A stretch of DNA of 64,000 nucleotides from Alphaproteobacteria bacterium (lineage in GTDB: Bacteria; Pseudomonadota; Alphaproteobacteria; Ferrovibrionales; Ferrovibrionaceae), in NCBI GenBank assembly GCA_017307375.1, contig JAFKFH010000003.1, positions 620,001 through 684,000 of the forward strand. The letters are read 5' to 3'. Shown in pieces: positions 1 through 64,000 of this stretch. The stretch's first letter is position 1. Each line of letters begins with the position of its first letter. The position numbers and the translations under genes were made by a program. The notes beneath the pieces were generated by a model. That model saw nothing but the letters and a program-made list of their open reading frames with translations. It was not told where the DNA came from and ran no database searches.

Positions 1-447
1 GAAGCGGTCGGCCATCTCCATCAGGCGGATGGCCTTGCGATAGCCTTCGGGTTTGGCCATGCCGAAATTGTGCCGCAGCCGGCCGTCGGTCCCGCGGCCC
101 TTCTCGTGCCCGATCAGCATGATCGATCGCCCGCGGAAACGGCAGATGCCGCCGAGGATCGCCGGATCCTCGCCGAAGCGGCGGTCGCCGGCCAGCGGCT
201 GGAAACCGTCGGTCAGCCGGGCGACGTAATCCTCGAAATGCGGCCGGTCCTGGTGGCGGGCGACCTGCATCTTCTGCCATGGCGTCAGCTTGGCATAGGT
301 CTGCCGCAGCAGCGCCTCGGCCTTTGCCTCAAGCCGCTCGACCTCCTCGGTGATGTCACCGCTGTCGGCCGCGCTGGTCTGTCGCAGTTCGCGAACCTTG
401 TTTTCCAGCTCGGCGATCGGCTTTTCGAAATCGAGGTAGCTGACCAT
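1..447 (-). CDS. accA: Acetyl-CoA carboxylase carboxyltransferase subunit alpha, N-terminal part
   Basis: The translated N-terminus begins MVSYLDFEKPIAELENKVRE and continues through a helical region to GRSIMLIGHEKGR, then HNFGMAKPEGYRKAIRLM. This is the AccA signature of the biotin-dependent carboxyltransferase alpha subunit. AccA works with AccD to carboxylate acetyl-CoA to malonyl-CoA, the first step of fatty acid synthesis. The gene runs off the left edge of the window, so about 149 of the usual ~320 residues are present. The start is the ATG at 447. It lies just downstream of mcl1 on the same strand (25-bp gap), so the two could be co-transcribed. Identification is confident; the missing C-terminus cannot be assessed. 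Confidence 0.93.
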   Translation of the reverse strand, partial: MVSYLDFEKPIAELENKVRELRQTSAADSGDITEEVERLEAKAEALLRQTYAKLTPWQKMQVARHQDRPHFEDYVARLTDGFQPLAGDRRFGEDPAILGGICRFRGRSIMLIGHEKGRGTDGRLRHNFGMAKPEGYRKAIRLMEMADRF

Positions 448-471
448 CTGTCTGTCCGTATCCGTTCGTCC

Positions 472-1449
472 TCAGCCGCGCGCGATGGCCTCGGCCTGGC
501 GCACGATCGCCTCGGCCTGCCGGATCGAGGCGATGTCGATCAGGCGCCCGTCGAGCGCCACCGCGCCCTGGCCCTTGGCCTGGGCCTCGGCCATCGCCTC
601 CAGGATGCGGCGCGCCTTGGTCACTTCGGCTTCCGACGGGGTGAACACGTCGTTGGCCAGGGGAATCTGGCTCGGGTGGATCGCCCACTTGCCTTCGCAG
701 CCGAGGATCGCGGCGCGGTTGGCCTGGGCACGGTAGCCGTCGGCATCCGAGAAATCGCCGAACGGGCCGTCGATCGGGCGCAGGCCGTTGGCGCGTGCCG
801 CCACCACCATGCGCGAGATGGCATAGTGCCACATGTCGCCCCAGTGGAAGTCGCGCGGCCGGTCGCCGTCCTTGTCGGTCAGCACCCCGTACATGGGATT
901 GGGACCGCCGATGCCGACGGTGCGGGCGCGGGTCGAAGCGGCATAGTCGGCAACGCCGAAATGCAGGCTCTCCAGCCGGGGGGTAGAGGCCGCGATCTCG
1001 TCGATGTTCTGCATGCCCAGCGCGGTCTCGATGATCGCCTCGATGCCGATGCGCTTCTTGAAGCCCTTCGCGGTCTCGATCTGGGTGAGCAGCATGTCGA
1101 CGGCGTAGAGATCCGCCGCGGTGCCGACCTTCGGCACCATGACCAGGTCGAGCTTGTCGCCGGCCGCCTCGACCACGTCGACGACGTCACGGTACATGTA
1201 ATGTGTGTCGAGGCCGTTGATGCGTACCGACAGGATCTTGTTGCCCCAGTCGACATCGTGCAGCGCCTGGACGATGTTCTTGCGTGCCTGCGGCTTGTCG
1301 TCGGGGGCGACGGCGTCCTCGAGATCCAGGAAGATGACGTCTGCCGCCGACTTCGCCGCCTTCTCGAACAGCTTGGTATTCGAGCCGGGCACCGCCAGTT
1401 CGCAGCGGTTGAGGCGCGCCGGCGCCGGGATCACCTGCTTGAAGCTCAT
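472..1449 (-). CDS. mcl1: L-malyl-CoA / beta-methylmalyl-CoA lyase (HpcH/HpaI family)
   Basis: A 325-residue protein of the HpcH/HpaI aldolase / CitE-like fold. Visible family features are the N-terminal NRCELAVPGS, the metal-site segment FLDLEDAVAPDDK, MVPKVG, and the acidic segment IIETALGM. The C-terminus ends in DIASIRQAEAIVRQAE, as in Rhodobacter Mcl1. Length and overall sequence fit that enzyme, which cleaves malyl-CoA to glyoxylate and acetyl-CoA and methylmalyl-CoA to glyoxylate and propionyl-CoA in the ethylmalonyl-CoA pathway. This suggests acetate assimilation by that pathway rather than a glyoxylate bypass, although the other pathway genes are not in the window. It sits upstream of accA on the same strand. 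A plain citrate-lyase-beta-like function is less likely. Confidence 0.88.
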   Translation of the reverse strand: MSFKQVIPAPARLNRCELAVPGSNTKLFEKAAKSAADVIFLDLEDAVAPDDKPQARKNIVQALHDVDWGNKILSVRINGLDTHYMYRDVVDVVEAAGDKLDLVMVPKVGTAADLYAVDMLLTQIETAKGFKKRIGIEAIIETALGMQNIDEIAASTPRLESLHFGVADYAASTRARTVGIGGPNPMYGVLTDKDGDRPRDFHWGDMWHYAISRMVVAARANGLRPIDGPFGDFSDADGYRAQANRAAILGCEGKWAIHPSQIPLANDVFTPSEAEVTKARRILEAMAEAQAKGQGAVALDGRLIDIASIRQAEAIVRQAEAIARG

Positions 1450-1574
1450 ACCCGATCCTTTCCGCTGATGCCGATACCGCCATATCGGCGGTGCAAAAAC
1501 CCGCGCACCATGACCGGAAGAGGCGGATTCGTCAACTTAACCCGCCCTTAACGCGGATCGGCGAGGAATCGGGC

Positions 1575-2033
1575 ATGCTCGATGCGATCGCGCGCAATAT
1601 TCAGGGCGACAAGCTCAGGCGGCTCTACCGCTTCTGGCAGATCCAGGAACGTGCCGGAGCAGCCCCGCCGGCGCGCGGCTTCGATGTGGAAGGGCTGAGC
1701 CCCTGGGCGCGCGAAGTCGTGCTGATCGAGGTGCGCGAGCGCGCGCGCTATCGCTATGGTTATTACGGTACCAGCTTCCGCGCCGCGTTCGGGGTCGACA
1801 TGACCGGTGCGCATGTCGACGAGCTGCCGGGCGAACAGGCCGGAATCCTGGCCGCCGAATACAGCCATATCCGCCGTACCCGCCGCCCGTACTGGCGGAT
1901 GTACGCGGCCTGGTTCGGCGACCACTCCGAAACCTGGGAACGCCTGGCGATGCCACTGCTGGCCCCGGGCGGCGAGGTGGGCTTCATCATTGCCGCCGCC
2001 TATCGCGCCGACAGCGACCTGAAGGCCGCCTGA
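1575..2033 (+). CDS. PAS_5-family (PF07310-like) PAS domain protein
   Basis: A 152-residue single-domain protein. Its layout (LRRLYRFWQ near residue 15, then PARGFD, a VVLIEV strand, then RYRYGYYGTSFRAAFGVDMTG) matches the alphaproteobacterial PAS_5 family. Members carry one PAS-like domain and no obvious output domain; some have been tied to polar or cell-cycle signalling, but function here is unknown. The reading frame is open further upstream, but the ATG at 1575 starts the recognisable domain. It is divergent from mcl1. A short tandem repeat follows the stop codon immediately. Confidence 0.7.
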   Translation: MLDAIARNIQGDKLRRLYRFWQIQERAGAAPPARGFDVEGLSPWAREVVLIEVRERARYRYGYYGTSFRAAFGVDMTGAHVDELPGEQAGILAAEYSHIRRTRRPYWRMYAAWFGDHSETWERLAMPLLAPGGEVGFIIAAAYRADSDLKAA

Positions 2034-2075
2034 CCGGTCATTTCGGCCCGGTCATTTCGGCCCGGTCATTTCGGT
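2034..2075. repeat. Three tandem copies of a 14-bp unit overlapping the end of folB
   Basis: The unit CCGGTCATTTCGGC occurs at 2034-2047 and 2048-2061, and with one mismatch at 2062-2075. The array begins directly after the stop codon of the PAS_5 gene. Its third copy encodes the last residues and stop codon of folB on the minus strand. It fills the whole space between two convergent genes. It looks like replication slippage duplicating the 3' end of folB; no stem-loop terminator is evident. Confidence 0.9.
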
Positions 2076-2428
2076 CTGACGATCTCGACCCCCACGATCG
2101 CGCCGGCCACCGCCTCGATCTTCTCGATCCGGACCATCACCCGGCGGGTCAGGGGGTTGCCGAGACACAGGGCGGCAATCCGCTCGGCCAGCGTCTCGAT
2201 CAGACCGACATGTTCCTTCTGGCAGAGCGCGCGCACCGCCGCGGCGACCTTGTCGTAGGAAATGACTTCGGCGTAGGTGTCGCTGACGAAGCCGCCGGCC
2301 GGTTCGACCGCGCTGATGCGCAGCGAGATGCGCAGCGGTTGCAGTCGCTCGTATTCATGCTCGTAGACACCGATCGCTGCGGCACAGGCGAGATCGTTGA
2401 TCAGGACGTCGTAGAGGCGCTCGGGCAT
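2066..2428 (-). CDS. folB: Dihydroneopterin aldolase family protein (FolB)
   Basis: A 120-residue protein of the normal size for FolB. It contains the characteristic YDVLINDLACAAAIGVYEHE N-terminus, the central EVISYDKVAAAVRAL and the catalytic-region segment HVGLIETLAERIA. It belongs to the T-fold family that converts dihydroneopterin to hydroxymethyl-dihydropterin and glycolaldehyde in folate synthesis. No other folate genes are adjacent, so a related pterin aldolase/epimerase activity cannot be excluded. Its 3' end overlaps a 14-bp tandem repeat. Confidence 0.85.
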   Translation of the reverse strand: MPERLYDVLINDLACAAAIGVYEHEYERLQPLRISLRISAVEPAGGFVSDTYAEVISYDKVAAAVRALCQKEHVGLIETLAERIAALCLGNPLTRRVMVRIEKIEAVAGAIVGVEIVRPK

Positions 2429-2505
2429 GATCTGGCCATTTCCTTAATTCAGGCACTATCGTCGTTATAGTAGGCGGGCCGAAATTTGTCAGAGGTAGCG
2501 TCGCG

Positions 2506-2964
2506 ATGATCCGCAGGCTTGCCGCCATAGTGCTCGTGACCACCGCCCTGGCGCCGGCCCTGGCCATGGCGGCCGACGACCCGCCGAAGAAGAAGGACGA
2601 CGGGCCGGCCTTGCCGGCAGGGGCGAGCAACAGGCTGATCATGCAGCCCTTCGCCGCCTCGGCCGCCTCGAAGGATGGCCAGATGGTCTCGATCCACATG
2701 GAACTGACGATGTTCGTCAAGAGCCCGGAAGCCCAGCTCGAGGCCGCAGCCCGTCAGTCGCCGATCATCCATGACGTCATCCGCCAGATCCTGACGGTGA
2801 AGGCCGACGAATTCTACGGTGCGCGCGGCGTGCGCAATCTGACGAAGCTGATCGTCGACGTGATGAAGAAGCAGATCGGCGGCGATGGCTTTCACTCGTT
2901 CTGCTATCGCCGCCTGTTCCGGACCGGCCAGGACACGACGCCTTACACGGACTGCAAGACTTGA
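2506..2964 (+). CDS. Exported hypothetical protein, possibly FliL-like
   Basis: A 152-residue protein with a clear signal peptide: MIRR, a hydrophobic stretch to about residue 20, and probable cleavage after AMA. A lysine-rich low-complexity segment (PPKKKDDG) follows. The mature part has a MELTMFVKSP strand and a region with SPIIHDVIRQIL that faintly recalls the periplasmic domain of FliL-type proteins, but no flagellar genes are nearby. Two cysteines near the C-terminus (SFCYRR and DCKT) could form a disulfide. Function is not recognised. It is divergent from folB. Confidence 0.6.
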   Translation: MIRRLAAIVLVTTALAPALAMAADDPPKKKDDGPALPAGASNRLIMQPFAASAASKDGQMVSIHMELTMFVKSPEAQLEAAARQSPIIHDVIRQILTVKADEFYGARGVRNLTKLIVDVMKKQIGGDGFHSFCYRRLFRTGQDTTPYTDCKT

Positions 2965-2991
2965 CGTGCCCTGGCCCGGTCCAGGCGGTCG

Positions 2992-3324
2992 TCAGAACGC
3001 AAGGCACTCGCGCAGCTTGTCGGGCACGCCCTTGTAGCGGATCTGGCAGCCGTCCTGGATGGCCAGCTTGACCAGCCGCGAATCGCTTTGGTTCATGCAG
3101 GCGCGCAGCTTGTCGGGAACGCCCTTGTAGCGGGCGACGCAGCCGTCCGAGAGAGCCAGCTCCTGCAGGCGGTTGTAGGGCGGGCCGGAGCGGGTGGTCG
3201 ACGAATTCGACCCCGACGAGCCCGTCGAGGTCGGAATCGCATCGAGCATGTCGGCGTTGCAGCCGCCCAGGACCATGGTGGCGACGGCCAATGCGCCGAT
3301 GCGTCGAGCGATCTTGATTTTCAT
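2992..3324 (-). CDS. Small lipoprotein with a duplicated cysteine-containing repeat
   Basis: A 110-residue protein starting at the ATG at 3324. The frame is open far upstream, but the signal sequence fixes this start. MKIKIARRIG is followed by a hydrophobic core and a lipobox (LGGC) with the lipidated Cys at residue 22, then a Ser/Thr/Gly-rich linker. Two near-identical repeats fill the C-terminal half: SDGCVARYKGVPDKLRAC and QDGCQIRYKGVPDKLREC. Each has two cysteines, so one disulfide per repeat is plausible. It should be membrane-anchored on the periplasmic side. I do not recognise the family. Confidence 0.65.
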   Translation of the reverse strand: MKIKIARRIGALAVATMVLGGCNADMLDAIPTSTGSSGSNSSTTRSGPPYNRLQELALSDGCVARYKGVPDKLRACMNQSDSRLVKLAIQDGCQIRYKGVPDKLRECLAF

Positions 3325-3462
3325 TTTCCTCTCTCCACGAGTTTGTCTTGCCGAACGGTTAGGCCATGCTAGCTTGTCGGGCGTACCGATGCACCAGCCC
3401 CGTGCGGGCAGGGGGGCCGCGTTGGTGCGTCCATCAGAATAAGCTAGAAGAGCGAAACGCGA

Positions 3463-4614
3463 ATGACCCCGTCGCTTGAGGCCGTGCTGTTTGCCAGCCC
3501 GACCATTTCCTTGAATGTGAACGCGCTGAGCAACGGTCTCGAAGAAAAAGACCTGATGTTCCGCAATCGCGCGATGAACGGGGTGATTCTCTTCAAGTTT
3601 CCGAACTTCGACACGACCGAGGATCATTCCGGCGGCATCCCGGGCATGGATCTCTATGGTCCGAAGCGGACGACGATGCCGGTGCGGACCGGCATCTTCG
3701 TGCCCAAGGACCGCAATGATCTGCCGCTGGGCGGCTATGGCATCTATCTCGACGACCGCAAGACCAACGAATACCTCGTCCGCCATCTCGGCCTGTCCGA
3801 GAAGGAGGAGGCCTACCAGAACGATTTCCGCATCATCCGCCTGCTGGAGGCGATGCCGTCGCTCGACCCCTTCATCCTGCAGACCTCGTTCAAACAGCAT
3901 TCGATCGCGGTCCATCCGCGCTATGTCAGCATCGTCGACGAACAGGTCGCCCAGATCCGCGCGATCATCGCCGAGAAGGTCAAGCCGATCATCGCCAAGG
4001 CCCTCGGCATCGCCGATCCCAGCGTGCTGGAGGTGAAGGCCAAGCGGTTCATCGACGCGATCTGGGATCCGACGCTGGGCGAGGCGGGTGTCTTCATCAC
4101 CGCGTTCGGCATCAAGCCCGAGGATGCGCCGGCGACGTTCTCGGCCTGGAAGGGCGTCACCTTCTTCCAGCATGAATTCAGCCGGGGCCAGTCCGACCTG
4201 GCGAAAATGACCGCCTGGCTCGATTCGAACGACTCGCTGCCGCTCGACTATCGCCGTCTCGGCCAGAACGAGAAGCAGCAGATCACCATGTTCCGCGATT
4301 CGATCCGCAGCAAGGTGCGCAGCGTGATGCGCAACGTGAACATGCTGTTCGGCGCCTACGAGCAGAGCTACCAGGAATTCATCATGCTGAACAACCCGAA
4401 GCAGTTTCGGGACTTCCTGTTCAAGGCGGAAAGCTATTACTGGACGCTCGGCGCCTGCAACGGCGTGCTGGCCCAGGTTTGCGGCACCTGGCGGCGCTAT
4501 TGCTTCTCGAACGGACAACGGCGGCCGCTCAATTTCGACCTACTGGAACGCCTCTACAAGGTCTGCGATTCGATCCTCAAGAGCCGCGAGGGCGACCGCG
4601 ACGCGGTGGCTTGA
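3463..4614 (+). CDS. Hypothetical protein, 383 residues, unknown family
   Basis: No signal peptide, transmembrane segment or known catalytic motif can be seen. The N-terminal third is strand-rich with many Gly/Pro turns (NGVILFKFPNFD, GIPGMDLYGPKR, GGYGIYLDDRK). The remainder is mostly helical with repeated charged segments (QVAQIRAIIAEKVKPIIAKA, then RSKVRSVMRNVNMLF). Composition resembles a soluble cytoplasmic protein. The start ATG has a modest upstream purine tract. The following gene on the same strand is also unrecognised, and the two may form a unit. Codon use matches the surrounding genome, so it is probably native. Confidence 0.6.
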   Translation: MTPSLEAVLFASPTISLNVNALSNGLEEKDLMFRNRAMNGVILFKFPNFDTTEDHSGGIPGMDLYGPKRTTMPVRTGIFVPKDRNDLPLGGYGIYLDDRKTNEYLVRHLGLSEKEEAYQNDFRIIRLLEAMPSLDPFILQTSFKQHSIAVHPRYVSIVDEQVAQIRAIIAEKVKPIIAKALGIADPSVLEVKAKRFIDAIWDPTLGEAGVFITAFGIKPEDAPATFSAWKGVTFFQHEFSRGQSDLAKMTAWLDSNDSLPLDYRRLGQNEKQQITMFRDSIRSKVRSVMRNVNMLFGAYEQSYQEFIMLNNPKQFRDFLFKAESYYWTLGACNGVLAQVCGTWRRYCFSNGQRRPLNFDLLERLYKVCDSILKSREGDRDAVA

Positions 4615-4726
4615 TACCGGATCCGCCGGAATCGCCTGATCCGGGCCGTGCTTGCACGCAAGCACCAGCATTGACCGGCAGGTCCGGGTTGGCGATGATC
4701 CCTTCGATGGAGATCAAGGGGTTGCG

Positions 4727-5281
4727 ATGACGGGCAGTCCGGCCAGCGCCGACGCCATTCACGGGCCGGACACCGATTCCGGCCCTGCCGACGATTTCGA
4801 CCCTGCCGACGATCTGCCGGCGGAAGCCCTGGAACTGGCCGGTACCAACATCAACGCCCAGACTTATCTCGCCACCGACTATCTCAATCATTTCAACGAG
4901 ATCGTCATGTTCCTCGAAATGATTCCGGACATGCCGGACATGTTCGAGGATGCCAAGGCCTGGGCGCCGAAGAGCTACGCCGACCATTTCCGGGAGTCGA
5001 GCTTCAAGGACAAGGCGCTGGCGATCCGCGCCTACGAGGCGGCCCCGCCCCGCTACCGCCGGATGTTCGACCGCACGGTCGGACGGATGAACGAGCAACT
5101 GGTCGGCGGCCTCGCCCGAATCGATGCCGCCATCTCTTCGGGCAATACCAGCGAGCTGACCTTCCTGGTGCAGCAGGTCTCGCGCTCGACCCAGCGGCTG
5201 ATCGACGTCTGCTCGTCGATCATCCACGGCAATGTCCGGACGATGAGCCAGACCCAGATCGACGAAACGCTGGCGTTCTGA
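4727..5281 (+). CDS. Hypothetical protein, 184 residues, acidic N-terminus
   Basis: The ATG at 4727 is preceded by an AAGGGG tract at suitable spacing. This is preferred over an upstream in-frame start whose extension looks non-coding. The first 35 residues are acidic and proline-rich with a small internal duplication (GPADDFDPADDLPAE). The rest is predicted helical (YLNHFNEIVMFLEMIPDMPDM, RRMFDRTVGRMNEQL). No enzyme motif is visible. It follows the 383-residue unknown gene by 112 bp on the same strand. It may be an adaptor or helical-bundle protein, but this is only a shape-based guess. Confidence 0.55.
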   Translation: MTGSPASADAIHGPDTDSGPADDFDPADDLPAEALELAGTNINAQTYLATDYLNHFNEIVMFLEMIPDMPDMFEDAKAWAPKSYADHFRESSFKDKALAIRAYEAAPPRYRRMFDRTVGRMNEQLVGGLARIDAAISSGNTSELTFLVQQVSRSTQRLIDVCSSIIHGNVRTMSQTQIDETLAF

Positions 5282-5398
5282 GCTTTCGCGCTTTTGCACT
5301 GCGGTAGCGGTGTGCTATCTAGATGCGGTGGGTCATGCGCCGCCGTGCTGCTATGCGTTGCAGATGGGCGGATGCCAGTGCGGGAGTGCGGCTGTCCG

Positions 5399-6445
5399 AT
5401 GCTTTATCGTCGTCTCGGTCACAGCGATCTCAAGGTGTCGGCGATCTGCCTCGGCACCATGACCTTCGGCGAACAGAACACCGAAGCCGACGCCCATGCC
5501 CAGCTCGACATGGCGATCGCTCGCGGCATCAACTTCATCGATGCCGCCGAAATGTACCCGGTGCCGCCGATGGCATCGACGGCCGGTCGCACCGAGCGCT
5601 ATATCGGATCGTGGCTCAAGGCGCGGGGCGGTCGCGACAAGATCGTGCTCGCCACCAAGGTCGCGGGCCGCGGTCCGTCGACCTGGCTGCGCCAGGGCAG
5701 CGTCGCGGAAACCCGGCTTGACCGGGCCCAGATCGTCGAGGCGGTCGACGCCTCGCTGGCCAAGCTCGGCACCGACTATATCGACCTCTACCAGATCCAC
5801 TGGCCCGACCGGCCGACCAATCATTTCGGCAAGCTGAACTACGAGGCGGTGCCGGCGGACGATTCGATCCCGATCGAGGAAACCCTGTCGGTGATGGGCG
5901 ATCTGGTCCGCGCCGGAAAGATCCGTCATGTCGGGTTGTCGAACGAGTCGCCGTGGGGCGTGCATCGCTACCTGCGCGCCGCCGAGACGCTCGGCCTGCC
6001 GCGCCCGGTTTCGATCCAGAACGCCTACAGCCTGGTCAATCGCGTGTTCGAGATCGGCCTCGCCGAATTCGCTGCCCGTGAAGACCTGCCGCTGATGTGC
6101 TACTCGCCGCTGGCGATGGGTGTGCTGTGCGGCAAGTACCTGAACGGGGCGCGGCCGGCCGGGGCGCGGCTGACGCTTTATGAACGCTTCAAGCGCTACT
6201 CCAACCCGGAGACCGAGCGGGCCGCGGCCGAGTACGTGGCGCTGGCCGGTCGGCTCGGCATCAAGCCGGGCCATCTGGCCCTGGCCTTCGCCCTGTCGCG
6301 GCCGTTCATGGCCTCGGTGATCATCGGGGCGACCAACCTCGACCAGCTCAAGGAAAACATCGACGCGATCGACGTGACGCTGGGGCCCGATGCCCTGGCC
6401 GCGATCGACGCCATTCACAGGACCCAGCCCAACCCGTCGCCCTGA
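5399..6445 (+). CDS. Aldo/keto reductase, Tas-like
   Basis: A 348-residue NADPH-dependent aldo/keto reductase of the Tas subgroup. It starts MLYRRLGHSDLKVSAICLGT. Catalytic tetrad positions are visible: Asp and Tyr in DAAEMYP, Lys in ATKVAGRG, and His in YQIHWPDR. Further family marks are GKIRHVGLSNES and the C-terminal cofactor loop region IIGATNLDQLKENI. It probably reduces aldehydes or ketones in the cytoplasm; the substrate cannot be read from sequence. The start at 5399 aligns with family N-termini, and the upstream in-frame extension is Cys/Arg-rich and unlikely to be coding. Confidence 0.88.
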   Translation: MLYRRLGHSDLKVSAICLGTMTFGEQNTEADAHAQLDMAIARGINFIDAAEMYPVPPMASTAGRTERYIGSWLKARGGRDKIVLATKVAGRGPSTWLRQGSVAETRLDRAQIVEAVDASLAKLGTDYIDLYQIHWPDRPTNHFGKLNYEAVPADDSIPIEETLSVMGDLVRAGKIRHVGLSNESPWGVHRYLRAAETLGLPRPVSIQNAYSLVNRVFEIGLAEFAAREDLPLMCYSPLAMGVLCGKYLNGARPAGARLTLYERFKRYSNPETERAAAEYVALAGRLGIKPGHLALAFALSRPFMASVIIGATNLDQLKENIDAIDVTLGPDALAAIDAIHRTQPNPSP

Positions 6446-6487
6446 CCCTGGACCGTTTCACGTCAACCCCCTGATGGAGGGTGCGCC

Positions 6488-7126
6488 ATGATCCGATTGT
6501 TCGTCGCCCTGACCCTGCCCGAAAACGTACGGCAGGGTCTGTCGTTTTTGTGTGGTGGCGTGCCCGGTGCGCGCTGGCAGCGGCCCGACCAGATGCACCT
6601 GACCCTGCGCTTCATCGGCGAGATCGACGAAGGCACCGCCGGCGACGTGGTCGAGGCGCTGGAAGGGGTGACGATGGATCCGTTCCCGCTGGCCTTGCAG
6701 GGGGTCGGCGCCTTCGGCGAGAAGCGGCGCTCGCACGTCCTGTGGGCAGGCGTACGGCCCGAGCCCGAATTGCTGCGCCTGCAGGGCAAGATCGAGACCG
6801 CGCTGATCCGGGTCGGGCTGGAGCCCGAGCGTCGCAAGTACCAGCCGCATGTGACGCTGGCCCGGCTCGGTCAGACCAGCGAGGCCAAGGTGGTCGACTT
6901 CCTGTCGGCCAATGGTGGTTTCGCGTCGCCACCGTTCATGGTCGAAGGCTTCACGCTCTATTCGTCATTCCGCGGCCATGGCGGTGCGATCTACCGGCCT
7001 GAGGAAACCTTCGCGCTGGGCGGCTACGATTTCAGCGACGAAGACGACGGCTACGACGAGTACGAGCAGGACGAGCACGGGCCCTATGCCGACGCGCAGG
7101 CTCCGTTCTGGGCCGACGCCGGCTGA
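6488..7126 (+). CDS. thpR: RNA 2',3'-cyclic phosphodiesterase (LigT/ThpR) with acidic tail
   Basis: A member of the 2H phosphoesterase family. The two HxTx motifs are present as HLTLRFIGE and HVTLARLG, and the N-terminus MIRLFVALTLPENVR is typical of ThpR. The enzyme opens 2',3'-cyclic phosphates on RNA ends. Length is 212 residues, longer than the usual 175-190, because of a C-terminal extension after GGYDF that is very rich in Asp, Glu and Tyr. A GGAGGG ribosome-binding site precedes the ATG. The sirtuin gene follows 22 bp downstream, so the two are probably co-transcribed. Confidence 0.88.
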   Translation: MIRLFVALTLPENVRQGLSFLCGGVPGARWQRPDQMHLTLRFIGEIDEGTAGDVVEALEGVTMDPFPLALQGVGAFGEKRRSHVLWAGVRPEPELLRLQGKIETALIRVGLEPERRKYQPHVTLARLGQTSEAKVVDFLSANGGFASPPFMVEGFTLYSSFRGHGGAIYRPEETFALGGYDFSDEDDGYDEYEQDEHGPYADAQAPFWADAG

Positions 7127-7148
7127 AGCGGGGTACGGGCGGGCCACC

Positions 7149-7847
7149 GTGACCTATCGCCGTATCGTCATCCTGACCGGGGCCGGGATATCGGCCGAAT
7201 CCGGCCTCGGCACTTTCCGCGACAAGGACGGGCTGTGGACGCGCTACGACCTCGAGGACGTGGCGACCCCCGAGGGTTTCGCCCGCAATCCCGCCTTCGT
7301 GCATGAGTTCTACAACGCGCGACGGGCCAATTGCCTGGGCGCCGAGCCCAATGCGGCCCATCTTGCCCTGGCGGCGCTGGAGGCGCGGTATCCGGGCGAC
7401 GTCCTGGTTGTGACCCAGAACGTGGACGACCTGCATGAACGCGCCGGCAGCGGGCGGTTGCTGCACATGCATGGCGAATTGCTGAAGATCCGCTGTACCA
7501 ATTGCGGCGCGATCCACGGCTGGACCCACGACTGCTTCGTCGAGACACCCTGCCCGAGTTGCCTCGTCGCCGGCTACATGCGTCCCCATGTCGTCTGGTT
7601 CCGGGAAATGCCGATGTACATGGAGCGGATCTACGCCGCGCTTGCCGCCTGCGACCTGTTCGTCGCGATCGGTACCTCGGGCAATGTCTACCCGGCCGCG
7701 GACTTTGTTGCCGAGGCGCCGGGTCATACCGTCGAACTGAACCTGGAACCCTCCGACCGGGCCGGGATGTTCGCCGAAGCCGTGCACGGCCCGGCCTCTG
7801 CGGTGGTGCCGGCGTTCGTGGACAGGCTGTTGGCTGGCCGGGCCTAG
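7149..7847 (+). CDS. cobB: NAD-dependent protein deacylase, class III sirtuin (CobB-like)
   Basis: A 232-residue SIR2 protein with GTG start at 7149. The NAD-binding segment is ILTGAGISAESGLGTFRD, followed by TQNVDDLHERAG and the catalytic His in HMHGELL. Two zinc-binding Cys pairs are present (CTNC and CPSC). FYNARR supplies the Tyr-x-x-Arg pair typical of class III sirtuins, which bind negatively charged acyl groups, so desuccinylation or demalonylation is likely in addition to deacetylation. It lies directly downstream of thpR. A role in removing acyl marks made by abundant acyl-CoAs is plausible, given the beta-oxidation genes nearby. Confidence 0.9.
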   Translation: MTYRRIVILTGAGISAESGLGTFRDKDGLWTRYDLEDVATPEGFARNPAFVHEFYNARRANCLGAEPNAAHLALAALEARYPGDVLVVTQNVDDLHERAGSGRLLHMHGELLKIRCTNCGAIHGWTHDCFVETPCPSCLVAGYMRPHVVWFREMPMYMERIYAALAACDLFVAIGTSGNVYPAADFVAEAPGHTVELNLEPSDRAGMFAEAVHGPASAVVPAFVDRLLAGRA

Positions 7848-7951
7848 CTCGCGGTGCCGTTTCCCGGTCCGATTGGCCCGGCGTGCAGGAAGGCTTGGCC
7901 AGTCAGTGTCGCGATGATAGCGTTGCCCCCGTTCGGGGGAGTTGCCAGATC

Positions 7952-9679
7952 GTGTCCACGCCGGAATTGTTCGAACTCCATGTCCGCCGCGACGGGCGCT
8001 GGGGTATCGAGGAAACCTCCAAGTCGGAGGCCGAGGCGATCGAGACGGCAAAGCGCAAGATCCGCTTGCCCGACATCGACGGCGTTCGCGTGGTGCGCGA
8101 AGGCGACAACCGCTTCGGCCGCCTCAGCGTCAATACCGTCTTTTCCCAGGAAAAACCGCGCGGTGATTCCGGCCCGGTGGTGGTCGGCCGCATCGATCGC
8201 GCCCCGGCCTGCGAGGAACGCGACGCCCTCTATGGGGTGCCAGCGCGCCAGACCATGGCCAAGCTGTTCAAGGGCTATCTCGCCAAGCTCGTCGTGACCC
8301 CCACCGAGGTGATGCACAACGCCCGCGAAATGAAGCGGGTGATGGACCGCGATACCCTCGTCTCCACCGCCATCGGCCGTGTCGCCAACCTGCAGACCGG
8401 CGGCGATCAGGCTGCGGCCAAGGGGCGGCGCGACATGCTCTCGGGTTTCGTCGACGAGATCGCGACCCGGGCCCGCGATGTCGAGAAGGTGGCCTTGCCG
8501 TCGATCGCCAAGCTCGGCCCGGACGGACTGGCCGAAGATGTGGCCGGCAAGGCCCGCACCAACGCCGAGGCCGACTACCTGCTGCGTGTCGCGATCAGCC
8601 GCGACCTGGTCAATGAGCGGACCTGGTTCGGCAAGCTCGATTCGACGGTCGGCTGGGCAACCTCGAGCGCCCGGCCCAAGCCGATCGCGGCCCTCGACGA
8701 CTTCATCGCCGATACCCTGAACGACGCCGCGCTGGTCCAGGATCTGCTGGGGCCGCAGCCCGACCTCGTCGCCGCGCTGAAAGCGCTGCTCGAGCTGATC
8801 GACGGACGGGTGCCGCATCAGCCGGCCAAGCCCGATACCGCGATCGGCGAGGTCGGTGCGACCGCCGGCAAGCTTGCCGCATTATTCGAACAGGACAAGC
8901 TGCCCGGCGCCAGGTCCATCCTGCTCGACCGGGTCCGCAACGAACTGGCCGGTCCCAATCCATTGACCCGCGGTCCGGCCGCCGACGAGGGCAACGCGCT
9001 GCACGACCTTGTTCTGCGGCTGGTACCGGCGGCGCAGGACCTGATCGGCGGCCCGGACATGGCGGAGGCGATCGTCGAGCGCCAGTCGCGCATCGCCAAT
9101 CGCGGCGGTGTCGCCGGGCGGCGCGAGGCGGTCGAGGCGGTCTGCCGGTTGCTGGCCGAACCGGCCCGGCAGGTCCGTTTCCTCGTTGCCGTCCAGGAAT
9201 CGTCGACCGGGCCGGCGGTGGCCGAGACCGTCGACGACATTCTCGACCGGCTGATCGTCAAGGCGGAGGATCTCGCCGTTCTGGCGCCCAAGGCGAATTC
9301 CGACAGCGAACGGTTGTCGGCGGCGACCGGCATCTTCTATCAGCTGGACCGCTCGCGGCTCGAACCGCGGCGGCGCGACGACCTGACCCGGCATATCGAC
9401 CAGCTGCTGCTGCGCCATATCCGCGACACCAACCTGATCGCGCGGCTGGATGCACCCGAACGGGCGCTGCGTGAACGCGCCGAACTCCTGATCAGTCTGT
9501 GCCTGCCCGAGATCCTGCCACCCGGCGAGGCGGCAATGGCCACGCGCCAGATCATCGTCGACTATCTGCGGCAGCCAAACTTCGAGGAGAAGGTCGTCGC
9601 CGACCTGACCGATGCGGTCGCCCGGGCAAATGCCCTGCGGCGACTGTTCGACCTGATGCGCCGTGCCGGGTTTCGCTGA
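7952..9679 (+). CDS. Unknown protein, 575 residues, first of a tandem paralog pair
   Basis: Starts with GTG at 7952 (STPELFELHVRRDGRW), chosen because it aligns with the ATG of the downstream paralog and gives the identical length. The first ~70 residues form a small alpha/beta module (LFELHVRRDGRW, VRVVREGDNRFGRLSVN). A Cys-containing segment PACEERDALYGV and a long helical body of about 450 residues follow. The conserved C-terminal block has HIDQLLL, LPEILPPGEA and YLRQPNFE, ending LRRLFDLMRRAGF. No signal peptide, membrane segment or catalytic motif is seen. The family is not recognised. It follows the sirtuin gene by 104 bp. Confidence 0.75.
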   Translation: MSTPELFELHVRRDGRWGIEETSKSEAEAIETAKRKIRLPDIDGVRVVREGDNRFGRLSVNTVFSQEKPRGDSGPVVVGRIDRAPACEERDALYGVPARQTMAKLFKGYLAKLVVTPTEVMHNAREMKRVMDRDTLVSTAIGRVANLQTGGDQAAAKGRRDMLSGFVDEIATRARDVEKVALPSIAKLGPDGLAEDVAGKARTNAEADYLLRVAISRDLVNERTWFGKLDSTVGWATSSARPKPIAALDDFIADTLNDAALVQDLLGPQPDLVAALKALLELIDGRVPHQPAKPDTAIGEVGATAGKLAALFEQDKLPGARSILLDRVRNELAGPNPLTRGPAADEGNALHDLVLRLVPAAQDLIGGPDMAEAIVERQSRIANRGGVAGRREAVEAVCRLLAEPARQVRFLVAVQESSTGPAVAETVDDILDRLIVKAEDLAVLAPKANSDSERLSAATGIFYQLDRSRLEPRRRDDLTRHIDQLLLRHIRDTNLIARLDAPERALRERAELLISLCLPEILPPGEAAMATRQIIVDYLRQPNFEEKVVADLTDAVARANALRRLFDLMRRAGFR

Positions 9680-9758
9680 ATATCCTGCACCTCGGTACAG
9701 ATTCTGATTTCACTTCTTATAATTTTAGGTATATTCACCTCAATCACAGTCAAAGTCG

Positions 9759-9774
9759 CGGCCAGAATGGCGGA
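9759..9774 (+). repeat. 16-bp direct repeat, copy 1
   Basis: CGGCCAGAATGGCGGA, found again at 10012-10027. It contains the ribosome-binding region of the short ORF that starts at 9782. Confidence 0.85.
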
Positions 9775-9781
9775 GGGACTT

Positions 9782-9898
9782 ATGGACAAGACGCAAGAAG
9801 CGTCTTTTGACGCGTATTTGATGCCTGCCCGTCCTGCGGGCGCAATAGGCCGCCGCCTCAGATTCCGGCGCGGCGCCAAACCACCTCCAGGACATTAA
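9782..9898 (+). CDS. Possible small basic protein, 38 residues
   Basis: An ATG at 9782 lies 5 bp after a GGAGGG tract and opens a 38-codon frame ending TAA. The product begins MDKTQEASFDAYLMPARP and ends in a basic, proline-rich tail (RRLRFRRGAKPPPGH). There is no homology I recognise. It could be a translated small protein, a leader peptide for the downstream paralog, or chance. The good ribosome-binding site and position between two paralogs favour something real, but coding evidence is weak. Confidence 0.35.
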   Translation: MDKTQEASFDAYLMPARPAGAIGRRLRFRRGAKPPPGH

Positions 9899-10011
9899 GC
9901 CGACCCGTCACCGGGCGGGGCCGGAGCATCGCTTAACCGGACGCTTGTCCGGCGATCGTTTCCGAGTCAAGAATTATCGGAATATAATCATTCCAGCGTC
10001 AAGCCGGGTAT

Positions 10012-10027
10012 CGGCCAGAATGGCGGA
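10012..10027 (+). repeat. 16-bp direct repeat, copy 2
   Basis: Exact second copy of the 16-bp sequence at 9759-9774, placed 14 bp before the start codon of the second 575-residue gene. Confidence 0.85.
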
Positions 10028-10041
10028 TCGGGGGGCTATCA

Positions 10042-11769
10042 ATGGCTGCTGCGCAGGCATTGTTCGAAGTGCATGTCCGGCGCGAGGGGCGCTGGACCAT
10101 CGACGACACCAGCAAGGTCGAGGCCGACGCCCTCGCCTTCGCCCGCAAGCTTGCGGGGCAAAGCGGCGTCGAAAGCGTCAAGGTGATGCGCGAAGGGCCG
10201 AACAAGTTCGGCCGCGTTACCAACGAGGCGATCTTCACCCAGGAGCGGCAGACGACGCGCGACGATCGCATCGTGCTGCCGATGATCGACCGGGCCGCAC
10301 CTTGCGAGAAGCGCGAGGCGCTGTATGGCATCGCCGCCCGCCTGACGATGACGCGGCTGTTCAAGCCGTATCTGACGCGCTTCAGCGTCACCCCGTCCGA
10401 AGTCATGTACAACGCGCGTGAAATGAAGCGTGTGATGGACAAGGACAACCTTGTCGCGACCGCTGTCGGGCGGGTGGCCGGCCTGCAGGCGCGCGGCGAC
10501 CAGGCCGCCGCCAAGCAGCGCCGCGACATGCTGCACGGCTTCGTCGACGAAATCGCCGACCGGGCGCGCAAGGCCGATACCGTCAAGCTGCCGGACGTCA
10601 GCAAGGTCGGGCTGCAGGAACTCGAAAGCGACGTCGTCACCCGCTACAAGGACGAAAGCGACGCCGACTACATGATGCGCGTCGCCATCGCACGTGCCCT
10701 GGTCAACGAACGGAACTGGTGGGGCAAGCTCGACCGTTCGGTCGGCTGGGCGGCCGCCGGCGGCTCGCCGCGATCGGTGGCGGCGCTCGACGACTTCATC
10801 GCCGACACGCTGGCCGATGCCGCCCTGCTGCAGGACATTCTGGGGCCGCAGCGCGATCTCTATCATGCGCTCGCCGCCTTGCTCGATCTGATCGAGGGCA
10901 AGGCGCCACCGCGGCGGAGCGGCGGGGCGGAGACCGAGATGGGCGTGACCGTCGACCGGCTGGTCGCGCTGATGCAGGCCGGCAAGTTGCCGGGCGCCGT
11001 CGCGGTGCTGTTCGACCGGCTGCGCGGGCAGCTGGCCCAGAACTCGCCGCTGACCAAGAACGGCAAGATCGAGGACGAGGAAGACGCCTATCGCAACCTG
11101 CTGCTGCGGCTGGTGCCGGGCGACCGGCCGCTGCTCGGCGGTGGCGAGATGGCCGCGGCGCTGGTCGAGCGGATGACCCGCCTGACCAATCGCGGGGGCG
11201 TGGGCGGGCGCAAGGATGCCGTCGAACAGATCGTCCAGCAACTGCGCGAGCCGCACCGCCAGCTCGGCTTCATGTTCGCGGTGCGTGAAAGCGCGATCGT
11301 GATGGATGTCGCCGATACCATCGACGCGCTGCTCGACCGGATCATCGTGCAGTCCGATACGGTTCACGATCTCGATCCCGGCCAGCATTCGCCGATCGAC
11401 CTGATGCGCTTCGTCACGTCGCTCTATTATCTGATCGAGGGCTCCAACCTGACCGGCGAGGGCAAGCGGCGCCTGCTCGACCATATCGATCAGCTGCTGC
11501 TCGACTTCGTGCGCGACGAAAACATCCTGAGCCGGCTGGACAGCCCGAACCTGCCGCTGCGCAAGCGCACCGAGATGCTGATGGGCCTGTGCCTGCCGGT
11601 CATCCTGCCGCCCGGCAAGGCGGTAGCCGCGGCACGCGCTATCATCATCGGCTATCTGCGGCAGCCCAATTTCGAGATGCGGCTGGTCGAGGACATCGCC
11701 AATCCGGTCGAGAAGGCCACGGTGCTGCGCCGCATCTTCGACACGATGAAGCGGGCGGGCTTCGGCTGA
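10042..11769 (+). CDS. Unknown protein, 575 residues, second of a tandem paralog pair
   Basis: Clearly homologous along its whole length to the gene at 7952-9679 and exactly as long. Matching blocks include LFEVHVRREGRW, VMYNAREMKRVMDKD, QAAAKQRRDMLHGFVDEIADRA, ADYMMRVAIARALVNER, AALDDFIADTL, LTNRGGVGGRKDAVE, LLDHIDQLLL and YLRQPNFE. Both end in a LRR(I/L)FD(T/L)M(K/R)RAGF motif. Invariant charged residues in the helical body suggest a conserved binding surface, but no known catalytic site is seen. It probably arose by tandem duplication well before the present, since the two now differ at a large fraction of positions. Function unknown. Confidence 0.75.
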   Translation: MAAAQALFEVHVRREGRWTIDDTSKVEADALAFARKLAGQSGVESVKVMREGPNKFGRVTNEAIFTQERQTTRDDRIVLPMIDRAAPCEKREALYGIAARLTMTRLFKPYLTRFSVTPSEVMYNAREMKRVMDKDNLVATAVGRVAGLQARGDQAAAKQRRDMLHGFVDEIADRARKADTVKLPDVSKVGLQELESDVVTRYKDESDADYMMRVAIARALVNERNWWGKLDRSVGWAAAGGSPRSVAALDDFIADTLADAALLQDILGPQRDLYHALAALLDLIEGKAPPRRSGGAETEMGVTVDRLVALMQAGKLPGAVAVLFDRLRGQLAQNSPLTKNGKIEDEEDAYRNLLLRLVPGDRPLLGGGEMAAALVERMTRLTNRGGVGGRKDAVEQIVQQLREPHRQLGFMFAVRESAIVMDVADTIDALLDRIIVQSDTVHDLDPGQHSPIDLMRFVTSLYYLIEGSNLTGEGKRRLLDHIDQLLLDFVRDENILSRLDSPNLPLRKRTEMLMGLCLPVILPPGKAVAAARAIIIGYLRQPNFEMRLVEDIANPVEKATVLRRIFDTMKRAGFG

Positions 11770-11779
11770 GGCTGGGAAA

Positions 11780-12181
11780 TCAGTCCTCGCTGCCCTGCAG
11801 GTAGTCGATGTCGTCGTCGGAAAAACCGAAATGGTGGCCGATCTCGTGGATGACGACGTCGTAGACGATGTCCTCGAGCGTCTCGCCGCTTTCGCACCAT
11901 TCGGCCAGGATCGGCTGGCGGTAGAGATGCACGGTATCGGGCAGCCGCCCGTGGTCGCCGCTGACGCTGCGCTCGGTCAACGGCACGCCGCGATAGAGGC
12001 CGGTCAGGTCCCAGGGGCTGTCCATGCCCATTTCCGCCAGCGTCGCCTCGTCGGGAAAGTCGGCCACGTGGATCGCGACCTCGGCGACCTTCGCGCGCAA
12101 CGGATCGGGAATGTCGGCCAGCGCCGCCCTGGCGAGCCGCTCGATGTCGTCAAGGCTGGGGGCAAGGCGGCCTGTGGCCAT
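11780..12181 (-). CDS. Metallopeptidase-like minimal zincin (DUF1025/PF06262 family)
   Basis: A 133-residue protein with the zincin motif [17 protein letters not shown] near the C-terminus. HExxH supplies two zinc ligands and the general base, and the downstream GFSDDD is typical of the family. The N-terminus ([22 protein letters not shown]) and the middle [11 protein letters not shown] also match. These small proteins are widespread in alphaproteobacteria; their substrates are not established. The start is the ATG at 12181. It is divergent from the PCD gene, with 85 bp between them for both promoters. Convergent with the second 575-residue gene. Confidence 0.8.
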
Positions 12182-12266
12182 GGTCGCATTCCTTCGGCTT
12201 GGACGGAAAGGTCGCGCCTCATATAGTCGCGGCCCGTCGACTTTGCCATATCCGCAGGAGACCGAC

Positions 12267-12560
12267 ATGACGATCCGCAAGCTCGATCCCGCCGCGCGCG
12301 ACGCCCTGCTGGCCGAACTGGCCGGCTGGCGCCTGGCCGATGGCCGCGAGGCGATCGAAAAACGCTTCACCTTCAAGGATTTCAACGAAGCCTTCGGCTT
12401 CATGACCCGGGTCGCGCTGATGGCCGACAAGATCGACCATCACCCCGAATGGAGCAACGTCTACAACCGCGTCGACATCCTGCTGACGACCCATGACTGC
12501 GACGGATTGTCCGAACGCGACGCGGCGCTGGCGCGCTTCATCGAAGCAGCGGCCGGATAG
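12267..12560 (+). CDS. phhB: 4a-hydroxytetrahydrobiopterin dehydratase (PCD/DCoH)
   Basis: A 97-residue protein of the pterin-4a-carbinolamine dehydratase family. The key motif is [24 protein letters not shown], here read as two parts: KIDHHPEW with the active-site histidines, and VDILLTTHD. The [20 protein letters not shown] helix precedes it. The enzyme dehydrates 4a-hydroxypterin to regenerate the cofactor of aromatic amino acid hydroxylases; no hydroxylase is in the window. A CAGGAG ribosome-binding site lies upstream of the ATG at 12267. Confidence 0.9.
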
Positions 12561-12607
12561 GCCGCCCGGGAAAGGCGCGGGCGCCGCCGGGCCCCGCGCC
12601 GGCCGGA

Positions 12608-12907
12608 TCAGCCGAACAGCGACTGCAGCTTCATGGCGATGCCCATGTTCCCCTGCACCTTCAGCTTGCCCATCATGAAGGCGGTGGTGGGGTCGAGGTC
12701 GCCTTTGGTCAGGGCGACAAAATCGTCCATCTTGATCGAGATCGTGCAGTCGGCATCGGCGTCGTCGTTCGATACCGACGCCGGGCTCGATTTCGCATCG
12801 ACGAAGATGACGCCGTCGGCACCGAAGTTGAACTTGACGGTGGCGCCGAGCGCGCTCGCCGCGCCGACCTTTTCGCGCATCGCGTCGGTGATGGCCTGAA
12901 GCGACAT
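12608..12907 (-). CDS. SCP2 sterol/lipid-binding domain protein
   Basis: A 99-residue single-domain SCP2 protein. It has VKFNFGADGVIFVDAK, a DCTISIKMDDFVALTKG strand-helix, and the characteristic end AFMMGKLKVQGNMGIAMKLQ. The domain binds acyl chains or acyl-CoA in a hydrophobic tunnel. ATG at 12907 is preferred over an upstream ATG because the domain starts directly there. It is divergent from the SDR/acyl-CoA dehydrogenase operon, with a LiuR-type operator between them, so it is probably co-regulated as an acyl-CoA carrier for that pathway. Confidence 0.88.
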   Translation of the reverse strand: MSLQAITDAMREKVGAASALGATVKFNFGADGVIFVDAKSSPASVSNDDADADCTISIKMDDFVALTKGDLDPTTAFMMGKLKVQGNMGIAMKLQSLFG

Positions 12908-12967
12908 GGATGATGTTCCTGGGCTGTTGATGACGGGTTGTTCTGATTGGCAAGTCACTGCAACGAC

Positions 12968-12989
12968 TTGACGTTAACGTAAACGTCAA
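12968..12989. promoter_or_regulatory. LiuR-type operator in the SCP2/SDR divergent promoter region
   Basis: A 22-bp near-palindrome with arms TTGACGTTAAC and GTAAACGTCAA (ten of eleven positions symmetric). It is identical over all 22 bp to 35829-35850, upstream of the merR-like gene. From memory, ACGTnAACGT-type palindromes are the kind bound by LiuR, the MerR-family regulator of branched-chain/fatty acid degradation in proteobacteria. It lies 61 bp before the SCP2 start and 55 bp before the SDR start, suitable for controlling both. Confidence 0.82.
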
Positions 12990-13044
12990 TTAGCGTCGCT
13001 GTCAACGAAGAGGCATCTTAGCCTCAATTCCCGGGAGGAGTCGC

Positions 13045-13914
13045 TTGCCGTATCGTTCGGTATTCCGTCCTGATGCCTTTGCCGGCAAGGTCGAGATCGT
13101 CACCGGCGGCGGGTCCGGCATCGGCCGCTGCATCGCCCATGAGCTCGCCTCGCTCGGTGCCGCCGTCGCGCTGGTCGGCCGCAAGCCGGAAAAGCTCGCG
13201 GCCGTCGCCGCCGAGATCGCCGAAGCCGGCGGCCGGGCCACGACCCACGCCTGCGACATCCGCGAAGAGTCCGTCGTCGAGGCGACGGTCGCCGAGATTC
13301 TGAAGGTGCATGGCCGCATCGACGGCCTGACCAACAATGCCGGCGGCCAGTTCCCCGCGCCGCTCGCCACCATCAGCCAGAAAGGCTGGGAGACGGTGGT
13401 CCGCACCAACCTGACCGGCGGTTTCCTGATGGCCCGCGCGGTCTACACCGCCTGGATGAACGAGCATGGCGGGTCGATCGTCAACATCACCGCCGACAAC
13501 TGGTTCGGCATGCCCGGGATGGGGCATTCCGGGGCGGCCAGGGCCGGCATGGTCAACTTCACCGAGACGGCCGCGGTGGAATGGGCGGTCTCCGGCGTGC
13601 GGGTCAATGCGGTGGCGCCGGGCTGGATCGCCTCGGCCGGCATGGATACCTATCCCGACTGGATGCAGGCGACCATCCGCGACCTGAAATACGCGGTGCC
13701 GCTGCAGCGCATGGGCAATGAATCCGAGGTTTCGGCCGCGGTCTGCTTCCTGTTGTCGCCGGCCGCCGCCTTCGTCAACGGCGCCACGCTGCGGGTCGAC
13801 GGCGGCGCGCCCAATGCCAAACTGAACTGGCCGATGCCGCGTCACGACCGGGCGCCGTCCTGGGACGGCTTCCACCTGGCCGTGACGCCCAAGGTTCTGC
13901 AGCAAGACAAATAA
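13045..13914 (+). CDS. SDR oxidoreductase, peroxisomal enoyl/dienoyl-CoA reductase-like
   Basis: A 289-residue short-chain dehydrogenase. The start codon is TTG at 13045, placed by a GGAGGAG ribosome-binding site 4 bp upstream. The cofactor motif is TGGGSGIG, followed by NNAGG. In place of the classical YxxxK active site it has HSGAARAGMVN, a pattern of the PECR/DECR and AtuG-like SDRs that act on 2-enoyl- or 2,4-dienoyl-CoA. The C-terminus has VDGGAPNAKLNW. It heads an operon of acyl-CoA dehydrogenases and thioesterases behind a LiuR-type operator, so an acyl-CoA substrate is likely. Confidence 0.82.
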   Translation: MPYRSVFRPDAFAGKVEIVTGGGSGIGRCIAHELASLGAAVALVGRKPEKLAAVAAEIAEAGGRATTHACDIREESVVEATVAEILKVHGRIDGLTNNAGGQFPAPLATISQKGWETVVRTNLTGGFLMARAVYTAWMNEHGGSIVNITADNWFGMPGMGHSGAARAGMVNFTETAAVEWAVSGVRVNAVAPGWIASAGMDTYPDWMQATIRDLKYAVPLQRMGNESEVSAAVCFLLSPAAAFVNGATLRVDGGAPNAKLNWPMPRHDRAPSWDGFHLAVTPKVLQQDK

Positions 13915-13936
13915 GGTCTCCGGAGGAAGCGACGTC

Positions 13937-15127
13937 ATGATGTTCACCGAGCAGCACGAGGAATTGCGGCGCACCGTCAATCGCGTCATCGCGACCGAGG
14001 TCAACCCGCATGTCGACACGTGGGAAGCCGAGGGCACGTTCCCGGCGCATGAGCTGTTCAAGAAGTTCGGCGATCTCGGCCTGCTCGGCATCACCAAGCC
14101 GGTCGAGTATGGCGGGCTCGGCCTCGATTATTCCTATGCGCTGGTGATGGCCGAGGAACTCGGCACCGCGCGTTGCGGCGGCGTGCCGATGGCGATCGGC
14201 GTGCAGACCGACATGGCGACCCCGGCCCTGGCCCGCTTCGGCTCGGACGAACTGCGCCGCGAATTCCTCGCCCCGACGATCGCCGGCGACTATGTCGCCT
14301 GCCTCGGCGTCTCCGAGGTCGGCGCGGGCTCTGACGTCGCCTCGATCAAGACCACCGCGCGCAAGGACGGCGGCGACTACGTCATCAACGGCGGCAAGAT
14401 GTGGACTACCAACGGCACCCAGGCCGACTGGATGTGCCTGCTGGCCAATACCTCCGACAGCGGTGGCATCCACCAGAACAAGTCGCTGATCGTCGTGCCG
14501 ATGAAGACCAAGGGTGTGCAGATCGCCCGCAAGCTCGACAAGCTGGGCATGCGCTCGTCGGATACAGCGCAGATCTTCTTCGACGAGGTGCGCGTGCCGC
14601 AGCGTCACCTGATCGGCGAGGAGGGTCAGGGCTTCACCTACCAGATGCTGCAGTTCCAGGAGGAGCGGCTGTGGGGTGCCGCCTCCAACCTCAAGGGGCT
14701 GGAGCTGTGCATCCAGGACACGATCGAATACACGCGCGAGCGGCGCGTCTTTGGCCAGTCGCTGCTCGACAACCAGATCGTTCATTTCCGGCTGGCCGAG
14801 ATGCAGACCGAGATCGAGGCGCTGCGCGCGCTGGTCTATCGCGCCGTCGAGCTCTATATCGGCGGCAAGGATGTCACCAAGCTCGCCTCGATGGCCAAGC
14901 TCAAGGCCGGACGTCTCGCCCGCGACGTCACCGATGGCTGCCTGCAGTATTTCGGCGGCATGGGTTTCATGAACGAGACCTGGATCAGCCGCGCCTATCG
15001 CGATACCCGGCTGTGCTCGATCGGCGGCGGGGCCGACGAGGTGATGATGTCGATCATCGCCAAGTACATGGGCACGCTGCCCGGCAGGAAGAAGGAAGCG
15101 CCGGCCGGCCGCGCCGCCGCGGAATAG
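13937..15127 (+). CDS. Acyl-CoA dehydrogenase, citronellyl-CoA dehydrogenase (AtuD)-like
   Basis: A 396-residue FAD-dependent acyl-CoA dehydrogenase. N-terminal FTEQHEELRRTVNRVIA, the substrate/FAD segment GVSEVGAGSDVASI and GGKMWTTNGTQADW, the mid-domain FFDEVRVP and C-terminal GGMGFMNETWISRAYRDTR and IGGGADEV are all present. From memory the sequence is close to AtuD, which oxidises citronellyl-CoA in acyclic terpene catabolism. No geranyl-CoA carboxylase is in the window, so a branched or medium-chain acyl-CoA is the safer assignment. It follows the SDR gene by 22 bp with a GGAGGA site. Confidence 0.87.
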   Translation: MMFTEQHEELRRTVNRVIATEVNPHVDTWEAEGTFPAHELFKKFGDLGLLGITKPVEYGGLGLDYSYALVMAEELGTARCGGVPMAIGVQTDMATPALARFGSDELRREFLAPTIAGDYVACLGVSEVGAGSDVASIKTTARKDGGDYVINGGKMWTTNGTQADWMCLLANTSDSGGIHQNKSLIVVPMKTKGVQIARKLDKLGMRSSDTAQIFFDEVRVPQRHLIGEEGQGFTYQMLQFQEERLWGAASNLKGLELCIQDTIEYTRERRVFGQSLLDNQIVHFRLAEMQTEIEALRALVYRAVELYIGGKDVTKLASMAKLKAGRLARDVTDGCLQYFGGMGFMNETWISRAYRDTRLCSIGGGADEVMMSIIAKYMGTLPGRKKEAPAGRAAAE

Positions 15128-15134
15128 GCAGCGG

Positions 15135-15653
15135 ATGGACGAGGCGATTGTCCGCCCGGCGACGCGCGCCGACCTCGAGGGCTATCGCCGCTGCATCGGC
15201 CGCGTCGCGGCCGAGCGGCGCTGGCTGGTCTTCATCGATACCCCGCCGCCCGATGCGCTGCACCAGCATGTCGGCGGCATGATCGATCGTGGGCTGCCGG
15301 TCTTCGTCGCGGTAGCGGCCGACGACGTCGTGGTCGGCTGGTGCGATATCTACGTGCCCGTCTTCAACCCGGTCCGGGCGGGCTTCGACCATGTCGGCGT
15401 GCTGGGCATGGGCCTCGACGCCGACTGGCGCGGGCGGGGCCTGGGCGGCCGGCTGCTCGCCGCGGCGCTGGCAGCGGCCGAGGCCCTGCGCATCGAACGG
15501 GTCGAACTCGACGTCTTTGCCGCCAACGAACGCGCCCGCCGCCTCTATGAACGACACGGCTTTGTCGTCGAGGGCGTGCGGCGCCGCGCCCGCAAGCTCG
15601 ACGACCGCTATGAGGACGTCATCGCGATGGCGCGCCTGAAGGAAACGACATGA
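15135..15653 (+). CDS. GNAT-family N-acetyltransferase
   Basis: A 172-residue GCN5-related acetyltransferase. The acetyl-CoA pyrophosphate-binding motif is RGRGLGGRLLAAAL at about residues 96-109, followed by the beta-strand RVELDVFAANERARRLYERHGF. It probably acetylates a small-molecule or protein amine; the substrate is unknown. It starts 7 bp after the preceding acyl-CoA dehydrogenase and overlaps the next one by 4 bp (ATGA), so it is translationally coupled inside this operon. Confidence 0.87.
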   Translation: MDEAIVRPATRADLEGYRRCIGRVAAERRWLVFIDTPPPDALHQHVGGMIDRGLPVFVAVAADDVVVGWCDIYVPVFNPVRAGFDHVGVLGMGLDADWRGRGLGGRLLAAALAAAEALRIERVELDVFAANERARRLYERHGFVVEGVRRRARKLDDRYEDVIAMARLKETT

Positions 15654-16789
15654 CCCTCTCGCCGTTCTACACGCCGGAGCACGAAGCCTTCCGCGACAGC
15701 GTGCGCCGCTTCGTCGCCCGCGAGATCGAGCCCCATGCCGATGCCTGGGACGAGGCCGGAGAATTTCCCCGTGAACTCTATGCCCGCGCCGCCGAAATCG
15801 GCCTGCTGGGCATGGGCTTTCCCGAGCAGTACGGCGGGGTCGCGACCGACCGCTTTCACGCGATCATCGCGACGCAGGAACTGACCCGCTGCGGCGCCGG
15901 CGGGATCTGCGCCAGCCTGATGAGCCATACGATCGGCGCCCCGCCGATCGCAAAGCTCGGTTCCGACCGGCTGAAGGCGCGGGTGCTGCCGGGGGTTCTG
16001 TCGGGCGAGAAGATCTCGGCGCTGGCGATCACCGAGCCATCGGGGGGATCGGACGTCGCCAACCTGCGCACCACCGCACGGCGCGACGGCGACGACTATG
16101 TCGTGCGCGGCGAGAAGACCTTCATCACCTCGGGCATGCGCGCCGACTACTACACGGTCGCGGTGCGCACCGGCGGTCCCGGCATGGGCGGCATCTCGCT
16201 GATCCTGATCGAACGCGACCGCCCGGGTTTCACCCGCACCCCGTTGAAGAAGATGGGCTGGTGGGCGTCCGATACCGCGACGCTGCATTTCGACGATTGC
16301 CGCGTGCCGGCCGAGAACCTGATCGGCGCGGAGAATGCGGGCTTCATCGGCATCATGATGAATTTCAATGATGAAAGGTTGGGCCTGGCCGCCTCGTCGA
16401 TCGGGTTCGCCCAGGTCTGTCTCGACGAAGCCATCGCTTATGCCGGCCAGCGCGAGACCTTCGGCAAGCCGCTGACCCGCCATCAGGTGATCCGCCACAA
16501 GCTGGTCGACATGGCGCAGAAGATCCATGCCAGCCAGGCGATGCTCGAACTGCTCGCCTGGCGTCTCGATCGGGGCGAACATCCGATCGCCGAACTGTGC
16601 ATGCTGAAGAACCAGGCGACCCAGACGCTGGCCTTCTGCGCCTCCGAGGCGGTGCAGATCTTCGGCGGGGCCGGCTTCATGCGTGGCGCCAAGGTCGAGC
16701 GCATCTATCGCGAGGTCAAGGTCAATGCCATCGGTGGCGGGGCCGAGGAAATCATGAAGGACCTGGCCAGCCGCCAGATGGGGCTTTAA
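15650..16789 (+). CDS. Acyl-CoA dehydrogenase
   Basis: A 379-residue acyl-CoA dehydrogenase. It shows EHEAFRDSVRRFVAREIEPH at the N-terminus, the FAD/substrate segment ITEPSGGSDVANLRTTA and GEKTFITSGMRADYY, LHFDDCRVPAENLIG, RETFGKPLTRHQ, and C-terminal FGGAGFMRG with the catalytic-Glu region GGGAEEIMK. It introduces the alpha,beta double bond into an acyl-CoA and passes electrons to ETF. It overlaps the GNAT gene and is followed by hotdog thioesterases, so the operon can both oxidise and release acyl groups. Confidence 0.9.
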   Translation: MTLSPFYTPEHEAFRDSVRRFVAREIEPHADAWDEAGEFPRELYARAAEIGLLGMGFPEQYGGVATDRFHAIIATQELTRCGAGGICASLMSHTIGAPPIAKLGSDRLKARVLPGVLSGEKISALAITEPSGGSDVANLRTTARRDGDDYVVRGEKTFITSGMRADYYTVAVRTGGPGMGGISLILIERDRPGFTRTPLKKMGWWASDTATLHFDDCRVPAENLIGAENAGFIGIMMNFNDERLGLAASSIGFAQVCLDEAIAYAGQRETFGKPLTRHQVIRHKLVDMAQKIHASQAMLELLAWRLDRGEHPIAELCMLKNQATQTLAFCASEAVQIFGGAGFMRGAKVERIYREVKVNAIGGGAEEIMKDLASRQMGL

Positions 16790-16842
16790 CTTGCGCGCCA
16801 TTCTTAGGTAAACTGCCGCCCCAGCCCGAGATTTCGGAAGGT

Positions 16843-17274
16843 ATGGCGGCTTTGATCGAAAGCTATCGCGGCGCAGTCTGCGCCTGGGAATGCGACTTCT
16901 ACGGCCATCTCAACGTCCAGTTCTACGTGGCGCGGCTGTCGGATGCGGCAGCCAGCCTGCTGGTGGCGCTGGGCCTCGGACCGGCTAGTCCGCGCGGCGC
17001 CGATCTCGGTTTCATCGCCGTCAACCAGACCATCGACTACAAGAACGAACTGCTGGCCGGCGACCTGGTGGTGATGAAAAGCGGCGTTGCCGCGGTCGGC
17101 AAGAAGTCGATCACCGTGTTCCACAAGCTGATCAACGCCGAAACCGGCGCGATCTCGATGACCGCCCAGGTCACCGGCGTGCTGATGGATCTCGAGACGC
17201 GCAAGGCCGTGCCGGTTCCCGATGACGTACGCACCAAGGCCGAACGGCTGATGGTGCAGGAGATTCCGGCATGA
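16843..17274 (+). CDS. Hotdog-fold acyl-CoA thioesterase (4HBT family)
   Basis: A 143-residue single hotdog protein. The key segment WECDFYGHLNVQFYVARLSDA carries the catalytic Asp and the HLN typical of 4-hydroxybenzoyl-CoA-type thioesterases. IDYKNELLAGDLVV and ITVFHKLINAETG form the following strands. It should hydrolyse an acyl-CoA to acid and CoA. The ATG at 16843 is used; upstream in-frame sequence overlaps the dehydrogenase and is not coding. It overlaps the next gene by 4 bp (ATGA), and the two are homologous. Confidence 0.85.
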   Translation: MAALIESYRGAVCAWECDFYGHLNVQFYVARLSDAAASLLVALGLGPASPRGADLGFIAVNQTIDYKNELLAGDLVVMKSGVAAVGKKSITVFHKLINAETGAISMTAQVTGVLMDLETRKAVPVPDDVRTKAERLMVQEIPA

Positions 17275-18176
17275 CCGGCTCGATGATCGCGACCCAGCGT
17301 TCCACGGTGAATTCGTGGGAATGCGACCGGATGGGCCATCTCAATGTCCAGTTCTATCTGGCGCGCTGGTCGGATGCGATCGCCCATCTCGGTCTCAAGC
17401 TCGGTTTCCAGCCGTCGCAGGCCCGCGCCCGCCGGATCGCGCTGCTGGCGTCCGAAGACCGCATCCAGTTCAAGCGCGAGCTGCGCGAGGGCGCGATCAC
17501 CACGATCCACGCCTGCGTGCGCGAGGTCTCGCCGCGCGGCCTGGTGGTGCATGGCGAGATGCGCGAGGGCGAGACCGGGATTTCCTCGGCGGCCTTCGAT
17601 TCGATCATCACCTGCTGCGACCTCAACGACGACTGCGAGATTCCGCTGCCCGACGAGGTGCGCAGCCGGGCCGAGGCGATGGCCGGTGCCTGCGACCTGC
17701 CGCCGCCGATGCCGCCGCAGGGCGGTCCGCCCCCGCCGTCCGGCGTCGTCGCCGGCATGTACGAGACCGGGCGCGGCGCGGTCAATTCCTGGGAGATCGA
17801 CTGGTACGGCGCGATGGCGCCGCGCTTCTTCATGGCGCGCTTCTCGGATGCCGCCGCGCATCTGCTGGCCGGGGCGGGGCTCGACGCCCGGATGATGCGC
17901 GACCGCAACTGGGGATCGGCCGCGCTGGACTACCGGCTGACCTACGAACGCCGGCTGCGCGCCGGCGACGCGATCGTCATCAAGTCCGGCCTGCTGGAAG
18001 TGCGCGAGAAGGTCTGGCGCTTCTGCCACCTGCTGCTGGACAGCGCGACCGGCGAGGTGGTCGCGCGCGGCGAGATCGTCGCGCTGCTGTTCGACCTGCA
18101 GACCCGCAAGTCCTTCCCCTTCCCCGACGATATCCGTGCCCGGATCGAGCCGCTGATCCTCGGCGGCGCCGGCTGA
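17271..18176 (+). CDS. Double-hotdog protein (fused thioesterase-like domains)
   Basis: A 301-residue protein made of two hotdog domains joined by a Pro/Gly-rich linker (residues ~135-155). Domain 1 has WECDRMGHLNVQFYLARWSDA, almost the same as the preceding single-domain thioesterase. Domain 2 has WEIDWYGAMAPRFFMARFSDA, in which the HLN is replaced while the Asp is kept. Domain 2 may have altered specificity or a structural role, giving an asymmetric pseudo-dimer. It probably arose by duplication of the neighbouring gene followed by fusion. Translationally coupled to that gene. Confidence 0.82.
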   Translation: MTGSMIATQRSTVNSWECDRMGHLNVQFYLARWSDAIAHLGLKLGFQPSQARARRIALLASEDRIQFKRELREGAITTIHACVREVSPRGLVVHGEMREGETGISSAAFDSIITCCDLNDDCEIPLPDEVRSRAEAMAGACDLPPPMPPQGGPPPPSGVVAGMYETGRGAVNSWEIDWYGAMAPRFFMARFSDAAAHLLAGAGLDARMMRDRNWGSAALDYRLTYERRLRAGDAIVIKSGLLEVREKVWRFCHLLLDSATGEVVARGEIVALLFDLQTRKSFPFPDDIRARIEPLILGGAG

Positions 18177-18204
18177 TCGCCGGAATGGCCGCTGCTCGAA
18201 TAAA

Positions 18205-18300
18205 GCCGGTCGTCATCCCGGCGAAAGCCGGGATCCGGGGCAGGGGGCGTCGCAAGCGGCGCGGTGCTTCCCCGGGCCCCGGCCTTCGCCGGGGCGGCGA
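18205..18300. repeat. Intergenic dispersed palindromic repeat
   Basis: Two stem-loops face each other: CCCGGC-GAAA-GCCGGG at 18217-18232, and CCCCGGC-CTTC-GCCGGGG at 18277-18294. The first copy begins with GTCATCCCGGCG; in translation this gives the VIPAKAGI string familiar from dispersed intergenic repeats in many proteobacteria. The element fills the gap between the double-hotdog gene and the permease gene and could fold into one long hairpin. No second copy was noticed in the window. Confidence 0.8.
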
Positions 18301-18313
18301 ACAGGCCTGAGCC

Positions 18314-19249
18314 ATGGATGCGCTGCTCAACGTTTCGCTGCCGTTCTTCGGCATGGTCTTCGCGGGCTTTGGCGCGGCGCGCTTCCGGCTGCTCGATCCC
18401 GCCTCGACCGCGGGGCTCAACGCGTTCGTCTTCTGGTTCGCCCTGCCGGCGATGCTGTTCGTCAAGATGGCGACCGCGCCGCTTGCCGACGCCTTCGACT
18501 GGCGCTTCGCGGTTTCCTATTCCGGCGGCGGGCTGATCTCCTTCTTCGGCTGCGTGATCGCGGCCCGCCTGATCTTTTCCTCGCGCGGTGCGGTCTCGGG
18601 CATCCAGGGCATGGCGGCGGCCTTTCCCAATGTCGGCTACATGGGCCTGCCGATCGTGCTGTCGCTGTTCGGCGAGCGGGCGGTGCTGCTCGCCGTGCTG
18701 GTCATCGTGCTCGACCATGTCGTGCTGCTGCCGGTCACCACGGCGATGGTCGAGGCCGGCTCGGGGCGCCACGCCTCGATGCTGACGATCTTCAAGCGCA
18801 TCTTCCTCGGCCTGGCGCGCAACCCGCTGATCATCGCCACCCTGGCCGGCCTGGTCTGGGGTGCGAGCGGGGCGAGGATGCCGGTGCCGCTCGAAGCCTT
18901 CGGCAACCTCTTTGCCGCCGCCGCCGGTCCTTGCGCGCTGTTCGCCCTCGGCGCGTCGCTCGGCGAGCGCAAATTGTCCGACGGCCTCGACGAGATCGCG
19001 CTGCTCTGCGCCTTCCGCCTGCTGGTGCACCCGCTGATGGCCTGGTTCCTCGGCGCGATGGTGCTCGATCTCGATCCCTTCTTCCTCGGCATCGCCGTCA
19101 TCGAAGCCTCGCTGCCGATCGCGGCCAACGTGTTCATCATGGCCCGCGCCTACGATACCTATGTGGATCGCACCTCGGCGGCGGTGCTGGTCTCGACCGT
19201 GCTGGCCGTGGTCACCGTTTCCTGCTTTATCGGCATCGTGACGCGATGA
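18314..19249 (+). CDS. AEC-family (auxin efflux carrier-like) transporter
   Basis: A 311-residue polytopic membrane protein with about ten hydrophobic segments in two sets of five, the AEC pattern. Characteristic features are the N-terminal LNAFVFWFALPAMLFVKMA, the central FPNVGYMGLPIVLSLFGE, and the C-terminal VIEASLPIAANVFIMARAYD. Bacterial members export or import small carboxylates such as malate or malonate; the substrate is not predictable. It follows the thioesterase operon after a repeat element and could carry the released acid, but this is inference. Confidence 0.85.
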   Translation: MDALLNVSLPFFGMVFAGFGAARFRLLDPASTAGLNAFVFWFALPAMLFVKMATAPLADAFDWRFAVSYSGGGLISFFGCVIAARLIFSSRGAVSGIQGMAAAFPNVGYMGLPIVLSLFGERAVLLAVLVIVLDHVVLLPVTTAMVEAGSGRHASMLTIFKRIFLGLARNPLIIATLAGLVWGASGARMPVPLEAFGNLFAAAAGPCALFALGASLGERKLSDGLDEIALLCAFRLLVHPLMAWFLGAMVLDLDPFFLGIAVIEASLPIAANVFIMARAYDTYVDRTSAAVLVSTVLAVVTVSCFIGIVTR

Positions 19250-19386
19250 CAGCCCTCTTGGACTTACGTCGAAAGTAGAGTGCGACATCCGTCGCCGTGT
19301 TTTCGAAAGTTTAACAAGGCTTTTACTTTCCAGTCGCGCAATGCTGCGCCATTCTGCCGGGCAAATTCAGTCTGAGGGGGAACTGC

Positions 19387-20124
19387 ATGCGCGCGACAGT
19401 CATCAGCATCGGTCTGGCAGTCCTGTTGCCTGCCGTGGCGGGCGCCCAGGAAGCCAGCAAGCCCGCGAGCGGGCTCTATCTCCGCGGCGAAGTCGGCTAT
19501 TTCTGGTCGCGGCCGGCCGATATCGGCGACCGCGCCGCCTGGAACGGCCCCAACTGCGTGATCTGCACCGGGGGCAGCCTCGATGACGTCGGGAACGGCG
19601 GCATGGTCGGCGGCGGGTTGGGCTGGCGCTTCAACGACTGGCTGCGGGCCGAGGCGACCGTGACCTATCGCGGCGGGCTCCAGCTCAAGGACACCGACGG
19701 TTCCGGCTATTCCTACCGCTCCGACATCAACTCGACCGCCGGCATGCTGACGCTGCTGGTCGATTCGCCCTGGCGCCTCGGGCCGCTGCAACCTTTCGCG
19801 GGCGCCGGTCTCGGCTTCGCGCATAATCGCATGGGCGGCATCAGCCAGAGCGCGACGGTCAGCGGCCTGCCGGTCAGCGAAAGCGATCCCGGCGGCTCGA
19901 ACACCGGCTTTGCCTGGCAGGCCACCGCCGGTCTGGCCTGGCAGTTCATGCCGAACCTCACGGCCGAACTGGCCTATCGCTATGTCGATCTCGGCAAGCT
20001 GCGGACATCGTCGGGCAATTCGCAATTCACCGTCGGCACCGCCAGCGTGACCGTGCCCACCGGCGGCGTCGAAGGCAATCTGCGCGGCCAGGAAGCGCTG
20101 CTTGCCCTGCGCTGGTCGTTCTGA
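19387..20124 (+). CDS. Outer-membrane beta-barrel protein (OmpA/opacity-like)
   Basis: A 245-residue protein with a signal peptide cleaved near VAGAQ. It is followed by alternating strands and Gly-rich turns typical of an eight-stranded barrel: GLYLRGEVGYFWS, MVGGGLGWRFNDWLRAEATVTYRG (as two strands), PFAGAGLGFAHNRMG, LTAELAYRYVDLGKL, ending ALLALRWSF. The terminal Phe is the usual assembly signal for the Bam complex. An extracellular loop holds a close Cys pair (CVIC). Probably an outer-membrane structural or adhesion protein. The large exported gene follows 10 bp downstream. Confidence 0.82.
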   Translation: MRATVISIGLAVLLPAVAGAQEASKPASGLYLRGEVGYFWSRPADIGDRAAWNGPNCVICTGGSLDDVGNGGMVGGGLGWRFNDWLRAEATVTYRGGLQLKDTDGSGYSYRSDINSTAGMLTLLVDSPWRLGPLQPFAGAGLGFAHNRMGGISQSATVSGLPVSESDPGGSNTGFAWQATAGLAWQFMPNLTAELAYRYVDLGKLRTSSGNSQFTVGTASVTVPTGGVEGNLRGQEALLALRWSF

Positions 20125-20134
20125 GGAGATGGCA

Positions 20135-23089
20135 ATGATACTGCGCGCCCTGACCGTTGCATTTCTCGCGCTGCTGGCCGCGACCGGGCAAGCCCTGGCC
20201 GGCGCCAGCGTGCTGACCGTCACCTCGCTGACCCCGGCCGGTATCGCCGCGATCTCGATCTGGTCCAGCCAGCAATCCCACGACGGCAACCAGCCACCCT
20301 TGTTCACCTGCAACCCGACGACCGCCAACCCGACCTGCGCGGTGCCCGGCCTGTCCGACGGACAGACCCCCTATTTCGTCGTCGGCACCAATGCCGGCTA
20401 CAACGTCGTCAGCGGCACCGGCATGTGCGCCGGGATCAGCGGCCCGACCTTCGCCGCCACGGTGCCGCCCGGCAACGCCACCTGCGGCATCCAGACCTCG
20501 AACGCACCGGTCGTGCTGAACGTCACCGCGGCCAATCCCCGCGCCATCAACGTCATCAGCGTCTACAAGAGCTATAATCCGGCGACCCAGCAGACCGGTC
20601 CGCTGGCCGGCACCTGCGCGCCGACCGTGGCCCAGCCGACCTGCGTCATCACCGGGGGGCTGGCCGCAGGGGACAATCCCTACTTCGTCGTCGATTCGAC
20701 CATCGGCTACGGCATCGTCGGCGGCAGCCAGCTCTGCGCCTCCGTCGGTGGCTCGCCGTTCACCGTGAACGTCGCGGCCAACGGGGTCTATACCTGCGGG
20801 CTGAACAGCGCCGTCAACGTGCTCTCGGTCACCTCGCTCAACCCCGCCGGCATCGCCTCGATCCAGGTCTACAAGGGGTACAACGCCAGCACCAAGCAGC
20901 CGGTCGGCTCGCCTCTGGCGACCTGCACGCCGACACCCAGCGCGCCGAACTGCTCGGTGGCCGGCCTGTCGGCGGGCGACCAGCCCTATTTCGTGCTGGG
21001 CGTGAACGCCAATTACGGTGCCAGCGGCGGCACCGGTCTCTGCACCGGCGTCTCCGGCACGTCGTTCCAGCTGGCGGCCCTGCCGGCCGGCGGCGGCTGG
21101 GTCTGCGGCCTGAACAGCGTCACCCAGCCGCAGAACGGCTGGTGGTACGCCAATGACGGCAGCACCAGCGGCTATGCCTTCCAGCTCGACGAGACCAGCC
21201 AGTATCTCTACGGCGTCGCGTTCACCTATCGCACCGATGGCACGCCGGTCTGGTATGCGATCAATGCGATGGCCAACGCTTCCAACGTCTATATGGGAAC
21301 GGCGGCCGAATTCGTCGGCGGCGGCACGCTGGCGGGCGGTACGGCCAGTGCGGCGCGGCTGAAGTCGATCGTCGCCAATGTCCAGCTCGCCTTCACGTCG
21401 GGGTCGGCCGGCACGCTGACCTGGACGTCGCGCCCGGCCGGCGGCGGCCCTGCCACGGTGACGACCAAGGCGTTGCAGCGTTACCCGATCAACGGCCAGT
21501 CGGTGCTGCCCGCGCCGGCCAACGCCCCGACGACCGGCTGGTATCAGGGCAGCCAGTTCGGCACCGGCTATTTCCTCGAACTTCAGGGCACGTCCAGCCC
21601 GCAGGCCCATATCGGCATCTATACCTACGACGGCAACGGCAACGCGACCTGGAATGCCACCGGCAGTGCGACGGCGGTCGCCACGACCGGCGGCTGGCAG
21701 GTCAATACGCCGCTCTACAGCTATTCGGGCGGGGCGCCGCTGACGGCGCCGCCGGTCGGGGCCACGGCAACCTCGCTCGGCACCATCATTGCCAATCTCA
21801 GCCCGACCACGAACACCCTTACCCTGTGGAACGGCCTGGCCATCACGCTGCAGCCCTATGCCGGCTTCGGCAAGAACGCCGGCAACTGGCTGCAGATCGT
21901 CAACAACAACGGCATCGCGCTGCCCAATCCGTGGATTTCGTTCAACAGCCCGAACAACCTGGTATCCTTCGTCGATACGACGACGAATGCCTTCGTCACG
22001 GTGCAGGCGAACACGTCCTACCCACTGTCGCGCGTCGCCAACGGCAGCTTCTTCATCAACGCCACCGGCATCGGCGGCCGTGTCTTCGTCTCGGCCCAGG
22101 CGATGTCGTTCCCGGACGGGGCGCTGCCCAGCCCGACCAATCCGAACGACCCCAACTACAAGTTCCGCTGGCAATTCCTCGAGGTCGGCGGCGACTACGA
22201 CCTCAGCTTCGTCGACCTCTATTCGATCCCGATGGCATTCAACCAGGGGGCGCTCACCTTCGGTGCCGCGACATCGGCCCAGCTCGGCACTTTCGTCTCG
22301 ACGCTGAAGGGACTGACGACCACCTCCGGGGCGGCGGCGCAATATGACTCCACCAACAGCCTGGTGCGTATCATCAGTCCGGCCGAATCCTCGATCGTCA
22401 CCGCCTATCCGTCGCTGTCGACCTATATCGGCAAGACCAATTTCGCCGGGCTGACGATCAGTGATTCCTACAACGGCGTCGCGCCCGACAAGCTGCCGCC
22501 GAATGCCGCCTGCGCCGCGACCGCCTATGCCGGCCAGGCCTATGCCACCACCTCGATCACCTATGACGGTGCCAGTCTGACCATCACCGGCAACACCACG
22601 GTGGCGGGGCAGAACCCGGTGCCGTTCACCATCGTCGCCTCCAAGCAGACCTCGGTGCAGCAGACCGACACGCTGACCGCACAGGCCTTCTCGTCGGCGA
22701 TCTACATGGGCGAGATGGACTACTCCGTCACCTCGTCGATCTGCGCGACGACAACGAAGACCGAGAACAACGGCGCCAACGACGTGTTCTCGGTGGTGAT
22801 CCGCGACATTCTGGCCGGCTTCTCGGTCGGCTATGTCGGGTCGTCGGCCTATGGCAGCCTGCCGTCAAGCGCCTGGTGGTCGTCGAACACGATCTTCGGC
22901 GGGCTGCAGCCGGGTTCGACGACGGCGGCACCGCTCTACAATCCCTGGGCCGCGGCGGTCTACGCCCTGTTCCAGAACCAGGTCTACGGCTTCCAGTATT
23001 CCGACCACTTCACCACGCTCGGCAGCCCGCTGGTGTCGATCCAGCCGGGCAGCCCGCTTCAGCTGATCCTGCTGAACGAAAGGAACTGA
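20135..23089 (+). CDS. Large exported repeat protein with GH64-like (beta-1,3-glucanase) C-terminal domain
   Basis: A 984-residue secreted protein. ATG at 20135 is chosen because GAGGAG lies 6 bp upstream and a signal peptide follows (cleavage near ALAGA). Three ~100-residue repeats come first, each opening with VLxVT, containing PYFVV/PYFVL and four cysteines, and ending TCGI/TCGL/VCGL. Next are two repeats beginning GWWYANDGSTSGYAFQL and GWYQGSQFGTGYFLEL. From about residue 590, WISFNSPN, YDLSFVDLYSIPMAF and NPWAAAVYALFQNQVYGFQY resemble GH64 thaumatin-like laminaripentaose-producing glucanases. It probably acts on extracellular polysaccharide. The GH64 link is by pattern only. Confidence 0.7.
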   Translation: MILRALTVAFLALLAATGQALAGASVLTVTSLTPAGIAAISIWSSQQSHDGNQPPLFTCNPTTANPTCAVPGLSDGQTPYFVVGTNAGYNVVSGTGMCAGISGPTFAATVPPGNATCGIQTSNAPVVLNVTAANPRAINVISVYKSYNPATQQTGPLAGTCAPTVAQPTCVITGGLAAGDNPYFVVDSTIGYGIVGGSQLCASVGGSPFTVNVAANGVYTCGLNSAVNVLSVTSLNPAGIASIQVYKGYNASTKQPVGSPLATCTPTPSAPNCSVAGLSAGDQPYFVLGVNANYGASGGTGLCTGVSGTSFQLAALPAGGGWVCGLNSVTQPQNGWWYANDGSTSGYAFQLDETSQYLYGVAFTYRTDGTPVWYAINAMANASNVYMGTAAEFVGGGTLAGGTASAARLKSIVANVQLAFTSGSAGTLTWTSRPAGGGPATVTTKALQRYPINGQSVLPAPANAPTTGWYQGSQFGTGYFLELQGTSSPQAHIGIYTYDGNGNATWNATGSATAVATTGGWQVNTPLYSYSGGAPLTAPPVGATATSLGTIIANLSPTTNTLTLWNGLAITLQPYAGFGKNAGNWLQIVNNNGIALPNPWISFNSPNNLVSFVDTTTNAFVTVQANTSYPLSRVANGSFFINATGIGGRVFVSAQAMSFPDGALPSPTNPNDPNYKFRWQFLEVGGDYDLSFVDLYSIPMAFNQGALTFGAATSAQLGTFVSTLKGLTTTSGAAAQYDSTNSLVRIISPAESSIVTAYPSLSTYIGKTNFAGLTISDSYNGVAPDKLPPNAACAATAYAGQAYATTSITYDGASLTITGNTTVAGQNPVPFTIVASKQTSVQQTDTLTAQAFSSAIYMGEMDYSVTSSICATTTKTENNGANDVFSVVIRDILAGFSVGYVGSSAYGSLPSSAWWSSNTIFGGLQPGSTTAAPLYNPWAAAVYALFQNQVYGFQYSDHFTTLGSPLVSIQPGSPLQLILLNERN

Positions 23090-23102
23090 CCGAACTCCGC
23101 CG

Positions 23103-23146
23103 CACGCCCGGCCTCGACCACAATCGAGACCGGGCGTGATTTTTTT
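23103..23146 (+). terminator. Rho-independent terminator after the exported repeat protein
   Basis: A long stem (CACGCCCGG and CTCG pairing with CGAG and CCGGGCGTG, one unpaired base on each side) with an 8-bp loop is followed by A and seven T residues. It lies 14 bp after the stop codon at 23089. Confidence 0.9.
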
Positions 23147-23182
23147 GACATAGGAAACTAAAAAAACTAATGTGGTTTCCTA
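23145..23182 (+). promoter_or_regulatory. Promoter with overlapping inverted-repeat operator
   Basis: A perfect TTGACA -35 box lies at 23145-23150, with TAATGT 17 bp later (23168-23173) as a plausible -10. An inverted repeat TAGGAAAC (23151-23158) and GTTTCCTA (23175-23182) brackets the spacer and -10. A bound dimer would block RNA polymerase. The TetR gene two genes downstream is the obvious candidate, so autoregulation of the whole operon is likely. Confidence 0.75.
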
Positions 23183-23203
23183 AATACAGAGGGGGAAACA
23201 TCG

Positions 23204-23581
23204 ATGGCTTCAACGATTCTGCTGCGGGGCAGCGTGGTGCTGCTGCTCGTCGGCCTGTGCCTGGGTATCGGCATGGGCATGGCCCAGAATTTCACCCTGG
23301 CGCCGGCCCATGCGCATTTGAATCTCGTCGCCTTCGTGCTGCCGTTCGCCGCCGGCCTCTACTATCGGGTCGTGCCCGGTGCCGGCGCGTCACGGCTTGC
23401 CGTGGTCCAGGCGTTGCTGGCATTGCTTGGCGGAATCGTCCTGCCGGCGGGCATTGCCGTCGTCGTGACGGCGGGACCGCACTGGGAACCGATCCCGATC
23501 CTGGGCTCGCTGATCGTGCTGGCCGCCTGGGCCATCTTCGCCGTCATCGTGTTCCGCAGCCATGCGCCCCGACCTGCCTGA
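23204..23581 (+). CDS. Small integral membrane protein, four predicted helices
   Basis: A 125-residue, very hydrophobic protein with about four transmembrane segments. The segment APAHAHLNLVAFVLPFAAGLYYR, read in parts, contains HAHLN, which resembles heme- or copper-contacting segments of small cytochrome-oxidase-like membrane proteins; no firm family is recognised. A GAGGGGG ribosome-binding site precedes the ATG. It is first in an operon with the TetR regulator (20-bp overlap) behind a TetR-like operator. Function unknown; its conserved histidines could bind metal or heme. Confidence 0.65.
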   Translation: MASTILLRGSVVLLLVGLCLGIGMGMAQNFTLAPAHAHLNLVAFVLPFAAGLYYRVVPGAGASRLAVVQALLALLGGIVLPAGIAVVVTAGPHWEPIPILGSLIVLAAWAIFAVIVFRSHAPRPA

Positions 23582-24212
23582 CGCTGCCGCCTTCGACGCC
23601 GAGGATACGGTTGCCGGCCGGATCCTGCGGGTCGCCCGCGCGCGGCTGTTTGCCGACGGCTATGCCGGGCTGACGATGGACGCCCTGGCCCATGATCTCG
23701 GTATGAGCAAGAAGACGCTCTATGCCCACTATGCCGGCAAGGAGGCGATCGTCACCGCGATCATCGCCGTGACCGGCGCGACCATCCGGCGGCTGACCGC
23801 GGCGATCCTGAGCGACCCCGAATTGAGCTACGCCCGGCGGCTGCACGGCGTCATGGCCATCGTCGGCCGCCAGTTTGCCACGACCACCCCGGCGCTGATG
23901 CGCGAATTGCAGCGTTTTGCCCCGGGGCTCTACGCCGAGCTGGATGGCCTGCGCCGGCGCAACATTCCGCTCGTCATCGGCGGGCTGCTGCGTGCCGGGC
24001 TCGATCAAGGCCAGATCAAGCCGGGCATCGATCCCGATTTCGCCGCCGAATTCTGGCTGCAGTCGGTCAACGGCCTTGTCCATCCCGATATGCTTGAGCG
24101 CTTCGGTCATACCCCGCGCCAGGCCTTCGAGAAGGGGATAGACCTGTTCTTCCGCGCCGTGCTGACCGAAGCGGCCTATGCTGACTTTGCCGGAACCCGC
24201 AATGGAGCCTGA
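23562..24212 (+). CDS. TetR/AcrR-family transcriptional regulator
   Basis: A 216-residue TetR protein. The N-terminal helix-turn-helix region is ARARLFADGYAGLTMDALAHDLGMSKKTLYAHYAGKEAIV, read as consecutive helices at residues ~25-65. MSKKTLYAHYAGK is the recognition-helix signature. The C-terminal ligand domain has FAAEFWLQSVNGLVHP. It overlaps the upstream membrane-protein gene and is 2 bp from the downstream TerB/COQ4-like gene. The inverted repeat at 23151-23182 is its probable binding site. The ligand is unknown. Confidence 0.88.
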   Translation: MRPDLPDAAAFDAEDTVAGRILRVARARLFADGYAGLTMDALAHDLGMSKKTLYAHYAGKEAIVTAIIAVTGATIRRLTAAILSDPELSYARRLHGVMAIVGRQFATTTPALMRELQRFAPGLYAELDGLRRRNIPLVIGGLLRAGLDQGQIKPGIDPDFAAEFWLQSVNGLVHPDMLERFGHTPRQAFEKGIDLFFRAVLTEAAYADFAGTRNGA

Positions 24213-24214
24213 TC

Positions 24215-25180
24215 ATGCGTCTCGTCCACCCGCAAGGGCCTGAGGCCCTGGCCTGCCTGCGCGCCATGCGCACCGTGACCGCCCCTGACGGCCCGCTGCC
24301 GCCCGCGGTGCGTGCGATGATGGATGCCGCCCGGCGTGTCCTGATGACCATCGACACGCCGGTCGACATCGACAACCTGGCACCGATCCGGCCCGCCGAG
24401 GTCGCCGCCGCGGTGCAGACCCCCGGCATGGCCGAGCAACTCGTCCACGCGCTGATCGTCGGCGTGCTGGCCGACGGCGAGCCCGATCCGGCGGCATTCG
24501 CCCGGCTGCAGGAGATCGCCTCCGCCCTCGGCGTGGCGCCGCCGGCCTTGCGAACCATCCGGCTGCTGGTCGAGCAGCAGACTGTGCTGTTCCGTCTCGA
24601 TTTCTTCCGTCGTTCGCATATCGCCGACATGTTCCGCGACACCTACCGCAACCATGGCGGCGTGCTCGGCGTGGCCCAGGCGGTGTTGGGCCAGCGCGGC
24701 ATGATCGAGGATCGCGAGCTGGCCGCGCGCTTCATCGCGCTGGAGCGTCTGCCCGAAGGCAGCCTCGGCCATGCCTATTTCCGCCATTGCCGGGATCTCG
24801 GCTTTGCCTTTCCCGGCGAACGGGGTGGCTTTCCGATCTCGGGGGCCTATCACGACTTCACCCACATCCTGTCCGGCTACGGCACGACGCCGGAGGAGGA
24901 GTTGCTGGTCGGCGGCTTCACCGCCGGCTACAAGCGGGCAAATCCGTTCTACCTCGTGCTGCTGACCGCGTTGCTGTGGGGCGCCGGGATCAACGTGACG
25001 CCGCTGTCCCAGCCGCATATCACCGGCACGCTTGCCAAGGGCGACCTGGCCGTGCGCTTCATCGAGGCGATCGAGCGCGGTGGGCAGGTCAACACCGATC
25101 TTTCCGACAACTGGGATTTCTGGCCGCTGCTGCCGCTGCCGGTCGCGGAGGTCCGGGCACGGCTGGGCATGACGTCCTGA
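24215..25180 (+). CDS. TerB-like / COQ4-like fusion protein
   Basis: A 321-residue protein of two parts. Residues ~25-130 are helical with VHALIVGVLADGEPDPAAFARLQEIASALGV (read as two helices), resembling TerB-type domains. Residues ~175-310 resemble COQ4: LPEGSLGHAYFRHCRDLGF, then the metal motif HDFTHILSGYG with a Glu twelve residues after the second His. In COQ4 this HDxxH...E site is needed for ubiquinone ring processing. The link to quinones here is inference; no other ubi genes are adjacent. It is last in the TetR-controlled operon. Confidence 0.72.
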   Translation: MRLVHPQGPEALACLRAMRTVTAPDGPLPPAVRAMMDAARRVLMTIDTPVDIDNLAPIRPAEVAAAVQTPGMAEQLVHALIVGVLADGEPDPAAFARLQEIASALGVAPPALRTIRLLVEQQTVLFRLDFFRRSHIADMFRDTYRNHGGVLGVAQAVLGQRGMIEDRELAARFIALERLPEGSLGHAYFRHCRDLGFAFPGERGGFPISGAYHDFTHILSGYGTTPEEELLVGGFTAGYKRANPFYLVLLTALLWGAGINVTPLSQPHITGTLAKGDLAVRFIEAIERGGQVNTDLSDNWDFWPLLPLPVAEVRARLGMTS

Positions 25181-25187
25181 CAAGAAA

Positions 25188-25215
25188 AACGCCCCGGCCG
25201 CCAGGCCGGAGCGTT
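25188..25215. terminator. Bidirectional terminator between convergent genes
   Basis: Stem AACGC(C)CCGGCC paired with GGCCGG(A)GCGTT around a GCCA loop. On the minus strand it is followed by a run of T, which serves the fatty-acid oxidation block; on the plus strand it can stop the TetR operon. Confidence 0.8.
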
Positions 25216-25294
25216 GCAAGTTACGATGCGCGGAACCGCCTGCCGGTCGCCCGGCAGACGGTGCCAGCCACGAGGTGTCCCTCGCGACCTCGGA

Positions 25295-27442
25295 TCAGGC
25301 CGCAGCCTTTGCCGTCGGCCCGTGATAGCCTTCGCCCTTCGCCGCCATGTCGCGCAGGCTGTTCGGCGGCGTGAAGCGGGCGCCGTATTTCTGCGCCAGC
25401 CGGTCGCATTCGGCGACGAAAGTCGCCGAGCCGACCGTGTCGATCTGGCTGAGCGTGCCGCCCAGGAACGGGGCGAAGCCCCAGCCCAGGATCGAGCCGA
25501 CATCGGCGTCGCGCACATTGGTGACGACGTTCTCTTCCAGGCAGCGGGCGGTCTCGATCGACTGGATGTACATCAGCCGCTTCTTGACCTCGGCGACGTC
25601 CGGCTGCTCCTTGGCCAGCGGGAAATGCTCGGCCAGCCCGGCCCAGAGATGCTTCTTCGCACCGTCGGCCGGGTAGTCGTAGAAACCCTTGCCCGCCTTC
25701 TTGCCGACGCGGCCGAGCTTTTCGACCATCAGCGCGACGACCGGGTCGGACGGCGCGGGGCGATAGGCGTCGCCCAGATCGGCCTGGGTCTGCTTGCGCA
25801 CCTTGAGCATCAGGTCGAGGGCGACTTCGTCGGCCAGGGCCAGCGGCCCGACCGGCATGCCGGCCATGCGCCCGGCATTGTCGATCAGCGCCGGCGCGAC
25901 GCCCTCGGCCAGCATCGCCAGGCCCTCGTTGACATAGGTCGCAAACACCCGGCTGGTGTAGAAGCCGCGGAAGTCGTTGACCACGATCGGCGTCTTGCGG
26001 ATGCGCTTGACGTAATCCATGGCGCGGGCGAGGCATTCCGGGCTGGTTTCCTTGCCCAGGATGATCTCGACCAGCGGCATCTTGTCGACCGGCGAAAAGA
26101 AGTGCAGGCCGATGAAGTTGGCCGGGCGGCTCGAGGCTTGGGCCAGGCCCGATATCGGCAGGGTCGAGGTGTTGGAGGCGAAGATCGCGTCGGCCCCGAT
26201 CACGGCCTCGGCCTTGGCGGTGACGTCGGCCTTGATCTCGCGGTTCTCGAACACCGCCTCGATCACCAGTTCGCAACCCTTGAGGTCGGCATAGTCGACC
26301 GTCGGCGTGATCCGGGCGAGGATGGCGTCGCGCTCGGCCGCGATCATGCCGCCGCGCGCGACCTTCTTGTCGAGCAGGCCCTGGGAGTAGGCCTTGCCCT
26401 TGCCGGCCGCTTCGATCGTGGAATCGAGCAGCACTACCTCGAGCCCGGCCACCGCCGAGACATAGGCGATGCCGGCGCCCATCATGCCGGCACCGAGGAT
26501 GCCGACCTTCTGGTACCTGGCGGTCGGCACGCCGGCCGGGCGGCCGGCCAGCTTGTTGGCCTCGTTGATGCCGAAGAACAGGCTGCGGATCATGTTGCGC
26601 GCCTGCGGCGACATCGCGCAATTGACGAAGTAGCGGCTTTCGATCTTCAGGCCGTTGTCGATGTCGACCTGCAGGCCTTCGTAGACGCAGGCCAGGATGT
26701 TGCGCACCGCCGGGTAGTTGCCGAACGATTTCTCGCGCGCCATCGCGTTGCCGGCGGTGAAGGTCTCATAGCCCTTCGGGCTCTGCACCGGGTCGGCGAC
26801 GCGGAAGCCCTTCTTGTCCCACGGCTTGACGGTGTTCTTCGGCCCTTCGGTCAGCAGCCACTGCCGCGCCTGCGCCAGCAGCTCGGCGGCGGGCACCACC
26901 TTGTCGACCAGCCCCTGGGCCAGCGCCTTGTCGACCGACTGCTTCTTGCCCTCGAGGATCAGCGGCAGCGCGTTGCGGATGCCGATCATGCGGGGCAGGC
27001 GCTGGGTGCCGCCGGCGCCGGGCAGCAGGCCGATCGAGACTTCGGGCAGGCCGATCAGCGTCTTCGGGTTGTCGGCCGCGATGCGGTAGTGGCAGGCCAG
27101 GCAGATCTCGTAGCCGCCGCCCAGCGCGGTGCCGTTGATCGCGGCGACGAAGGGCTTGCCGGACTTCTCGATGGCGCGAAACACGCTCTGCAGTGCCCAG
27201 GACTTCTGCATCATCTCGTCGGCCGACTTCGCCTCGGTCACCGAGGTCAGGTCGGCGCCGGCGACGAAGTCCGCCTTCTTCGAGGTGATGATCACGCCCT
27301 TGACGGCCGCATCCTTGATCGCCGCCTGGACCTTCTCGGCGAACAGCCCGACCGAATCGTTGTTCAGCACGTTCATCGGCCGATCGGCCATGTTCCAGGC
27401 GATGGTGGCGATGCCGTCGCCGTCGACTTCGTAATCGATCAT
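25295..27442 (-). CDS. Multifunctional enoyl-CoA hydratase / 3-hydroxyacyl-CoA dehydrogenase (FadJ/FadB type)
   Basis: A 715-residue enzyme with hydratase first and dehydrogenase second. The hydratase part (~1-190) has GADLTS, the oxyanion segment ALGGGYEICLACHYR and GLPEVSIGLLPGAGGTQRLPR. The dehydrogenase has GILGAGMMGAGIAYVSA near residue 311, and downstream FIGLHFFSPVDKMPLVEII and DFRGFYTSRVF. It performs two successive steps of beta-oxidation. The start ATG at 27442 follows the thiolase stop by 4 bp, so the pair is translationally coupled. The downstream terminator at 25188-25215 ends the unit. Confidence 0.92.
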   Translation of the reverse strand: MIDYEVDGDGIATIAWNMADRPMNVLNNDSVGLFAEKVQAAIKDAAVKGVIITSKKADFVAGADLTSVTEAKSADEMMQKSWALQSVFRAIEKSGKPFVAAINGTALGGGYEICLACHYRIAADNPKTLIGLPEVSIGLLPGAGGTQRLPRMIGIRNALPLILEGKKQSVDKALAQGLVDKVVPAAELLAQARQWLLTEGPKNTVKPWDKKGFRVADPVQSPKGYETFTAGNAMAREKSFGNYPAVRNILACVYEGLQVDIDNGLKIESRYFVNCAMSPQARNMIRSLFFGINEANKLAGRPAGVPTARYQKVGILGAGMMGAGIAYVSAVAGLEVVLLDSTIEAAGKGKAYSQGLLDKKVARGGMIAAERDAILARITPTVDYADLKGCELVIEAVFENREIKADVTAKAEAVIGADAIFASNTSTLPISGLAQASSRPANFIGLHFFSPVDKMPLVEIILGKETSPECLARAMDYVKRIRKTPIVVNDFRGFYTSRVFATYVNEGLAMLAEGVAPALIDNAGRMAGMPVGPLALADEVALDLMLKVRKQTQADLGDAYRPAPSDPVVALMVEKLGRVGKKAGKGFYDYPADGAKKHLWAGLAEHFPLAKEQPDVAEVKKRLMYIQSIETARCLEENVVTNVRDADVGSILGWGFAPFLGGTLSQIDTVGSATFVAECDRLAQKYGARFTPPNSLRDMAAKGEGYHGPTAKAAA

Positions 27443-27446
27443 CGGA

Positions 27447-28655
27447 TCAGACCCTCTCGATGATGGTGGCGGTGCCCATGCCGGCACCGACGCAGAGCGT
27501 GACCAGCGCGGTCGACTTGCCGGTCCGCTCCAGCTCGTCCAGCACCGTGCCCAGGATCATCGCGCCGGTGGCGCCCAGCGGATGGCCCATCGCGATGGCG
27601 CCGCCGTTCACGTTGATCTTGTCGTGGGAAATGTTGAGCGCTTCCATGAAGCGCAGCACGACCGAGGCGAAAGCCTCGTTCAGTTCGTAGAGGTCGATGT
27701 CGGTCGTCGCCATCCCGGCACGCTTCAGCGCCTTCTCGGCCGCAAACGACGGACCGGTCAGCATGATCGTCGGTTCCGACCCGATCGAGGCGAACGACCG
27801 GATCCGCGCCCGCGGCTTCAGCCCGGCGCGCTTGCCGGCCTCGGCATTGCCGATCAGCACCGCGGCGGCGCCGTCGACGATGCCCGACGAATTGCCGGCA
27901 TGATGGACGTGGTTGATGCGCTCGACTTCCGGATAGCGCTGGGTGGCGACGGCGTCGAAGCCGAACATCTCGCCCTGCACCTTGAACGACGGCTCGAGCG
28001 AAGCCAGGGTCTGCATCGTCGTCTCGGGCCGCATGAACTCGTCGCGGTCGAGCACGGTCAGGCCGTTGACGTCCCGCACCGGCACGATCGAGTTCTTGAA
28101 GCGGCCGGCGGCCCAGGCCGCGGCCGCGCGCTTCTGGCTTTCGACCGCATAGGCGTCGACGTCGTCGCGGCTGTAGCCCCATTTCGTCGCGATCAGGTCG
28201 GCCGAGATGCCCTGGGGCACGAAATAGGTATCGAAGGCGACCGCGGGATCGACCGGCCAGGCGCCGCCCGAGGTGCCCATCGGCACGCGCGACATCGATT
28301 CGACGCCGCCGCCGATCGTCAGGTCGGACTGGCCCGACATCACCTGGGCCGCGGCCATGTTGCAGGCCTCGAGGCCCGAGGCGCAGAAGCGGTTGATCTG
28401 CACGCCCGCGACCTTCTCGTCGAGGCCGGCCGATATCGCGGCGACGCGGGCGATATTGGCGCCCTGCTCGCCGGCCGGCTCGACGCAGCCGAAGACCACG
28501 TCGTCGACCAGCGAGGTGTCGAGCTGGTTGCGGTCGCGCACCGCCTGCAGGGCGGTGACGGCCAGATGCATCGGGGTGACGGAATGCAGGGAGCCGGAAG
28601 CCTTGCCCCGGCCGCGCGGGGTGCGTACCGCGTCGTAGATGAATGCGTCGGTCAT
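27447..28655 (-). CDS. Acetyl-CoA acyltransferase (thiolase), FadI/FadA type
   Basis: A 402-residue thiolase. The nucleophilic Cys is in [14 protein letters not shown], the active-site His is in [15 protein letters not shown], and the second Cys is in [16 protein letters not shown] is also present. It cleaves 3-ketoacyl-CoA to acetyl-CoA and a shortened acyl-CoA. With the multifunctional enzyme 4 bp downstream and an acyl-CoA dehydrogenase 30 bp upstream it forms a complete beta-oxidation cassette on the minus strand. Confidence 0.93.
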
Positions 28656-28685
28656 GTCGATCCTCCTGATCGGTCGGCCGTCACC

Positions 28686-29822
28686 TCAGATGGTGCGGCC
28701 GATCAGTTCCTTCATGATCTCGTTGGTGCCGCCGTAGATGCGCTGGACGCGGGCATCGGCATAGGCGCGCGCGATCGGATATTCCCACATGAAGCCGTAG
28801 CCGCCGTGCAGCTGCAGGCATTCGTCGAGCACCTTGCCCTGCAGGTCCGAGCACCAGTACTTGGCCATCGCGGCGGTGGTGACATCGAGCTCGTTCTTGC
28901 AGATCAGCTCGAGGCACTTGTCGACGAAGACGCGGGCGATCTGGGTCTCGGTCTTCAGCTCGGCCAGCTTGAACTTGGTATTCTGGAACTGCGAGATGGT
29001 CTTGCCGAAGGCCTGGCGGTTCTTGACGTAATCCGCGGTCCACTCGATCGCCGCCTCGCAGGCGGCGACCGCCGAGATCGCGATCTGCAGCCGCTCCCAC
29101 GGCAGTTCCTGCATCAGCAGGAAGAAGCCCTGGCCCTCGCCGCCAAGCATGTTCGAGGCCGGCACGCGGACATCCTCGAAGAACAGCTCGGAGGTATCCT
29201 GGGCATGCATGCCCAGCTTCTCGAGGTTGCGGCCCTTCTTGAAGCCGGGCCGCTCGCCCTCGACCAGGAACAGGCTGGTGCCGCGGGCGCCGTCCTTCGG
29301 GCTGGTCTTGGTGACCACGATGACGATATTGGCGTTCTGGCCGTTGGTGATGAAGGTCTTCTGGCCGTTGATGACGTAGTCGTCGCCGTCGCGCACCGCG
29401 GTGGTGCGCACGCCCTGCAGGTCGGAACCGGCGCCGGGCTCGGTCATGGCGATGGCGCCGATGCGCTCGCCGGTGGCCATCTGCGGCAGCCAGGTCTTCT
29501 TCTGCTCCTCGGTGCCGTAATGCAGGATATAGGGCGCGACGATCTCCGAATGCAGGCTGAAACCGGGGCCGGACAGGCCCATCCGCGACTGTTCCTCCAT
29601 CAGGATCGCGGCATAGAGCTTGTCGGTGGCGGCGCCGCCGTATTCTTCGGGCATCGAGGTGCACAGGAAGCCGTTCTCGCCGGCCTTGCGCCAGACCGAC
29701 GCCGGTACGATGCCGTCCTTTTCCCACTGGGCGTGGTGCGGCTGGATCTCGCGTTCGTAGAACTTGCGGACCTGGTCGCGAAACAGGATGTGGTCCGGGG
29801 TGAAGATGGAACGCTCGATCAT
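28686..29822 (-). CDS. Acyl-CoA dehydrogenase (FadE-like, medium/long chain)
   Basis: A 378-residue acyl-CoA dehydrogenase. ATG at 29822 (MIERSIFTPDHILFRDQVRK) matches family N-termini and is preferred to an in-frame ATG 75 bp upstream. Core segments: TEPGAGSDLQGVRTTA, GQKTFITNGQNANI, FFEDVRVPASNMLG, and C-terminal LHGGYGFMWEYPIAR and IYGGTNEIMKELI with the catalytic Glu. It catalyses the first step of beta-oxidation. It is the first gene of the downstream cassette with the thiolase and hydratase/dehydrogenase. A terminator (29915-29940) separates it from the next unit upstream. Confidence 0.9.
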   Translation of the reverse strand: MIERSIFTPDHILFRDQVRKFYEREIQPHHAQWEKDGIVPASVWRKAGENGFLCTSMPEEYGGAATDKLYAAILMEEQSRMGLSGPGFSLHSEIVAPYILHYGTEEQKKTWLPQMATGERIGAIAMTEPGAGSDLQGVRTTAVRDGDDYVINGQKTFITNGQNANIVIVVTKTSPKDGARGTSLFLVEGERPGFKKGRNLEKLGMHAQDTSELFFEDVRVPASNMLGGEGQGFFLLMQELPWERLQIAISAVAACEAAIEWTADYVKNRQAFGKTISQFQNTKFKLAELKTETQIARVFVDKCLELICKNELDVTTAAMAKYWCSDLQGKVLDECLQLHGGYGFMWEYPIARAYADARVQRIYGGTNEIMKELIGRTI

Positions 29823-29914
29823 GCGCAGGCGCCTTCCTTGTCCAGGTTTCCTCCGGCCGACGGCAGTGGATCGGCCGTTCGATGATTCATCAGTCAAAAA
29901 TCGGGTAATAAGAA

Positions 29915-29940
29915 CCCGGGCAGGGGTGACCCTACCCGGG
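29915..29940 (-). terminator. Hairpin terminator between two minus-strand beta-oxidation units
   Basis: CCCGGG-CAGGG and CCCT-ACCCGGG form a stem with one mismatch around a GTGA loop, 11 bp after the stop codon of the 599-residue dehydrogenase gene. On the minus strand T-rich sequence follows within about 20 bp. It is a probable terminator, though not perfect in form. Confidence 0.65.
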
Positions 29941-29951
29941 AGTAACCTAGC

Positions 29952-31751
29952 TTAAAAGTTGGCGGCGTCCAGTGCCATCATGCTCTTTGCGCCGGCCTGC
30001 AGCTTGGCGAGATGCGAGGCGGTGTCGGGCAGCATGCGGTCGACGAAGAACCGGCCGACGGCGATCTTGGTCTCGTAGAAGTCCTTGCCCGCGACGCCGC
30101 CGCCCGACTTGATCTTCTCGGCCGCGGTCTTGGCCATCTGCGCCCACATGAACGCGATCGCGGTCAGGGCGAAGATCCGCAGGTAATCCATCGACGCGGC
30201 CCCCGCCTCGTCCGGGTTCTTCAGCGACGCCTCGGCGATGAAGCCGGTCGCCGTCTGCAACCGGGCGAACGCCTTGGCCAGCGGCTGAACGAACTCGCGC
30301 CCGATATCGGGGTCCATCATGTTGTCCTGGATGTAGCCGGACACCAGGTGGAAGAAGCGGCGCAGCAGGCGGCCGAAGCCTTCCGGCATCTTGCGGCCGA
30401 CGAGGTCGAGCGCCTGAACGCCGTTCGCGCCCTCGTAGATCATCGTGATGCGGGCATCGCGGACGAACTGTTCCATGCCCCATTCGGCGATGTAGCCGTG
30501 GCCGCCCAGCACCTGCTGGGCCATCGTCGCGCTCTCATAGCCGTAATCGGTGAAGTAGGCCTTCACCACCGGCATCAGCAGCGCCAGCATGTCGTCGTTG
30601 ATCTTCTTCTGCTCGTCGTCCGGATGCTTGCGCGCCAAGTCGACCATCAGCCCGGCCCACAGGCCGAGCGCCCGGCCGCCCTCGGCGAAGGCGCGGATCG
30701 ACAGCAGCATGCGCCGGATATCCGGATGCACGATGATCGGATCGGCCGGCTTGTCCGGGAATTTGGTCCCGGAAATCGAGCGCATCTGCAGCCGGTCCTT
30801 GGCGTAGGTGGCGGCATTCTGGTAGGCCACCTCGGCGATGCCGAGGCCCTGGATGCCGACGCCCAGGCGGGCGGCGTTCATCATCACGAACATCGCCCGC
30901 ATGCCCTTGTGCGGTTCGCCGACCAGCCAGCCGGTGGCGCCGTCGTAGTTGAGCACCGCGGTCGCGTTGCCGTGGATGCCCATCTTGTGCTCGAGCGAGC
31001 CGCAGCTGACGCCGTTGCGCGCGCCGAGCGAGCCATCGGCGTTGACCAGGAACTTCGGGACCACGAACAGGCTGACGCCCTTGATGCCGGGCGGACCGCC
31101 GGGAATCTTGGCCAGCACCAGGTGGATGATGTTGGGCGCCAGGTCATGCTCGCCGGCCGAGATGAAGATCTTGGTGCCGGTGATCTTGTAGGACCCGTCC
31201 GCCTGCGGCTCGGCCTTGGTGCGCATCAGGCCGAGATCGGTGCCGCAATGCGGCTCGGTCAGGTTCATCGTGCCGGTCCACTCGCCGGACACGAGCTTGG
31301 GCAGGTACATCGCCTTCTGCTCGGGCGTGCCATAGGCATGCAGCGCCTCGTAGGCGCCGTGGCTCAGCCCCGGATACATGCCGAAGGCGAGGTTGGCCGA
31401 ACACATCATCTCGGACAGCGCGATGCCGATGACATGCGGCAGGCCCTGGCCGCCATACTCGGGATCGGCGGTCAGGCCGGGCCAGCCGCCCTCGCAATAG
31501 GCCTTGTAGGCTTCCTTGAATCCGGCGGGGGTGGTGACCTCGCCGTTGTTCCACTTGCAGCCCTCGCGGTCGCCGATCTGGTTCAGCGGCTGCATCACCT
31601 CCTGCATGATCTGGGCGCCGCCTTCGAGGATGGCGTCGATCGTGTCGGGGGTGGCGTCGGCGAAGCCGGGGATGTTGGCGTAGTTCTGGATCTTCAGGAC
31701 CTCGTGCAGCACGAAGCGCATGTCGGTCAGGGGGGCGGTATAGCTCGGCAT
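29952..31751 (-). CDS. Long-form acyl-CoA dehydrogenase (FadE5/DmdC-like)
   Basis: A 599-residue acyl-CoA dehydrogenase of the extended class, with an extra C-terminal helical domain of about 130 residues. Diagnostic segments are the N-terminal YTAPLTDMRFVLHEVL, MNLTEPHCGTDLGLMRTKA, GTKIFISAGEHD, KMGIHGNATAVL, and ITMIYEGANGVQALDLVGRK with the catalytic Glu. This group includes FadE5-type enzymes of broad acyl-CoA range and 3-methylmercaptopropionyl-CoA dehydrogenase DmdC; with a fad-type context the first is more likely. It lies 13 bp downstream of the multifunctional enzyme gene. Confidence 0.9.
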   Translation of the reverse strand: MPSYTAPLTDMRFVLHEVLKIQNYANIPGFADATPDTIDAILEGGAQIMQEVMQPLNQIGDREGCKWNNGEVTTPAGFKEAYKAYCEGGWPGLTADPEYGGQGLPHVIGIALSEMMCSANLAFGMYPGLSHGAYEALHAYGTPEQKAMYLPKLVSGEWTGTMNLTEPHCGTDLGLMRTKAEPQADGSYKITGTKIFISAGEHDLAPNIIHLVLAKIPGGPPGIKGVSLFVVPKFLVNADGSLGARNGVSCGSLEHKMGIHGNATAVLNYDGATGWLVGEPHKGMRAMFVMMNAARLGVGIQGLGIAEVAYQNAATYAKDRLQMRSISGTKFPDKPADPIIVHPDIRRMLLSIRAFAEGGRALGLWAGLMVDLARKHPDDEQKKINDDMLALLMPVVKAYFTDYGYESATMAQQVLGGHGYIAEWGMEQFVRDARITMIYEGANGVQALDLVGRKMPEGFGRLLRRFFHLVSGYIQDNMMDPDIGREFVQPLAKAFARLQTATGFIAEASLKNPDEAGAASMDYLRIFALTAIAFMWAQMAKTAAEKIKSGGGVAGKDFYETKIAVGRFFVDRMLPDTASHLAKLQAGAKSMMALDAANF

Positions 31752-31764
31752 TGTCTGATGCTCC

Positions 31765-34083
31765 TCAGTTCCGCAGCGGCTTGCCGGTGGTCAGCATGTG
31801 CTCGATGCGGTCGAGCGTCGCGTTGGTGCGGATCAGCGACATGAACCCTTCGCGCTCGAGCGCATAGAGATCGTCTTCCGTCGTCACCTCGGTGATGTCC
31901 TTGTCGCCGCCGGTCAGCACGCGGGCGACGGCGCCGGAGACGACGACGTCATGCTTGGTCGCCTTGCCCTGCAGGGCGAACCCCTCGACCGCGATGTCGA
32001 GCGCGGCCTTGCCCGACGCGCCGGCCAGGTTCAACTCGACCGGCTTGGGCGGCTGGTAGCCCTCGACCATGGCCAGCGCCCGGGCCTTGGCATCGGCCAG
32101 CACCCGGCGCCGGTTCATGGTGATCGCGTCGGTCTCGCGCAGGAACAGCATCTCGCGTGCCTCGGCCGCCGAGGTCGAGACCTTGGCCGTCGAGATCATC
32201 TCGAACACGGTGGCCAGCGGCGGCATCGGCCCGCCCGGCCGCTTCTTGTTCAGGACGTGGCGGGTGATCATCTCCTTGCAGCCGCCCCAGCCGGGCAGCA
32301 CGCCCACGCCGACCTCGACCAGGCCCATGTAGGATTCGGCATGAGCCTGGACCGCATCGCAATGCAGCGTGATCTCGCAACCGCCGCCCAGCGCCATGCC
32401 GGCGACCGCGGCGACCACCGGGAACGGCGAATACTTCAGCGCCTTGTAGATGTTCTGGCCTTCGGCGATCCCGCCTTCCAGCACCGGCCACATCGCGACA
32501 TTGGCCTGGAACAGCGCGATGCCGACATTGGCGCCGACCGAAAAATTGTCGCCGTCATGCCCGATGACCAGGGCCTTGTAGCCCTTCTTGTGCAGGTTGG
32601 CGGCTTCCTTGACCATGTTCAGGATGTCGGCGTCGATCGCGTTCATCTTGGTATGGAACTCGAGGCAGGCGACGCCGTCGCCGATATCCCAGATCGAGGC
32701 GCCGCGGTTGCCGGCGATGCGCGCCTTGCCACGCTTCTTGTCGGCCAGGCTCCAGGCATCGTCGGCCACCGGAATCTCGGCATAGTCGCCCGACAGGGTC
32801 AGGTAATAGGCCTTCTCGCCCTCTTCCTTGTAGAGCGGACGGCCGTCGGCGACGTCGACGATCCTGGGCACCGGGCGGCCTTCCGCGCGCAGCCTGTCGG
32901 CGAACCACCTGGTGCCGAGCTGGTCGATCTGCTCGAACGGGCCGAACTTCCAGGCATAGCCGGTCTTCATCGCGCGATCGACCGACAGGATGTCGTCCGA
33001 GATTTCGGGGATCAGCGACGCGGCATAGCTCAGTACCCGGCTCAGCAGGTCCCAGGAATACTTGCCGCCCTTGTCGCCATGCTCGACCAGCGCGCGCAGG
33101 CCCTTGCGCGAGGCATTGACCGAATCGAGCGCGGCCTTCTGCTTGGGGCGGTATTCGCCGGTCTCGAGGTCGAGCACTTCCTTGCCGCGGGCGCGGTAGA
33201 AGCCGCCCTTGCCCTTGCGGCCGGTATAGCCGCCCTCGATCATCTTGCCGATCAGCCTGACCAGCTTGCCCTCGGGTTCGAAGGCCTGCGGGAAGGCGTC
33301 GGTGGCGGGCAACAGCCGCAGCATTGAGGCGTTGACATGCGGGGCGAGGTCGATGCCCGTCAGGTCGCCCAGGCCGAAGATCCCGGTCTTGGGAATGCCC
33401 ATCGGCTTGCCGACCAGCGCGTCGGTCTCCTCGACGGTCAGGCCGTGCTTGAACGCCAGGCTCATGGCCACGTAGGACCAGTAGATGCCGATGCGGTTGG
33501 CGATGAAGCCGGGCGTGTCCTTGCAGCGCACGACTTCCTTGCCCAGCACCACGTCGCCGAAATGGGCCAGGGCCGCGATCGCGTCGTCGCGGGTCTGCGG
33601 GCCCTTGACCAGTTCGAACAGCCGCATGTAGCGCGGCGGGTTGAAGAAGTGGGTGATGCCGAAGTCGCGCGCGAAGCTGTCGGGCAGGCCTTCCAGCAGG
33701 GTCGCCAGCGGGATCGTCGAGGTGTTGGAGGTGACGATCGAGCCGGGTTTGCGCACGCCTTCCAGCTTCTGGTAGAGGTCGCGCTTGATCGCGGGGTTCT
33801 CGATGATCGCCTCGCAGATCCAGTCGACATCGGCCAGGAGGTTCAGGTGATCCTCCAGATTGCCGGTGGTGATCAGCCGGGCGTTCTTGGCGTGCATGAA
33901 CGGGGCCGGCTTGGTCTTCAGCATCTTCTCGACCGCGCCTTCGGCGAAGGCATTGCGGTTCTTGGCATCCTTGGGGACGATGTCGAGCAGCACGCAGGGA
34001 ATGCCGGCATTGGCGACATGGGCGGCGATCGCCGCCCCCATCACCCCGGCGCCGATCACGGCGACTTTCTTGATCTCGGCCAT
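31765..34083 (-). CDS. 3-hydroxyacyl-CoA dehydrogenase / enoyl-CoA hydratase, FadN-like domain order
   Basis: A 772-residue multifunctional enzyme with the dehydrogenase first. VAVIGAGVMGAAIAAHVANAG at residues ~7-27 is the NAD site; ITHFFNPPRYMRLFELV and PGFIANRIGIYW follow. The hydratase/isomerase part lies at about residues 490-700, with AGMALGGGCEITLHCD and GLVEVGVGVLPGWGG. This order is like Bacillus FadN and opposite to that of the enzyme at 25295-27442. ATG at 34083 (MAEIKKVAVIG) is used. It sits between the thiolase and the long acyl-CoA dehydrogenase, as in fadNAE-type operons. Confidence 0.91.
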   Translation of the reverse strand: MAEIKKVAVIGAGVMGAAIAAHVANAGIPCVLLDIVPKDAKNRNAFAEGAVEKMLKTKPAPFMHAKNARLITTGNLEDHLNLLADVDWICEAIIENPAIKRDLYQKLEGVRKPGSIVTSNTSTIPLATLLEGLPDSFARDFGITHFFNPPRYMRLFELVKGPQTRDDAIAALAHFGDVVLGKEVVRCKDTPGFIANRIGIYWSYVAMSLAFKHGLTVEETDALVGKPMGIPKTGIFGLGDLTGIDLAPHVNASMLRLLPATDAFPQAFEPEGKLVRLIGKMIEGGYTGRKGKGGFYRARGKEVLDLETGEYRPKQKAALDSVNASRKGLRALVEHGDKGGKYSWDLLSRVLSYAASLIPEISDDILSVDRAMKTGYAWKFGPFEQIDQLGTRWFADRLRAEGRPVPRIVDVADGRPLYKEEGEKAYYLTLSGDYAEIPVADDAWSLADKKRGKARIAGNRGASIWDIGDGVACLEFHTKMNAIDADILNMVKEAANLHKKGYKALVIGHDGDNFSVGANVGIALFQANVAMWPVLEGGIAEGQNIYKALKYSPFPVVAAVAGMALGGGCEITLHCDAVQAHAESYMGLVEVGVGVLPGWGGCKEMITRHVLNKKRPGGPMPPLATVFEMISTAKVSTSAAEAREMLFLRETDAITMNRRRVLADAKARALAMVEGYQPPKPVELNLAGASGKAALDIAVEGFALQGKATKHDVVVSGAVARVLTGGDKDITEVTTEDDLYALEREGFMSLIRTNATLDRIEHMLTTGKPLRN

Positions 34084-34100
34084 GGTTCTGTGTCCTGCCT

Positions 34101-35237
34101 TCAGATCGCTTCCAGCACGGTGGCGATGCCCTGGCCGCCGCCGATGCACTGGGTGGCCAGCGCGTATTTCTTGCCCTCGCGGCGCAGGAGGCTCGCCGCC
34201 TTGCCGGTGATGCGGGCGCCCGTCGCCCCCATCGGATGGCCCAGCGCGATGGCGCCGCCGTCGAGGTTGATGCGCTCGCTCTTCATGCCGCTTTCCTTCA
34301 GGCAGGCCAGGGCCTGGGCGGCGAACGCCTCGTTGATCTCGATGATGTCGATATCGTCGAGGGCGAGGCCGGCGCGCTTGAGCGCCTTGGCGGTGGCCGG
34401 CACCGGCCCGATACCCATGATTTCCGGCGCGCAGCCGGCGACGGCGATCGACTTGATGCGGGCCAGCGGGGTCCAGCCCTGCGCCGTCGCATACTCCTCG
34501 CTGCAGACCAGCACGGCCGAGGCGCCGTCGGTCAGCGGCGACGAGGTGCCGGCCGTGACCGTGCCCTTCTCGTCGAACGCGGGCTTCAGACCGGACAGCC
34601 CCTCCATCGAGGTGTCGGCGCGGATGCAGCCGTCCTGGTCGACGGTCTTGTTGCCGTCGACGATGGCGACGATCTCGTCGGTGAACTTGCCGGCCGCCTG
34701 GGCCGCGGCCGCCTTGGCGTGGCTCTCGATCGCCATCTGCTGCTGGGCTTCGCGGCTGATGCCGTGCTGCTTGGCCAGGTTCTCGGCGGTGATGCCCATG
34801 CCGACATAGGCCTGCGGGTATTCCTTGGCCAGGCGGGGATGGGGGCTGACGTTGAAGCCGCCCATCGGCACGCGGGTCATCTGTTCGACGCCGGCGCAGA
34901 TGAAGACTTCGCCGGCGCCCATCTGGATCGCGCCGGCGGCCTGGTGAATGCCCTGCATCGACGAGCCGCAGAAGCGGTTGACGGTGGTGCCGGCGGCCGA
35001 CAGCGGGATGCCCGCCAGGAACGAGACCATGCGCGCGACGTTGAGGCCCTGCTCGCCCTCGGGGAAGGCGCAGCCCATGATCACGTCCTCGATGTCGTCG
35101 GGATTGACGCCGGTCTTGGCGATCAGGCCCTTGACGACCTGGGCGGCCAGTTCATCGGCGCGCACCTTGGCCAGCGCGCCCTTGCGGGCCAGGGTGAACG
35201 GGGACCGGACGAAGCCGGCGATCACGACGTTGCGCAT
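34101..35237 (-). CDS. Acetyl-CoA acyltransferase (thiolase), FadA type
   Basis: A 378-residue thiolase. The nucleophilic Cys is in NRFCGSSMQGIHQAA, the His in GGAIALGHPMGATGAR and the second Cys in TQCIGGGQG; EINEAFAAQALAC is also present. It cleaves 3-ketoacyl-CoA in beta-oxidation. It is 39 bp downstream of the MerR regulator gene and 17 bp upstream of the FadN-like gene, so probably belongs to one transcript starting at the operator at 35829-35850. It differs clearly from the second thiolase of the block. Confidence 0.93.
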   Translation of the reverse strand: MRNVVIAGFVRSPFTLARKGALAKVRADELAAQVVKGLIAKTGVNPDDIEDVIMGCAFPEGEQGLNVARMVSFLAGIPLSAAGTTVNRFCGSSMQGIHQAAGAIQMGAGEVFICAGVEQMTRVPMGGFNVSPHPRLAKEYPQAYVGMGITAENLAKQHGISREAQQQMAIESHAKAAAAQAAGKFTDEIVAIVDGNKTVDQDGCIRADTSMEGLSGLKPAFDEKGTVTAGTSSPLTDGASAVLVCSEEYATAQGWTPLARIKSIAVAGCAPEIMGIGPVPATAKALKRAGLALDDIDIIEINEAFAAQALACLKESGMKSERINLDGGAIALGHPMGATGARITGKAASLLRREGKKYALATQCIGGGQGIATVLEAI

Positions 35238-35276
35238 CAGTTTTGTCCTTCTTGCGAGACGATAGGTCGAAAATTC

Positions 35277-35783
35277 TTATTGGCAGCCGCCGCCCGGGTC
35301 GAGACCGCGGGACCGGAGGTAGTCGGACAGCTTGATCGAGGCATCCCGCTGACGATAGTCGAGGAAGTCGTCGAGGATGTGACAGGATTCCTTGAGCTCG
35401 CGGATCGCGTCGTCGAGATCGCGACGCTGCGCCTCGAGCACGGCGAGGCGCTCGCGCGACTTGGTCAGCGTCACCCGCAGCTGTTCGGACTGGTCGTCGC
35501 CGAGATCGTAGAGGTCGAGCATCTCGCCGATCTCGGTCAGGCTGAAGCCGAGCCGTTTGCCGCGCAGGATCAGGGCAAGCCGCGCCCGGTCGCGCCGGGT
35601 ATAGATCCGCGCCAGCCCCTGGCGGATCGGGTTCAGCAGACCCTTGTCCTCGTAGAAGCGGATCGCGCGCGGCGTCACGTCGAACGCCTCGGCCAGTTCG
35701 GTGATGGTGAAGGTGCGGTCGGCGTGGCCTGCCGCGTCATTGCGCAGGTCCGTGGCGTCCGCCTCCCGCATGGTCACTGCCAT
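35277..35783 (-). CDS. liuR: MerR-family regulator, LiuR-like
   Basis: A 168-residue MerR protein. The winged helix-turn-helix is RTFTITELAEAFDVTPRAIRFYEDKG, read as residues ~23-48, followed by IYTRRDRARLALILRGKRLGFSLTEIGEMLDLYD in two helices. A coiled-coil dimerisation helix comes next. The C-terminus lacks the metal-binding Cys clusters of metal-sensing members, apart from CHILDD and a terminal GGGCQ. LiuR-type proteins sense acyl-CoA intermediates. It is the first gene of a beta-oxidation operon and has an operator 45 bp upstream identical to one at 12968-12989. Confidence 0.8.
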   Translation of the reverse strand: MAVTMREADATDLRNDAAGHADRTFTITELAEAFDVTPRAIRFYEDKGLLNPIRQGLARIYTRRDRARLALILRGKRLGFSLTEIGEMLDLYDLGDDQSEQLRVTLTKSRERLAVLEAQRRDLDDAIRELKESCHILDDFLDYRQRDASIKLSDYLRSRGLDPGGGCQ

Positions 35784-35828
35784 GTCGTTCCGCCCTCGTT
35801 ATGGTTCTCGGGTCGGCTCAGATCCTAG

Positions 35829-35850
35829 TTGACGTTAACGTAAACGTCAA
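35829..35850. promoter_or_regulatory. LiuR-type operator upstream of the merR-like gene
   Basis: The same 22-bp near-palindrome (arms TTGACGTTAAC and GTAAACGTCAA) found at 12968-12989, with no mismatches. It lies 45 bp before the start of the regulator, consistent with autoregulation and control of the thiolase/FadN/FadE operon. Flanking bases differ between the two sites, so conservation is limited to the operator. Confidence 0.85.
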
Positions 35851-35961
35851 GCCTGTGACATTGCGGGAAGATGTAGCTGATCGGATGGATGGGGCGATCG
35901 CGGGCAGACTCGCGGCGCCGGGGATTAAATCACGCTTCGACGCGTCCGGCGATTCCTTAGC

Positions 35962-37107
35962 TCAGGCGAGCACGACCCGGTCCCGGCCGGCGGCCTTGGC
36001 CCGGTAGAGGGCGCGGTCGGCTTCCGCGACCAGGTCCTCCCAGCCGGCATGCTCGGGACCCGCCTCGGCAATCCCGATCGACACCGACAAGGCCGCGCCC
36101 GGGGCGGCGGCGAGGGTCAGGGCAGCGACTTCCGCCCGGATCTGCTCGCCGATCAGCCGCGCGCCGTCGAGGCCGATATCGGGCAGCAGCGCGACGAATT
36201 CCTCGCCGCCGTGGCGGCTGACGGCCGCGACGCCCCCGAGGGTCCGGGTCAGGATGTCGGCCGCCGCGGTCAGCGCGTCGTCGCCGGCGGCATGGCCGAA
36301 GCGATCGTTCAACAGCTTGAAGTGATCGAAGTCGCAAACCAGGGCCGAGACCGTGCGGCGCGCGCGGCCGGACCGGCGCCACTCGCGGTCGGCGATCTCG
36401 GCGAAGGCGCGGCGGTTGAGCAGGCCGGTCAGCGGATCGTGCCGCGCGGCATCGATCAGCTCGACCTGCAGCCGCCGGCTCGTCAGCAGGGTCAGCACCC
36501 AGACCAGCAGGAAGGTGATGCAGATCGTGGCCAGCAGGAAGGCCCGCTCGCTGACGGCGCTGCCCAGCCCGAGGAGGTCGGCCGGCTGCCAGGCCGTGCT
36601 GACCCGCAGCAGGGCGACCGCCGCCTGGAGGCCGACGACGGCCCCGATCAGCCGGCAGGTCGCCCGCAGCGGCCCCGGCACGCTCGAGAACAGACAGCCG
36701 GCAGCATAGCCGTGCGCGACCACCATGAGCAGCGCGAAGACGAAGCTGCGGCACTGGGGCGGCGCGTCCGCAACGAAGGTCGCGCCGCTCGCGATCGTCG
36801 CCGCCGCCGCCAGCAGAAAGCCGGCAATCCCGGGCGGACGACGGCCGCAGGCCCGGACGATACCGCTGGCAAGGATGACGATGCCGGTGAAGCAGAGCCC
36901 GTCGCCGGCTACTTCCAGCAGTGGCGCCGGGTCGGCGTACATCGCGGGCAGCGTGCCGGCGAAGGCCAAGGCGGCCCCGATCGCCCAGGCACGCGTTGGG
37001 CGGTAGTCGCGGTGAACCTGCCAGACGTAAGCCAGGGCGACGGCTTGCAACCCGAGGGTCAGGGTATTGACCAGCAAAAGGGTGTTGAAATCCAGACCCG
37101 CAATCAT
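35962..37107 (-). CDS. Membrane-bound diguanylate cyclase (GGDEF)
   Basis: A 381-residue protein. Residues 1-~215 contain about six hydrophobic helices with no recognised sensor family. The C-terminal GGDEF domain begins DAARHDPLTGLLNRRAFAEI, followed by LVCDFDHFKLLNDRFGHAAGDDAL and the active site RHGGEEFVALLPD. The GGEEF signature indicates synthesis of cyclic di-GMP from GTP. No RxxD inhibitory site is seen at the usual place five residues before it, so product inhibition may be absent. It stands alone, convergent with nothing, and is divergent from the lysozyme-like gene. Confidence 0.9.
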   Translation of the reverse strand: MIAGLDFNTLLLVNTLTLGLQAVALAYVWQVHRDYRPTRAWAIGAALAFAGTLPAMYADPAPLLEVAGDGLCFTGIVILASGIVRACGRRPPGIAGFLLAAAATIASGATFVADAPPQCRSFVFALLMVVAHGYAAGCLFSSVPGPLRATCRLIGAVVGLQAAVALLRVSTAWQPADLLGLGSAVSERAFLLATICITFLLVWVLTLLTSRRLQVELIDAARHDPLTGLLNRRAFAEIADREWRRSGRARRTVSALVCDFDHFKLLNDRFGHAAGDDALTAAADILTRTLGGVAAVSRHGGEEFVALLPDIGLDGARLIGEQIRAEVAALTLAAAPGAALSVSIGIAEAGPEHAGWEDLVAEADRALYRAKAAGRDRVVLA

Positions 37108-37269
37108 CTGCCTGACCAGCCGGCACTGTACATGTGCTCAGGTATACCGCGTTGCCGCGGCGGCGGAATTAAATCGCCGTAAAATTCTTCGGTTTCCGCC
37201 ACACTCGCGTGCTGTTACGTCAACGGTTAATCGTGTACTGTTGCGCAATATTGCGCGGCGGGGCCGATA

Positions 37270-38247
37270 ATGCCGGATGCAAGCGATATTGCCTGGTTCA
37301 AGGCAACCTTCGGGACCCGGATCCGGCAGGTGGTCGCCGGCACCCCGTTCGACATCGACATGCTGACCGCGGTGGCCTGCCAGGAAACCGGACCGATCTG
37401 GAGCCGGTTGCGGCGGCAGGGCCTGCCGGTATCCCGGATCCTCGCACTCTGCGTCGGCGATACGCTCGACGCCGATGCCGGCCGCCGCGCGTTTCCGCGA
37501 ACCGCCGCTGACCTCAAGGCTTGGCAGCCCGACGGCCGACAGATGTTCTCGCTGGCCCGTCAGGCCCTGGTCGAAATGGCCGCGCATATCCCGGGCTATG
37601 AGCGCGTCGTCCGGGATCCCGACAAGTTCTGCCACGCCTTCGGCATTTTCCAGTACGACCTGCAGTTCTTCAAGACCAACCCCGACTACTTCCTGCGCGG
37701 CGGCTATGCCGACTTCCCGACCTGCGCGGCCCTGTGCGTGGCCGAGTTGGACCAGGGGCTGCACAGGCTGGGCTGGCAGGGGCGCGCACAACTCAGCGAC
37801 ATCGAGATGGCGTTCGTCGCCATCGCCTACAACACCGGCCGCTGCGACCCGTCGCTGGGGCTGAAGCAGGGCTATCGCGGCGCGGACGGCAAATACTATG
37901 GCGAGCTGTTCTACGCCTTTCTGCAGCAGGCGCAGGCCACGCCGTCTGTCCCTGACCCGCTGGTGCCGGTGGATCGGCGCTATGTCGTGGCGACGAGGTC
38001 GCAACCGCTGAACCTCAGGCGGACCCCGATGGCCGATCCCGGAAACATCCTGGCGGAGCTGCCGCCCGGCACGACGGTGCGCGCCCTGGCCGCAGCGGCC
38101 CGGGATGGCTATCTGCAGGTCGAGGCGCCGGTGAACGGCGGTGTGGTCGAAGGGTACGCCGCCGTCGAATTCCTTGCCCCGGCAGCCGGCACCGGGGATC
38201 GTGACGCGGATCCACCGCCGCTTGGCCAGTCCGGCCGGATCGACTAA
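37270..38247 (+). CDS. Lysozyme-like domain protein with C-terminal SH3-like domain
   Basis: A 325-residue protein. The N-terminal ~200 residues suggest a lysozyme/transglycosylase-like fold: FDIDMLTAVACQETGPIW places a Glu in the position typical of the catalytic residue, followed by CHAFGIFQYDLQFFKTNPDYF and FVAIAYNTGRCDPSLG. Residues ~240-310 form a bacterial SH3 domain (LNLRRTPMADPGNILAELPPGTTV, in two parts, and EGYAAVEFLAP). No signal peptide is evident, so export by an unusual route or an endolysin-like role is possible. Substrate peptidoglycan is inferred, not shown. Confidence 0.6.
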   Translation: MPDASDIAWFKATFGTRIRQVVAGTPFDIDMLTAVACQETGPIWSRLRRQGLPVSRILALCVGDTLDADAGRRAFPRTAADLKAWQPDGRQMFSLARQALVEMAAHIPGYERVVRDPDKFCHAFGIFQYDLQFFKTNPDYFLRGGYADFPTCAALCVAELDQGLHRLGWQGRAQLSDIEMAFVAIAYNTGRCDPSLGLKQGYRGADGKYYGELFYAFLQQAQATPSVPDPLVPVDRRYVVATRSQPLNLRRTPMADPGNILAELPPGTTVRALAAAARDGYLQVEAPVNGGVVEGYAAVEFLAPAAGTGDRDADPPPLGQSGRID

Positions 38248-38280
38248 GCTTTGGGCAACAGCGCCCGGGAGGAAACCGCG

Positions 38281-38634
38281 ATGTCCGAGGCTCGTATCGG
38301 GACCTACGCCGAATTCTGGCCCTATTACCTGCGCGAGCATGCGCGGCCGGGCACGCGGGCCCTGCACTATGTCGGCTCGACGATCGGCCTGGCCTGCCTC
38401 GTCGCCCTGGTGGTGACGGCCAATCCCTGGTTCCTGCTTTATGGTCTCGTCGCCGGCTATGCCTTTGCCTGGGTCGCGCATTTCCTGCACGAGAAGAACC
38501 GGCCGGCCACATTCAAGTACCCGTTGTGGTCGTTCGTCTCGGACTGGAAGATGTATGCGCTGTGGCTGACCGGCCGGCTGGGGCCCGAACTGGACCGCGC
38601 CGGGGTCGGCGAGCCGATGACGCGCGCTGCCTGA
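38281..38634 (+). CDS. Mpo1-like (DUF962) small membrane protein
   Basis: A 117-residue protein with ATG at 38281 behind a GGAGGAAA ribosome-binding tract. It has the family features [22 protein letters not shown], two hydrophobic helices, then [28 protein letters not shown], here split for reading. Conserved histidines ([17 protein letters not shown]) could bind iron. The eukaryotic homologue Mpo1 is an iron-dependent dioxygenase that shortens 2-hydroxy fatty acids. A lipid-related oxidation role is possible but not shown for bacteria. Confidence 0.8.
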
Positions 38635-38758
38635 AATTTGTCAGGATAAGCCGTTGAATTTCCACCGCGGAGTCGGATAATCCCGGCTCCGGAACATGTC
38701 GATGTCGGCGGTGCATGGGCCGGAGGCCGTCTCAGCCGCGCCGCCGACATGCGTAGCC

Positions 38759-39523
38759 ATGAAGCTCCCCCTTCTTGCCCTCGTCGTCCTTGCGATCCTG
38801 ACCGGGTCGGGACGGGTGTGGGCGCAGGGGGCGGCGATCCCCAATACCGGCACGCCGCTGATCACCGACCTGTCGGCGCATCTGATCGCGATCCGCTCGA
38901 ACTTCACCGGGACCAGCCTGCTGATCTTCGGCGCGATCGAGGAACAGGGCGATATCGTCGTCGTGGTGCGCGGCCCACCCGACACGGTGACGGTGCGCAA
39001 GAAGGATCGCGTCGCCGGCATGTGGCTGAACCGCGAGTCGGTCTCGTTCACCGAATTGCCGGCCTACTACAACCTGATCGCCAGCCGGCCGCTGTTCGAG
39101 ATCGCCTCGGTCGGCCTGTGGCAGCGGCTGCGCATCGGCGCCGACAACCTGCGCTATATCCCGACCCAGCCGCTCGACGATGCCGAACTGGCGCGCTTCC
39201 GCGACGCGGTCATCCGCGTGCGCAACGAACAGAAGCTGTTCCAGCAGGCCGGCACCGTCACGTTCCTCGGTCCCAAGCTGTTCCGCGCCCAGGTCGACTT
39301 TCCCGCGATCGTGCCGGTCGGCGTCTACCGCGTCGAAGTCTACCTGATCCGCGACGAGCGCGTGATCGCGGCCCAGGCCATCCCGCTCTTCATCAACAAG
39401 ACCGGCTTCGAGCGCGAGATCTTCGCCTTCGCCCACGAACACGCCCTCTATTACGGCGCGGCCTCGGTCGTGCTGGCGATGATGATCGGCTGGCTGGCCG
39501 CCTTGGTGATGCGGCGGAACTAA
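38759..39523 (+). CDS. TIGR02186-family membrane-anchored periplasmic protein
   Basis: A 254-residue protein with a signal peptide (MKLPLLALVVLAILTGSGRV, cleaved after WAQ) and a C-terminal transmembrane helix ending LAALVMRRN. The periplasmic part has IRSNFTGTSLLIFGAIEEQG, VVVVRGPPDTVTVRKKDRVAG and GMWLNRESVSF, typical of TIGR02186. In alphaproteobacteria this family is often next to a sulfite-exporter-type permease; none is here. The ATG at 38759 is chosen because it begins the signal peptide. Confidence 0.82.
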   Translation: MKLPLLALVVLAILTGSGRVWAQGAAIPNTGTPLITDLSAHLIAIRSNFTGTSLLIFGAIEEQGDIVVVVRGPPDTVTVRKKDRVAGMWLNRESVSFTELPAYYNLIASRPLFEIASVGLWQRLRIGADNLRYIPTQPLDDAELARFRDAVIRVRNEQKLFQQAGTVTFLGPKLFRAQVDFPAIVPVGVYRVEVYLIRDERVIAAQAIPLFINKTGFEREIFAFAHEHALYYGAASVVLAMMIGWLAALVMRRN

Positions 39524-39589
39524 GCGGGGTTCGTGACCGCGCCAGCCAAATCGGCTAGCGTCCCAAAAGACGCATTCCGAGGAAGCCGC

Positions 39590-40816
39590 ATGCCCGCATT
39601 CGTCAGGTCGGTGACGCTCAAGAATTATAAGAGTATTGCAGCGTGCAAGGTCGAATTGGGCGACTTGACCGTGCTTGTCGGGCCGAACGGCGCAGGCAAG
39701 AGCAACTTCGTCGACGCCATCAATCTCGTCGGCGAGGCGTTGCAAACAACGCTGGATCACGCTCTGCGCAAAAGAGGCGGTGTAAAGGAGGTTCGGCGCC
39801 GCTCGGGCGGGCATCCCACTCATTTTGCCATCCGCCTCGACCTTACCTTGCCGGGTGGTAACTCGGCTCGATACGCGATCAAGATCGGTGCCACGGATGA
39901 TGGATACAAAGTCGACCAGGAACAGGCGACGGTCTTCCGGTCGAACATCCCTCCGACGGCCGGCAATGGTCGCTTGTTCGGGGAGGCCGAGGCCCATTTC
40001 TCGGTCAAGGACGGCCAGGTCGTTGCGGCCCACAAGCGTCACGAGGCCCGTGTTCTACCCGATTCGCTTTATCTAACTGCGGTCAGTGGAACGGAGGAGT
40101 TCGCCGAACTGCATCGAGCGCTCTCGAGCATGGGGTTCTACAATATCAACCCCGATGTCATGCGCGAGCCGAAGAAGCATGACCGCGGCCTGATTCTGGC
40201 GCGCGATGGCAACAACGTCGCTGGCGTGATCAAGCGCATGGAGCGCGACAATCACGAGGGGCTGGAGCGGATCGGCGACTACATTCGCCGTATCGTTCCA
40301 GGGGTTGAACGGTTCAAGCATGAAGATCTCGGACCGGTGGAAACGGTGACTTTTTTCCAGAATGTCGCCGGTGCAACAGCACCTTGGCGATTCTTTGCCA
40401 GCAGCATGTCTGACGGAACACTGAGGGCGTTTGGCGTTCTGGTCGCCGTGTTTCAAGCCACCGGAGAGGTTCCCCTGGTCGGCATCGAAGAGCCGGAAGC
40501 CGCCATTCATCCCGGCGCCGCTGCGATCCTTGTCGATGCCCTGAAGGAAGCCTCGCGAAAGACTCAGGTCATCGTCACCAGCCACAGTCCCGAAGCCCTC
40601 GATTACCTGGGGGACGGGTCGGCAACGATCGTCGCCGTGAATGCTCGCGAAGGGCGAAGCGATATCGGTCCGCTCGATCCGGCATCGAGAACCGCCATAC
40701 AGCAGCGGCTGATGACAGCAGGTGAGTTGCAGCGCCAGGCACAGATCGAGCCGGATCCGGCTAGTATCCCCGAGGACATAACCCAGCGTGACTTGTTCGA
40801 GCGTGTCGATGCTTGA
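39590..40816 (+). CDS. AAA_21-type ATPase of an ATPase/TOPRIM two-gene module
   Basis: A 408-residue ATPase of the ABC/RecF/OLD type. Walker A is GPNGAGKSNF at residues ~31-40, the signature-like segment is SSMSDGTLRAFGVLVAV, Walker B is VGIEEPEAAIHPGA and the switch His is in VIVTSHSPEAL. ATG at 39590 is preceded by a GGAAG site; an upstream in-frame ATG lacks conserved sequence. The gene overlaps the following TOPRIM-like gene by 8 bp. It has lower GC and more A/T-ending codons than its neighbours, suggesting acquisition. Such pairs are seen in phage-defence systems. Confidence 0.85.
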   Translation: MPAFVRSVTLKNYKSIAACKVELGDLTVLVGPNGAGKSNFVDAINLVGEALQTTLDHALRKRGGVKEVRRRSGGHPTHFAIRLDLTLPGGNSARYAIKIGATDDGYKVDQEQATVFRSNIPPTAGNGRLFGEAEAHFSVKDGQVVAAHKRHEARVLPDSLYLTAVSGTEEFAELHRALSSMGFYNINPDVMREPKKHDRGLILARDGNNVAGVIKRMERDNHEGLERIGDYIRRIVPGVERFKHEDLGPVETVTFFQNVAGATAPWRFFASSMSDGTLRAFGVLVAVFQATGEVPLVGIEEPEAAIHPGAAAILVDALKEASRKTQVIVTSHSPEALDYLGDGSATIVAVNAREGRSDIGPLDPASRTAIQQRLMTAGELQRQAQIEPDPASIPEDITQRDLFERVDA

Positions 40817-41390
40817 GCGCCTCTTTCCTATTGTCGAAGGGCACGGAGAGGTTGAGGCGGTCCCCGTCTTGCTGCGTAGATTGGTGAGCCACCGAGGCGT
40901 GACCGTAGCGCCGGCATTTCGTCTGCCCAGGACCAAGATGACCGACTGCCAGGAGTTCAGGAGCGCCATTGCCTATGGTGCCTTGAAAGCCGGACCTGCA
41001 GGCGGCGTTCTGGTCATCCTGGATGCGGATGACGACCCTGCCTGCAGAATCGGCCCCATGCTGCTCGACATCGCTCGGACGATGGCGCGCGATTGCCCCG
41101 TCGGATTGGTCGCGGCTGAGCGCGAGTTCGAGGCGTGGCTGTTGGCGTCGGCGCTATCGCTGAGGGGGCATCGGCGCGTTCGGGACGACGCGGTGCCACC
41201 CGCCAACCCCGAAGCGATCCGGGATGCAAAGGGATATCTGTCGGCCAATATTCTGTTGCCTGATAAACCCTATGCGCCAACGGTGGATCAGGCTGCGCTG
41301 ACCAGTTGGCTTGATCCGTCCCTGGCGCGCAGCTGTTCGTCTTTTCTTAAACTGGAAAGGGATGTCGAGCGTCTGCTCGCGTCCCGATAG
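40809..41390 (+). CDS. DUF4276-family TOPRIM-like protein, partner of the ATPase
   Basis: A 193-residue protein. The TOPRIM glutamate is in FPIVEGHGEVEAVPVLLRRL and the acidic motif is VLVILDADDDPAC, giving a plausible divalent-metal site for nucleic acid cleavage. EREFEAWLLAS is another DUF4276 mark. ATG at 40809 overlaps the stop of the ATPase gene by 8 bp; an in-frame ATG at 40788 is a less likely alternative. By analogy with OLD- and PARIS-type pairs, the ATPase may control this nuclease-like subunit. It is convergent with the metallophosphoesterase gene. Confidence 0.78.
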   Translation: MLERLFPIVEGHGEVEAVPVLLRRLVSHRGVTVAPAFRLPRTKMTDCQEFRSAIAYGALKAGPAGGVLVILDADDDPACRIGPMLLDIARTMARDCPVGLVAAEREFEAWLLASALSLRGHRRVRDDAVPPANPEAIRDAKGYLSANILLPDKPYAPTVDQAALTSWLDPSLARSCSSFLKLERDVERLLASR

Positions 41391-41392
41391 AC

Positions 41393-42256
41393 TCAGCGCC
41401 TTGCCGTCGCCGCGGCGGCCATGTGGTCGCGCAACGATCCGTAGGGCTGGGGGAAGTCCATCAGATTGTTGGGCGCCAGCGTCGACGGGCGGTGCAACGC
41501 CGCCTCGACCTGGTCACCCTCGAGGCGATAGACCAGAAAGCCGACTTCCTTCGCGCCGATCACCGGCTGGAACTCGTCGGGCAGGATGAAGGCGGTCGAC
41601 GGCCCCCAGCCGTGCAGCACGCCGTGCACGCGGGTCAGGCGATGCTGGTGGACATGGCCCGAGGCGACGAGGCGCAGGCGGGTGGGTGCCAGCAGGCCGA
41701 GCAGCCGTTCGCGCGCGGCTGGCACGACGTAGCGGTGGTTGACCTCGGTTTCGGCCGGATGGTTCAGGAACAGCGGCTTGTGGATGAACAGGGCCACCGG
41801 CCGGCCGCGCGCCGCATGGGCCTCGTCGGCTAGAAAATCCCACTGTTCCGCCTCGGCGGCGATGCCCGATCCCATCAGCTGGGCATTCAGTCCGATCAGC
41901 CGGAAGTCGCCGGCCTCCGCGCCCCACCAGTCCGGACCCCAATGCGCGATGAAGCGCGCGCGCCGCTCGGGCGTGACCGGCTGCTTCGGCGGATGGGCGC
42001 CACCCGGATTGTCGCCGAGATCGTGATTGCCGGGCACCACGCGCCAGGCCGACGCGATCGCGTCATGCATCGGCCGGGCGTGGGCATGGTCGGCGTCCAG
42101 ATCGGCACCGTTGACGGTGATGTCGCCGGTATTGACCACGAGGTCGGGATCGAGGTCGTCGAGCGCGGCGATCGTCGCCTCGAAGTTCGGCACGAACTGC
42201 GGCGCGGTGCCCGAGAGATGCGTGTCGGTGATATGGGCGATCGTGAAGGCGGGCAT
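41393..42256 (-). CDS. Calcineurin-like metallophosphoesterase (CpdA-like)
   Basis: A 287-residue protein. All metal motifs are present: DTHLSG (DxH), NTGDITVNG (GD), PGNHDLGDN (GNHD), the His in FIHKPLF, and ASGHVHQHR (GHxH). The layout is that of the class III cyclic nucleotide phosphodiesterase and related glycerophosphodiesterase group. It is divergent from the ugp-like ABC importer genes, so a glycerophosphodiester substrate is a reasonable guess. It ends 2 bp after the convergent TOPRIM-like gene. Confidence 0.85.
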   Translation of the reverse strand: MPAFTIAHITDTHLSGTAPQFVPNFEATIAALDDLDPDLVVNTGDITVNGADLDADHAHARPMHDAIASAWRVVPGNHDLGDNPGGAHPPKQPVTPERRARFIAHWGPDWWGAEAGDFRLIGLNAQLMGSGIAAEAEQWDFLADEAHAARGRPVALFIHKPLFLNHPAETEVNHRYVVPAARERLLGLLAPTRLRLVASGHVHQHRLTRVHGVLHGWGPSTAFILPDEFQPVIGAKEVGFLVYRLEGDQVEAALHRPSTLAPNNLMDFPQPYGSLRDHMAAAATARR

Positions 42257-42434
42257 GACCGGGGCTCCCTCGGGCAGAAACGATTGGGCGGCCGAGGGTG
42301 CGTGCCGCAGATGACGGCATGATGACGCCGTGCAATTTCATGCCCGAGTCGCGGAACGGCAAAAAAACCGTCATCGCTGCCCCTCAGGATGCGCCGCCCG
42401 GTAAACCCACCTGCGCATCAGAGAGGCGGCCGCC

Positions 42435-43688
42435 ATGATCCGATCGACGCTCCTTGCCGCTGCCGCCGTCCTCGGCCTCGCCGGGCCGGCCCTGGCCGAT
42501 ACCGAGATCGTCTTCTACCACTACCAGACCGGCGCCAGCCGCGAGGTGCTGAAGTCGATCATCGCCGATTTCGAGGGCGCGACGCCCGGGGTCAAGGTCC
42601 GCGAGATCTTCAAGTCGTCGGAAACCATCACGGCCGACGTCCAATCGGCGCTGGCCGCGCGCCGGCCGGTCGATATCGCCACGGTGATCGGCAAGAACAT
42701 CAATTTCTTCCTGACCAACACGCCCGCCGTGGCGCTGAACGAAGATCCGGCCAAGGCCCCGTGGCTCGACAACTACCTGCCGAACTTCCTCGATCTGGGC
42801 CGGGTCGGCGGCAAGGTCTATGCGATCCCGCATGCCTATGGCACGCCGATGCTCTACGTCAACAAGACGCTGTTCGCCGAGGCCGGGCTCGATCCGAACA
42901 AGCTGCCCCGGACCTGGGACGAGGTGATCGCCGCCGCCCAGGCGGTGACGGCCAGGACCAAGGCCGCCGGCGTCGCGCAGCTGCAGGCCTCGTCCAAGGA
43001 TTACGGGACGATGCTGATGGTGACCGCCGCCGGCGCCGAGTATCTCTCGAAGGACGGCACCCGGGCCCTGTTCGACAGCCCGAAGGGCATCGCGGCGCTG
43101 CAGATGTGGCAGGACCTCGCCGTCAAGTACAAGGTGATGCCGATCGCCGACGATCGCCAGTGGACCGCCGCGTTCCAGGGCGGGCGGATGGCGATGTACA
43201 TCAACTCGTCGGCCGGGCTGCGCGGCTTCGTCGACGGCAGCGCCGGCAAGTTCGAACTGGGCGTGGCGCAGTATCCGCTGTTCGGCAATGAACCGCGCCG
43301 GGTGCCGAATTCCGGCGCCGCGCTGATGCTCTACGCCCCGGCCGGCGAGAAGCGCGATGCTGCGCTCAAGTTCCTCGGCCATCTGTCGAAGCGCGAGGTG
43401 TCGAACCGCTGGTCGCGCGAGACCGGCTACATGCCGCTGGCCAAGGATCCGCTGGCCGATCCGGCGATGAAGCGCTACGTCGAGGAATTCCCGCTGGTCG
43501 CGCCGGTCATCGCCCAGATGGCCGAGACCGTGCCGACCGCCGTCTGGCCCGAAAAGGGCACGCTCGAGGCCCAGAACATCGTTTCCAACCTGATCGACGA
43601 CCTGTGGGCCGGCAAGGCGCCGGCGGCCGTGCTGGTGCCGGATGCCGCCAAGCGGATGAACCAGGCGCTGGCGGCCAACAAGCAGTGA
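42435..43688 (+). CDS. ugpB: ABC transporter substrate-binding protein, UgpB-like
   Basis: A 417-residue periplasmic binding protein of extracellular solute-binding family 1. The signal peptide is MIRSTLLAAAAVLGLAGPALA. The mature start TEIVFYHYQTGASREVLKSI, then DIATVIGKNINFF, PHAYGTPMLYVNKTLFAEAG and SSAGLRGFVDG fit UgpB-type proteins that bind sn-glycerol-3-phosphate or its diesters. It leads a four-gene importer operon with two permeases and an ATPase. Other sugar-type ligands cannot be excluded. Confidence 0.85.
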   Translation: MIRSTLLAAAAVLGLAGPALADTEIVFYHYQTGASREVLKSIIADFEGATPGVKVREIFKSSETITADVQSALAARRPVDIATVIGKNINFFLTNTPAVALNEDPAKAPWLDNYLPNFLDLGRVGGKVYAIPHAYGTPMLYVNKTLFAEAGLDPNKLPRTWDEVIAAAQAVTARTKAAGVAQLQASSKDYGTMLMVTAAGAEYLSKDGTRALFDSPKGIAALQMWQDLAVKYKVMPIADDRQWTAAFQGGRMAMYINSSAGLRGFVDGSAGKFELGVAQYPLFGNEPRRVPNSGAALMLYAPAGEKRDAALKFLGHLSKREVSNRWSRETGYMPLAKDPLADPAMKRYVEEFPLVAPVIAQMAETVPTAVWPEKGTLEAQNIVSNLIDDLWAGKAPAAVLVPDAAKRMNQALAANKQ

Positions 43689-44575
43689 CGCCGTCCGGCC
43701 GCGCCAGGCCCAGCATCGCCTGGGCCTATCTGGCCCCGATCCTGGTGCTGATGGCGGTCTTCACCTACTGGCCGTTCATCCACACGCTCTACCTGAGCTT
43801 CGTGTCCTGGAACCTCAATCCGGGTCAGCCGACGAAATGGGTCGGGCTGGCCAACTACGAGGGCGTTGCCGGCTCGCCGCTGTTTGCCGCGGCGGCGCGC
43901 AACACGCTGATCTACATCGCGGCCGGCATTCCGCTGAAGGTCCTGCTGCCGATCCCGCTGGCGGTCGCGGTCTGGAGCTTCGGTGCCGGCGGGCATGTCT
44001 ATCGCACCATCCTGTTCCTGCCGACGCTGCTTTCCTTCGTCGTCGTCGCGGTGGCGTGGAGCTGGCTGCTCAGCCCGCTGGGCGGCTACATGCAGCAGTT
44101 CCTGGGGCTGTTCGGCCTTGGCATGCCCAACCTGCTCGCCGATCCCGACTGGGCGATCTGGGTGGTGCTGGGCCTGTCGTCGTGGAAGATCCTCGGCTTC
44201 AACATGCTGCTCTATCTCGCCGGCCTCGCCTCGATCAACCGGCACTATATCGAAGCCATGCGCCTCGACGGCGCCGGCGACTGGGCGGTGCTGCGGCATC
44301 TGATCTGGCCGCTGCTGACCCCGACCACGTTCTTCGTCCTGGTCTCGACCGTGGTGTTCACGATCCAGCAGGTCTTCACCCCGATCGACGTGATGACCCA
44401 GGGCGGGCCGTCGAACGCGACGACCAACCTGTTCTACATGGTCTACCAGTACACCTTCCTGACCTTCAACGTCGGCTATGGCGCCGCCGGCACGGTGCTG
44501 CTGTTCGTGCTGCTGCTGTTCGTGACGCTGGTGAAGGTCGGGCTGCTCGACCGCCATGTCCAGTACAAGCAATAG
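43685..44575 (+). CDS. ugpA: ABC transporter permease, UgpA-like
   Basis: A 296-residue permease with six hydrophobic segments. GTG at 43685 overlaps the ugpB stop (GTGA), and the product starts TPSGRARPSIAWAYLAPILV. The cytoplasmic EAA loop is YIEAMRLDGAGDWAVLRHLIWPLL, which contacts the ATPase. It should form the channel with the second permease. Substrate assignment follows ugpB. Confidence 0.85.
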   Translation: MTPSGRARPSIAWAYLAPILVLMAVFTYWPFIHTLYLSFVSWNLNPGQPTKWVGLANYEGVAGSPLFAAAARNTLIYIAAGIPLKVLLPIPLAVAVWSFGAGGHVYRTILFLPTLLSFVVVAVAWSWLLSPLGGYMQQFLGLFGLGMPNLLADPDWAIWVVLGLSSWKILGFNMLLYLAGLASINRHYIEAMRLDGAGDWAVLRHLIWPLLTPTTFFVLVSTVVFTIQQVFTPIDVMTQGGPSNATTNLFYMVYQYTFLTFNVGYGAAGTVLLFVLLLFVTLVKVGLLDRHVQYKQ

Positions 44576-45397
44576 ATGGAACTGACCCGCCCCTGGAAGG
44601 TGATCGGCCACGCGCTGCTGACGCTGGCCTCGCTGGCCGTGCTGGTGCCGATGGCGCTGGTGGTGCTGGCGGCCTTCAAGCCGCATAACGAGATCTTCTC
44701 CAGCGTCCCCTGGCCGCAGAACCCGACCTGGGGCAATTTCGTCGCGCTGTTCCGCGACATGCCGTTCGGCCAGTATCTCTGGAACACGGCCGGCACCACG
44801 GTCCTGCGCGTCGGCGGCCAGATCGTCATCGCCATCCTGACCGCCTACGGCTTTGCCCGCTGGCAGTTCCGCGGCCGCGACGTGGCCTTTGCCCTGGTGC
44901 TGGGCGCGATGATGATCCCGCACCAGCTGACGATGATCCCGATCTACATCATGATGGGCAATCTCGGCTGGTTCGACAGCTGGACCGCCCTGATCGTGCC
45001 CAACCTGGCGATGCCGTTCGCGGTATTCCTGCTGCGGCAGCATTTCCTGGCCTTCCCGCCGGAACTCTACGATGCCGCCGAGATGGACGGGGCCGGCCAC
45101 TGGCGCGCCCTGTGGCTCGTCGTCGTCCCCAATCTCGGTCCCGCCCTGTCGGCCCTGGTCGTCGTGCTCTTCATCGATTGCTGGAACGAGTACTTCTGGC
45201 CGCTGCTGGTCACCGATTCCGACCATGCCCGCACCCTGCAGGTCGGCATCAGGCAATATCTGCAGGAGGAAATGGCCGATGCCTACGGGCCGTTGATGGC
45301 CGGGGTCACGCTGGTCAGCCTGCCGGCCCTCGCCGTCTTCTTCGCCTTCCAGCGGCGGGTGATGGATACGTTCGTCTCGTCGGGCTTGAAGGGGTAG
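44576..45397 (+). CDS. ugpE: ABC transporter permease, UgpE-like
   Basis: A 273-residue permease with six transmembrane helices. The EAA loop is ELYDAAEMDGAGHWRALWLVV. The conserved AAFKPHNEIFSS after the first helix and the end FVSSGLKG are typical of UgpE/MalG-type subunits. Its ATG directly follows the ugpA stop codon with no spacer, indicating translational coupling. Confidence 0.86.
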   Translation: MELTRPWKVIGHALLTLASLAVLVPMALVVLAAFKPHNEIFSSVPWPQNPTWGNFVALFRDMPFGQYLWNTAGTTVLRVGGQIVIAILTAYGFARWQFRGRDVAFALVLGAMMIPHQLTMIPIYIMMGNLGWFDSWTALIVPNLAMPFAVFLLRQHFLAFPPELYDAAEMDGAGHWRALWLVVVPNLGPALSALVVVLFIDCWNEYFWPLLVTDSDHARTLQVGIRQYLQEEMADAYGPLMAGVTLVSLPALAVFFAFQRRVMDTFVSSGLKG

Positions 45398-45403
45398 ATC
45401 GCC

Positions 45404-46432
45404 ATGGCCGACATCGTCTTCGACGGCATCGAAAAGCGTTTCGGCACGGTGGCGGCCGTCGCCCGCTTCGACCTTGATATCGGCCATGGCGAGTTCGTCG
45501 TCCTGGTCGGCCCGTCGGGCTGCGGCAAGACCACGTCGCTGCGCATGCTGGCCGGGCTGGAGCAGCCGACGGCCGGACGCATCCGCCTCGGCCCCGACGA
45601 CATCACCGACCGTCCGCCGCGCGAGCGCAACATCGCCATGGTGTTCCAGAGCTACGCCCTCTATCCCCACATGACCGTGGCGGAGAACATCGGCTTCTCG
45701 CTGCGGCTGAAGCGGATGAGCAAGCGCGAGATCGCCGCCGAAGTCGCCCAGGCGGCGGCGACGATGGGGATCGAGGGGTTGCTCGAGCGCAAGCCGCGCG
45801 AGCTGTCGGGCGGCCAGCGCCAGCGCGTCGCGGTCTGCCGCGCGATCGTGCGCCGGCCGCAAGCGTTCCTGTTCGACGAGCCGCTCTCGAACCTCGATGC
45901 GCGGCTGCGCGCCAGCGCCCGGGCCGAGATCCGTACCCTGCAGCAGCGGCTGGGGGTCACCGCCGTCTATGTCACCCACGACCAGGTCGAAGCGATGACG
46001 ATGGCCGACCGCATGGTGGTGATGAAGGACGGCCATATCCAGCAGATCGGCCGGCCGCTCGACGTCTATGCCCATCCGGCCAACGCCTTCGTCGCCGGCT
46101 TCATCGGCGCGCCGGCGATGAACCTGCTGCCGCTGGCGCGCGCACCGTTCGCTGCGGCCGGGCCGGCGGATGCGCTGGTTGGCGTGCGGCCGGAGGATAT
46201 CCGGCTCGATCCGGCGTCCTGCATCCGGCCGCAGCCGTTCCAGGCCCGGCTGCGTCATGTCGAGGCGCTGGGCGCCGAAAGCCTGCTGCATCTCGATCAC
46301 GATGGCCTGGCCCTGCAGATGCGCCTGCCCGGCAGCTGGCAGGGGGCCGAGCTGCCACAGTTTTTTGTCGATGCGGCGCGGCTTCATCTATTCTGCGGCC
46401 GGACCGGCGCGCGTTTGCCGGCAAGCGTCTGA
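45404..46432 (+). CDS. ugpC: ABC transporter ATP-binding protein, UgpC-like
   Basis: A 342-residue ATPase of the MalK/UgpC group. Walker A is [10 protein letters not shown], the signature is [15 protein letters not shown], Walker B is [15 protein letters not shown], and the switch is [15 protein letters not shown]. The C-terminal TOBE/OB region begins near residue 235. It is slightly shorter than typical UgpC. The gene is 6 bp after ugpE and 10 bp before the phosphatase gene, so the operon has five members. Confidence 0.9.
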
Positions 46433-46442
46433 GGGTGCCCGC

Positions 46443-47180
46443 ATGACCGAACTTCCCCGCCGCCTCGACCTGTCGGGCGTGACCAACTTCCGCGATCTCG
46501 GCGGCTATGCCACGGCCGACGGACGCCGGCTGCGCTGGCGTCGCCTGTTCCGGTCCAGCCATCTCGGCGCGCTGGCCGATGGCGACCGCGCGACGCTCGA
46601 CACGCTCGGCATCACCACGATCTGCGATTTCCGCGGCGTGGACGAGGCGGCATTGCGCCCCAGCGCGCTCGGCCGCGCCGAAGTCGTCCCGCTGTCGATC
46701 GAACCGTCGGTGGTGCCGCAGTTGCAGCGGCTCGTCGCCTCGGGCGAGCCCGTGACCGGCGCCGCCGTGCTGGCGATGATGCAGGCGACCTACCGGGCCT
46801 ATGTCCGCGATCATGCCGGGCGCTATGCCGAGCTGTTCCGGCAGCTGCTCAAGGGTGGCCCGCTGGTCTTCCATTGCTCGGCCGGCAAGGACCGCACCGG
46901 GGTCGGTGCGGCGCTGACGCTTTCGGCCCTCGGCGTCGACCGCGACACCATCGTCGCCGACTACCTGCTGACCAACCAGTACTGGCGCGAGGACGGCTCG
47001 AACGCCCGCGCCCTGCCGGAGGAGGCGATGGCGGTGCTGGGGCGGGTCGACGAGCGGCTGCTGGCCGCCGCCTTCGCCGCGATCGAAGACGATCACGGCA
47101 GCGTCGACGGCTTCCTGGCCGCGATCGGGGTCGGCCCGGCCGAACGCGCGCGTCTGGCCGAGCTCTACCTCGAAGGCTGA
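46443..47180 (+). CDS. Tyrosine-specific protein phosphatase (Y_phosphatase3 family)
   Basis: A 245-residue phosphatase. N-terminal VTNFRDLGGYATADGRRLR, then LFRSSHLGAL and the CX5R active site FHCSAGKDRTGVGAAL with DYLLTNQYW downstream. This group of atypical phosphatases acts on phosphotyrosine or phosphoinositides. It follows ugpC by 10 bp, so it may process a phosphorylated transported compound or regulate the importer; neither is shown. Confidence 0.88.
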   Translation: MTELPRRLDLSGVTNFRDLGGYATADGRRLRWRRLFRSSHLGALADGDRATLDTLGITTICDFRGVDEAALRPSALGRAEVVPLSIEPSVVPQLQRLVASGEPVTGAAVLAMMQATYRAYVRDHAGRYAELFRQLLKGGPLVFHCSAGKDRTGVGAALTLSALGVDRDTIVADYLLTNQYWREDGSNARALPEEAMAVLGRVDERLLAAAFAAIEDDHGSVDGFLAAIGVGPAERARLAELYLEG

Positions 47181-47184
47181 CGCT

Positions 47185-47622
47185 TCAGCCGACCACCAGC
47201 CGTTCCAGTGCCGCGCGCAGCCGCGGCGGGATCGGTGTCGGGGTCTGGGGACCGCGTTCGACGAAGACATGCACGAAATGGCCGGTTGCCGCCGGGGTCT
47301 CGACGCCCTGGCGATACAAGGCGATCTCGTAGCGGACCGACGACGTGCCGAGCTTGGCGACCCTGAGGCAGGCATCGATCACTTCCGGGAACGCCAGCGA
47401 CTGATGGAACTGGCAGAAGGTCTCGACCGCCAGGCCGACGATCGTGCCGTTGGCGATGTCGAGGCCGCCTTCGCGGATCAGGTACTCGTTCACCACCGTG
47501 TCGAAATAGGAATAGTAGACCACGTTGTTGACGTGGCCGTAGATGTCGTTGTCCATCCAGCGCGTCGGGATCGCCAGGCTGTGGCGGTAGGTGGCGCGGG
47601 TCTCGGTCTTGCGTTCGCTCAT
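47185..47622 (-). CDS. Hotdog-fold acyl-CoA thioesterase (YbgC/4HBT-like)
   Basis: A 145-residue hotdog protein with TRWMDNDIYGHVNNVVYYSYFDT, where Asp and HVNN mark the active site, then QFHQSLAFPEVID and ATGHFVHVFVERG. It likely hydrolyses short- or branched-chain acyl-CoA. Its ATG shares one base with the stop of the alcohol dehydrogenase gene (TGATG), so the two are coupled. It is convergent with the phosphatase gene, 4 bp apart. Confidence 0.87.
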   Translation of the reverse strand: MSERKTETRATYRHSLAIPTRWMDNDIYGHVNNVVYYSYFDTVVNEYLIREGGLDIANGTIVGLAVETFCQFHQSLAFPEVIDACLRVAKLGTSSVRYEIALYRQGVETPAATGHFVHVFVERGPQTPTPIPPRLRAALERLVVG

Positions 47623-48779
47623 CACCAGGCCTGCTCGTAGATCGCCAGCGCGTCGGCCTCGGTCACTTCGCGCGGATTGTTGACCAGCAGCCGGGTCTGG
47701 TTCATCGCGTCGCGGGCCAGCATCGGCAGCTGGTTGTGGCTGATCCCGACCTGGCGCAGACGTTTTTCCAGCCCGACATCGTCGATCAGCGCTTCCAGCC
47801 CGGCGACCAGGCCCGCGGCTGCCTCGTCGTCGCCGGCGAAGTGGCGGTCGGGACAGACCAGCCGCCCCAGCTCGGCATAGTGCGCGGTGGCGGCGCTCAG
47901 GTTGAAGCGCAGCACATGCGGCAGCATCAGGGCGTTGGACAGGCCATGCGGGACATGGAAATGCCCGCCGACCGGATAGGCCAGCGCATGGACCGCGGCG
48001 ACCGGCGCGTTGGCGAAGGCCATGCCGGCGAGCAAGGCGCCGAGCAGCATGGCCGAGCGGGCGTCGCGGTCGCGCGCCCCGTCGCCGCAGACATGGCGCA
48101 GGTTGCGGCCGAGCAGGGTCAGCGCCTCGCGGGCCAGCGCGTCCGAGACCGGGTTCTTCTTGATCTTCGAGGTGAAGGCCTCGATCGCATGGACCATCGC
48201 GTCGACCCCGGTCGCCGCGGTGACGTGACGGGGCAGGCCGAGCGTCAGGTCGGCATCGAGCAGCGCGACGTCGGGCAGCAGCAGCGGCGAGACGACGCCC
48301 TTCTTCTCCGATTCGCCCGTCGTGATGATCGCGATCCCGGTGACTTCCGATCCCGTGCCGGCCGTGGTCGGCACCTGCACCAGCGGCAGCCGCCGGCCGC
48401 GGGCATTGCCGACGCCGTAGACCTCGTCCAGGCGCTGGCCGGCGATCGGCAGGAAGGCGGCGAGCTTGGCGACATCCATCGACGAGCCGCCGCCGAAGCC
48501 CACCACGCCGTCGACGCGCTCGGCCCGGGCCAGGGCGGTCACCGCGTGGACGATCGCCTCCGGCGGATCGGCGACCACCTGGTCGTAGACGGCGACGCCG
48601 ATTCCGGCCGCCTTGAGCGAGTCCAGCGCGGCGTCGAACAGCCCGAGTTTCGCCACGCCCGGGTCGGTGACCAGCAGCGCGCGGGTGACGCCGAGATCGG
48701 CCATCAGCGGCCCCAGTTTCGCGCTTGCCCCCGGTTCGCAGAGCACCCGGCGCGTGGTTTCGAAACTCAAGGCGACCAT
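47622..48779 (-). CDS. Iron-containing alcohol dehydrogenase (group III)
   Basis: A 385-residue dehydrogenase. Cofactor-binding GFGGGSSMDVAKLAAF and PTTAGTGSEVTGIAII, and metal-ligand segments DAMVHAIEAFTS and HALAYPVGGHFHVPHGLSNALMLP, read in two parts, supply the expected Asp and His residues. It interconverts an alcohol and aldehyde/ketone with NAD(P). ATG at 48779 starts MVALSFETTRRVLCEPG, matching family starts; upstream in-frame sequence lies in the divergent promoter region. Coupled to the thioesterase gene. Confidence 0.9.
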   Translation of the reverse strand: MVALSFETTRRVLCEPGASAKLGPLMADLGVTRALLVTDPGVAKLGLFDAALDSLKAAGIGVAVYDQVVADPPEAIVHAVTALARAERVDGVVGFGGGSSMDVAKLAAFLPIAGQRLDEVYGVGNARGRRLPLVQVPTTAGTGSEVTGIAIITTGESEKKGVVSPLLLPDVALLDADLTLGLPRHVTAATGVDAMVHAIEAFTSKIKKNPVSDALAREALTLLGRNLRHVCGDGARDRDARSAMLLGALLAGMAFANAPVAAVHALAYPVGGHFHVPHGLSNALMLPHVLRFNLSAATAHYAELGRLVCPDRHFAGDDEAAAGLVAGLEALIDDVGLEKRLRQVGISHNQLPMLARDAMNQTRLLVNNPREVTEADALAIYEQAW

Positions 48780-48837
48780 TGCTGTTTCCTCTCCCTTTTG
48801 CCCCAGCCGGCAATTCGATGCTATGGGAAGGTCTAGC

Positions 48838-49854
48838 ATGACCTCGACCCTGTTATCGACCCTCGCCCGCGCGATGTTTCCGCTGGACGGCGCCATTCCG
48901 GAACTGGTGCCGGGCATCGTCGCCGCCATCGACGGCATCGCGCCGCGCGCCCTCGCCCGTTTCGGCTTCGTCGACCTGACGGCGGGATCCTGCCTGATGC
49001 CGCTCTATTACGGCGCGCGCGGCGCAGGCCGCCTCGTCGTCAACGACGCCGCCGAGCGCACCGCCGTCGCCGCCCGGGCCCTGTGGGGCGGCGTGAGCCT
49101 CGACTGGACGACCGTCGAACGGCTGGTGACGACGCCGGCCCCGCGGCTGCGGCCGCATGTCCCCAGCTTCCATTTCGCCTGCGACTACCTGCTGGAACCG
49201 GCAGCAGACGTCTTCGACCGGCTTTACTTCGCCGAGGTGCCGGCGCGGGCCGCACCGGCATACCGCTATCTGGCGCTGCTCTGGGCACAGGGCTTCGCGA
49301 TGGACGACGACCAGAAGTTCCCGGTGCTGATGACCCACGATCCGGCCCAGATCGCCGAACTCGACGGCGGCTGGTGGGACGCCTATATCGCGCGCGCGGC
49401 GGCGCCGCTCGAGGCGCTGGCGCCGGTCGTGGCGCGGATCAACGAGGCGATGGGCCTGCAGCGGCCCGGCTCGGTCGAGGTCCATTGCGAGGATCTCGCC
49501 ACCCTGGTCGGCCGGCTCGCCCTGGACCGCGACTGCGTCGTCGCCGTCAACCCGCCGACCAACGGCATCGACGAATACGTGGTCGACGACCAGATCGTCC
49601 ATTCGCTGCTGGCCAACCGCATGATCCCGCTGACCCGCAGCCGGGAAACGCCCGCCGCATTCTGGGAGGCGCGGGTGCGTGCGGCGCTGCAGGCCCTGCC
49701 GCGCGGCGCTCATGCGCTGGTGTTCGGCGGCGACGGGGCGATGACTTTGAACGCCTGCCGCAAGGTCTGGCAGGCCTATGGCCCGATCGTGCACGAACAC
49801 CCGCTGCGCCGGCGGCGCCGCGACGCGGCCTGGGCCCTCGTCAGGCGGGGATGA
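48838..49854 (+). CDS. D12-class DNA adenine methylase-like fold protein (divergent)
   Basis: A 338-residue protein. DLTAGSCLMPLYYGARG near residue 46 resembles the AdoMet-binding FxGSG motif, followed by an acidic VVNDAAERT segment. The segment CVVAVNPPTNGIDEYVVDDQ resembles the catalytic DPPY/NPPF motif of amino-methyltransferases, here NPPT. The order of motifs is that of D12 (Dam-like) enzymes, but sequence similarity is low. It may be a diverged methylase or a non-catalytic relative. No restriction enzyme gene is adjacent. It overlaps the M23 gene by 4 bp (ATGA). Confidence 0.5.
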   Translation: MTSTLLSTLARAMFPLDGAIPELVPGIVAAIDGIAPRALARFGFVDLTAGSCLMPLYYGARGAGRLVVNDAAERTAVAARALWGGVSLDWTTVERLVTTPAPRLRPHVPSFHFACDYLLEPAADVFDRLYFAEVPARAAPAYRYLALLWAQGFAMDDDQKFPVLMTHDPAQIAELDGGWWDAYIARAAAPLEALAPVVARINEAMGLQRPGSVEVHCEDLATLVGRLALDRDCVVAVNPPTNGIDEYVVDDQIVHSLLANRMIPLTRSRETPAAFWEARVRAALQALPRGAHALVFGGDGAMTLNACRKVWQAYGPIVHEHPLRRRRRDAAWALVRRG

Positions 49855-50840
49855 GACGGGCGGCCGCCATAGCGGTTCTGGCGGTGCTGGCCGATCTGGG
49901 GCAGATCGGGGCCGCATCGGCCGAGCCGCATCCGGGGCCGCCGCCGATGGCGCCCGAGGCGGCGGCCGTCGCCCCTTTCGTGTCCGATCTGCGCCGCGCC
50001 TCCGTCCTGTCGGTATTCCCGAAGAACGGCGAGACGGTCGAGGCCGAACTGCGGCGCTGGGGCGTCACCGAGACCGAGGCGGCGCAGATCGGCCAGCTTC
50101 TCGCCGGCGATGCCGAGCTTGGGCGGCTGCGCCGGCAGGACCGCCTGGTCCTGTCGCTGATCAGGCCGGCCGACGGCAGCCCGGAGCTGGTGGCGCTCCA
50201 GATCCGGGGCGGCGCGCGGCGCCAGCGGGTGCTGGCGCGCGGCGAGGACGGCGGCTACGGCGTCTATGCCGAGGACAGCCCGATGGGCATCGAGATCGCG
50301 GTGGCCTCGGGCACGGCCAAGGCCGGGCTGCGCTCGGCCCTGCCGCTGCCGCCGATGGTGTTCCCGAAGCCGATGACCGCATCGCTGAGCCTGCTGCCGC
50401 TGCCGGCGCTGCCGCTGGCGCCGGTGGCACCGCAGGCGCTGTCGGGGCTGATCCGGCCGATCGTCAAGGCGCGGATGACCTCGGGCTTCGGCTGGCGGGT
50501 GCATCCGGTGCTGGGCGACATGCGCTTCCACAAGGGCATGGACTTCGCGGCGCCGCTGGGCACGCCGGTCTATGCGACGGCCGATGGCATCGTCGAGATG
50601 ATGGAGTGGCGCGGCAATTACGGTCGGCTGGTCACGCTGCGCCACGACAAGGGGCTGGAAAGCCGCTATGCGCATCTCTCGGGATACGAGATGGGGCTGC
50701 GCGTCGGCGGCCGCGTCGCCCAGGGGCAGGTCATCGGCTATGTCGGCGCGTCGGGGCTGGCCACCGGGCCGCATCTCGATTTCGAACTGCGTATCGGCGG
50801 CCAGCCGGTCGATCCTGCCCTGGTGATGTCGCTTTGGTGA
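49851..50840 (+). CDS. M23-family peptidoglycan peptidase homologue with altered zinc motif
   Basis: A 329-residue exported protein with a signal peptide (residues 1-~24, ending AASAE). Residues ~40-150 resemble the N-terminal regions of NlpD/MepM-type proteins. The LytM domain is at ~205-325 with SGFGWRVHPVLGDMRFHKGMDFAAP (residues with the first His and Asp ligands), RYAHLSGY, and GPHLDFELRI. The usual HxH is replaced by HLD, so the third zinc ligand is Asp or the domain is degenerate and acts as an amidase activator, as in EnvC/NlpD. Coupled to the methylase-like gene. Confidence 0.82.
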   Translation: MRRAAAIAVLAVLADLGQIGAASAEPHPGPPPMAPEAAAVAPFVSDLRRASVLSVFPKNGETVEAELRRWGVTETEAAQIGQLLAGDAELGRLRRQDRLVLSLIRPADGSPELVALQIRGGARRQRVLARGEDGGYGVYAEDSPMGIEIAVASGTAKAGLRSALPLPPMVFPKPMTASLSLLPLPALPLAPVAPQALSGLIRPIVKARMTSGFGWRVHPVLGDMRFHKGMDFAAPLGTPVYATADGIVEMMEWRGNYGRLVTLRHDKGLESRYAHLSGYEMGLRVGGRVAQGQVIGYVGASGLATGPHLDFELRIGGQPVDPALVMSLW

Positions 50841-50920
50841 TCCTGTGACGGCTGGCACAGCATGCCGGGCCTTGTGCCGGCATCATTTTGCCATGGCGAC
50901 GGACCCGCAACCGGCGCCAT

Positions 50921-50944
50921 CCCCGGACCCGCAACCGGGGTTTT
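50921..50944 (+). terminator. Rho-independent terminator after the M23 gene
   Basis: CCCCGG and CCGGGG form a 6-bp stem around an 8-base loop, followed by TTTT. It lies 81 bp after the stop codon, between convergent genes. Confidence 0.7.
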
Positions 50945-51056
50945 GAAGTCCCGGCCGCCGGAGGCTATGTTCCCTCCCGCTCCTGCCCCAGCCTTTCGGC
51001 GGCCGGGCCTTTTTTCCCACTCTTTCCCACCGATCCCCGAATCCAGGATTTTTATC

Positions 51057-53546
51057 CTAGGTCTTTTTCAGGGCTGCCTGCAGCGCGCGCTTGGTGCCGC
51101 GATGGGGAATGGCGGTGAACGGGTCTTCCGGCCAGTCGTGCTTCGGGTAGCGGCCGCGCATCTCGGCGCGGACCTGGACATAGCCGTTGCGCCAGAAGCT
51201 CGCCAGATCGCGCGTCACCTGCAGCGGCCGGCCGGGCGGCGACAGCAGTTCGATGGTCAGCGGCACGCGGCCGCCGGCCACGGTCGGCGTCTCGATCTGG
51301 CCGAGCATTTCCTGCAGCTTGACCGACAGGAAGGGGTCCGCGCCGGGGCGATAGTCGATCGCGGCGCGGCTGCCGCTCGGCAGGTCGAAATGGGTCGGGG
51401 CGAGCTGGTCGAGGCGCTGGCGCTGTGCCCAGGTCAGCCTGGCCGACAGCGCGGCCTCGAGATCGATCCGGTCGAACTGGCTGCGCCGGGTGATGCCGGC
51501 GAGATAGGGGGCGAGCCAGTCGTCGAGGGTGGCGGTGAGGCCCGCCTCGGAGAAATCCGGCCATGCGTCGTCGGAGGATCCGGCCTGCGCGGTCGCGACG
51601 AGCGCGACGCGGGCACGCAGCTGTTCGAGCGGCCTGGTCCATGGCAGTACCGCGAGGCCGAGACGGCGGATGCCGTCGAGGGTCGCCGCCACCAAGGCCT
51701 CGGGCGGCGGATCGGTCCAGCGGTCGTCCTTCAGCGGAATGGCGCCGAGGCGCCGGCGCCTTCGTGCCTGCACCGCGCCTTCGCGGTCGTCCCAGGCGAC
51801 GACGGACTCGGCCACGATCAGCTGGCCGAACAGACCCTCGACATCGGCCTGCGCCAGCGGGGCGGCCCGGAACACCCGGGCCTCGCGCGCGTCGCCGTCG
51901 AGGTCGGCGATGGCCAGCCACGGGCTGGCCGCCAGCGGGTCGGTCTCGTCGACCACCGCGCCACGGCCGTTAGCCATCAGGAAACGGCCGCGGGTGCCCG
52001 GCCGCAGCTGGGCAATGCGATCGGGATAGGCCAGGGCCAGCACCGTGCCCGTTGCTTCAGGGTCGGTTTCCTCGCTGCGGGCGTCGCGCGGCAGCATGGC
52101 GACCCAGCGTTGCGCGGCGCGCCGCACCTGCTCGGCCGCGCCGCGGCCGCGCGCGACCATCTCGACCCGGCCGCGCAGGTCGATGTCGCGGCCGCCGCGT
52201 GCGATATCGCGGTCCTCCAGCAGCGCCGCGATCAGGCAGGCCAGCCGGCCGTGGCCCCGTTCGGCAGCACCGAGGATCATGTGTGCCAGCCGCGGATGGG
52301 TGCCGATGCCGGCCATGCGGCGGCCATGCGCGGTGATGGCGTCGTCCCGGTCGAGCGCGCCCAGCTCGCGCAGCAGGCCGCGGGCCTGGGCCAGCGCCGC
52401 CGCGGGCGGCGGGTCGGCCCAGGTCAGGGCGGCCGCGTCGCGCACGCCCCAGGCCGCCAGTTCCAGCGCCAGCGGGCTCAGATCGGCGGTCAGGATTTCG
52501 GGGTCGGGGCGCAGCGGCAGCGCGCGATCCTCGGCCTCGCCCCACAGCCGGTAGCAGACGCCGGCGGCGACACGGCCGGCGCGGCCGCGCCGCTGTTCGG
52601 CCGAGGCCTGCGAGACCTTGACGGTGACCAGCCGGCTCATGCCGCTGGCGGGATCGAAGCGCGGCAGCCGGGCCAGGCCGGAATCGATCACGACCCGCAC
52701 GCCCTCGATGGTCAGGCTGGTCTCGGCGATCGCGGTTGCCAGCACCACCTTGCGCCGGCCGGGCGCCGACGGGGCGATGGCGTCGTCCTGTGCCTCGCGC
52801 GACAGGTCGCCGTACAGCGGATGGACCTGGATGCCGCCGGGCAAGGCCCCCAGCCGTTCGGCAGTGCGGCGGATCTCGGCGGTGCCGGGCAGGAAGGCCA
52901 GGATGTCGCCCTGCTCCTCGGTCAGGGCCTTGCGCACGGCGGCCGCGACGTCGTCCTCGAGCCGGCCGCGTGCCGTGCGCTCCAGATAGCGTGTCGCGAC
53001 CGGAAAGGCGCGACCGGCCGAGGTGACCAGCGCCGGATCGCCCAGCAGGCGGGCGAAGCGCTCGGCCTCAAGCGTCGCCGACATCGCCACCAGGCGCAGG
53101 TCGTTGCGCAGTGCGGCCTTGGCCTCCAGGCACAGGGTCAGCGCCAGGTCGTTTTCCAGCCCGCGCTCGTGCACTTCGTCGAACAGCACGGCGGCGACGC
53201 CGTCGAGACCCGGATCCTGCTGCAGCCGGCGCAGGAACAGGCCGTCGGTGACCAGTTCGATCCGGGTGCGCGGCCCGACCTTCGCATCCATCCGCACGCG
53301 ATAGCCGACCGTTTCCCCGACCGCCTCGCCCAGCAGCGCGGCCATGTGGCGGGCGGCGGCGCGGGCGGCCAGGCGGCGCGGCTCCAGCACCAGGATGCGG
53401 CCGCCTCCGGTCCAGGGCTGGTCGAGCAAGGCCAGCGGCACCCGTGTCGTCTTGCCGGCACCGGGTGCGGCCTGCAGCACCACGTCGCGGCCGGCGGCCA
53501 GCGGCGCCAGGATCTCGGGCATCACCGCGTCGATCGGCAGGCTCAC
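51057..53546 (-). CDS. hrpB: ATP-dependent RNA helicase HrpB
   Basis: An 829-residue DEAH/RHA-type helicase. Walker A is AAPGAGKTTRVPL, motif II is FDEVHERGLENDL, motif III is SATLEA, and motif VI is EQRRGRAGRVAAGVCY. The HrpB C-terminal region ends with DWPEDPFTAIPHRGTKR. It probably remodels RNA; physiological substrates are not established. GTG at 53546 overlaps the extensin-like stop (GTGA) and is preferred; GTG at 53555 would add three residues. It forms an operon with the extensin-like lipoprotein gene. Confidence 0.92.
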   Translation of the reverse strand: MSLPIDAVMPEILAPLAAGRDVVLQAAPGAGKTTRVPLALLDQPWTGGGRILVLEPRRLAARAAARHMAALLGEAVGETVGYRVRMDAKVGPRTRIELVTDGLFLRRLQQDPGLDGVAAVLFDEVHERGLENDLALTLCLEAKAALRNDLRLVAMSATLEAERFARLLGDPALVTSAGRAFPVATRYLERTARGRLEDDVAAAVRKALTEEQGDILAFLPGTAEIRRTAERLGALPGGIQVHPLYGDLSREAQDDAIAPSAPGRRKVVLATAIAETSLTIEGVRVVIDSGLARLPRFDPASGMSRLVTVKVSQASAEQRRGRAGRVAAGVCYRLWGEAEDRALPLRPDPEILTADLSPLALELAAWGVRDAAALTWADPPPAAALAQARGLLRELGALDRDDAITAHGRRMAGIGTHPRLAHMILGAAERGHGRLACLIAALLEDRDIARGGRDIDLRGRVEMVARGRGAAEQVRRAAQRWVAMLPRDARSEETDPEATGTVLALAYPDRIAQLRPGTRGRFLMANGRGAVVDETDPLAASPWLAIADLDGDAREARVFRAAPLAQADVEGLFGQLIVAESVVAWDDREGAVQARRRRRLGAIPLKDDRWTDPPPEALVAATLDGIRRLGLAVLPWTRPLEQLRARVALVATAQAGSSDDAWPDFSEAGLTATLDDWLAPYLAGITRRSQFDRIDLEAALSARLTWAQRQRLDQLAPTHFDLPSGSRAAIDYRPGADPFLSVKLQEMLGQIETPTVAGGRVPLTIELLSPPGRPLQVTRDLASFWRNGYVQVRAEMRGRYPKHDWPEDPFTAIPHRGTKRALQAALKKT

Positions 53547-54184
53547 GGATTGCACGACGTGCCGCGCCCGATGTCGAAATGCAGATGGTCGCGATGGTCG
53601 TAGCCCGAGCCCGGCCCGAGGACGACCGAGAAGATGCCGCAGGCGCGCCGCGACGATTCGTGCAGGAACGCGGCCTTGCGGTCGCGGGCCGCCCAGTCGT
53701 TGGTGACGCTGATCCTGGTGCCGTTCTTCAGGACGAAGCCCCAGATGTCGAAGGCGCGGCCGTGGCCGTGTTCCGACAGACGCTTGCCGTTGCTGCCGGT
53801 CATGGCGCGGCAGGTGAAGCCCCCGGCATGGTTGATCGTGGCGATCTCCTGGCCGAACACCCGGCGGGCCGTCGGCTGCATCACCTCGGTTTCATAGCGC
53901 ACCAGGGTCAGCGCCATCGGGCAGGTCATCTCGACCGGGCGGTTCAGGTTCACGGTGGTGCGGGTAAGCTTGACGCCGTCCTCCAGCGTGCAAGGCGACG
54001 ACATCTGCGCCGCGGCCGACATCTTGACGGGCTGGAAGACCGCGCCGGCGGCGGCGAGCTGCGCCTGGCAGGACATGCCGGCGGGCGGGGGGACGGGTGG
54101 TGGCGGCGTGAAGGCCGGAACGGGCGGTTCCGGGCTGCCGCAGGCTGCCAGCAGAAGGCACGGGATCCAGGTGATTCGCCGCAT
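53543..54184 (-). CDS. Extensin-like family lipoprotein (M15-related)
   Basis: A 213-residue protein with a lipobox (LLAAC, lipid Cys at residue 15) and a proline-rich linker. The C-terminal domain has CTLEDGVKLTRT, FTCRAM and the metal-type motifs SEHGHGRAFDIWGF and YDHRDHLHFDIG, which resemble the HxxxxxxD and HxH zinc site of VanY/M15 D-Ala-D-Ala peptidases. Several cysteines suggest disulfides. It is likely a periplasmic cell-wall hydrolase anchored in a membrane. GTGA overlap with hrpB shows coupling. Confidence 0.85.
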   Translation of the reverse strand: MRRITWIPCLLLAACGSPEPPVPAFTPPPPVPPPAGMSCQAQLAAAGAVFQPVKMSAAAQMSSPCTLEDGVKLTRTTVNLNRPVEMTCPMALTLVRYETEVMQPTARRVFGQEIATINHAGGFTCRAMTGSNGKRLSEHGHGRAFDIWGFVLKNGTRISVTNDWAARDRKAAFLHESSRRACGIFSVVLGPGSGYDHRDHLHFDIGRGTSCNP

Positions 54185-54467
54185 GCAGCGGGCTTAGCAT
54201 GGACGCGATTCGCCGTCCAAAAGAGAACGGCCGCCCCTGATGTCATGGCAGGCGCTGCCGGGGGCGGCCGCGCGAAACGAGCGTCGCGGGGGTTCCTCGA
54301 AGTCCGCCGGCCTCGGGCCGGAGGGTACGGGGGGGAGAGGGTGGCCCGAAAGGGCCGGCGAAACCTCGGGAAACCTAGAAGGTACTCGATGCTGGTTGGG
54401 GGACCAGGTGACGTCGCCGCCACACCCGGACCATGACAGGCCGGCGGCGCGGCGACTGTGAGCGCCG
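54185..54467. other. Gene-free stretch between two minus-strand genes
   Basis: A 283-bp GC-rich region downstream of the cyclase gene and upstream of the extensin-like gene. It holds G-rich runs and a small GGCCC-GAAA-GGGCC hairpin near 54342. No convincing ORF was seen. The promoter of the extensin-like gene should lie at its left end. Confidence 0.5.
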
Positions 54468-56285
54468 TCACATTTCCGGCGACAATTCCTTCACCGTGGC
54501 CGGCAGGAGACGGAAGACCGGCTCGGTCGCGGGCGGGGTGTGGGCGGCGACGGCGAAATCGTCGGACAGCGCCGCCCGGGTCGCCCCCGAAATCAGGATC
54601 ACAACTTCCTCGCGTGTGTCGGCCAGGGTCTTGCCGTGGCGTTCCAGACGCTGGGCGAAATTCACCACGTCGCCGATGACCGTATAGTTCATCCGGCCCG
54701 AGAAGCCGACATTGCCGACCAGCCCGTCGCCGGAATGGATGCCGATGCGCATGCGGCAGCAGGGCTTGCCGGCGGCACGCCGCGCGGCGTTGTAGCGGCT
54801 CAGGCACTCGGCGATCGCCAGCGCGGCCCGCGCGGCCGCGGCGGCATGGTCGGCCTGGGGGGCGGGCGCGCCCCAGAACGCCATGATCGCATCGCCGATA
54901 TACTTGTCGATGGTACCGCCGGTTTCCTCGATGACCGGCCCGACGCAGGCGATGACCTCGTTCAGGTATTCGGCCACTTCTTCCGGCGATTGGTCGCGGG
55001 ACAGCCTGGTGTAGCCCTCGAGGTCGGTGAACATGACGGTGACGTTGCGGTTCTCGCTGGCCGGGGCGGTGGTGCCGGCCGCGATCAGCCGGCGCACCAG
55101 GGCGCGTGGCAGGTAGGTCTCGACCCAGGCCAGCGCCCCGCCCATCCGTTCGAAGGCCTGCGCGGCTTCGTTGACCTCGGCGATCGGTCCGCGCGGCAGG
55201 GCGCGCACCGCGGCGAAATCGAGTGCCTCGACCGCGCGGGCCACCGCGGCCAGGGCCTTGATCGGCCGGCCCAGCCGGCGGCCGACCTTGAGCCCGACGA
55301 TCAGCGCCACGACGATCAGCGCCCCGCCGCCAAAGCCGATCGCCATCACGGTGAAACGCTCGCGCCGGCTTTCGGCGCTTTCCCAATAGGCGCCGGCAAT
55401 CCAGGGCTGGGGTCCGTAGGCGTTCAGCGTGACATAGGCGGCGACATAGGTCTCCTCGGGGCCGTAGAACCAGTGCGCCGAAATGCCGCGCAGACCCAGG
55501 TCGCGGTTCAGCGAATGCGGCTCCGACCACATCGTCGCCAGCACCGGATCGTCGATTCCGTCGAGGGTCGGCAGCGCCGCACCGTCGGCCTGCCGGCCCG
55601 GCGGGGCCGAGACGAAGCGGGGATGGGACAGCACGCGCTCGCGGCCGACCAGGATGAACGGCGTCAGCCGCATCGGGCCCAGCAGGTCGGTCAGCATTTC
55701 CGAGAGATGGTCGACCGTAAGCGCCGCGATCAGGACGCCGGCGAAGCCGTCATCGTCGTAGAGGTCGGCATGGTAGGTGATCACGGCCTGGCCGTCGCGC
55801 GGACTCCAGACCGGCGGCGACCACATGGCCCGGCCGCCGCCATCACGCGCGATATCGATCAGCGTGCCGGCGGCCTCGGCGCTCTGGCCGCGGGCGACCG
55901 TGCCGGTGGCGCGGTCGTAGCGCAGCAGGCTCAGGTCGGGGCGCAGCAGCGTGATGCCGCCCAGCTGCGGCGTTGCGGCCAGCGCGCCGAAGATGGCGGC
56001 GCCGAAGGCGGGCTCGTCGCGGGGGCTCAGCCGGCCGGCGCGGACGGCGCCCGCCAGGTAGTCGATCTGGATCTGGACGGGGCCGAGCTGGCTGGCCAGG
56101 CGTTCGTTGATCGTGCGGCCGAACAGTTCCAGCTGGTCGTGCATCAGCCGGTTGGTGTTGTCGCGGGCGCCGAAGAATCCGATCAGCCAGACCGGCAGGC
56201 CGGCCAGGATAATCAGTCCGGCGAGCACCATGGGCAGCAGCCGCGACATCGGCCAGCCGCCGGTTTTCTCCTGACACGTGATCAT
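54468..56285 (-). CDS. Membrane-bound class III adenylate/guanylate cyclase
   Basis: A 605-residue sensor cyclase. A hydrophobic helix at ~15-35 is followed by a ~270-residue extracytoplasmic region resembling Cache sensors (YHADLYDDDGFAGVLIAALTV). A second membrane helix precedes a HAMP-like linker (VGRRLGRPIKALAAVARAVE). The cyclase domain starts NRNVTVMFTDLEGYTRLS, with GGTIDKYIGDAIMAFWGAP and MNYTVIGDVVNFAQRLE. Both metal aspartates are present. It makes cAMP (or cGMP) in response to an unknown periplasmic signal. ATG at 56285 starts MITCQEKTGG. Confidence 0.9.
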   Translation of the reverse strand: MITCQEKTGGWPMSRLLPMVLAGLIILAGLPVWLIGFFGARDNTNRLMHDQLELFGRTINERLASQLGPVQIQIDYLAGAVRAGRLSPRDEPAFGAAIFGALAATPQLGGITLLRPDLSLLRYDRATGTVARGQSAEAAGTLIDIARDGGGRAMWSPPVWSPRDGQAVITYHADLYDDDGFAGVLIAALTVDHLSEMLTDLLGPMRLTPFILVGRERVLSHPRFVSAPPGRQADGAALPTLDGIDDPVLATMWSEPHSLNRDLGLRGISAHWFYGPEETYVAAYVTLNAYGPQPWIAGAYWESAESRRERFTVMAIGFGGGALIVVALIVGLKVGRRLGRPIKALAAVARAVEALDFAAVRALPRGPIAEVNEAAQAFERMGGALAWVETYLPRALVRRLIAAGTTAPASENRNVTVMFTDLEGYTRLSRDQSPEEVAEYLNEVIACVGPVIEETGGTIDKYIGDAIMAFWGAPAPQADHAAAAARAALAIAECLSRYNAARRAAGKPCCRMRIGIHSGDGLVGNVGFSGRMNYTVIGDVVNFAQRLERHGKTLADTREEVVILISGATRAALSDDFAVAAHTPPATEPVFRLLPATVKELSPEM

Positions 56286-56579
56286 CGCCCGCTCCCCGAC
56301 CGCCGGTGCGTAGATGGCGACTATCTTGCCGCGCTGCAAGCCCGGTGGGCGATCAATTCTGCGGCAGGGGTATCGGCAGCGACCGCCAAAATGATAGAAC
56401 ATAACAGTATAACGGCGACCAAATTTGTGCACCGCAGCAATAAATCTTATCCTTTAGAACAAAATAGACGAATATTTAGATACCTTTTGACAGTCCATCA
56501 TGAATCGACAAGAGTGGAGGTCTGTCGTTCCGAGTGCTGCATAGCGCCAAAATACTGGCATGCCAATGCGAGGTCGGTC
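56286..56579. promoter_or_regulatory. AT-rich divergent promoter region, cyclase / nap operon
   Basis: The 294-bp interval has a strongly AT-rich core at about 56390-56520, unlike the rest of the window. A perfect TTGACA lies at 56487-56492, without a good -10 at 17 bp. No exact FNR or NarL consensus was found by eye. It must hold promoters for the minus-strand cyclase gene and for napEDABC. Confidence 0.5.
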
Positions 56580-56762
56580 ATGAAGACAGAAGCGGGCGCT
56601 GCGGATTCGCCGCCCATATCCTCCAGATCCCGCGAATTATTCGCCTTCATCATTCTTGCCGTGCTGATCTGGCCGGTCCTGGCCGTTGGCGTGGTCGGGG
56701 GCTACGGCTTCCTCATCTGGATGACCCAGATGGTGTTCGGCCCGCCCGGTGCACCGCATTGA
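56580..56762 (+). CDS. napE: Periplasmic nitrate reductase small membrane subunit NapE
   Basis: A 60-residue single-pass membrane protein. One hydrophobic helix (ELFAFIILAVLIWPVLAVGV, about residues 19-38) is followed by GGYGFLIWMTQMVFGPPG, the typical NapE end. Its exact role in nitrate reduction is not established. It is the first gene of napEDABC; the next start lies 9 bp downstream. Confidence 0.88.
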   Translation: MKTEAGAADSPPISSRSRELFAFIILAVLIWPVLAVGVVGGYGFLIWMTQMVFGPPGAPH

Positions 56763-56771
56763 GGGGTGGTT

Positions 56772-57068
56772 ATGACCGATCGCGTTGACATGGACCGTCG
56801 CCGCTTTCTGACCGGACGCCATGCCGTGCACATATCGAGCGCGGTGGTGGTGGCCTGGCCTGACCAGGCCGCCGCATTGGCCGAGCGGCTGCGCGCCCTG
56901 CCGGGCACCGAGGTCGCGCATGTCGAAAACGGCAAGATCGTCATCGTCATGGAAGCGCCGAGCAGCGGCGAGCTGGGCGGGCGGCTGGCGCTGATCGCCG
57001 ACCTGCCGGGCGTGCTGGCCGCCAACATGGTCTTCGAACAGCGCCTTGACGAGGGGGATGCCGCATGA
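56772..57068 (+). CDS. napD: NapA chaperone NapD
   Basis: A 98-residue cytoplasmic protein of the NapD family, which binds the Tat signal of NapA and assists cofactor insertion. Family features are [20 protein letters not shown] and [19 protein letters not shown]. An N-terminal [13 protein letters not shown] superficially resembles a Tat motif but leads straight into the chaperone fold, which is common in NapD. It overlaps napA by 4 bp. Confidence 0.9.
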
Positions 57069-59566
57069 GCCCGTCGCGTCGCGACCTGCTGAAGGCACAG
57101 GCGGCCGGCATTGCCGCGCTGGCCGCCAACGTGACGCTGCCGGCTGGCGCCCAGCCGGTGCCGGGCGGCGTCGACGCGCTGCAGATCAAATGGTCGAAGG
57201 CACCCTGCCGCTTCTGCGGCACCGGCTGCGGGGTCATGGTCGGGGTCAAGGACGGCCGGGTCATCGCCACCCACGGCGACATGAAGGCCGAGGTCAATCG
57301 CGGCCTGAACTGCGTGAAGGGCTATTTCCTCTCCAAGATCATGTACGGCGCCGACCGCCTGACCCGGCCGTTGTTGCGCAAGAAAAATGGGGCCTTCGCC
57401 AAGGACGGCGAGTTCACGCCGGTATCCTGGGACGAGGCGTTCGACGTCATGGCGGCCAAGGCCAAGGAGACCCTGAAGGCAAAGGGGCCGACGGCGCTGG
57501 GCATGTTCGGCTCGGGCCAATGGACGATCTTCGAAGGCTACGCCGCGACCAAGCTGATGCGGGCGGGCTTCCGCTCCAACAACCTCGATCCCAATGCCCG
57601 GCACTGCATGGCGTCCGCCGCCTATGCGTTCATGCGCACCTTCGGCATGGACGAGCCGATGGGCTGCTATGACGACTTCGAGCATGCCGACGCGTTCGTC
57701 CTGTGGGGGTCGAACATGGCGGAGATGCACCCGATCCTGTGGACGCGGATCGCCGATCGCCGCCTGGGCCATCCTCATGTCAAGGTCGCGGTGCTGTCGA
57801 CCTATACGCAGCGGTCCTCAGACTTGGCCGACATTCCGATCGTGTTCAAGCCGGGAACCGACCTGGCGATCCTCAACTACATCGCCAACCACATCATCAC
57901 GACCGGGCGGGTGAACCGGGACTTCGTCGACCGGCATGCGACCTTCGTCAAGGGGGCGGTCGAGATCGGCTACGGCCTGCGGCCGGACGATCCGCGCGAG
58001 GTCCGCGCGAAGAAGGCCGCCGATGCCGGGGCAACCACGCCGATCGACTTCGCCGCCTACGCCGCCTTCGTCAAGGACTACACCTTGGAGAAGACCTCGG
58101 CCCTGACCGGCGTCGAGCCCGGGTTCCTGCGCCAGCTGGCCGAGCTCTATGCCGATCCCCGGCGCAAGGTCGTGTCGCTGTGGACGATGGGCTTCAACCA
58201 GCATGTACGCGGGGTCTGGGCCAACCAGCTCGTCTACAACCTGCATCTGCTGACAGGAAAGATTTCCGAGCCCGGCAACAGCCCGTTTTCCCTCACCGGC
58301 CAGCCGTCGGCCTGCGGCACCGCGCGCGAGGTCGGCACCTTCGCCCACCGCCTGCCCGCCGACATGACGGTGACCAACCCCGAGCACCGCCGGCATGCCG
58401 AGGAGATCTGGCGCATTCCCGCTGGCGTCATTCCGGAAAGACCCGGTTATCACGCCGTCGAACAGGACCGGGCGCTGCGGGACGGCAAGCTCAATTTCTA
58501 CTGGATACAGGTCAACAACAACCTGCAGGCCTCGCCCAACAATACTGCCGAGGCCTATCCCGGCTACCGCAACCCGGAAAATTTCATCGTCGTCTCCGAC
58601 GCCTATCCGACGGTCACCGCGCTGGCCGCCGACCTGATCCTGCCGGCGGCGATGTGGGTCGAGAAGGAGGGTGCCTACGGCAATGCCGAGCGCCGCACCC
58701 ATGTCTGGCACCAGCTGGTCGCCGCCCCGGGCGAGGCGCGCTCCGACCTTTGGCAGATGATGGAGTTCTCCAAGCGCTTCACGACCGACGAGGTCTGGGG
58801 GGCCGAGATCCTCGATGCCAATCCGGACTATCGCGGCAAGACCCTGTTCGACGTGCTGTTCCGCAACGGCCAGATCGACCGGTTTGCGGCCGGCGAGGTC
58901 GAGGCCGGCTATGACAATGCCGAGGCGCGGTATTTCGGCTTCTACGTGCAGAAAGGGCTGTTCGAGGAATATGCCGCCTTCGGCCGCGGCCACGGCCACG
59001 ATCTTGCGCCCTACGACACCTATCACGCGGTGCGTGGCCTGCGCTGGCCGGTGGTCGAGGGCAAGGAGACGCTGTGGCGCTATCGCGAGGGCCTCGACCC
59101 CTATGTCAAGCCCGGCAGGGGGGTCGAGTTCTACGGCAACAAGGACGGCAAGGCCCGCATCCTCGCCGTGCCCTACGAACCGCCGGCGGAATCGCCCGAC
59201 GGCGAATACGACCTCTGGCTGGTCACCGGCCGCGTTCTCGAACACTGGCATTCCGGGTCGATGACGATGCGGGTGCCGGAACTCTACAAGGCGTTTACCG
59301 GCGCGCGTGTCTTCATGCATCCCGACGACGCCCGCGCCCGCGGTCTGAACCAGGGGGCCGAGGTGCGCGTCGTGTCGCGGCGCGGCGAGATGCGCTCGCG
59401 CGTCGAGACGCGAGGGCGCAACCGGATGCCGCCCGGCGTGGTCTTCGTGCCCTGGTTCGATGCCAGCCAGCTGATCAACAAGGTGACGCTGGATGCGACC
59501 GATCCCATCTCCAAGCAGACGGATTTCAAGAAATGCGCGGTCAGGATCCTGCCGGTCTCCGCGTGA
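57065..59566 (+). CDS. napA: Periplasmic nitrate reductase catalytic subunit NapA
   Basis: An 833-residue molybdopterin oxidoreductase, normal length for NapA. A Tat signal ([12 protein letters not shown]) is followed by the [4Fe-4S] ligands CRFCGTGC and NCVKGYF, the Mo-ligand region [17 protein letters not shown], and MGFNQHVRG. It reduces nitrate to nitrite in the periplasm with two molybdopterin guanine dinucleotides. It overlaps napD and is followed by the cytochrome genes. Confidence 0.96.
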
Positions 59567-59571
59567 CGGCC

Positions 59572-60036
59572 ATGCGGACGCTGTTCGCCCTCGGGCTTGC
59601 CGGCTGGTTGGCCCTGATTTTCGGCATCGCCTCGGCGCAGCAGGCCGATCCCGTCAGGATCGTGCCGCGGCTGACCGGCACCGCGCCGCCGATGGCATCG
59701 GAACACATTCCGCCGCTGGGCCGGCCTATCGTCGACGACGTCAGGCGGATGCGCAATTACCCTGAGCAGCCGCCGGTGATTCCGCATTCGATCGACGGCT
59801 ACCAGCTGACCCTGAATGCCAATCGCTGCATGGACTGCCACCGCCGCGAGTTCACCGAGGGATCGGGGGCGCCGATGATCAGCGTCACCCATTTCCAGGA
59901 CCGCGACGGCCAGGTCCTCTCCGATGTCACGCCGCGGCGCTATTTCTGCACCGCCTGCCACGTCCAGCAGACCGACGTCGCGCCGCTGGTGCCGAACACG
60001 TTCCAGGACGCCCACGACGTCGGCCGGAAACCGTGA
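59572..60036 (+). CDS. napB: Periplasmic nitrate reductase diheme cytochrome NapB
   Basis: A 154-residue exported protein with a signal peptide ending at ASAQ. Two c-heme sites are present (CMDCH and CTACH), and the middle [20 protein letters not shown] and [13 protein letters not shown] are typical NapB. It passes electrons from NapC to NapA. ATG at 59572 is 6 bp after the napA stop; a GTG overlapping that stop is an alternative. Confidence 0.94.
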
Positions 60037-60049
60037 GGGCCGCTTCGAC

Positions 60050-60751
60050 ATGATCGCACGGCTGCGCACCCTGCTCGTCGGCTTCTGGCATGTCGTCAGC
60101 CGGCCGAGCGCCTATTTGCCGTTGGGCTTCCTGACGCTCGGCGGTTTCGTCTGCGGCGTGGTGTTCTGGGGCGGGTTCAACACCGCGCTGGAGCTGACGA
60201 ATACCGAGAAGTTCTGCATTTCCTGCCACGAGATGCGCGACAACGTGTATCAGGAACTGACCCAGACCATCCATTTTTCCAATCGCTCCGGCGTGCGGGC
60301 CTCATGCCCCGATTGCCACGTGCCGCACAACTGGACCGACAAGATCGCCCGCAAGATGCAGGCCTCCAAGGAGGTCTGGGGCAAGATCTTCGGCACCATT
60401 GCGACGCGGGAGAAGTTCCTGGGCATGCGGCTCGAACTGGCCAAGCACGAATGGGCGCGGCTGAAGGCCAACGATTCGCTGGAATGCCGCAACTGCCATT
60501 CGGCAGCCGCGATGGATTTCACCAAGCAAACGCGGCGCGCCGCCGACATCCACAGCCGCTTCCTGGTGACGCGCGAGAAGACCTGCATCGACTGCCACAA
60601 GGGCATCGCCCACCAGTTGCCCGACATGACCGGTATCGAGCCGGGCTGGAAGGAAGCCCCGGAACTGCAGGGCCGGCAATCGTGGTTGCATGGCCATGGC
60701 GGCGCGGACCTGACGGCGATCCTGGCCGAGCTGCGGCCGTCCCTCGACTAA
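60050..60751 (+). CDS. napC: Tetraheme quinol dehydrogenase NapC
   Basis: A 233-residue NapC/NirT protein. One N-terminal membrane helix ([20 protein letters not shown]) is followed by four CxxCH heme sites: CISCH, CPDCH, CRNCH and CIDCH. It takes electrons from ubiquinol to NapB. ATG at 60050 is chosen to give the normal NapC start. It is convergent with arfB, and their stop codons overlap by 4 bp. Confidence 0.94.
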
Positions 60752-61170
60752 TCGGCCGACGGCCGACCCTGGCGCCCGGCCTTGATCGACGACCGGCGCG
60801 ACTTCGATTCGAGGCGCCGTTCCTTGGACCCCTTGGTCGGACGGGTCGGGCGGCGCGCCTTCTGCCGCACGGTCGCGCTGCGGATCAGCTCGACCAGCCG
60901 GGCCAGCGCCTCGTCGCGGTTCATCCGCTGGCTGCGATGGCCGTCGGCGACGATGATGATCACCCCGTCCTTGGTCAGCCGGCTGCCGGCGAGCACGGCC
61001 AGCCTGGCGGCGACGTCTTCGGGCAGCGAGCGGGTATTGCGCAGGTCGAAGCGCAACTGCACGGCCGACGAGGTCGTGTTGACATGCTGGCCGCCGGGGC
61101 CCGATGCCCGGACGAACGATTCCTCGATTTCCCGTTCGTCGAGGCTGATCGATCGGGTGATCGGGATCAT
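60748..61170 (-). CDS. arfB: Alternative ribosome-rescue peptidyl-tRNA hydrolase ArfB
   Basis: A 140-residue protein starting [20 protein letters not shown], with the catalytic GGQ in [16 protein letters not shown] and a basic C-terminal tail rich in Arg/Lys ([20 protein letters not shown]) that enters the mRNA channel. It releases peptides from ribosomes stalled without a stop codon. The true start is ATG at 61170; the open frame continues far upstream antisense to other genes. Confidence 0.93.
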
Positions 61171-61272
61171 CCTGCTACCTCCATCGGCGGCATGTATACC
61201 AGGGCCAGATCGGTGTTGCCCATCCGTTCGTTGCGCCGCATCATGCGCCTCGTTCCTTGGAGGGTAATGGAA

Positions 61273-61773
61273 ATGAAGCGCGTATCCGCCTTGTTCATGA
61301 TGGCTGTCCTGGCCGTCCTGTCCTGCCTGCCCGGCCTTGCGGAGGCCAAGACCATCAAGCTGACCGCGGCCAAGCCGGTCGCCACCGTGACGATCCCCGA
61401 TTCGTGGAAGCCCGAAGAATACGACCTCGGCGTCGAGGCCCAGTCGCCCGACGACGAAGTCTATGTCGCCGTCGAAGTCTCGAGCGTCAAGGGCCTGGAG
61501 AACGCCGCCATCGAAGCGCTGAAGTTCTACCAGAAACAGGGCGTGACCCTGCAGGGCGATCCGGTCCAGTCCGAGCACAAGCTGAACGGCATGGACGTCG
61601 TCGACCTCGCCTGGAAGGGCCGCGACAAGGATGGCGAGGCCGAGGTCAGCCTGTCCTTCGTCGTCGTCAGCGAAAGCCGCATCCTGCTGCTCTACTACTG
61701 GGGCTCGCCCAAGGGCGGCGAGAAGCACCGCCAGGCGCTGTCCGGCATCCTGAACTCGATCAAGCGCCTCTGA
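61273..61773 (+). CDS. Exported hypothetical protein
   Basis: A 166-residue protein with a signal peptide (KRVSALFMMAVLAVLSCLPG, cleaved after AEA). ATG at 61273 is chosen as it lies 8 bp after GGAGGG; an ATG at 61267 is too close. The mature part has TIPDSWKPEEYDLGVEAQSP, EVYVAVEVSS and ILNSIKRL, a pattern like small periplasmic proteins that sense or bind lipoprotein-like partners; family not recognised. A strong terminator follows. Confidence 0.7.
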   Translation: MKRVSALFMMAVLAVLSCLPGLAEAKTIKLTAAKPVATVTIPDSWKPEEYDLGVEAQSPDDEVYVAVEVSSVKGLENAAIEALKFYQKQGVTLQGDPVQSEHKLNGMDVVDLAWKGRDKDGEAEVSLSFVVVSESRILLLYYWGSPKGGEKHRQALSGILNSIKRL

Positions 61774-61801
61774 CCGGCACCATCGGCACCGGAAAGAAGG
61801 A

Positions 61802-61829
61802 GGGCCGCCTCGGCAAAGGCGGCCCTTTT
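61802..61829 (+). terminator. Rho-independent terminator
   Basis: GGGCCGCCT and AGGCGGCCC form a 9-bp stem around a CGGCAA loop, followed by TTTT. It lies 28 bp after the exported hypothetical gene. Confidence 0.92.
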
Positions 61830-62028
61830 CAGTTTTCAGGGAATTCGAGGGGATCAGACGAGTAAATTCGGCGACGGCGGGGCGGTTCCGGGGGGAGGGG
61901 CCGGCCTGGGAGGAGGGGGAGGGGGAGATCCCAGGGCGGTGAACCGCGGCGCCGTCGTGAGGAGAAGATGGCATGGACCCGGCCTTCGATCTGTGGCCGC
62001 CGTCACAACATTGCTCTAGAAAGCGGGG

Positions 62029-62757
62029 ATGACCGCTCTGCCCCGCGCCATCCTGTTCGATCTCGACGATACCATCATCTCGGCCTATTCCCGGCCCGAC
62101 GCCGCCTGGCTGGTGGTGGTCGACGAATTCGCCGACCGCCTGGCCCCGTTGCCGCCCCTCGCGGTGATGGAGGCGGTCATGACCGAATCGCGGATTTCCT
62201 GGGAGGATCCGGCCTGGCAGCAGCGTTGGCGCATGCGCCTGAACGAGGCCCGGCGCGGCATCGTGATCGGGGCGTTCCGCCGCCTCGCCGCGGCCGGCCA
62301 TGCGATCCCTTCGGACGAGGTGGCGGTGGCGCTGGCCGACCGCTATTCGGCCTACCGCCAGGAACAGATGCATCTTTTCCCCGGCGCCCACGCGGTGATC
62401 GACGGCTGGAAACAGCGCGGGGTCAAGCTCGCCCTGGTCACCAACGGCGCCGCCGAGGTCCAGCGGGCCAAGATCGCCCGCTTCGACCTCGCCCATCGCT
62501 TCGACCATATCCAGATCGAGGGCGAGCACGACTTCGGCAAGCCCGACGAACGCGCCTATCGCCACGCGCTGGCCGCGCTCGACGCCGATCCGGCCACGAC
62601 CTGGATGGTCGGCGACAACCTGGAATGGGAAGTGGCCGCCCCCCAGCGCCTCGGCATCTTCGCGATCTGGCATGACCTGCTGGGCGAGGGCCTGCCGCCG
62701 GGATCGGCCATCCGCCCCGACCGGATCATCCGCTCGTTCGCCGAACTGATGCCGTAA
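62029..62757 (+). CDS. HAD-superfamily hydrolase (pyrimidine nucleotidase/phosphatase-like)
   Basis: A 242-residue HAD hydrolase. Motif I is ILFDLDDTI, motif II is ALVTNGAAE, motif III is the Lys in FGKPDERAYRHAL, and motif IV is WMVGDNLEWEV. A helical cap lies between residues ~20 and 110. It resembles YjjG/PhnX-type phosphatases; the substrate is unknown. It follows a 255-bp region that contains the terminator and G-rich runs. Confidence 0.88.
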   Translation: MTALPRAILFDLDDTIISAYSRPDAAWLVVVDEFADRLAPLPPLAVMEAVMTESRISWEDPAWQQRWRMRLNEARRGIVIGAFRRLAAAGHAIPSDEVAVALADRYSAYRQEQMHLFPGAHAVIDGWKQRGVKLALVTNGAAEVQRAKIARFDLAHRFDHIQIEGEHDFGKPDERAYRHALAALDADPATTWMVGDNLEWEVAAPQRLGIFAIWHDLLGEGLPPGSAIRPDRIIRSFAELMP

Positions 62758-62821
62758 AAGTGCCTTCTGCCCGCGCTTGCCGATGATACTGTTGCTGCGG
62801 CAACAAAATCGGGAGCAAGCA

Positions 62822-63577
62822 ATGGATCTGCAGATGCGCGGCCTGAAGGCCGCGGTGACCGGGGCGACCAAGGGTATCGGCCGGGCGATCGCCGACATGC
62901 TGGCGGAAGAGGGCGTCGACCTGGCGATCTGCGCCCGCAACGGTGTCCAGGTGCGTACCGCCGCCGCCGCCCTGCAGGGTCACGGCGTCAGCGTGATCGG
63001 TACCGAGCTCGACGTCGCCGACCCCGCGGCGCTCAAGGGCTGGATCGAGTCGGCTGCGGTCGAATTCGGCGGGCTCGACATCCTGATCTGCAACGTCTCG
63101 GCGCTGGCGGTCGGCGATACGCCGGAAAGCTGGGAAAAGTCCTTTCGCGTCGACGTGATGCATACGGTGAACGCGGTGGCGGCGGCGATGCCCTATCTGG
63201 AAAAGTCGCGCTGCCCGTCGATCATCATCATCTCCAGCGTTTCCGGCTTCGAGGTCGATTTTGCCGCCGGTTCCTACGGCGCCTCCAAGGCGACGCTGAT
63301 CCACTACGGCAAGGGGCTCAGCCAGCAGCTCGCGGCCAAGGGCATCCGGGTCAACGTGGTCTCGCCCGGCAACACCTATATCGAAGGCGGGATCTGGAAC
63401 CAGATCGAGCAGGGCAACCCCGCGCTGTTCCAGCAGACGGTGGCGGCGAACCCGACCGGCAAGCTCGGCTCGGCGCGCGAGGTCGCCTATGGCGTGGTCT
63501 TCCTGGCCAGCCCGCTGGCCAGCCGGATTTCCGGCACCAACCTGATCATCGACGGCGCCCTGACCCGGGCGGTGTGA
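62822..63577 (+). CDS. SDR-family oxidoreductase
   Basis: A 251-residue classical short-chain dehydrogenase. The cofactor motif is TGATKGIGRAIADML, and the catalytic Ser and YxxxK are in IIISSVSGFE and GSYGASKATLIHYGK. NVSA replaces the common NNAG. The C-terminus has SGTNLIIDGALTRAV. ATG at 62822 follows GGGAGCAA. It is 15 bp upstream of the acetamidase/formamidase-like gene and may share a transcript. Substrate unknown. Confidence 0.9.
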   Translation: MDLQMRGLKAAVTGATKGIGRAIADMLAEEGVDLAICARNGVQVRTAAAALQGHGVSVIGTELDVADPAALKGWIESAAVEFGGLDILICNVSALAVGDTPESWEKSFRVDVMHTVNAVAAAMPYLEKSRCPSIIIISSVSGFEVDFAAGSYGASKATLIHYGKGLSQQLAAKGIRVNVVSPGNTYIEGGIWNQIEQGNPALFQQTVAANPTGKLGSAREVAYGVVFLASPLASRISGTNLIIDGALTRAV

Positions 63578-63592
63578 GGAGGCGGAGACCCC

Positions 63593-64000
63593 ATGGCCCA
63601 CGACCACCACCACCATCACCACCACCACCACACCATCCACAAGCAGCACGGCCATTACGGCTGGAACAACGCCTTCCCGCCGGTGCAGACCGTGGCACCC
63701 GGCCAGTCGGTGCTGTTCCAGACCCGCGATGCATCCGACGGCCAGCTGCACGCGATGTCGACTGCGGCCGACGTGGCGCGCCTCGATTTCGGCCGCGTCA
63801 ACCCGGTCACCGGCCCGATCCTGGTCGACGGGGCCGAGCCCGGCGACATCCTCAAGGTGACGATCCTGTCCTTCGCACCGTCGGGCTGGGGCTGGACCGG
63901 CATCATCCCGGGCTTCGGCCTGCTGGCAGACCAGTTCAAGGACGCGGCCTTCCATTCCTGGAGCTACGACCGCTCGGGCAAGGTGCCGGCGATGTACGGG
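63593..64000 (+). CDS. Acetamidase/formamidase family protein, N-terminal part, with natural poly-His start
   Basis: The first 136 residues run to the right edge of the window. After MAHD come nine consecutive His residues, then TIHKQHGHYGW. The following DARLDFGRV-like segment (DVARLDFGRVNPVTGPILVD), AEPGDILKVTIL and GWTGIIPGFGLL are hallmarks of the FmdA/AmdA family, which hydrolyse formamide or acetamide to ammonia and the acid. The His run could bind Zn or Ni. A GAGGAGGCGGAG ribosome-binding region precedes the ATG. Confidence 0.85.
   Translation, partial: MAHDHHHHHHHHHTIHKQHGHYGWNNAFPPVQTVAPGQSVLFQTRDASDGQLHAMSTAADVARLDFGRVNPVTGPILVDGAEPGDILKVTILSFAPSGWGWTGIIPGFGLLADQFKDAAFHSWSYDRSGKVPAMYG

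Follow-up and report, generated by a model that had tools for sequence, protein, structure and literature searches.

Within a 64,000-nucleotide stretch of a genome from the Ferrovibrionaceae (contig JAFKFH010000003.1, positions 620,001 to 684,000; hereafter, the window), two overlapping genes encode an ATPase and a DUF4276 protein. Judging from profile matches to both components, this pair is a HEC-01 module, a candidate anti-phage system that is already in PADLOC; it is a further copy and not a new system. We propose that the pair is probably a horizontally acquired two-gene defence module, in which a TOPRIM nuclease is unleashed on infection. We prefer to read it as a mobile two-gene defence module because its architecture, motifs, distribution, and composition fit. 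ATPase/TOPRIM pairs have repeatedly emerged as immune systems, and HEC-01 is catalogued and scarcely described. The locus is a clean, isolated two-gene copy of HEC-01, beside a left flank that is conserved in relatives. Its study adds evidence that the two genes are nearly always found together, that the two proteins have diverged in parallel, and that a candidate active site, open to testing by point mutation, is conserved.

An overlapping pair of genes that matches HEC-01

The features of the locus, in positions of the window, are:

38750..39523, + strand: Alph_Pro_TM gene (Pfam), the left flank, outside the module; the last gene of a block that is conserved in the family
39590..40816, + strand: HEC-01A-type ABC/AAA_21 ATPase, 408 amino acids (PADLOC, Pfam, motif conservation, structural model)
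40809..40816, + strand: 8-base overlap of the reading frames of the ATPase and the DUF4276 protein (sequence)
40809..41390, + strand: HEC-01B-type DUF4276 protein, 193 amino acids, a predicted TOPRIM-fold metal-dependent nuclease (Pfam, PADLOC, structural model, residues)
41393..42256, - strand: calcineurin-like phosphoesterase gene (Pfam), the right flank, outside the module

A preliminary description had noticed an ATPase gene overlapping a TOPRIM-like gene at 39590-41390, and we agree: both open reading frames are intact, they lie in different frames, and the 8-base overlap suggests that their translation may be coupled. In Pfam, the ATPase matches AAA_21 (E = 9.8e-30, 105 bits) and AAA_15 (E = 1.6e-20, 74.5 bits). 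The DUF4276 protein matches PF14103 (E = 7e-10, 39.9 bits, against a cut-off of 30.2 bits) and no other Pfam family at E ≤ 0.01. In PADLOC, the ATPase matches PDLC04178 (HEC-01A) over residues 3-404 (E = 1e-143, 477 bits), and the DUF4276 protein matches PDLC04196 (HEC-01B) over residues 4-191 (E = 2.3e-58). Besides these strong matches of both components, the gene order, the orientation, and the adjacency or overlap are like those of HEC-01, and we found nothing that sets the window's pair apart. The same two profiles are also matched by pairs on Streptomyces plasmids and in a distant genome from the same class. No NCBIfam model scores above its threshold for either protein, and the best PHROGs matches of the ATPase are related families without a function.

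The name HEC-01 refers to a "Hma-embedded candidate" (Payne et al. 2024, as cited in the portion of PMC12988326 that we consulted). That portion credits several HECs with demonstrated activity, without mentioning HEC-01 by name. The preliminary description had suggested a candidate ATPase/TOPRIM defence module, which is what the PADLOC search returned, the defence role being putative. It had also suggested a less-described variant. "Less described" stands, as we found no mention of DUF4276 in the literature that we searched and almost nothing on HEC-01 either. Any claim that the system is new fails, since HEC-01 is already catalogued.

Upstream of the pair are Mpo1-like and Alph_Pro_TM genes, and downstream are the metallophosphoesterase and a sugar ABC-transporter operon (all by Pfam). 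We compared three flanking genes to PADLOC and none of them matches; the preliminary description had called the surroundings housekeeping-type. No tRNA or Rfam RNA was found in the window, nor did we find a sigma-70-like promoter or a reliable terminator.

The ATPase and the DUF4276 protein occur together

Across 60 loci from other phyla that were seeded on the DUF4276 protein, a matching ATPase is present at 58, normally directly upstream and on the same strand. The two loci without it (L033 and L039) start no more than about 150 bases from where their sequence ends. Because these 60 loci were chosen by their motifs, we added an unseeded test. Of the 30 DUF4276 loci that the Pfam profile picked out in genomes of the phylum, 29 have an adjacent ATPase of the HEC-01A type, and the single unpaired locus is 162 bases from the end of its contig. 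The pairwise divergences of the two proteins are also correlated (Mantel r = 0.78 across 45 loci; none of 2000 permutations gave as high a value). The pairing is near-obligate.

Some loci have additional copies. At one (L008:4694-7938), the HEC-01 pair is followed by another HEC-01A ATPase in tandem, and another (L053:4841-9280) apparently contains two HEC-01 pairs in succession. Also, some members of four families of the phylum (f192, f197, f202, and f204) have 4 to 7 DUF4276 matches per genome, which suggests lineage-specific expansion of HEC-01-type pairs.

The ATPase has the motifs of a working enzyme

The ATPase has a Walker A motif (GPNGAGKSN, residues 31-39), a signature motif (SDGTLR, 274-279), a Walker B region (EEPE, 300-303), a D-loop histidine (H307), and an H-loop histidine (H332). 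Among 52 sequences, G31, N33, G36, K37, S38, N39, S274, G276, and R279 are invariant, as are E300, P302, E303, H307, T330, and S333; E301 is kept in 51 and H332 in 50. The structural model (pLDDT 93) matches SMC/Rad50 heads and PtuA, with Z of about 20-23. In P2 OLD, four residues are required in vivo: K37, D299, H306, and H332 (PMC7049728). By motif, their equivalents in the window's ATPase are K37, E300, H307, and H332. Given these motifs and the model, it should be a working ABC-type enzyme.

The DUF4276 protein is a predicted TOPRIM-fold nuclease

Conservation in the DUF4276 protein centers on acidic residues. Among 49 homologues, E10, E14, D72, E106, and E108 are invariant (E106 and E108 are in the motif REFEAW), and position 74 is mostly D or E (31 D, 12 E, 5 N, and 1 H). 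The motif VEGHGEVE was one of the search seeds, so its invariance among these homologues is partly built in. In the window's protein and four homologues that were not selected by motif, E10, E14, D72, D74, E106, and E108 are all kept, and E16 is not. The more distant DUF4276 proteins retain an E-G-x-T/S-E motif, and several of them have HEFEAW/F. Thus, the TOPRIM-like residues that had been picked out earlier (the glutamate in VEGHGE and the acidic LDADDD) are conserved in the family, in seeded and non-seeded homologues alike.

The six residues are of the metal-ligand type and form a candidate active site. In BpOLD, the ligands of metal A are E400, D455, and D457, and those of metal B are E404, T506, and E508 (PMC7049728). 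From the order of the motifs and their local spacing, we infer that E10/E14 would correspond one-to-one to E400/E404, D72/D74 to D455/D457, and E106/E108 to T506/E508. K141, which is conserved in 48 of the 49 homologues, might be the catalytic Lys/Arg.

The structural model of the DUF4276 protein has a pLDDT of 95. In a structural search (VIA), its three best matches, with Z = 9.1, 8.2, and 8.1, are all to the C-terminal TOPRIM region of a Class 2 OLD protein. These align 161-167 of the 193 residues (161 for the match with Z = 9.1), while most of the unrelated matches align about 115-130. The margin in Z is modest, as unrelated proteins reach 8.0 and 7.8, and TsOLD itself has 7.5. AriB is not among the structural matches, and its absence is uninformative. 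Plain Foldseek with this model gave nothing below E = 1e-3, hhalign showed no significant similarity between the DUF4276 alignment and six OLD-like TOPRIM regions (probability 3%), and sequence searches of the PDB, with the single sequence or a profile, found nothing. From the model and the residues together, the DUF4276 protein is probably a TOPRIM-fold metal-dependent nuclease.

Foreign composition and sporadic distribution

The preliminary description had reported lower GC and different codon usage for the pair, and three measures bear this out. The GC content is 0.600 for the ATPase gene and 0.622 for the DUF4276 gene, compared to a mean of 0.676 for the 42 other long open reading frames in the window. 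GC at third codon positions (GC3) is 0.69 for both genes, compared to 0.86 for the others. In a scan of codon-usage likelihood, the ATPase gene (z = -3.0) and the DUF4276 gene (z = -4.2) are both below every other reading frame. The comparison set includes a few spurious antisense frames, which makes the contrast conservative.

The pair is missing from the equivalent place in 60 relatives. The Alph_Pro_TM gene is present in 46 of 61 genomes, and in most of the family relatives compared it is collinear with Mpo1; the gene after it varies among relatives, whereas the left block stays conserved. The phosphoesterase gene on the right has good relatives in few genomes only. So the pair is not a core, syntenic feature of ordinary composition: there are relatives without it, and its composition is outlying. 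Relatives share the left flank only, and the genus is represented by just one genome among those compared, hence we could not reconstruct an exact empty site. We did not identify an insertion boundary; local repeats at the locus look like chance matches.

Within the class, the DUF4276 protein is found in just 4 of 385 genomes, counting the window's genome, which has a single DUF4276 match. Among the 60 related genomes, the nearest relatives of the ATPase are about 30% identical and are located elsewhere. The ATPase tree mixes phyla, and most of its large groups need several changes; this mixing does not prove transfer, because bins may contain stray contigs and paralogues may split groups. From sequence comparisons, the best reading is that the pair is a horizontally acquired module. 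The DUF4276 protein has three matches on plasmids, and the pair is present on both of those that we examined in detail; the ATPase has no match to plasmids at E = 1e-20. A scan of viral contigs found no relative.

We also noticed a second HEC-01A-like ATPase in the window's genome (29% identical; L145:12806-13954, - strand; contig 2, near 109.8-111.0 kb). It has no DUF4276 partner, and a dnaN-recF-gyrB cluster is some 6 kb away. The sole match to the DUF4276 protein that is labelled as phage lies close to the end of MT835995 ("Bacteriophage sp."; L119:5998-6567), a scaffold of faecal origin that is unverified.

Proposed function and alternatives

We propose that the SMC/Rad50/OLD-type ATPase (HEC-01A) would act as both sensor and scaffold, and would dimerise or oligomerise upon ATP. 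The DUF4276 nuclease (HEC-01B) would be restrained by the ATPase or recruited to it. Phage infection would change the state of the ATPase and release the nuclease, which would then stop the infection by cutting either the phage's DNA or some nucleic acid of the host (tRNA, for example). Our inferences in this scheme are that the DUF4276 protein is a nuclease, that it forms a complex with the ATPase, what triggers it and what it cuts, and that the pair serves in defence. OLD, Gabija, and PARIS all combine an ATPase with a TOPRIM domain (PMC10568477, PMC9122126). Counting against a defence role, Cran1, an archaeal ATPase-nuclease of the OLD family, functions in the cell cycle (PMC12796447).

What the nuclease might cut depends on which known system is the better guide. 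If the pair works like OLD or Gabija, then the TOPRIM protein would cut DNA, preferentially phage DNA, and the ATPase would control the cutting through its binding of nucleotide. We put this slightly short of an even chance. The pair resembles Class 2 OLD and GajA in its predicted TOPRIM fold, the order of its metal-ligand-type residues, and its ABC ATPase motifs. More specifically, Class 2 OLD C-terminal regions are the top structural matches, the acidic residues agree with those in BpOLD in order and local spacing, and the ATPase has equivalents of the four P2 OLD residues. But the modest margin in Z weakens the argument, as does a residue mapping drawn from motif order rather than residue-level superposition, and RNA-cutting TOPRIMs have similar ligands. 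The pair is not a single-chain OLD (Classes 1-3), as the ATPase and the TOPRIM protein are on two open reading frames in different frames. It is not Gabija either: no UvrD-like helicase (GajB) adjoins it, and the flanking genes are Alph_Pro_TM and the phosphoesterase.

A strictly PARIS-like mechanism seems unlikely to us. In it, a phage anti-restriction protein would be sensed by the ATPase, and the TOPRIM protein, once freed, would act as a tRNase and so halt translation. The layout does favor this mechanism: as with AriA and AriB, the ATPase and the TOPRIM-type effector are split over two adjacent genes, the one for the AAA_21/AAA_15 ATPase first and the one for the small TOPRIM-type protein second. 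The ATPase has weak matches to AriA profiles (8.9e-29) and exceeds the PARIS thresholds (105 bits for AAA_21 and 74.5 bits for AAA_15, vs. 27 and 32 bits; PMC9122126), and AriB is a Toprim tRNase (PMC12409363). However, the effector has DUF4276 instead of the DUF4435 that defines AriB (PMC9122126), and OLD DNases rank highest among the fold matches (AriB is missing from the list, which is uninformative). Membership in PARIS fails because the DUF4276 protein lacks DUF4435 (PF14491), and PF14491 has no match in the window's genome. We also considered that DUF4276/HEC-01 might represent a class of its own within OLD-family immunity, split over two proteins and apart from PARIS. The ATPase and TOPRIM subunits would form a complex with an E-x3-E / DxD / E-x-E active site, which would respond to a separate trigger and might act on a substrate unlike those of the OLD DNases or the AriB tRNase. 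We offer this tentatively and lean against it.

Could the pair have no role in defence? A selfish toxin-antitoxin or a housekeeping module (chromosome maintenance) would fit with the mostly ordinary gene neighbourhoods (see below), and Cran1 is a related OLD-family ATPase-nuclease that is a cell-cycle factor. But the sporadic distribution and foreign composition speak against a core function, and in PARIS, if the analogy holds, losing either gene is not toxic (PMC9122126), which would argue against a toxin-antitoxin. We consider such a module quite improbable. It is more doubtful still, and very improbable in our view, that the pair is a recently acquired, decaying, non-functional passenger. 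Its codon usage is atypical, and there is no close relative for a test of selection; but the reading frames are intact, the overlap is precise, and every invariant motif residue is kept.

Three other systems share parts of this architecture. The ATPase is related to MAD3 of MADS (AAA_21), but scores just 108 bits against the NCBIfam cut-off of 420, and the genes flanking the window's pair do not include a MADS methyltransferase. It shares its fold with PtuA of Septu and retrons (Z of about 20-21), but its partner is of the TOPRIM type instead of the HNH protein PtuB. As for retrons, Rfam has no match in the window and the immediate neighbours are not reverse transcriptases.

Genes near HEC-01 pairs

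Among 144 genes flanking 46 pairs, at least 7 have strong matches to PADLOC, compared to 2 of 124 control genes. These neighbours include extra copies of HEC-01A, two type III methyltransferases, and two PDC-S05. By Pfam, the genes around the 46 pairs are mostly for ordinary metabolism. The excess of defence genes is small and is partly due to tandem HEC-01A copies; most pairs stand alone. On a plasmid of Streptomyces sp. NBC_00445, a HEC-01 pair is about 1.1 kb from the Gabija genes gajAB (L117:6742-13554). We also noticed a Fic-type toxin-antitoxin just upstream on this plasmid, which gives a compact defence cluster.
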